From: a virus
IMG/VR virus record: IMGVR_UViG_3300020473_000152
Span: 1-21,067 of that record
DNA length: 21,067 nt
Direction: 5' to 3' (one strand)
The stretch's first letter is position 1; every line of letters starts with the position of its first letter. Of the stretch, positions 1 through 21,067 are shown in pieces. The notes below the pieces were generated by a model. That model was not told the origin of the DNA. It saw nothing but the letters and a program-made list of their open reading frames with translations, and made no database searches. Made by a program: the position numbers and the translations under genes.

Positions 1-1
1 G

Positions 2-784
2 TTTGGTGTTCCAATAATAGAAGGTTCTAAAATGGACCCTAAAACAGGTATTATTACATTACCTGATGGTAGACTAGTAGATAATATTAGATATGCAACT
101 AAAAGAGATTTAGTAGAGGGTATTAAAAATCATCGTGAAGTTCTTCAAGATAGACTCCAAGAGCTACAAAAAGGATTTAGAAGTTTTAGAGATGTTGATG
201 GAAGTCTTTTACCATTTCCTCAAGCTCCTTATTTTGGTGAAACTAAAGCACTGGAGATTGCAGCAAAAAAAGCTGAAGAAGATTTAAAAGAATATGATAG
301 AAAAGCTAGTTTAGCTGTTATGAATTATGATAGTTATATTGCTGATGGTAATGAGCCTATGTCTACTCAGATTGTAGGAAGACCCTCTTATAGTAGTTTT
401 CCAATAAATCTTGTTAATTATGGAAGAATAAAAAATAAAAGGTTTGGTGGCCTTGTAAACATGGCAGAGGGCGGCGATCTTAAAGTAGCAGAGGGTGGTG
501 AGTTCTCTGGTAGAGTTCCCGGCGATGGACATGGTATGGAAGATAATGTTCGTATGCCAATCAAAGAAGGTAAAGAACAAGTGGCTACACTTGCTGTAAG
601 TCCTAGCGAGTATGTAGTAGATAGTTATACAATGGCAGCACTAGGTAACGGTAATACAGATGAGGGTGCAGATGTCATGGATGAAACAGTAAAGAAAATT
701 AGAAAGAAAGCATATGGTTCTGAAAAGCAGCCTAATCAAATTAACGGACTTGCTGCACTCAAACCATTAATAGAAAGGGTATAA
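2..784 (+). CDS. Phage virion protein, C-terminal part (cut by left edge)
   Basis: The reading frame is open from base 2 with no stop, so this is probably the end of a longer gene. The first ATG is at 32, preceded by AGAAGG at 19-24 with 7-nt spacing, so a 250-aa protein starting there is also possible. The C-terminal half is Gly/Asp-rich (VPGDGHGMEDN about residues 162-172 counted from the ATG at 32). It is followed by a segment reading SPSEYVVDSYTMAALGNGN, which resembles a C-terminal domain seen in marine phage virion proteins (typical form: LSDGEFVIPAD..LGNGSTDAGA). The exact virion role is unknown. It sits 3 bases before the next gene, in the structural operon. Function rests on family resemblance from memory and on neighbours. 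Confidence 0.7.
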   Translation, partial: FGVPIIEGSKMDPKTGIITLPDGRLVDNIRYATKRDLVEGIKNHREVLQDRLQELQKGFRSFRDVDGSLLPFPQAPYFGETKALEIAAKKAEEDLKEYDRKASLAVMNYDSYIADGNEPMSTQIVGRPSYSSFPINLVNYGRIKNKRFGGLVNMAEGGDLKVAEGGEFSGRVPGDGHGMEDNVRMPIKEGKEQVATLAVSPSEYVVDSYTMAALGNGNTDEGADVMDETVKKIRKKAYGSEKQPNQINGLAALKPLIERV

Positions 785-787
785 GAC

Positions 788-2893
788 ATGGGTTTTTTAT
801 CTTCATTATTTGGTAGCAGTAAGTCTAAACCATCAGTACAGCAAGTTGTTCAGAGTCAAAAACTACCTGCTGAGATAGCTCCTGCTGTTAAAAGGGTTGT
901 TGATGAGGCAGAGGCTATTTACGATGCTGAGAAGGCAAGAGGATATGTTCCTTATGAAGGAGCTACCATAGCACCATTTACTGCTCAAGAAGAAGCAGCG
1001 ATGCAGGGTATTGCTGGTCTGGTAGGAACACAGCAACCCTTTATTGATGAGTCTCTGGGACTTACCAGAGCGCAGACAGAACAGTTTACTCCTGAAGTTG
1101 CTCAACAGTTTATGTCTCCATACCAACGTGCTGTTACAGATATTGAAAAGAGAGAAGCACAGAGAGTATTTGAACGTGAGGTAATACCACGTCTAGAAGC
1201 GAAGGCTGTAGAAGCAGGAGGTATGTCAGGTTTAGGTACAAGGGCTGCGTTAGAGGCGGCAGAGGCACAACGAAATCAAGCACAGCTTCTTTCTGATATT
1301 GAGGCCAGAGGATTGCAAGCTGCATTCCAAGATGCAAGATCAGCCTTTGAACAGCAGAAAGCAAGAGAGGCTGGTGCAGCAGCAGCTATTGGTAGGGCTG
1401 GCGCAGAAACATTCAAATCTGGTTTGGCTGAACAAGGCGCACTACAGGCTGTTGGAGAACAAAGGCGTGATCTGGCTCAGTCTGCACTTGATGAAGAATA
1501 CTTTAAGTTTCTGGAGGAGCGAGAGTTTCCACAGCAGAGGCTTGCTGAATATTCTGGCTTTGTCTATGGTAATCCTCTTACACGATTACCCACAGTAACT
1601 GAAAGTGGAACAAAAACACCCTTTCAACCTAGCTTTGGAAGACAACTGCTTGGTATTGGTGCTACTCTTGGTGGTTCATTTCTTGGTGGTCCCGGTGGTG
1701 CAACGATAGCAAAAAATATATTTGGTAAAACTGGTGGCGGTCTTTCTGATCTTATTAAACGTAAAGCAGGAGGAGGCTTTCCTGACTATAGTGGTGATGG
1801 TAAAGTAACACAGAAAGATATACTAATGGGCCGTGGAGTTATTTCTCGTCAGGGTGGAGGTCAGACAAGCCCTGATGTTGGTAAAGAATACTCTATTTTT
1901 GGCTCTTTGTACGAAGCATTGCCTGATTTAAAAGCTGATGAAAGAGCAGCAGAAAGAAAAAGATTAGCTGATTTAGCAGAGGGATCACCCTATAGTCTTT
2001 CTAGTATTGTTGACAGAGCTTATAAAGCTGCTGTAGGAGATACTGAAGGTCTTGATAGAGTTAGACAAGAACAGTTTGAAAAAGCTCAAAAGCTTCGTTC
2101 TAATCTTACGCCCAAAACTGCAATGCCTAAAGAAATGGAAGTTGATGTTCAACAAGTATCAGGTGGTCTTTCAATACCAAAGAAAAAAACCCCAGAAGAA
2201 ATAGCTCAAGAAAAAGCTGATGAATATCGTAAATATGGTTTAAGAACGCCAGAAGAAATTAAAAAAATAGCAGAAGATAGAGCGCAAAGAAGGCTTGATG
2301 CTATAGCTAAAGACGATACTTCTTTTGGTAGACAGGCACTGGCTGATTTTCTTTTATCAATAGGAACTGCTGCTGCAAGAGAAGAGGGTAACGTAGCAGA
2401 GGCTTTTGCAGAAAGAACTAAGAAAACTTTAGCAAAACAAGATGAAACTAAAAAGCTAACTAAAAAGCAAGAGCTTGCTAATCTAGAAGCTGAGTTTAAA
2501 GCAGAGGACGAAGCTTTTGGTTTACCAGCTAAATTGATTGAAAAGAAAAATAATATTCTTAAATCTAATTTAACTGTAGCTGAGAAAGTAGCTAAGATTA
2601 AGAAACTATACGCTGAAGCAATAGCTGCTCGTAGAGGTAAAGGTAAAAGAGTAGCTATTGCTGGAGAAAAGAAAGATCAAATTAAAAATGCCTCTAATAT
2701 TATAAAATTTTATGCAGAAAGAGATTTAGGTGAAGTTTATTCTGATGCAATAGATGATTTAGATTCTGGACCTAAAGAGGCATTAGTTCAAAGTTATTTA
2801 GATTTTAGAGAAAAGTTTAAAAATGTAGATAATGGCGATCAATTAGCAGCGTTAAATGCTATTAAAGAAGTTATTGGTAATCTTAATAAATAA
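788..2893 (+). CDS. Internal/ejection-type virion protein, 701 aa, with EF-hand-like loop
   Basis: This is a long, mostly alpha-helical, Ala/Gln/Glu-rich protein. Residues about 105-230 contain SPYQRAV, then an EAQR-rich helical region (AEAQRNQAQLLSDI), a pattern common in large internal or tail-tube proteins of marine podophages. A Gly-rich segment follows (about 285-320). A calcium-loop-like motif lies at residues 333-344 (D-Y-S-G-D-G-K-V-T-Q-K-D; nt 1784-1819). The C-terminal third is highly charged with coiled-coil character. It is inferred to be packaged in the virion and possibly ejected with the DNA, like T7 gp14-gp16; no enzyme domain was recognised. The 5' part is clearly richer in GC than the 3' part (one 60-nt sample each: about 47% at 1261, 25% at 2701). 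It starts with ATG 3 nt after the previous stop. Confidence 0.72.
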   Translation: MGFLSSLFGSSKSKPSVQQVVQSQKLPAEIAPAVKRVVDEAEAIYDAEKARGYVPYEGATIAPFTAQEEAAMQGIAGLVGTQQPFIDESLGLTRAQTEQFTPEVAQQFMSPYQRAVTDIEKREAQRVFEREVIPRLEAKAVEAGGMSGLGTRAALEAAEAQRNQAQLLSDIEARGLQAAFQDARSAFEQQKAREAGAAAAIGRAGAETFKSGLAEQGALQAVGEQRRDLAQSALDEEYFKFLEEREFPQQRLAEYSGFVYGNPLTRLPTVTESGTKTPFQPSFGRQLLGIGATLGGSFLGGPGGATIAKNIFGKTGGGLSDLIKRKAGGGFPDYSGDGKVTQKDILMGRGVISRQGGGQTSPDVGKEYSIFGSLYEALPDLKADERAAERKRLADLAEGSPYSLSSIVDRAYKAAVGDTEGLDRVRQEQFEKAQKLRSNLTPKTAMPKEMEVDVQQVSGGLSIPKKKTPEEIAQEKADEYRKYGLRTPEEIKKIAEDRAQRRLDAIAKDDTSFGRQALADFLLSIGTAAAREEGNVAEAFAERTKKTLAKQDETKKLTKKQELANLEAEFKAEDEAFGLPAKLIEKKNNILKSNLTVAEKVAKIKKLYAEAIAARRGKGKRVAIAGEKKDQIKNASNIIKFYAERDLGEVYSDAIDDLDSGPKEALVQSYLDFREKFKNVDNGDQLAALNAIKEVIGNLNK

Positions 2894-2905
2894 GAGATAT
2901 TTTAT

Positions 2906-5900
2906 ATGTCTACTAATATTAATCAACTTTTAACAGCAGACAATTTAATTACAGAATTAAAAGGTCTTGGTGTTGATAGTAATGAATTTACCACAGCAGA
3001 AAATTTAATTACAGAATTAAAAACTCCAACTGGAGACTCTAATTTTATTGAAACCGCTGTTGGTGATAAATTTGTTTTTGATGATTCAAAATTAATTTCA
3101 GAAGAAGATTTAAATTTACAGGGCAGACTTGTAGATGATACCTCTACATCTTTTATTGATGATGTTGATACAACTAATGTTCAAAGTTTAATTAGTAGTC
3201 TTAAATCACCGGGAACATCTGCTTCAAATTTTAAAGCACTAGGAATTAATCCTAACTCTACAGCAAATAAGTTTGATTTAGCCACTGATGATATGGGTAA
3301 AGAATTTTATAGTACATTAGGTATGTTAGCTGATATTGTAGGGGCTGAAGAAACTGCTAAAGATTTTAGAGCAACTTCAGAAGAATTTAGAAAAGCAAGA
3401 GAATCAAAGCCACAGCCTGATATTAGTATGTCAATTACTGAGGAGTCCTCTAAAATATATGATAGATTTTCAAGAGGTGAAATACTAGGTGGAATTGCTG
3501 ATACTGCTGAATTTGTTCACTCTGCAATTATAGGTGCTGGACCTTCTTTACTTGCAACTGGTGCTGCTGTTGGTGCTGGGACTGTTGCTGCACCTGTTCT
3601 TACTGCTGTGGGTATTCCAACAATGCTTACAGTTTCAGTTCTTGGCCTAACTCCCGGTCTTTTTCTATCTGCTGGTGATGTTCACGATGAGGCTATAAAA
3701 TATGGAGCATCTAAAGAAGAAGCTCAAGCTATTGGCTTGGGTGCTGGTACTGCTATTGGTTTATTAGATAGAATTGGTTTTGGTTTTTTAATCAATGGTC
3801 TTACTAAAAAATTTGGTAAAGATATTACTTTAAAAACAATTAAAGAGCAAACTAACTTACCTGAAAAAACAATTAAAGAGGCTATTGATTCTGCTAAAGA
3901 TATAACTAAACAGAGTGTAATTAAAGATGCTCTTAAAGGTGCAGGTAAAGGTGCTTTAGGTGAGGGTATAACTGAAGGCACTCAATCTATTGTTCAAAAT
4001 GTATCTCCTGCTCTTATATCTGATAAAGAAATTAAAGCTAATGAAATTTTAAAAGATTTTATTGATAGTGCTGCTGTTGGTAGTTTAGCTGGTGGAACAT
4101 TAAGGGGAACTCTTAGTGGTGCATCTACTAGTTTGGTTAAACAATCAAATAGAATTGTAAATGATAATGAATCAGTTATAGAAAAAATTATTGAAGACAT
4201 TCCTGAAAATAATAAACTGCTTGAAGATGAGAGTAATTTTGTTGGTCCTCCAACTTTAGAAGATATTCAGATACAGGAAGAACGAGCAAAAATAGAAGGT
4301 AAAGAAAAGATAGTTGATGTTCCACGTCCTAAACTTACTAGAGATGCGGAAACAAAAACAGTTTATGATTTTGATCAGGATATTGAAGCTCTTGGAATTG
4401 AAAGAGATAAATTAAGACAAAAAGAAAAAGAACTTAAAAAACAAAAGAAGAAACTTTCTAAAGAAGAGAAAGATAGACTTAATGAAATAACTAGAAGTTT
4501 AGCAAACAGGCGAGGTGGAACTAGCAATAATACTATTTCACAACTAGTATCTAGATCAACTGCCCCTCTACAAAGACTTGCAAATACTAGTCCTGTTACA
4601 AGAGCAATGGTTCAAGATTTAGTTAACTTTTTTGTAGAAACAAATCAGGAAATAGGTGGGTATTATAGAACAAAAGAACTTATTAATGATAGAATACGCA
4701 AACAGTTTAAATTACCGTTTCAATCATCTATTCCAAAGAAAATAAAAACTGAGGTTGCAAATCAACTAAACTATAAAGACTATAACTCTACAAATCCTGA
4801 TGTAGTTATTGTTGCTCAACAAATTCGTGATGAAATACTTGATCCACTCTATATTAGATTGAAAGCTTCTGGAGTAGATATAGGTAGAGTTGATGAATAT
4901 CTAACACGCATTTTTAAAATTCGTCCTATAGGTTTAGGAAGAAAAAAAGATATTAATAAATTTACCGAAATACTTAATCGTAATGGGTTGAATGGTCAAA
5001 TAATTATGGATAATATCTTAGAGAATGATGGTTTATATGTTCCAGAAAAAGATGTTAATATTTTATTAGATAATGTTAAAAATCCTTCAGTAGAGTCAAC
5101 ACCACTTGATATAGAAAAACCAAGAAACTTACCTGATAATGTAGTAAAAGAATTACAGGATGCCGGTCTTCTTGAAACTGATTTCGATAAAATTGTAAAT
5201 AAGTATATTGTTAGTTCTGTTCGTAGAGCAAAGCTTCAAAAATATGTTAATACATATAATCCTGTAATTAATCAACTTATTAAAGATGGGGTTATGGAGT
5301 TAGATGAAGGGTATCAAATAAAAAATATTATTGATGCTCTACAACATCGTTATAAACCAATTAAAAGTAGAGCACGTAGAACCGCTCTTAGATTTTTAAA
5401 TACCTCTACTTATATGGCTACTCTGCCCTTTGCAGCCATAACTGCATTAAGTGAACCCTTTATTGTACTTAGTCGTGTTAGTCCAAAGAATGCCTTGATG
5501 GGCGCAATAGCTGCTGCTGAAGTTACATTAAGACAGGGAGTAAGAGCTTTTGCTCCTAAATTTAGTAGGAGTCAAAATGAAGAAGCTTTAATGTCTCTTA
5601 TGCAGACTGCTGATCTAGCATTAGCAGATGCTATTCGTGATATTGGTGATATATCTGTTAGTAAAAAAGCAACCGATACTTTCTTTAGAGTTAACTTACT
5701 AGCTCAAGTTACACAATTTAGTCGTAACATAGCTCTGCAAGCTGCATCAAGACAGATTGCACAAGATTTAAAAACACTTCATAATCAAGAAGTTGAGGGT
5801 GGCAAAATAACTGAAGAATCTAGACGAGCTAGAAAACGTCTTGAGATTGGTGGTTTGTCTAATGTTATTCCAAGAGTTAATAAAAAAACAGGAGAGTTTG

Positions 5901-6634
5901 AATTAACTGAAGCTCAAAGAGAAGTTTTAGAATGGGCAGATCAATATAGAGGTGCTAAAAAAGCAGGAGTATCTACTGAGGCTTTTACTCCACCGCCTGA
6001 CATAATAACTCAGGCAATGGGTAAAACTGTAGATGAAGTTATTATGACTCCTAATCCTCTTAATAAACCTCTATGGATGTCTGATCCACATTGGTCTTTT
6101 GCTGCATTGCTTAAAGGGTTTATGATAACTTTTGGTAACACCGTAGGTATGCGTTTATATAAGGAAGTTTTTCAGCCTTATGTAAATGCTATTGCAAAAC
6201 GTGATGTTTCAGAATTAGGAAAAATTGATCCGGCTGACACTGTTAAATTTGCTATGACATTTACACTTTTAGCAGGAGCTATATTAGGTACCATGACTTT
6301 AAAAAATGGCATAAGATATGGAGATGAAGATAGTCCATATGATGATCTAACTATTAATGAAAAACTGCTTCAAGCTTTACTTCAAAGTAATATACTTGGT
6401 TACGGCAATGTTATTGTTGATATGCTACGAGCAGAAAAATATGGACAGTCTCCTGTAATTGGTGCATTAGGACCAGCGGCTGCTAAAATAGATGCCGTAT
6501 TTACGGCTATGGGAAGTGGTAGTCCTAAAAGAATTGCAACATCACTTGGAAATTTAACACCTATTGGAGCATTGCCCAAAGTATCAAGACCTGATGTTGG
6601 TCTTGAAGAACTAATAGAAGACCTTACTGACTAA
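2906..6634 (+). CDS. Very large internal virion protein (putative DNA-ejection protein), 1242 aa
   Basis: Its size (1242 aa) is close to T7 gp16 (about 1318 aa), but I see no lysozyme or transglycosylase motif. The N-terminus carries a 20-aa tandem repeat (residues 10-29 and 30-49). Residues about 194-300 are strongly hydrophobic and Gly/Ala-rich, suitable for membrane insertion, followed by GEGITEGTQS (about 350-360), a motif I associate with large phage virion proteins. A Lys/Glu-rich coiled-coil stretch lies near 498-535. Further hydrophobic segments occur near 840-873 and 1115-1132. The inferred role is an ejection protein that forms part of a conduit through the host envelope. It is very AT-rich, like the end of the upstream gene. 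It lies between another virion protein and the lysis cassette. Confidence 0.7.
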   Translation: MSTNINQLLTADNLITELKGLGVDSNEFTTAENLITELKTPTGDSNFIETAVGDKFVFDDSKLISEEDLNLQGRLVDDTSTSFIDDVDTTNVQSLISSLKSPGTSASNFKALGINPNSTANKFDLATDDMGKEFYSTLGMLADIVGAEETAKDFRATSEEFRKARESKPQPDISMSITEESSKIYDRFSRGEILGGIADTAEFVHSAIIGAGPSLLATGAAVGAGTVAAPVLTAVGIPTMLTVSVLGLTPGLFLSAGDVHDEAIKYGASKEEAQAIGLGAGTAIGLLDRIGFGFLINGLTKKFGKDITLKTIKEQTNLPEKTIKEAIDSAKDITKQSVIKDALKGAGKGALGEGITEGTQSIVQNVSPALISDKEIKANEILKDFIDSAAVGSLAGGTLRGTLSGASTSLVKQSNRIVNDNESVIEKIIEDIPENNKLLEDESNFVGPPTLEDIQIQEERAKIEGKEKIVDVPRPKLTRDAETKTVYDFDQDIEALGIERDKLRQKEKELKKQKKKLSKEEKDRLNEITRSLANRRGGTSNNTISQLVSRSTAPLQRLANTSPVTRAMVQDLVNFFVETNQEIGGYYRTKELINDRIRKQFKLPFQSSIPKKIKTEVANQLNYKDYNSTNPDVVIVAQQIRDEILDPLYIRLKASGVDIGRVDEYLTRIFKIRPIGLGRKKDINKFTEILNRNGLNGQIIMDNILENDGLYVPEKDVNILLDNVKNPSVESTPLDIEKPRNLPDNVVKELQDAGLLETDFDKIVNKYIVSSVRRAKLQKYVNTYNPVINQLIKDGVMELDEGYQIKNIIDALQHRYKPIKSRARRTALRFLNTSTYMATLPFAAITALSEPFIVLSRVSPKNALMGAIAAAEVTLRQGVRAFAPKFSRSQNEEALMSLMQTADLALADAIRDIGDISVSKKATDTFFRVNLLAQVTQFSRNIALQAASRQIAQDLKTLHNQEVEGGKITEESRRARKRLEIGGLSNVIPRVNKKTGEFELTEAQREVLEWADQYRGAKKAGVSTEAFTPPPDIITQAMGKTVDEVIMTPNPLNKPLWMSDPHWSFAALLKGFMITFGNTVGMRLYKEVFQPYVNAIAKRDVSELGKIDPADTVKFAMTFTLLAGAILGTMTLKNGIRYGDEDSPYDDLTINEKLLQALLQSNILGYGNVIVDMLRAEKYGQSPVIGALGPAAAKIDAVFTAMGSGSPKRIATSLGNLTPIGALPKVSRPDVGLEELIEDLTD
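2933..3052 (+). repeat. Two tandem 60-nt repeats inside the ejection-protein gene
   Basis: The first 30 bases of each unit (2933-2962 and 2993-3022) differ at a single position; the second halves have diverged. Each unit encodes 20 residues beginning TADNLITELK or TAENLITELK and containing a DSN motif. A weaker third relative may be the SLISSLK segment near nt 3184-3212. Confidence 0.85.
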
Positions 6635-6649
6635 AAGAAAGGAGTACCC

Positions 6650-7033
6650 GTGGCTGATTGGGAATATTTTACTGAAGAAGAGATGGCCTGTAAAGGCACA
6701 GGTGAGTGTCACATGGACGAAGAGTTCATGGCACGGCTCATACGTCTAAGAGAAGACTATGGCAAGCCTATGATTGTTTCTTCAGGATATAGAGACATTG
6801 CATATAACACTACAATAGGTGGCTCTCCTAACTCTGCACATATCTATGGCATGGCTGCTGATATTGTAGTGGGTGGACATAATGCTTACAGGTTAATGCG
6901 TCTGGCGATTGTCCATAACTTTACAGGCATTGGGGTTTCTCAACGAGGTATGTTTGAGCGTAGGTTTATACATCTGGATACAATGGAAGATGGGGATCAC
7001 CATCCTCGTCCGTGGGTGTGGAGCTACAAATGA
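6650..7033 (+). CDS. M15-family peptidoglycan peptidase (endolysin)
   Basis: This 127-aa protein matches the M15A-type zinc D,D-/L,D-peptidase fold used as a phage endolysin. The visible motif set is SSGYR (44-48), SAH with H64, AADI with D71, and IHLD with H108. H64, D71 and H108 are the expected zinc ligands. It would cut peptide cross-links in murein and release progeny. No signal peptide or membrane segment is evident, so it should need a holin. The start is GTG at 6650, supported by AAAGGAG at 6638-6644; no upstream ATG fits. It is first in a lysis cassette followed by small membrane proteins. The terminal TGA overlaps the ATG of a 23-codon gene. Confidence 0.9.
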   Translation: MADWEYFTEEEMACKGTGECHMDEEFMARLIRLREDYGKPMIVSSGYRDIAYNTTIGGSPNSAHIYGMAADIVVGGHNAYRLMRLAIVHNFTGIGVSQRGMFERRFIHLDTMEDGDHHPRPWVWSYK

Positions 7034-7101
7034 ATATAGGATATGCGTTTGCAACATTTTATCTTGTAGTAATAACTGTTGGTATAATTAATTTTACATA
7101 G
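7030..7101 (+). CDS. 23-aa single-TM peptide in the lysis cassette
   Basis: The ATG at 7030 overlaps the endolysin stop as ATGA, and GGAG at 7020-7023 lies 6 nt upstream. The predicted peptide is almost wholly hydrophobic (FATFYLVVITVGIIN core), one membrane span with no charged residues. Its TAG at 7099-7101 is followed directly by the GGAGAGG ribosome site of the next gene. The position suggests a small lysis accessory peptide or translational coupler. No homologue is recognised, and it could be non-functional spacer. Confidence 0.45.
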   Translation: MNIGYAFATFYLVVITVGIINFT

Positions 7102-7110
7102 GAGAGGTAT

Positions 7111-7473
7111 ATGGACGGAGCAATAGACATACGCTTAGTCGTTACTCTGGCTGGTATACTCTTTAGTGTAGCAGGAGCCAGTGCTGTAGCCAAGATGCAG
7201 ATTAGACAGCTAGTGGAAAAACTAGATGATGTTGAGCAACGTCTTCGTAAAATGGATGCCAGAAGTGATAAATTAATAACTGCAACTGAAACACAAGAAC
7301 AAAGAATAAGTGTTTTAGCAAAGATGGCGAGTCCTGAAAATCTTAGGCGTGATCATATGAAGTTAGCAGAAATAGTTACTCAAATAGAAAGACTACAAAA
7401 AGATTGTGATAGATTATATACAATGCACAATGGTTCTCATCCGCCTGTAGCTAGTGAAAGGAAAGCACAATGA
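7111..7473 (+). CDS. Membrane-anchored coiled-coil protein (possible spanin or holin accessory)
   Basis: This 120-aa protein has one N-terminal transmembrane segment (about residues 8-27) followed by an amphipathic, heptad-rich region (about 29-110), ending in a polar tail. That is the architecture of an inner-membrane spanin (Rz type), although Rz1-like outer partners were not found. Unrelated phage membrane coiled-coil proteins look alike. It has a strong SD, GGAGAGG at 7101-7107, and its last bases overlap the start of the next gene (ATGA, 7470). Its place between endolysin and holin supports a lysis role. The assignment is by architecture only. Confidence 0.7.
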   Translation: MDGAIDIRLVVTLAGILFSVAGASAVAKMQIRQLVEKLDDVEQRLRKMDARSDKLITATETQEQRISVLAKMASPENLRRDHMKLAEIVTQIERLQKDCDRLYTMHNGSHPPVASERKAQ

Positions 7474-7700
7474 GTCAAGATAATATTCTTGATAAAGAAA
7501 CGTATCAGGTTAATAGACGTAGAATGTGTTGGGTTGTTCTTGTAATGATGGCTGCTATGACTGTAGCAATCATTGGATGGCCGGAAAGATATCAGAATGC
7601 CAACGTAATGGAGATGGCATATCTGGCATTATCGGGCCTTGTAGCTGCATATTTTGGAGCAACTGCATTTCAGGCAGCTAAAAAGAAGATAAAAAAGTAA
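7470..7700 (+). CDS. Two-TM small holin-like protein
   Basis: This is a 76-aa protein with two hydrophobic segments (about residues 20-36 and 47-67) separated by a short polar turn (WPERYQN), ending in a run of Lys (KKKIKK). This matches small two-span phage holins, which form membrane lesions that free the endolysin. The gene starts inside the stop of its upstream neighbour (ATGA) and is last in the plus-strand operon. Its end overlaps the U-tract of the terminator that serves the opposite strand. A second holin-like gene lies about 800 bp away on the other strand. Confidence 0.7.
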   Translation: MSQDNILDKETYQVNRRRMCWVVLVMMAAMTVAIIGWPERYQNANVMEMAYLALSGLVAAYFGATAFQAAKKKIKK

Positions 7701-7737
7701 AATCTTCTGTAACGAGCTAGGAGCGTCATACAGAAGA
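7691..7737 (-). terminator. Intrinsic terminator for the minus-strand operon
   Basis: A perfect 8-bp inverted repeat (7703-7710 with 7730-7737, TCTTCTGT/ACAGAAGA) is followed in the minus direction by UUUUACUUUUUU (7702 to 7691). It lies downstream of the small terminase gene. The U-tract is encoded inside the last codons of the plus-strand holin. The 19-nt loop can form further short pairs. Confidence 0.7.
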
Positions 7738-7768
7738 ATCAGTATCTCTGGGCTAGGTACATACCTGA

Positions 7769-7812
7769 CGGGTTAGAGAAGGCTACTCAGTGGCTCTCCT
7801 AGCCCGTTTTTT
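7769..7812 (+). terminator. Intrinsic terminator for the plus-strand operon
   Basis: CGGGTTA (7769-7775) pairs with TAGCCCG (7800-7806, one G-U). Inside it GAGA pairs with TCTC, and GCTAC pairs with GTGGC around a UCA loop. Six T follow at 7807-7812. It ends the virion/lysis operon. The 3' arm and T-run fall inside the end of the small terminase gene on the opposite strand. Confidence 0.8.
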
Positions 7813-8254
7813 CTGGATCATCTTCCACATTTTCTTCAAATAGTGCATCAGCAAAGTCACACTTAGATAAAAGCTGTACAACTTTCTCTTCTCCCAGTAC
7901 ATTGAGGCAACCAACGATAGCTGTCTCCAGTGTATCTTTATCCATAGAGAAACTGACATCACTATTTGCACCACGAATACGAGACAATAACTCCAACGCT
8001 TTGATCGCACTGTTGGTATGTCCGTTTGCCTTGGCAAATGTATACTGATTCTCTATTTCTTCTATGACATTGACATCTGTTTCTAGTTCTTGTTCAAGTT
8101 CATGCACTCGGTCAATGACTTCCTGTATCTGCATAAGGCGATAGCCTTGATTGTTTGCTGATCTAGCAGCATAGCCAGCAGCTTTCGCTGCTTCAGTTGC
8201 GTTGCGATGTAGCACGTAAGATTGTGCAAATTTTTCTTGTTTTTCATTTAACAT
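7799..8254 (-). CDS. terS: Terminase small subunit
   Basis: This 151-aa protein shows the classic start of the Terminase_2 family: LNEKQEKFAQSYV (2-14), then NATEAAKAAGYA (18-29), an HTH that recognises packaging-site DNA. A helical region and an acidic C-terminus follow. The small subunit binds phage DNA and loads the large ATPase/nuclease subunit at the portal. The large subunit is not in this window, so the two genes are separated or on different strands. The gene is last in the long minus-strand operon. Its start overlaps the end of the upstream membrane-protein gene by 11 bp, and no good SD is visible, so translation may be coupled. Confidence 0.88.
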   Translation of the reverse strand: MLNEKQEKFAQSYVLHRNATEAAKAAGYAARSANNQGYRLMQIQEVIDRVHELEQELETDVNVIEEIENQYTFAKANGHTNSAIKALELLSRIRGANSDVSFSMDKDTLETAIVGCLNVLGEEKVVQLLSKCDFADALFEENVEDDPEKTG

Positions 8255-8504
8255 AATAAGTTACCAATCCATTTATTAGGATAGCAAGAGACACAACATT
8301 GATAACAATTAATGCTCTGTCATTCCAGATCATTCCAACAATAAACCATCCTGTTAATCCAACAATATCGAAGTATAAGTTTAAAGGATAAATATTATTA
8401 GAGGTAAGTATAATGCCAACAATAAGAACTATAGATGCGCCCCACTTAATATACCAATCTTTTGTTTTATATGGGGTCATCTTGCTTAAATTGTATTTGG
8501 TCAT
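8244..8504 (-). CDS. Small three-TM membrane protein, unknown function
   Basis: This 86-aa protein has three hydrophobic segments (about 19-35, 41-60, 64-84) joined by short loops, with a polar N-terminus containing YKTKDWYIKWG. It resembles a family of small membrane proteins widespread in marine phages (I believe DUF6552; unverified). It starts at an ATG overlapping the stop of the holin gene by one base (TAATG) and overlaps terS by 11 bp. Sitting between a holin and terS, it may be a lysis accessory or affect the host membrane. No function is established. Confidence 0.75.
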   Translation of the reverse strand: MTKYNLSKMTPYKTKDWYIKWGASIVLIVGIILTSNNIYPLNLYFDIVGLTGWFIVGMIWNDRALIVINVVSLAILINGLVTYYVK

Positions 8505-8908
8505 TATTTCATATTGTTTCTAGCAACGCCCTTCCACTTTTCTGCTGTACGCATACCACCAAGACCAAGAAGAGCCATGATAAGACTGATTAATTCATTA
8601 GTTTCTAACACAGGGAGCGTTACCTGTGGATACCAAGTGATAATAACCCAAGATAGAATGGGTGCTAATATAAACTGCCATGCCAGAGCAAAACAGCACA
8701 CCCACATGATAGCTGGCCTAGCTCCGCTGACGAATATAGAGGGGTGCCTTGCCTGTTCTATATTTGCCTGTGCTTGAGCAAGGTCCAAGGATACCATCTG
8801 TGTCTGAAGTTCATGCTCCAGCTTTTTCTTCAGGTCTTTGTCCTCTACAAACTTGTCAAGAACTTTGCCAGCTACTCCAATTACGGAGTCTGCAATACCT
8901 AATACCAT
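8504..8908 (-). CDS. GTA-type 3TM holin family protein
   Basis: This 134-aa protein has an amphipathic N-terminal region (1-55), then HPSIFVSGARPAIMW (55-69), the diagnostic entry to the first span of the GTA_holin_3TM family. More hydrophobic stretches lie at about 66-95 and 104-118. Family members are holins of gene transfer agents and alphaproteobacterial phages. The ATG overlaps the stop of the methyltransferase gene by one base (TAATG). Its SD (GGAGG) is encoded by the run of Glu codons at the end of that gene. It is on the opposite strand from the M15 endolysin cassette, so it would be transcribed with replication and glycan genes. Confidence 0.82.
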   Translation of the reverse strand: MVLGIADSVIGVAGKVLDKFVEDKDLKKKLEHELQTQMVSLDLAQAQANIEQARHPSIFVSGARPAIMWVCCFALAWQFILAPILSWVIITWYPQVTLPVLETNELISLIMALLGLGGMRTAEKWKGVARNNMK

Positions 8909-9597
8909 TATTCTTCCTCCTCAACTCTTTGCATCTTTATGATACGAGGATACTGATCAATGCGATAGCCCAGAGTTTCAAAGGTACTGGTATCATTGTC
9001 CACCATCGTATCTGCAAAGACATATATTTTAAGATGTTTGAAGTTTCTGCTTTTGTCTGCCAGTAATTGTAACCAGTTATCAGGAGTAAAAACAGAGATG
9101 TGGGCATTGCGCCCATCCGGTAGTGTCTTCATTGCTTCAAAGCAAGCAACATTTATAAATACTATTTTCTTTGCATAGGAAAATATTTCATCCACTACCC
9201 AAGATAAATCTTCTTCTGCTACATGTTCAAGAACATCAGTGCATATTACCGCATCTTTTCTGTGTATAGGAAGTTTACCATACTTCTCATAGCCGGGATC
9301 AAAAAGTTCATACTCATCAAGGTTCCAGTACTCAGGAAGTGGACAGTTTATCTCATTTGTTATTGTGTGATAATCTTCCCCATACAGGATACCTTTACCA
9401 CAGCCATAATCAAGAATAGATTTACAATTATTATCTTCTAGATAAGCTTTAATAAGATCAACAAACTTTAATAAGCTACGACCGTTAAACATACTATCGG
9501 CCTGATCATGTTTTTCCTCATACATCTTGATAAGATTAACATAATCATCTGATGGATTGTGACGGCTGTTCTGGTTTTCAATATTAATATTAGGCAT
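8908..9597 (-). CDS. Class I SAM-dependent methyltransferase
   Basis: This 229-aa protein contains SAM-binding motif I ILDYGCGKG (61-69) and a downstream DVLEHV (121-126), characteristic of class I (Methyltransf_11/23-type) small-molecule or glycan methyltransferases. No DNA-methylase catalytic motif (DPPY or PC) is seen, so DNA is an unlikely target. I chose ATG 9597 because AAAGGA lies 7 nt upstream and it overlaps the previous gene by only 8 bp. A longer reading frame from 9753 would overlap by over 160 bp. The protein ends VEEEE, whose codons form the next gene's ribosome site. Adjacent glycosyltransferase genes suggest it methylates a sugar or glycan. Confidence 0.83.
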   Translation of the reverse strand: MPNINIENQNSRHNPSDDYVNLIKMYEEKHDQADSMFNGRSLLKFVDLIKAYLEDNNCKSILDYGCGKGILYGEDYHTITNEINCPLPEYWNLDEYELFDPGYEKYGKLPIHRKDAVICTDVLEHVAEEDLSWVVDEIFSYAKKIVFINVACFEAMKTLPDGRNAHISVFTPDNWLQLLADKSRNFKHLKIYVFADTMVDNDTSTFETLGYRIDQYPRIIKMQRVEEEE

Positions 9598-11944
9598 CGT
9601 AGTATCCTTTAAACTGTGGTCTGATTTCCTGTGATTCTTTAATGTCCCATAGATCGGCAACCATTGTATTCTTTCCATGAAAACAAAGAACTCCCTCAAG
9701 ACCGGGATCATTAAATACTTTCTCACAGTCCTGTGCCATAGCAAGTAACTCACCTGTAGTCCAGTATGTCTGGTCTTTTACATTGACCTGTATGTACTTG
9801 GGCTTAGGAGTTTCACCACCCTCCAGATCACCAGTTGTTTCTGTCTTTTCTTCATTAGTAGGCTCATCCCTGCAACAGTCAAAGCCAAAGAGATGTATAT
9901 CTCTGAAGCCCATTGTATGTAACATACCAATGCCACGCATAGCAGCACATGTACCACCAGTGATAAGCGTAGCTCCCTGTGGAATACCAAGCTCCTGACT
10001 TAGTTTAACCTGCTGGTTCTCAATAACCTTACCTTGTTCATCCTCCTCACGCAGCGAGTCGGTAAAAGCATGCCAGCCCCAGATTTTTGCATTACGTTCC
10101 ATAAGATGTTCTGTAACAGAAGGGTCTGTCATAGATGCAACAAAAAAGTTCATGTCAGGATTAAAGTCCTTGAACAAATCTTTGCGTGTAATGTTATGTG
10201 TGCTTTTACCAGTGATAGGTCTGGGATCAAGAACAATACAACCCCATGGAGTTATGCCATTCTTAATTAGCCCCGGCAATGCATGTTTAACTGTAAGAAC
10301 TTTACAGTCAGTATTAGAGCTAAGAAACTTTTTAAGTTTCTCATAGTCAAGATATGGGCCAGCAGATATAAGAGCCGCCCTGCCTCTGTGTGCTGGGTGT
10401 TTCTGTACCCATCTTTTATTATCAATATGTTTTAAATTTGTTTTAATATTGTTTCGAATATATTCCTTTGGCACTGAGTCTCTGGGATGAACAACAATAG
10501 GAACTTGTTTTAGTTCAGCGGGAATGTCATCTAGTTTTTCATCGTGAAGAAAGACAACCAGATGTGTGCGGCCACCATCTATAACTTTATCATCCGATGG
10601 TAATACATATTTACGAACCGTTGCCTTCTCGTCAAACGATGTCCAGCCATCTTCTGTTGTTTTCTCTTCATTAATCTTCTTGGTTGGGATAGAATCAAAA
10701 AGATTTTTCATACCCTGATATTTATCTTCCGGTGTTTTGTCTTTATCATCCTTTGTAAAAAAGTGGTCGCCCATAACAACAGGAACATTCTTCAGGATAC
10801 TATATTCATGCTTAACAGTTTCAATACTGTTACCACTACCTATCAGAGCAAAGTCTACTTCATCCATATAAATAGATTTGAGTGTCTCTCTTACATTGCC
10901 CTTATGTAATTCATAGGTAAATTCTTTACCTTTTTCCTTCTTCATATGAGAGGCAAATTCGTCAAACCTTTTCTCAACAGCCTTCTTGGTATTGTGTGGT
11001 TTGGCGTTAAATTCTTCCTTATCTGTTTGGGTGGTAGCTTCCTCAAATAAATCGTATCCAATATAATGCACTGCATCAGTTCTATCAAAAGCAGCAAGAG
11101 CCATTTCAATAGCACGGCCACCATTCCATGTGCCGGTTTCAAGAATAGTTTCAGGCTCATAGAATCGAATTGTATCAGCAAGTTGTTTATATCTGCTGGG
11201 AAGAATATCAGGAGTAGTTTCTGTATCTGATAAATCAATAACTCTTTTACCAGAACTATCTCTTATATTAATAGAGGTCTTGTCATTTATATTTATAATT
11301 AAATTTTCCATACCAACAAACTCATGGACAGTCATGCCATGTGCAGTGTAGATTGTAACAAGTCTGCTAAGAATAAAAGCAGAAGTCCACTCACGATAGT
11401 TGGTAAACTCACCGGACATATAGGAGCCACGCCAATCACCCATAATATCTACAGGAGTTTGACGACTAAGATTAAATGCCATTAAATAAGATGTCTCTGG
11501 TGTATATATAAAATCTACATTATACTTTGGATCAGGAAAGTAATAATCTAATGTAGATGATCTAATATCTTTAACTGTAGCGCACATGGGGTCAACCCAT
11601 AGAAGCCAACACCCCTGATTGTTAAATCCACATTCTGTAATAGCAAATACTTCTGGACCAGATGAGAGTGCGTCAAGAAGTTCGGTGTATTGAACAACTC
11701 CGTTTTCAGTTCCATCGTGAGATTGGTTATCATCTACAAAAGATTTATATTCTTTAATATCTTCTAAATTATGATAGTATATATTATCTGCTTCAGGAAG
11801 AGAGTAATTACTAATATCAAGATTGTAATAGTAGCAATGAAATTCTATATTAGGTTGCCAGTTTTCTTTAAACTCATTAAGGAGTCTAAATCCGTTCTTC
11901 TTTAATTTCTTTTCATCAAAGCATGTTACAATTTTATATGTCAT
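9590..11944 (-). CDS. Three-domain protein: glycosyltransferase-like, methyltransferase-like, DUF115/Maf-like
   Basis: This 784-aa protein has three parts. Residues 1 to about 205 look like a nucleotide-sugar glycosyltransferase domain, with CWLLWVDPM near 112-120 where a DxD-type motif is expected. Residues about 250-400 form a class I methyltransferase-like domain: ILETGTWNGG at 267-276, then FALIGSGNSIETV near 365-377, where relatives usually have a D-G-G-H signature. Residues about 520-720 match DUF115/MAF_flag10, as in Maf flagellin glycosyltransferases: ALISAGPYLD, TVKHALP, VLDPRP and LFGFDCC. The start is ATG 11944 (MTYKIV), overlapping the upstream glycosyltransferase by 11 bp; a longer form from 12073 is less likely. 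It probably builds or modifies a virion or host surface glycan; donor and acceptor are unknown. Confidence 0.8.
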   Translation of the reverse strand: MTYKIVTCFDEKKLKKNGFRLLNEFKENWQPNIEFHCYYYNLDISNYSLPEADNIYYHNLEDIKEYKSFVDDNQSHDGTENGVVQYTELLDALSSGPEVFAITECGFNNQGCWLLWVDPMCATVKDIRSSTLDYYFPDPKYNVDFIYTPETSYLMAFNLSRQTPVDIMGDWRGSYMSGEFTNYREWTSAFILSRLVTIYTAHGMTVHEFVGMENLIININDKTSINIRDSSGKRVIDLSDTETTPDILPSRYKQLADTIRFYEPETILETGTWNGGRAIEMALAAFDRTDAVHYIGYDLFEEATTQTDKEEFNAKPHNTKKAVEKRFDEFASHMKKEKGKEFTYELHKGNVRETLKSIYMDEVDFALIGSGNSIETVKHEYSILKNVPVVMGDHFFTKDDKDKTPEDKYQGMKNLFDSIPTKKINEEKTTEDGWTSFDEKATVRKYVLPSDDKVIDGGRTHLVVFLHDEKLDDIPAELKQVPIVVHPRDSVPKEYIRNNIKTNLKHIDNKRWVQKHPAHRGRAALISAGPYLDYEKLKKFLSSNTDCKVLTVKHALPGLIKNGITPWGCIVLDPRPITGKSTHNITRKDLFKDFNPDMNFFVASMTDPSVTEHLMERNAKIWGWHAFTDSLREEDEQGKVIENQQVKLSQELGIPQGATLITGGTCAAMRGIGMLHTMGFRDIHLFGFDCCRDEPTNEEKTETTGDLEGGETPKPKYIQVNVKDQTYWTTGELLAMAQDCEKVFNDPGLEGVLCFHGKNTMVADLWDIKESQEIRPQFKGYYDA

Positions 11945-12704
11945 AGGGTTTAATAATTCCTTTCCCCGCAAGGTAGGTATAGTCGCCATTCCACTCGGCG
12001 GCATATTTACCGTCAATATCTCTGCTACATTTCCATTCCCTGAACCACGGGCCACCTGTTGTAAAGTGTACATTCTTTGCTTCTACCTCCTCTGGTGAAT
12101 GCCCATCAAGCCAGTTCCATTCTTGATGTATGCTACCAATATCTGCTTCTTTATCAGGCAACCACTGAAAGCCATGAAGCCAAGAGCCTGTTTGAGTGTT
12201 TACCTCTAGTGGTGTCAGTCTTTTATTAAGTTCATGTCCACAGTTCCAAAGAATAAGACTTGACCAGTTTTTTCTGCGATAGTGTTCTTGTTTTCTTCCA
12301 TCCATTTTGAACTCTTCGGTAGGTTCATATTTGTGTTTGACACAATATAATGGATAGTAATCCATTTTATATTCTTCAAATAATTCGTTAATATCTGTGC
12401 GAAGGTACATGTCGCAGTCCATGTATAACGCCCAACCTTGATACATATTAAGGGCGGGTACAAGGAAACGTGTAAAGCTAAAGTCTGTGGAAAATGGCTT
12501 GCCATCTATGTCATCAATCATCTGGCCGTCTTTAACACTGTGTTTACGGTTATACAAACCCATGCGCTCCACTACATCTTTACGAATAGGTTTGATGTCC
12601 ACGTTATCAACGGCAATACGTTCAATGGTAAACTTTAAAACTTCATAGGCTACATCTTCTCTTGGATCGTAACCAATATAAACTGTATTAGGTGGCTTTC
12701 TCAT
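11934..12704 (-). CDS. Glycosyltransferase, GT8-like
   Basis: This 256-aa protein has the GT-A layout: VYIGYDPRE at 8-16 (start of the nucleotide-binding strand), YMDCDMYL at 94-101 with the metal-binding DxD (D96, D98), NWSSLILWNC at 146-155, and VHFTTGGPWF at 212-221 with a His in the usual third metal-ligand position. This matches family 8-type retaining glycosyltransferases. All key residues look intact, in contrast to the altered motifs in the larger protein downstream. It overlaps the previous gene's stop by one base (TAATG). It is first in a block of three glycan-related genes; the acceptor is unknown. Confidence 0.85.
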   Translation of the reverse strand: MRKPPNTVYIGYDPREDVAYEVLKFTIERIAVDNVDIKPIRKDVVERMGLYNRKHSVKDGQMIDDIDGKPFSTDFSFTRFLVPALNMYQGWALYMDCDMYLRTDINELFEEYKMDYYPLYCVKHKYEPTEEFKMDGRKQEHYRRKNWSSLILWNCGHELNKRLTPLEVNTQTGSWLHGFQWLPDKEADIGSIHQEWNWLDGHSPEEVEAKNVHFTTGGPWFREWKCSRDIDGKYAAEWNGDYTYLAGKGIIKPYDI

Positions 12705-12949
12705 TAAATTTCTCTCTTATTTTCAGCACAAATAATATTCTTAACAACTCCGTGCTTTCCTTTTTGTTTAAAAAAGTTAAGGGCAAACTTTTCTAAATTT
12801 ACATGATGTTTATCGACGTAAGCAAGACAAGGAGATAAAGAATTAAATAGTATTATCTTATTAGTCATGTCACGTATTACTACTGCATCCCCTCCCTTAT
12901 AATAGGAGGGGTCAGAGAAAAACATTGTTATTAGAATAAGATATTTCAT
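12704..12949 (-). CDS. Small hypothetical protein, possibly exported
   Basis: This is an 81-aa protein with a short hydrophobic N-terminus (KYLILITMFF) that could be a weak signal or anchor, two Cys (C41 and C74) that could form a disulfide, and a basic C-terminal half. I do not recognise the family. The start is ATG 12949 with AGGAG and 6-7 nt spacing, directly downstream of the hsp20 terminator. It is therefore the first gene after a transcription stop and would depend on readthrough. Translation is well supported by the SD and the TAATG junction with the GT8 gene. Confidence 0.65.
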   Translation of the reverse strand: MKYLILITMFFSDPSYYKGGDAVVIRDMTNKIILFNSLSPCLAYVDKHHVNLEKFALNFFKQKGKHGVVKNIICAENKREI

Positions 12950-12960
12950 ATTGTACTCCT

Positions 12961-12997
12961 ATATAAAATGGGGGAGCAAACGCTACACACTCCCCCA
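12961..12997 (-). terminator. Intrinsic terminator after hsp20
   Basis: A perfect 8-bp GC-rich stem (12969-12976 with 12990-12997, TGGGGGAG/CTCCCCCA) around a 13-nt loop is followed in the minus direction by UUUUAUAU (12968-12961). It begins 8 nt after the hsp20 stop codon. The weak U-run suggests partial readthrough into the glycan genes. Confidence 0.75.
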
Positions 12998-13004
12998 AGT
13001 TTAG

Positions 13005-13445
13005 TTACAAGCTGTAGATTTTTTCCTTCTTGTCTTCAGGTATTACCTGTTGAAGATTAATGGTAATCATCCCATCTTTGAAAGATACTTCATCTACAAC
13101 TACGTCGCTGGCAAGATGGAAAGACTTTGTAAAGGGCCGCTTTGCTATGCCTTTTTGTGCGAACCTTTCATCATCTTCCGCCTCTTCTTTCCTGCCAGAT
13201 ATAGTTAGCGTACCGTCCTCAGTCTTTATTTCCAACTCCTCTTTACTGAAGCCAGCAGCGGCTAACTCAATTACATACCGTCCATTGTTGTTCTTGATTA
13301 GATTGTGAGGCGGATAAGAACTAGCTGAATAGTTAGATGTCTTATCTGCCATCCTTAACATGTCTTTAAATAATCTATCATGTCCAATAGCCCATGTAGA
13401 AAATCTAGAAAAGAATGGATCGTTACTTGTAATATATGCATTCAT
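13005..13445 (-). CDS. hsp20: Small heat-shock chaperone, Hsp20/IbpA type
   Basis: This 146-aa protein is a class A (IbpA-like) small heat-shock protein. It has AIGHDRLF in the N-terminal arm (19-26, as in IbpA), YPPHNL before the alpha-crystallin domain (about 47-135), AGFSKEELEI, then GIAKRPFTKSF and the C-terminal VIPEDKK. Such proteins hold unfolded proteins in a refoldable state without ATP. Phage forms are known from T4-like cyanophages. The ATG at 13445 is preceded by AAGGAG with 7-nt spacing; an ATG at 13450 would stop after two codons. The gene has its own consensus promoter, a structured leader and a terminator, so it can be expressed independently of its neighbours. Confidence 0.95.
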   Translation of the reverse strand: MNAYITSNDPFFSRFSTWAIGHDRLFKDMLRMADKTSNYSASSYPPHNLIKNNNGRYVIELAAAGFSKEELEIKTEDGTLTISGRKEEAEDDERFAQKGIAKRPFTKSFHLASDVVVDEVSFKDGMITINLQQVIPEDKKEKIYSL

Positions 13446-13498
13446 ATCATTTCTCCTTATAGCAAGTTGATATTGTGTGACCCATTATTGGCATCACA
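13445..13498 (-). promoter_or_regulatory. hsp20 leader: two hairpins, candidate ROSE-like RNA thermometer
   Basis: Hairpin 1 pairs TGTGA (13498-13494) with TCACA (13480-13476). Hairpin 2 pairs TATCA (13472-13468) with TGATA (13449-13445), including the A of the start codon. Inside it CUU (13466-13464) faces GAG of the SD (read 13455-13453), with UUGCU (13465-13461) just upstream. UUGCU opposite the SD is the ROSE signature. The pairings are visible in the sequence; temperature response is inferred. Confidence 0.45.
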
Positions 13499-13503
13499 TA
13501 TAT

Positions 13504-13532
13504 ATTATAATACATAAAGTGGCTTTTGTCAA
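13504..13532 (-). promoter_or_regulatory. Consensus sigma70 promoter of hsp20
   Basis: The minus strand reads TTGACA (13532-13527), a 17-nt spacer and TATAAT (13509-13504), which matches both hexamers exactly with ideal spacing. The predicted transcript start is near 13497, giving a leader of about 50 nt. It begins 9 nt after the RNR stop. It does not look like a sigma32 heat-shock promoter. Confidence 0.9.
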
Positions 13533-13541
13533 GAGGTTTTT

Positions 13542-15227
13542 TTATACGCCGCAAGAACCACCATGACCTGTAATATCACAGATGTCATGTGTCTCTAGTC
13601 CTTCTTCAAACTCCTCACCAAGTTTCTCTACAGCTTCAGAATACGGCACTGAAGAAAGAGGCTGTCCTCCTCTACATCCATCAGGGTACACGGTGAAACC
13701 ACGCAACCTGTGAGAATAAGAGGCAAGAGTATCAGTAAACTCTGCAACAGTATCTTCATTGTTTAACTTGCTCCCCCACTTAGGTAAGTTTATGGTGCTA
13801 CTAATAGACATGTCTACATAATCCTGTACATCTGCCTGAAATTTTATACGCCTTTTATAGTCTTCAGCAAGATCAAGGGCAGACTCAATCTTTTTGGGAT
13901 CAACACCATAGAGATCAATGATCTCCTGTGCTGCACTGTCCACCACATACTGATAGTGCCAACGATTACCACCCTTTAGATACCTGCGCTTATAAGCAAC
14001 TGCAAAGATAGGCTCGACACCTGTAGAGGTGCCAGCTAGAATACCTATTGATCCTGTAGGAGCAATGGCACGATTAGCGACAGGAGTACTACACCCAAGA
14101 GTATTACTAAAGTCGGCGCTAATGTGATCACTAACTCCTTTATAGACTGCCAACCACTTGTGAAGTCCTTCGGTAACTTCATACTTTTGTCCTCCTTTAA
14201 TCAGCCATTCATGCATACCCATCAAGCCAAGACCAAGCCTACGGTTTTTCTCCCTGACCTTGTATACCTTATCATATGGAAGCTTTGCCCGAAGTGTTCC
14301 ACATAGCAGGAACTTGGTGGCAAGTTCTACTACGTCTGCAAACTCTTTCAGGTCATCAATGCGGCCCATATTAACAGAACCAAGATTACAAACATCAGAA
14401 TCATCTTCAGATGTAACCTCCGTGCAAGCGTTACGTAATGTCTCCTTTTCCTTGTCGAAGAAATTGAACGAGAATCCCGGTTCAGCACTTCTAAGAGCCT
14501 GACGTACATTAGTCCTAAAGACATCTCCTGTATCTCCTGTTTTCCAAAAGTTAAGTAACCATTCTGTATCGTAGTTCACGCTGATGTTTGTCATATCCAG
14601 CGGTGCTGTAAAGTTAAAGTCTTGTTCCTTGACCTGACCAATAGAAAAACCTGTTTCGCCCACTGGCATATCATACCAGTTCTTACTGGCAAGAAACTTT
14701 TCTATGTCAGCATGTTTCCAGTTGAGGCTGGCATATATAGCAGAGCGGCGACTACCACCCTGCATGACACGCCTACCAATCTCATTGACCATCTGCATCT
14801 TTGGAATAGGACCAGAGGCTAGACCACCAGTGCCTTGCAGTATCCTTCCCTCCTCACGGTAGACAGAATAATCAATACCTATACCACCACCTGTCATAAG
14901 ACAGGACTCAGACTTCCAAGAGATGTCAGCCCAATCTTCCCTAGTATCCTCTTCTGCTTTGAGAAGGTAGCAGTTATTAAAGAACTTATTTTCACGCCCT
15001 GCATAGTAAAGATAACGACCACCGGGAATAAACTTTAGATCAGTAATCATACGTTTTAATTCATCTTTTTCATCCTTACTGAGATAGTCCTGACATACAT
15101 CATCTACCAATGTAGATGCCAGTGCATCCCATGTCTCACACCCATGATGGGCATACTTGTGTTTAAAAATATCTTCGCTGAACTTAGAGCGAAACATAGG
15201 GTTTTCGTTAGAACGAAATTGTGGCAT
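13542..15227 (-). CDS. nrdJ: Ribonucleotide reductase, class II (cobalamin-dependent) type
   Basis: This 561-aa enzyme makes deoxyribonucleotides for phage replication. Visible core residues are C86 (NNCYLL) and C280 (CNLGSVN) as the redox pair, N266-A-C268-T-E270 as the radical/catalytic motif, APTGSIG (substrate phosphate loop, about residue 390), and a C-terminal Cys pair (C550, C559; SCGV end) for re-reduction. SCLMTGGGIGIDYS (108-121) is of class II character, and no small (NrdB) subunit is present here, both suggesting the adenosylcobalamin form. Some phage RNRs have been moved between classes, so class is less certain than family. ATG 15227 has an AAAGGGA SD. The hsp20 promoter follows its stop. 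Confidence 0.9.
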   Translation of the reverse strand: MPQFRSNENPMFRSKFSEDIFKHKYAHHGCETWDALASTLVDDVCQDYLSKDEKDELKRMITDLKFIPGGRYLYYAGRENKFFNNCYLLKAEEDTREDWADISWKSESCLMTGGGIGIDYSVYREEGRILQGTGGLASGPIPKMQMVNEIGRRVMQGGSRRSAIYASLNWKHADIEKFLASKNWYDMPVGETGFSIGQVKEQDFNFTAPLDMTNISVNYDTEWLLNFWKTGDTGDVFRTNVRQALRSAEPGFSFNFFDKEKETLRNACTEVTSEDDSDVCNLGSVNMGRIDDLKEFADVVELATKFLLCGTLRAKLPYDKVYKVREKNRRLGLGLMGMHEWLIKGGQKYEVTEGLHKWLAVYKGVSDHISADFSNTLGCSTPVANRAIAPTGSIGILAGTSTGVEPIFAVAYKRRYLKGGNRWHYQYVVDSAAQEIIDLYGVDPKKIESALDLAEDYKRRIKFQADVQDYVDMSISSTINLPKWGSKLNNEDTVAEFTDTLASYSHRLRGFTVYPDGCRGGQPLSSVPYSEAVEKLGEEFEEGLETHDICDITGHGGSCGV

Positions 15228-15242
15228 AGCTTTGTTCCCTTT

Positions 15243-15530
15243 CTAATTATCGTATTCCATTTCCAATATGAGTTGGGCATAGTGGATTGCTTTCTCTATA
15301 TCCTTTTTCCCCTCCCCTTTAGTGCGGTGTCGTGTAATATATTTTATCACATTCCCTTCTAGATAGTCAAGCCCATTGGCGTGAATATATTCTACTGGTT
15401 GTATCTTGCATCCTTTATAGTGCTGTCCTCCTACTTGTTCTTTTAATGCTCTCTGTTCTTTTGACCTTCTTAGGTAGTAATCATAGTTACGTTCATTATA
15501 AGAATGAGTTGAGCTTTCGTCTGATTTCAT
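15243..15530 (-). CDS. DUF3310 protein
   Basis: This 95-aa protein has the DUF3310 signature: GGQHYKGCKIQPVEYI (34-49), LEGNVIKYITRH (57-68), then KDIEKAIHYAQLILE (76-90). The family is widespread in phages, usually near nucleotide-metabolism or replication genes. It has been called a nucleotide kinase without firm proof. Here it lies just upstream of RNR, which suits a nucleotide-pool role. The start at 15530 has GGAG 7 nt upstream and gives a 35-bp overlap with the previous gene. There is no later in-frame ATG before the conserved domain. Confidence 0.85.
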   Translation of the reverse strand: MKSDESSTHSYNERNYDYYLRRSKEQRALKEQVGGQHYKGCKIQPVEYIHANGLDYLEGNVIKYITRHRTKGEGKKDIEKAIHYAQLILEMEYDN

Positions 15531-15816
15531 TTACATTCTCCGATGTTACAGCTTTGATTGCAAATCCTCTAACAGTATCTGGTTCCAGTCCAGCCAGATG
15601 GCAGGTGCTTTCAAAGTTCTTACATGTCACACCAACAGTGGCGAATACCCATGCCGATGCCTGATCCCTTTGAAGGGCAGTCTCATTAGTTTCATTGGGT
15701 TCTTTTGGTTTACTCATATCAAGCAGAGCCTGAAGTATAATAGCCAGATTAAGAGTTCTATCTGGGTTCTTCTGTGTCAGATCATAGAGGCTATCAAAGT
15801 CTAGTATGTCACTCAT
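15496..15816 (-). CDS. Small conserved-looking phage protein, unknown function
   Basis: This 106-aa protein begins MSDILDF, chosen because AGGAGG lies 6 nt upstream of ATG 15816 and the overlap with the previous gene is then only 8 bp. A longer frame from 15882 overlaps far more. The C-terminal half reads RDQASAWVFATVG, then CHLAGLEPDTVRGFA. This has the feel of a small helix-turn-helix domain and recalls unnamed proteins in alphaproteobacterial and marine phages. No function can be assigned. It lies in the replication operon between the GIY-YIG gene and DUF3310. Confidence 0.7.
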   Translation of the reverse strand: MSDILDFDSLYDLTQKNPDRTLNLAIILQALLDMSKPKEPNETNETALQRDQASAWVFATVGVTCKNFESTCHLAGLEPDTVRGFAIKAVTSENVNEIRRKLNSFL

Positions 15817-16204
15817 CTTCAACCTCCTGAACTGGACGATAAAATTTCCCGCCCACATAGTTATTATAGTAAGCAGGTTCATCCGTACCTTCTAACTTAG
15901 CTGTAAGAACTTTATAAATCATTTGAAAATAACATTCATAATATCGAAGGCTCCTTTTATTTTTGTATTGACCTATAACTTGGAATCTAAAGTGTTTCTT
16001 ACCAAGCTTTTTTATATCTTCATTTAAATATTTACTAGAGCCTGTATATGTACGCCAATTAGATTCTACTTTCTTACCTTTCCGTGTTATATAATATTGT
16101 TTACAACCAATGTAGGCTTTCTTAGTTTTCTTGTTGGTTATTCTATAGACAAAACCAAAATTATTCTTTTTGTCAAATTCTTTATTGTAATCCCAATGAG
16201 TCAC
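15809..16204 (-). CDS. GIY-YIG family endonuclease-like protein
   Basis: This is a protein of about 131 aa with a GIY-YIG nuclease core. From the GTG start, GFVYRITN (17-24) stands for the GIY strand and KAYIGCKQ (29-36) for YIG. SKYLNEDIKKLG follows, then F-R-F..I, and YYECYFQ supplies the likely metal-binding Glu. Stand-alone members in phages are often mobile homing endonucleases; others act in repair. GTG 16204 overlaps the exonuclease stop (GTGA); TTG 16207 is an alternative. Base composition is much more AT-rich than the flanking genes (27-30% GC in two 60-nt samples against about 42% in the exonuclease), suggesting later acquisition. Confidence 0.75.
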   Translation of the reverse strand: MTHWDYNKEFDKKNNFGFVYRITNKKTKKAYIGCKQYYITRKGKKVESNWRTYTGSSKYLNEDIKKLGKKHFRFQVIGQYKNKRSLRYYECYFQMIYKVLTAKLEGTDEPAYYNNYVGGKFYRPVQEVEDE

Positions 16205-17061
16205 CAATTAGTTACTTCCTCAACTTCAGGTTCTTTAGCCACATTGGTAAGATACCTGCGACCGTGTGCATACTTGAAGACACGAATGCCCTTACCTTGG
16301 TTAACATCAGACCAACAATCCCTCTTATATCCACAATAAACACAACTAATAGAAAGCTTACGGTTGCCAGACTTACCATCAGGTATATCGGGGTAGCACC
16401 TATCAGGTATAAAAGGCGCTGAAACCACATTTTTAAGGTGATTGATTCTTTGCTTTGCATTTATCATGTCCATGTGATGTAACTTGGTAAGACATATTTC
16501 TCCTGTTGATTTGTTAATAGCAAGGAATGCTGCCTGATCAATTCTATTGGCCTCTGCATAGGCAGATATCTGTGCAACATAACCAAAGGGATCATCCTCT
16601 GCTAGTTTGTTATATTTAAACTTATCGAATCCAACACCACTAGCAGACTTACAGTCCACAACAACGCCATCAATAATACAATCCTGATGTCCGGTAACAC
16701 CTTCCACCTCCACTTCTTTCTGTTGATCTGTTACTTCATGTCCTGATATGGTAGAACATAGAAGCAAAAGTTCTTCCAGAATATATCCATACAGAAACTT
16801 AATACGTGTTGCTGGAGTTAGATCACCCTGATCTAGTGGCTTGTTGACATCATACCAGAGGCGACGATCTGGCTTGCCAATAGCAGAGAGCCTGAGATTG
16901 CCACGATCTTTTGGTGTATCATATAAAAAATCTTTTATGTGAACCTTCAGCATTTCGCCAAAGGTATCTATATGTTTGTCTACCTCACTCTCGTCCATGT
17001 CTATAGGATCAAGTGTGAACAGACTATATATGTCTTCAACGAGAGTATCTATTGTTTTCAT
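16201..17061 (-). CDS. PD-(D/E)XK exonuclease with probable Fe-S cluster (RecB/Cas4-like)
   Basis: This 286-aa nuclease has the PD-(D/E)XK core: GHQD with D127, VVVDCK with D136 and K138, then QISAY with Q164, as in PDDEXK_1/RecB-type exonucleases. Four Cys (C222, C240, C243, C249), the last three as C-x2-C-x5-C, resemble the Cas4/AddB 4Fe-4S arrangement, although the first Cys there usually lies farther N-terminal. The expected role is 5'-3' DNA degradation for recombination, and turnover of host DNA, replacing T7 gp6. ATG 17061 has no recognisable SD and directly follows the U-tract of the ssb terminator. Its end overlaps the GIY-YIG gene as GTGA. Confidence 0.88.
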   Translation of the reverse strand: MKTIDTLVEDIYSLFTLDPIDMDESEVDKHIDTFGEMLKVHIKDFLYDTPKDRGNLRLSAIGKPDRRLWYDVNKPLDQGDLTPATRIKFLYGYILEELLLLCSTISGHEVTDQQKEVEVEGVTGHQDCIIDGVVVDCKSASGVGFDKFKYNKLAEDDPFGYVAQISAYAEANRIDQAAFLAINKSTGEICLTKLHHMDMINAKQRINHLKNVVSAPFIPDRCYPDIPDGKSGNRKLSISCVYCGYKRDCWSDVNQGKGIRVFKYAHGRRYLTNVAKEPEVEEVTNW

Positions 17062-17064
17062 AAT

Positions 17065-17100
17065 AAAAAGAGGGAGAGAGTAAGGACCAGAAACTCCCTC
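17065..17100 (-). terminator. Intrinsic terminator after ssb
   Basis: GAGGGAG (17100-17094 on the minus strand) pairs with CTCCCTC (17076-17070) around a 17-nt loop, followed by UUUUU (17069-17065). The exonuclease ATG begins only 3 nt after the U-run. Together with the ssb promoter it makes ssb a separate transcription unit. Confidence 0.8.
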
Positions 17101-17121
17101 CCCCTTCCTTTCTACGCTAGG

Positions 17122-17583
17122 TTAAAAGGGAACAGCTTCGTTCTGCTGCACATAACCTCCTTCGACAGGAGTAAAGTCTTCGCCCCCACCGCCAGAGTAC
17201 TCAATGAAGTCAACTACCTGTACCGCTGCAAGGTCAGCAGATATACCAGAATTTCCAGCATAGTTCCATTCAAAAGGAATAGCCTTGACATTTACAGTGC
17301 TGCCATTGGCTACCAGCTTGCCATCCCACAGGTTGTTCTGTGAGTCTTTAACGATGGGTGCCTGACGTTGCGTACCATCCTTACGCATAACCTTGCGCTT
17401 GATAGTTACAAAGTCACCACGATCATCACCCTTATTTGCAATGGGAAGGTTAGCACCCTCTATGACTGAGCGATTGTTATCATCGACTTCTATCTGAATG
17501 CTCCACACCGGATCAAACTTGGTGTTGGGTTCCGTGATGGAAGCATAGTGGCACTTACCAGAAATGTAAATAGGATCGTTCAT
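17122..17583 (-). CDS. ssb: Single-stranded DNA-binding protein (T7 gp2.5-like)
   Basis: This 153-aa protein starting MNDPIYISGK is predicted to be an OB-fold single-strand binding protein of the phage gp2.5 type. It has beta-rich spacing, FDPVWSIQIEVD (24-35), a KRKVMRKDG basic stretch and KAIPFEWNYAG. It protects single strands and coordinates polymerase and helicase. The C-terminus ends NEAVPF, recalling the IPF tip of bacterial SSB more than the DEDF end of T7 gp2.5. ATG 17583 has AAAGGAG 6 nt upstream; an in-frame ATG at 17634 sits in a hairpin loop and is unlikely. It has its own strong promoter, structured leader and terminator, consistent with the high copy number such a protein needs. 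Confidence 0.8.
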   Translation of the reverse strand: MNDPIYISGKCHYASITEPNTKFDPVWSIQIEVDDNNRSVIEGANLPIANKGDDRGDFVTIKRKVMRKDGTQRQAPIVKDSQNNLWDGKLVANGSTVNVKAIPFEWNYAGNSGISADLAAVQVVDFIEYSGGGGEDFTPVEGGYVQQNEAVPF

Positions 17584-17603
17584 TCTATTCTCCTTTAGAA
17601 ATA

Positions 17604-17667
17604 CCGCACCATTGCGGCCATGAGTGGGGATCATTCCCCGATGCTGTCTACTACAAAACAACAGCAT
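17604..17667 (-). promoter_or_regulatory. ssb leader with stem-loops
   Basis: Three perfect inverted repeats occur in a row. ATGCTGT/ACAGCAT (17641-17647 with 17661-17667) spans the predicted transcript start. GGGGA-ATGA-TCCCC is at 17639-17626 on the minus strand, and CCGCA-ATGG-TGCGG at 17617-17604. The last two have the same closing pair and loop pattern (A-AUGR-U). The SD (17596-17590) lies outside them. Possible RNA protection or autoregulation is inference. Confidence 0.65.
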
Positions 17668-17669
17668 AT

Positions 17670-17698
17670 ATTATACCACACGAATTTGTGGAAGTCAA
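17670..17698 (-). promoter_or_regulatory. Strong sigma70 promoter of ssb with extended -10
   Basis: The minus strand has TTGACT (17698-17693), a 17-nt spacer and TATAAT (17675-17670), with TGG before the -10 giving an extended -10. It matches consensus at 11 of 12 hexamer positions. The -35 begins directly after the TAG of the endonuclease gene (17701-17699). Confidence 0.88.
17676..17691. promoter_or_regulatory. Palindrome filling the ssb promoter spacer (candidate operator)
   Basis: CCACA-N6-TGTGG occupies 16 of the 17 spacer bases between the -35 and -10. A dimeric repressor bound here would cover the promoter. Chance is possible for 5-bp arms, but the placement is exact. Confidence 0.4.
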
Positions 17699-18187
17699 CT
17701 ACTTTAGTGAAGAAATTTCATATAAATCTTCAATAGGTAGGTTATAACAATCTGCCTTAACTATAAAGCCATTATCTCCATCACGCTCTCCTTTCGCCAG
17801 AAATCTAGCTTTGTCAAAATATTCTTCTTTAGACATCCAGCCTAAAATCCAAGCCTTAGAACAGTCATATAAAACTCTTGTAAAAATATAGTGGCTGCAT
17901 TTTTGATGGGTAGATAACGATGCTATTGAACAATCATAATAAGATTTTGGTTTAACCTTAGTTCTTTTTGTTTTAACATCTATAAGTTTGTCTCCTGATA
18001 CAATATCATAGTCATATGTATTGCTTATCTTTGACCCATATGGTAGAAGAGAAGCGCAAAGAAACTCTCCTAAAAATCCAGCTATGTTACCATCTCCTTT
18101 TGTAATAGAGTTTTTGATTCGTCCCATCTCTAATGCCTTTTTCTTTGCGTCCTCAAGCATTTCGTGGGTTACAGATATTTCTTTCAT
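17699..18187 (-). CDS. PD-(D/E)XK endonuclease-like protein
   Basis: This is a 162-aa protein. Numbered from ATG 18187, it has GFLGEFL with E41, YDYDIV with D61, and IDVKTK with D70 and K72, the E...D...DxK pattern of PD-(D/E)XK nucleases. It may process branched or host DNA, as T7 endonuclease I does, in replication or resolution; this role is inferred. The start overlaps the polymerase stop by one base (TAATG), and a longer frame from 18205 is unlikely. It is AT-rich (about 27% GC in one 60-nt sample) next to a polymerase gene near 50%. Its stop codon abuts the ssb -35 hexamer. Confidence 0.72.
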   Translation of the reverse strand: MKEISVTHEMLEDAKKKALEMGRIKNSITKGDGNIAGFLGEFLCASLLPYGSKISNTYDYDIVSGDKLIDVKTKRTKVKPKSYYDCSIASLSTHQKCSHYIFTRVLYDCSKAWILGWMSKEEYFDKARFLAKGERDGDNGFIVKADCYNLPIEDLYEISSLK

Positions 18188-19839
18188 TAATGAGTCTCCG
18201 CCCAATTATTTCCAACTTTATGATCACAGTCCAGATCACACTTAAAGTTTAGTATATTCTGCGTAGCTTTCATAGCCTCCCTTGTTACCTTGGTAAAGCT
18301 ATCTATGTCTGGCTTGGCTACCTCAAACTGGTACTCGTCATGTACAGAGGCTACAAGCTTGGCATCCAGACCATGCTCCCAGATCATCCTGTCCATCTCT
18401 ACCAGCCACTGCTTACAGACGATAGCACCGGCACCCTGAAGCAGAGTGTTAAGGGCTGCATGTTCATGCCTGATATGTAGTTTCCTGCCATCAAGTCCTG
18501 TGATCCTGCCAGACTTAGCTGCTTCAGTAACAGTCTTTCGTAGCCTGTTCAGGGATGGCATGTTCCTCAGAAACTTTGCAATAAGTTCCTCTCCCTCTGC
18601 CCATGAGCCACCTACAACAGTTCCTATCTTGCCGGGGCCAGCACCATAGAGAAAAGCATATATAAAAGTCTTTGCCTGATCTCTGGTCTGTAGTCCAGCA
18701 GCCTTCTGGTTGGCAGTGTGAACGTCACCTGTCAGAACTTCATTGGTGAACTTCTCATCACCCATGTAGTGTGCAAGGCATCGAAGTTCAAGACCACTGG
18801 CATCCGTACCTACAAGCTGATGGGTATCAGGGTTGGAGATAGTCCACAGTTCACGACACTCCTTACCGTAGGGAGAGTACACAGCAGGAACCTGTGCCAT
18901 GTTAGGCTTGTGGTGTGCCATGCGACCTGTGATAGTCTTGAGTGTTAATACTTTACCATGCACCCTGTCCTGATCGCTGCACTCCTGTATCCAAGACTTG
19001 AGGAGTCCTGTTCGTTTCTGTAAAAGAAAGTAACGAGAGAACATCTGTGCCTCTGGTAGATCAATCTTGTCCAGCACTGCCTCATTGATCACTGCCCTGC
19101 CTGTCTCGGTGCGCTCAGTAAACTTCACGCCCATCTCTTCCAGACGTTCTGCAATGTGTATGCGGCTGGCAATATTGAACTCTGTTACCTTATCTCTCAG
19201 AGGCTTGCCGGTCTTCTCCGATATTCTCTTCTCTACCTTGGCAGGAAACATATCTTGTGCTTTCTCTTCAAGTTTATATAACTCATCAGATAGATTTGCT
19301 TCCAGTATCATGGCCTTCATAATATCAAAGGCAAAGCCATTCTCCTGTTGCCTGTCCACAATGCTACGAACCTGACGTTCCAGATTGTAAGACCTGTCAG
19401 AAAAATCCTTGCCTTCTTTTTCCATAGCCATGCCAAGCTTCTGAGTTACGTTAACATCCTGCTTGCAATACTCCAACATCTCAGGAGAGAAGTTATCGAA
19501 GTTGTTGTATTCTATCTTCTCAGAGCCTAGACGTTTGCCCCAAGATTCAAGAGAGTGACCACCATCCCTGACAGGATTGTACAGTTGAGATTCAATCAGT
19601 GTGTCACGTATCTGATCTAACCTGATGTCAGAGCCTGTGAGCCTGTTAAGAACAGGGGCGTCAAAGCTGATACCGTTATGCATAATAAAAGTATCAATAC
19701 GCTTTGACCACTCCCTGAACTCACCACACTCGCCCTGCACCCACTGTCTTGTCTCTCCCGTGTCGTACTTCTTCGCTACTATACAATGTATTTCTTTTGC
19801 GTTAAGACTATCAGTCTCTATATCCACCACTGCTTTCAT
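18187..19839 (-). CDS. polA: DNA polymerase, family A (T7-like)
   Basis: This 550-aa replicative polymerase has an N-terminal 3'-5' exonuclease: DIE with D6 and E8, HNGISFD with D60, and YCKQDV with D128. The polymerase domain shows TGRMAHHKPNMAQVPA (about 304-319), motif A VGTDASGLELR with D346, the O-helix RDQAKTFIYAFLYG with K390 and Y394, and motif C SVHDEY with H500 and D501. Y394 aligns with T7 Tyr526 (E. coli Phe762). It is shorter than T7 gp5 (704 aa), so the thioredoxin-binding insert may be missing or reduced. The start overlaps the upstream gene by 29 bp. It works with the helicase and SSB genes nearby. Confidence 0.97.
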   Translation of the reverse strand: MKAVVDIETDSLNAKEIHCIVAKKYDTGETRQWVQGECGEFREWSKRIDTFIMHNGISFDAPVLNRLTGSDIRLDQIRDTLIESQLYNPVRDGGHSLESWGKRLGSEKIEYNNFDNFSPEMLEYCKQDVNVTQKLGMAMEKEGKDFSDRSYNLERQVRSIVDRQQENGFAFDIMKAMILEANLSDELYKLEEKAQDMFPAKVEKRISEKTGKPLRDKVTEFNIASRIHIAERLEEMGVKFTERTETGRAVINEAVLDKIDLPEAQMFSRYFLLQKRTGLLKSWIQECSDQDRVHGKVLTLKTITGRMAHHKPNMAQVPAVYSPYGKECRELWTISNPDTHQLVGTDASGLELRCLAHYMGDEKFTNEVLTGDVHTANQKAAGLQTRDQAKTFIYAFLYGAGPGKIGTVVGGSWAEGEELIAKFLRNMPSLNRLRKTVTEAAKSGRITGLDGRKLHIRHEHAALNTLLQGAGAIVCKQWLVEMDRMIWEHGLDAKLVASVHDEYQFEVAKPDIDSFTKVTREAMKATQNILNFKCDLDCDHKVGNNWAETH

Positions 19840-20296
19840 TGCTCATATCCACTAGGTATGCATCTGACATTGAAATGTGAAAGAATTGTTCGCCCTTTCT
19901 AATGTTACGGTTGGATGCTTCTTTAACTTCTGCATTAAGCACAGTGTCACCGTCTATAAACCATGCCTGTGTGCAGTCGTTACGAAAGACCACGAATGTT
20001 AAGAGATCATTATAACATTCATCCTTCCACTTGTCAAGCAGTCTCTTCTTTCGATAGGGTATTCGTATCTCCTTCCATGTATCAGGCCACGGTGTTCGCC
20101 AAGAATACTTTACCTCTACCTCATAGAGATGTCTGGGAAGTTCTGGTGCTACTGTGCTAACAATGTCGAAGTAAGTAGTTTCGTTTGTGTTGATGTTAGT
20201 GTGATCGTTCTTTTTTAGCCACGTAACCATAGCATCTTTTGCAGCTTTGTCAGCTACATCGTAGAGAGCCTTATCGAATTGCTTCTTAACCGTCAT
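19811..20296 (-). CDS. Hypothetical replication-operon protein, possible nuclease
   Basis: This is a protein of about 161 aa. ATG 20296 is preferred because GGAG lies 7 nt upstream; the ATG at 20302, overlapping the previous stop, would have only 1-nt spacing. YFDIVS (about 42-47) followed by YEVEVKYSW (about 58-66) could be the D...ExK part of a PD-(D/E)XK site, but this is tentative. Other features are PYRKKRLLDKW and a C-terminal region with GEQFFHI. I recall similar unnamed proteins beside polymerases in marine phages. It overlaps the polymerase start by 29 bp, indicating coupled expression. Confidence 0.65.
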   Translation of the reverse strand: MTVKKQFDKALYDVADKAAKDAMVTWLKKNDHTNINTNETTYFDIVSTVAPELPRHLYEVEVKYSWRTPWPDTWKEIRIPYRKKRLLDKWKDECYNDLLTFVVFRNDCTQAWFIDGDTVLNAEVKEASNRNIRKGEQFFHISMSDAYLVDMSNESSGGYRD

Positions 20297-20298
20297 TG

Positions 20299-20568
20299 TC
20301 ATTCTCCAAGAATATATTTATCAACTAAAGTTTCAATATTTTTACAGCAGTAATGTTTTTTATATTTATTTTTTCCATTAAATAGGACGGCCCACCTACC
20401 AGTAGTCCAATAGTATTTATAAGATTTATAACTTTTTTCTGGATCAGGATCATCAATGTAAATTGCCAATAATACTTTAGGATTCTCAGTAAAAGTTAAA
20501 CCCTTTTCTTTTAGATAGTTTTCTACATGATCAAAACTTTGGTGTGTAGGTATTCTAAATTTTTTCAT
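20299..20568 (-). CDS. Small hypothetical protein in replication operon
   Basis: This 89-aa protein begins MKKFRIPTHQSF. It is rich in Tyr, Lys and Trp (SYKSYKYYWTTGRWAV near 46-61) with adjacent Cys (YCC near 73-75) and no membrane segment. I do not recognise it. Its ATG overlaps the helicase stop by one base (TAATG) and its TGA overlaps a potential ATG of the next gene, so it is translated with the operon. It is AT-rich (27-32% GC in two 60-nt samples) compared with the helicase and polymerase, which fits an inserted accessory gene. Confidence 0.6.
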   Translation of the reverse strand: MKKFRIPTHQSFDHVENYLKEKGLTFTENPKVLLAIYIDDPDPEKSYKSYKYYWTTGRWAVLFNGKNKYKKHYCCKNIETLVDKYILGE

Positions 20569-21065
20569 TATTCTTCATTCTCCAAGAAGGGGTTTCCAAT
20601 CTCTGTCATACGTCCGGTCTGCCCATCATAGTGAAGGTAACATGCCACGCCAGTATCTCCAGTGTACCTGTTCTTCAGAATACGAATGGTGGTGGTATTG
20701 GCTTCGATAGGATCGTCTGCCTGTTGATCACGCTCCAGTGCAACTACTGCATCAGACAGGTGGGCAATGGAAGCAGAGCCACGCAGATGTGATAGCGTAA
20801 CCTCACGCCCATTCTCATGCCCGTTATCACCTGATGGCCTACGCAGATGGCTGACCAGCAGCAGAGCAATGCCTGTCTCCTCCACAAGGGAGCGAAGCTT
20901 GGTCATCAGAATGTCAATGGACTTGCGTTCATCTCCGTTGTCCTCCTGACCAGAGACAAGGATGGACAGATGATCTAGGAAGACCCACTTACAGTCCAGA
21001 CCCTTTGCCATGTACCTGATACGATCAAGGATTTCATCGTTGCTGATGCTGCCAAAGTGATCGAA
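20568..21065 (-). CDS. DnaB/T7 gp4-like replicative helicase, C-terminal part (cut by right edge)
   Basis: The frame stays open to the window edge (FDHFGSISNDEIL precedes the first internal Met at 21011), so about the last 166 codons are present. The visible RecA-fold motifs are the Walker B strand KWVFLDHLS, LLLVSHLRRP (motif H3), SHLRGSASIAHLSDAVVALERDQQ-type motif H4, and RILKNRYTGDTG near the C-terminus, all as in T7 gp4 and DnaB helicases. It unwinds DNA ahead of the polymerase; any primase domain would lie outside the window. It ends FLENEE and overlaps the next gene as TAATG. Confidence 0.93.
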   Translation of the reverse strand, partial: FDHFGSISNDEILDRIRYMAKGLDCKWVFLDHLSILVSGQEDNGDERKSIDILMTKLRSLVEETGIALLLVSHLRRPSGDNGHENGREVTLSHLRGSASIAHLSDAVVALERDQQADDPIEANTTTIRILKNRYTGDTGVACYLHYDGQTGRMTEIGNPFLENEE

Positions 21066-21067
21066 GG

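Follow-up and report, generated by a model that had tools for sequence, protein, structure and literature searches.

The closest described relatives of the element reported here are the ROSE_3 leaders of Pseudomonas ibpA: in P. putida and P. aeruginosa, hairpin II melts between 25 and 42 °C, freeing the Shine–Dalgarno (SD) sequence, while hairpin I remains closed and reporter expression tracks temperature (Krajewski et al. 2013, PMC3669281). These leaders are short and sit right in front of a small heat shock gene. Of the two hairpins that they form, hairpin I (GAUGCC...GGGUC) carries a bulged G and hairpin II pairs CU(U/C)GCU with AGGAG (PMC3669281). The classical ROSE element of rhizobia (RF00435) and ROSE_2 of enterobacteria also set U(U/C)GCU opposite the SD of a small heat shock gene, but have three to four hairpins (PMC3669281). 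The hsp17 thermometer of Synechocystis, in the leader of a cyanobacterial small heat shock gene, is a single short hairpin (mentioned in PMC3669281). Among phages, temperature control of translation by leader RNA has been proposed for lambda cIII, the blyA fourU element of prophage SPbeta (PMC10586365) and a sigma70-gene candidate (Robo-Therm, PMC11182007), whose motifs and genes differ from those of an hsp20 ROSE-type element. The hsp20 gene itself belongs to the core gene set of T4-like cyanophages (PMC3037559). In titles and abstracts of the open-access literature, we found no report of a ROSE RNA thermometer as a phage, cyanophage or phage hsp20 feature.

The stretch of DNA analysed here (the window) is a contig of 21 kb (21,067 nt) of a marine phage. 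On its minus strand, an hsp20 gene at 13005–13445 encodes a 146-aa small heat shock protein of the alpha-crystallin type (PF00011, E 9.9e-16; phrog_432 Hsp20, E 8.7e-38), as the initial annotation had proposed. The upstream gene, on the same strand, encodes a ribonucleotide reductase (13542–15227, ORF coordinates; PF02867, E 4e-49), and because it ends at 13542, 96 nt before the hsp20 start, a promoter and an RNA element fill the intergenic space. The promoter (13504–13532, minus strand) is of the sigma-70 type, with TTGACA at 13532–13527, a spacer of 17 nt and TATAAT at 13509–13504; it agrees with the consensus in 12 of 12 bases and is the best among all sites in 12600–15400. Judging from the spacing of the −10 box, the transcript is predicted to start near 13498, where hairpin I begins. 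Close relatives of the window (L008, L009, L026, L027 and L029) have a tRNA gene directly 5' of the hsp20 promoter (at approximately 2328–2401), unlike the window, where no tRNA gene was found upstream of this promoter. Elsewhere in the window, a gene at 9590–12073 (minus strand) encodes an 827-aa protein with an MptE-like match (PF01973) and weak methyltransferase matches, adjoined by a methyltransferase gene at 8908–9753.

Directly behind the promoter, the hsp20 leader (13498–13443, minus strand) folds into a bulged-G hairpin followed by an SD-hiding hairpin in the ROSE fashion. Hairpin I (13476–13498, minus strand), whose outer part had been noted earlier as a TGTGA/TCACA hairpin at the 5' end, comprises a 6-bp stem (UGUGAU/GUCACA), a bulged G at 13492, a 3-bp inner stem (CCA/UGG) and an AUAA loop, and is found in the minimum free energy and centroid folds and in the ROSE_3 alignment. 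Hairpin II (13444–13473, minus strand) has in the fold an outer stem of AUAUCA (13473–13468) with UGAUAU (13449–13444) around the anti-SD/SD core. The initial annotation had described this stem as TATCA/TGATA, reaching the start codon; it extends to 6 bp and thus pairs both the A and the U of the AUG. The UUGCU that it placed upstream of the SD is part of the ROSE motif CUUGCU (13466–13461, minus strand), 3 nt before the SD AGGAG (13457–13453, minus strand), and the inner CUU facing the GAG of the SD is likewise present on the minus strand. In the ROSE reading, which follows the alignments to ROSE_3 and to our own model R1, CUUGCU pairs with AGGAG and sequesters it, with the G at 13463 bulged and a 3-nt loop between. 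None of 200 dinucleotide shuffles folded as well as the 59-nt element (z −2.48); longer stretches of the leader were unremarkable against shuffles (z −0.6 and −0.3), and folding energy alone is therefore unconvincing.

Comparison with Rfam placed the element close to ROSE_3 (RF02523). This model matched the window leader over its full length, in the right place and on the right strand, with 34.7 bits (E 9.2e-6 in 271 nt; 1.7e-7 computed for the whole record). The covariance-model check suggested at the outset thus gave a match at the exact site, but one below the ROSE_3 gathering cut-off of 43 bits, and the window element is therefore not filed as a formal member of RF02523. At gathering level, the Rfam scan of the window gave no match, and no ROSE family was found in 15 window-like and 20 other viral loci (35 in total), all of which were below the cut-off; no match to RF00435 or ROSE_2 was reported in the scans of the window. 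ROSE_3 scored 34.1 bits in the Melnitz phage of Methylophilales, and the Rfam ROSE models missed the element in the cyanophage isolates tested. Other Rfam families in the leader (lncRNA, snoRNA, freshwater-2) gave weak, sub-threshold matches at chance level and were rejected.

In its features, the element has the two-hairpin layout of ROSE_3 with the conserved bulged-G hairpin I and, as in ROSE elements at large, a U(U/C)GCU anti-SD imperfectly paired to the SD with the G bulged, in the leader of a small heat shock gene (PF00011 in the window). It also shares a covariance model with the Pseudomonas elements in both directions, since ROSE_3 matches the window and the phage-trained R1 matches Pseudomonas hsp20/ibpA leaders (E 1e-5 to 6e-8), one of them from a P. 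putida strain. Unlike the Pseudomonas elements, it is phage-borne, A-T rich and below the Rfam cut-off. The start codon lies within the outer stem in the window's lineage, whereas the AUG is unpaired in Pseudomonas, and in cyanophages, which have the two-hairpin ROSE layout in contrast to Synechocystis hsp17, the stem and tetraloop of hairpin I vary widely (UUCG, GAAA and GUAA loops).

The distribution of the element was assessed with R1, a covariance model built from 12 viral leaders (seed with equal loop lengths), from whose training the window, cyanophage and pelagiphage sequences were left out. R1 scored the window at 53.4 bits (E ~1e-12), its single match in the contig. A pattern made from two conserved cores, whose viral matches supplied the 12 leaders for R1, occurred in at least 119 viral contigs and at least 120 genome contigs; hsp20 lay directly downstream in 107 of the 119 viral matches listed, and most of the others ran off the contig end or, in some cases, preceded dnaK. 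As the window guided the design of this pattern, the cleanest test comes from loci picked by the Hsp20 protein alone. Among contigs selected in this way, 77 of 80 Prochlorococcus-phage-like and 74 of 81 pelagiphage-like (Mosig-like) ones had an R1 match at E<0.01 where hsp20 begins. The seven remaining Mosig-like contigs comprise six with the element in place at E 0.012–0.1 and one without leader DNA; over both sets, ten contigs fell outside the threshold, two without a leader, one truncated and seven with the element in place at E 0.012–0.1.

Among credible named phage records, 12 of 14 carry the element (11 isolates and one single-cell virus): Syn19, Melnitz-3, S-PM2, S-CRM01, Phosso, P-SSM4, the single-cell virus AG-345-O18, P-TIM68, Mosig, S-SSM7, HTVC103P and, weakly (E 0.036), Cassandra. 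R1 found no element before the hsp20 genes of Vibrio phage IBT_VpB-34 and Salicola phage SCTP-2, and phage hsp20 can therefore do without it in some cases. In whole phage genomes of 140–470 kb, the hsp20 element was the top R1 match in eight of nine, with no other match at E<0.01. The records Y7 and A18a (UNVERIFIED) contain bacterial-type ibpA DNA and were excluded as phage evidence, and a blastn search of the window leader against phage isolates returned nothing useful.

Several loci depart from the hsp20 arrangement. In viral contigs, some of them 104–219 kb long, the same ROSE element stands 6 nt upstream of a putative phage dnaK (L069:1553-3521, L125:4403-6371, L129:1432-3400 and L059:3277-3460; PF00012, E<1e-249 in L069 and L129). 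It also precedes a 65-aa ORF without a Pfam match that looks phasin-like by eye (L121:1578-1839), and short ORFs starting MSKHTY or MSKHTF where the contig ends or stops early (L078:2687-2778, L096:12582-12669). Some cyanophage-like loci contain a second ROSE-like site; in L348 (1044-1115), where it lies downstream of hsp20, R1 scored it at 20.3 bits, and it was left aside as weak. With the phage model, elements in four genome contigs (L220:1267-1336, L228:6894-6968, L258:1716-1790 and L170:518-583) outscore those of Pseudomonas; L220 and L170 are titled as uncultured Gammaproteobacteria MAGs and L228 as Neomarinimicrobiota, of marine type. These contigs are possible donors, or may represent viral sequence in bins.

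Within the window's lineage, a protein-only hsp20 search gave 36 viral relatives with 60–92% identity, 34 of which have leader DNA. R1 found the element at the hsp20 start in 34 of 34. The ROSE-like candidate is thus supported, conservation being what we found where its absence had been set beforehand as the refuting outcome. The outer stem is also kept in all 34, with one pair lost in L033 and L034. A second set of 29 distinct leaders (52 loci) was retrieved by a pattern built on the 5' arm and the UUGCU motif and including ATATCAACTTGCT and AGGAG. The 3' arm TGATAT, left free in that pattern, was exact in 27 of the 29, with a U-G wobble in L027 and a lost pair in L033. The outer stem of hairpin II is conserved yet too invariant to covary, and it is special to this lineage, so that only the conservation part of what the initial annotation had expected of TATCA/TGATA is borne out. 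In hairpin I, by comparison, a C-G pair is exchanged for U-A in L002 and a G-C pair for A-U in L046 and L150.

Compensatory changes were evaluated across 61 non-redundant held-out phage leaders. Standard pairs occupied 94.6% of pair cells, against 78.9% after shuffling, and the covariation score was 0.460, against 0.179 shuffled and at most 0.113 with the partner slid. Double changes occurred in 133 cells, and in hairpin I both sides had changed in eight of nine pairs. The CUYGCU/AGGAG core was paired in 61 of 61 leaders, its third pair alternating between U-G and C-G; apart from this, the pairs of hairpin II were invariant. Such invariance is expected, because the strand must also serve as the SD, and the support for hairpin II therefore comes from conservation and not from covariation. 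The compensatory changes named at the outset as a check are accordingly strong in hairpin I but nearly lacking in hairpin II, and at the family level it is hairpin I together with the CUYGCU/AGGAG core, not the outer stem originally pointed out, that provides the evidence. Because the alignment had been fitted to the model, an alignment-free test was added: 60 of 61 leaders had a bulged-G hairpin with 6 bp or more on the 5' side of hairpin II, compared with 1.3% of shuffled ones. Structure also contributed to detection, raising the score over a sequence-only model from 33.4 to 53.4 bits in the window (a gain of about 20) and from 12.6 to 30.7 bits in P-TIM68 (a gain of 18).

The position of hairpin I relative to promoters recurs in different phage groups. 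TTGACA-17-TATAAT is intact in 27 of the 29 distinct leaders of the window's lineage, although the spacer is only 58% identical. The SAR11 phage isolate HTVC103P, which provides the best database match (48%) to the DNA polymerase of the window, has hsp20 behind TTGACA-17-TATAAT and then its own bulged-G hairpin (R1, 40.5 bits). Just 5' of hairpin I, a TAWATA box, which we take to resemble a T4-type late promoter, occurs in 64 of 71 cyanophage-like loci (about 6 expected) and 58 of 67 Mosig-like loci (about 9 expected). This placement suggests that the transcript probably begins at hairpin I in these groups.

The anatomy, conservation and covariation of the element, its constant position ahead of hsp20 across diverse phages and its reciprocal recognition with Pseudomonas leaders argue for a phage-borne ROSE-type RNA thermometer that acts as a translational lock on hsp20, a reading to which we assign a probability of about 0.72. 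Repression of translation by the leader and its opening by temperature are what we infer from these comparisons; because R1 recognition indicates homology, the mechanism in the window is most likely that of Pseudomonas ibpA. The strong host-type promoter would transcribe continuously an hsp20 mRNA with a short leader starting at hairpin I, a stable bulged-G hairpin at the 5' end. In hairpin II, CUUGCU would pair imperfectly with the SD AGGAG around a bulged G, and in the window's lineage the 6-bp A-U-rich outer stem would additionally mask the first two bases of the AUG. Hairpin II would bar ribosome loading at normal temperature; upon warming, it would melt while hairpin I remains closed, and the chaperone could be made at once from existing mRNA. 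Counted against a thermometer, open-ocean hosts experience modest temperature swings. Opening the SD in the window has a computed cost of 4.1 kcal/mol at 20 °C, which drops to 2.1 kcal/mol at 42 °C; this is not exceptional, as 20% of upstream shuffles were at least as high. Neither SD-accessibility curves nor opening energies separated real from shuffled leaders, or phage elements from known Pseudomonas ones. As these energies fail to separate even the known Pseudomonas elements, they neither support nor exclude thermal opening.

The leader might instead be mainly a protein-stress sensor, in which phage Hsp20 would attach to its own leader and keep the mRNA from being translated until unfolded or aggregating protein, such as virion protein late in infection, titrates the chaperone away. 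E. coli IbpA binds its own 5' UTR and represses its own translation, for which Arg93 and an aromatic residue at position 34 are needed (PMC10474464). The Arg93 equivalent is kept in 208 of 210 phage Hsp20 proteins, position 34 is Y or F throughout (210 of 210), and 207 have K or R at position 97; hairpin I, which does not melt in Pseudomonas (PMC3669281), is maintained through compensatory changes, as a recognition site would be. A sensor of protein stress on the same RNA is therefore plausible and not exclusive, since Hsp20 autorepression can act jointly with thermal opening. However, the Arg93 equivalent may be conserved for folding alone, and position 98, where E. coli needs a positive charge, is S or A in most phage Hsp20. 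As the main role of the leader, we hold protein-stress sensing to be possible but on balance doubtful. Rather unlikely, in our judgement, is a combined form, a dual sensor common to unrelated phages, in which hairpin II would open with temperature and phage Hsp20 would dock on the covarying bulged-G hairpin I, the module moving among proteobacterial and cyanobacterial phages along with hsp20 and, at times, dnaK. If this were true, heat and the burden of unfolded virion protein would both govern chaperone synthesis.

It is improbable that the hairpins merely protect the 5' end of the mRNA or fix a low translation rate without any sensing. A transcript that probably begins at hairpin I, as the promoter spacing suggests, would suit a stabilising 5' hairpin, and the opening-energy calculations do not set the element apart from shuffled leaders, but such a role leaves unexplained both the bulged-G CUYGCU/AGGAG core in 61 of 61 leaders and the placement before hsp20 and, in some viral contigs, dnaK. 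A chance likeness of an SD in an AT-rich leader, with no functional RNA, fits the ordinary folding of long stretches of the window leader (z −0.3 to −0.6) and is refuted to near certainty by covariation, held-out detection and the shuffling controls.

Returning to the ROSE-type lock, the ROSE element itself is known; as far as the open-access literature shows, what is new is its widespread presence in phages, including cyanophages, and the variant that covers the start codon. Because isolates exist (HTVC103P, S-PM2, P-SSM4, Syn19 and Mosig), this reading is directly testable. ROSE elements would thereby reach beyond bacterial chromosomes into viruses, those of cyanobacteria among them. Our results suggest that many phages gate their Hsp20 chaperone by temperature or protein stress. 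If the lock is real, chaperone synthesis in phages that infect SAR11, Methylophilales, Sinorhizobium, Prochlorococcus and Synechococcus would respond to temperature or protein stress, which would bear on how marine infection reacts to warming.
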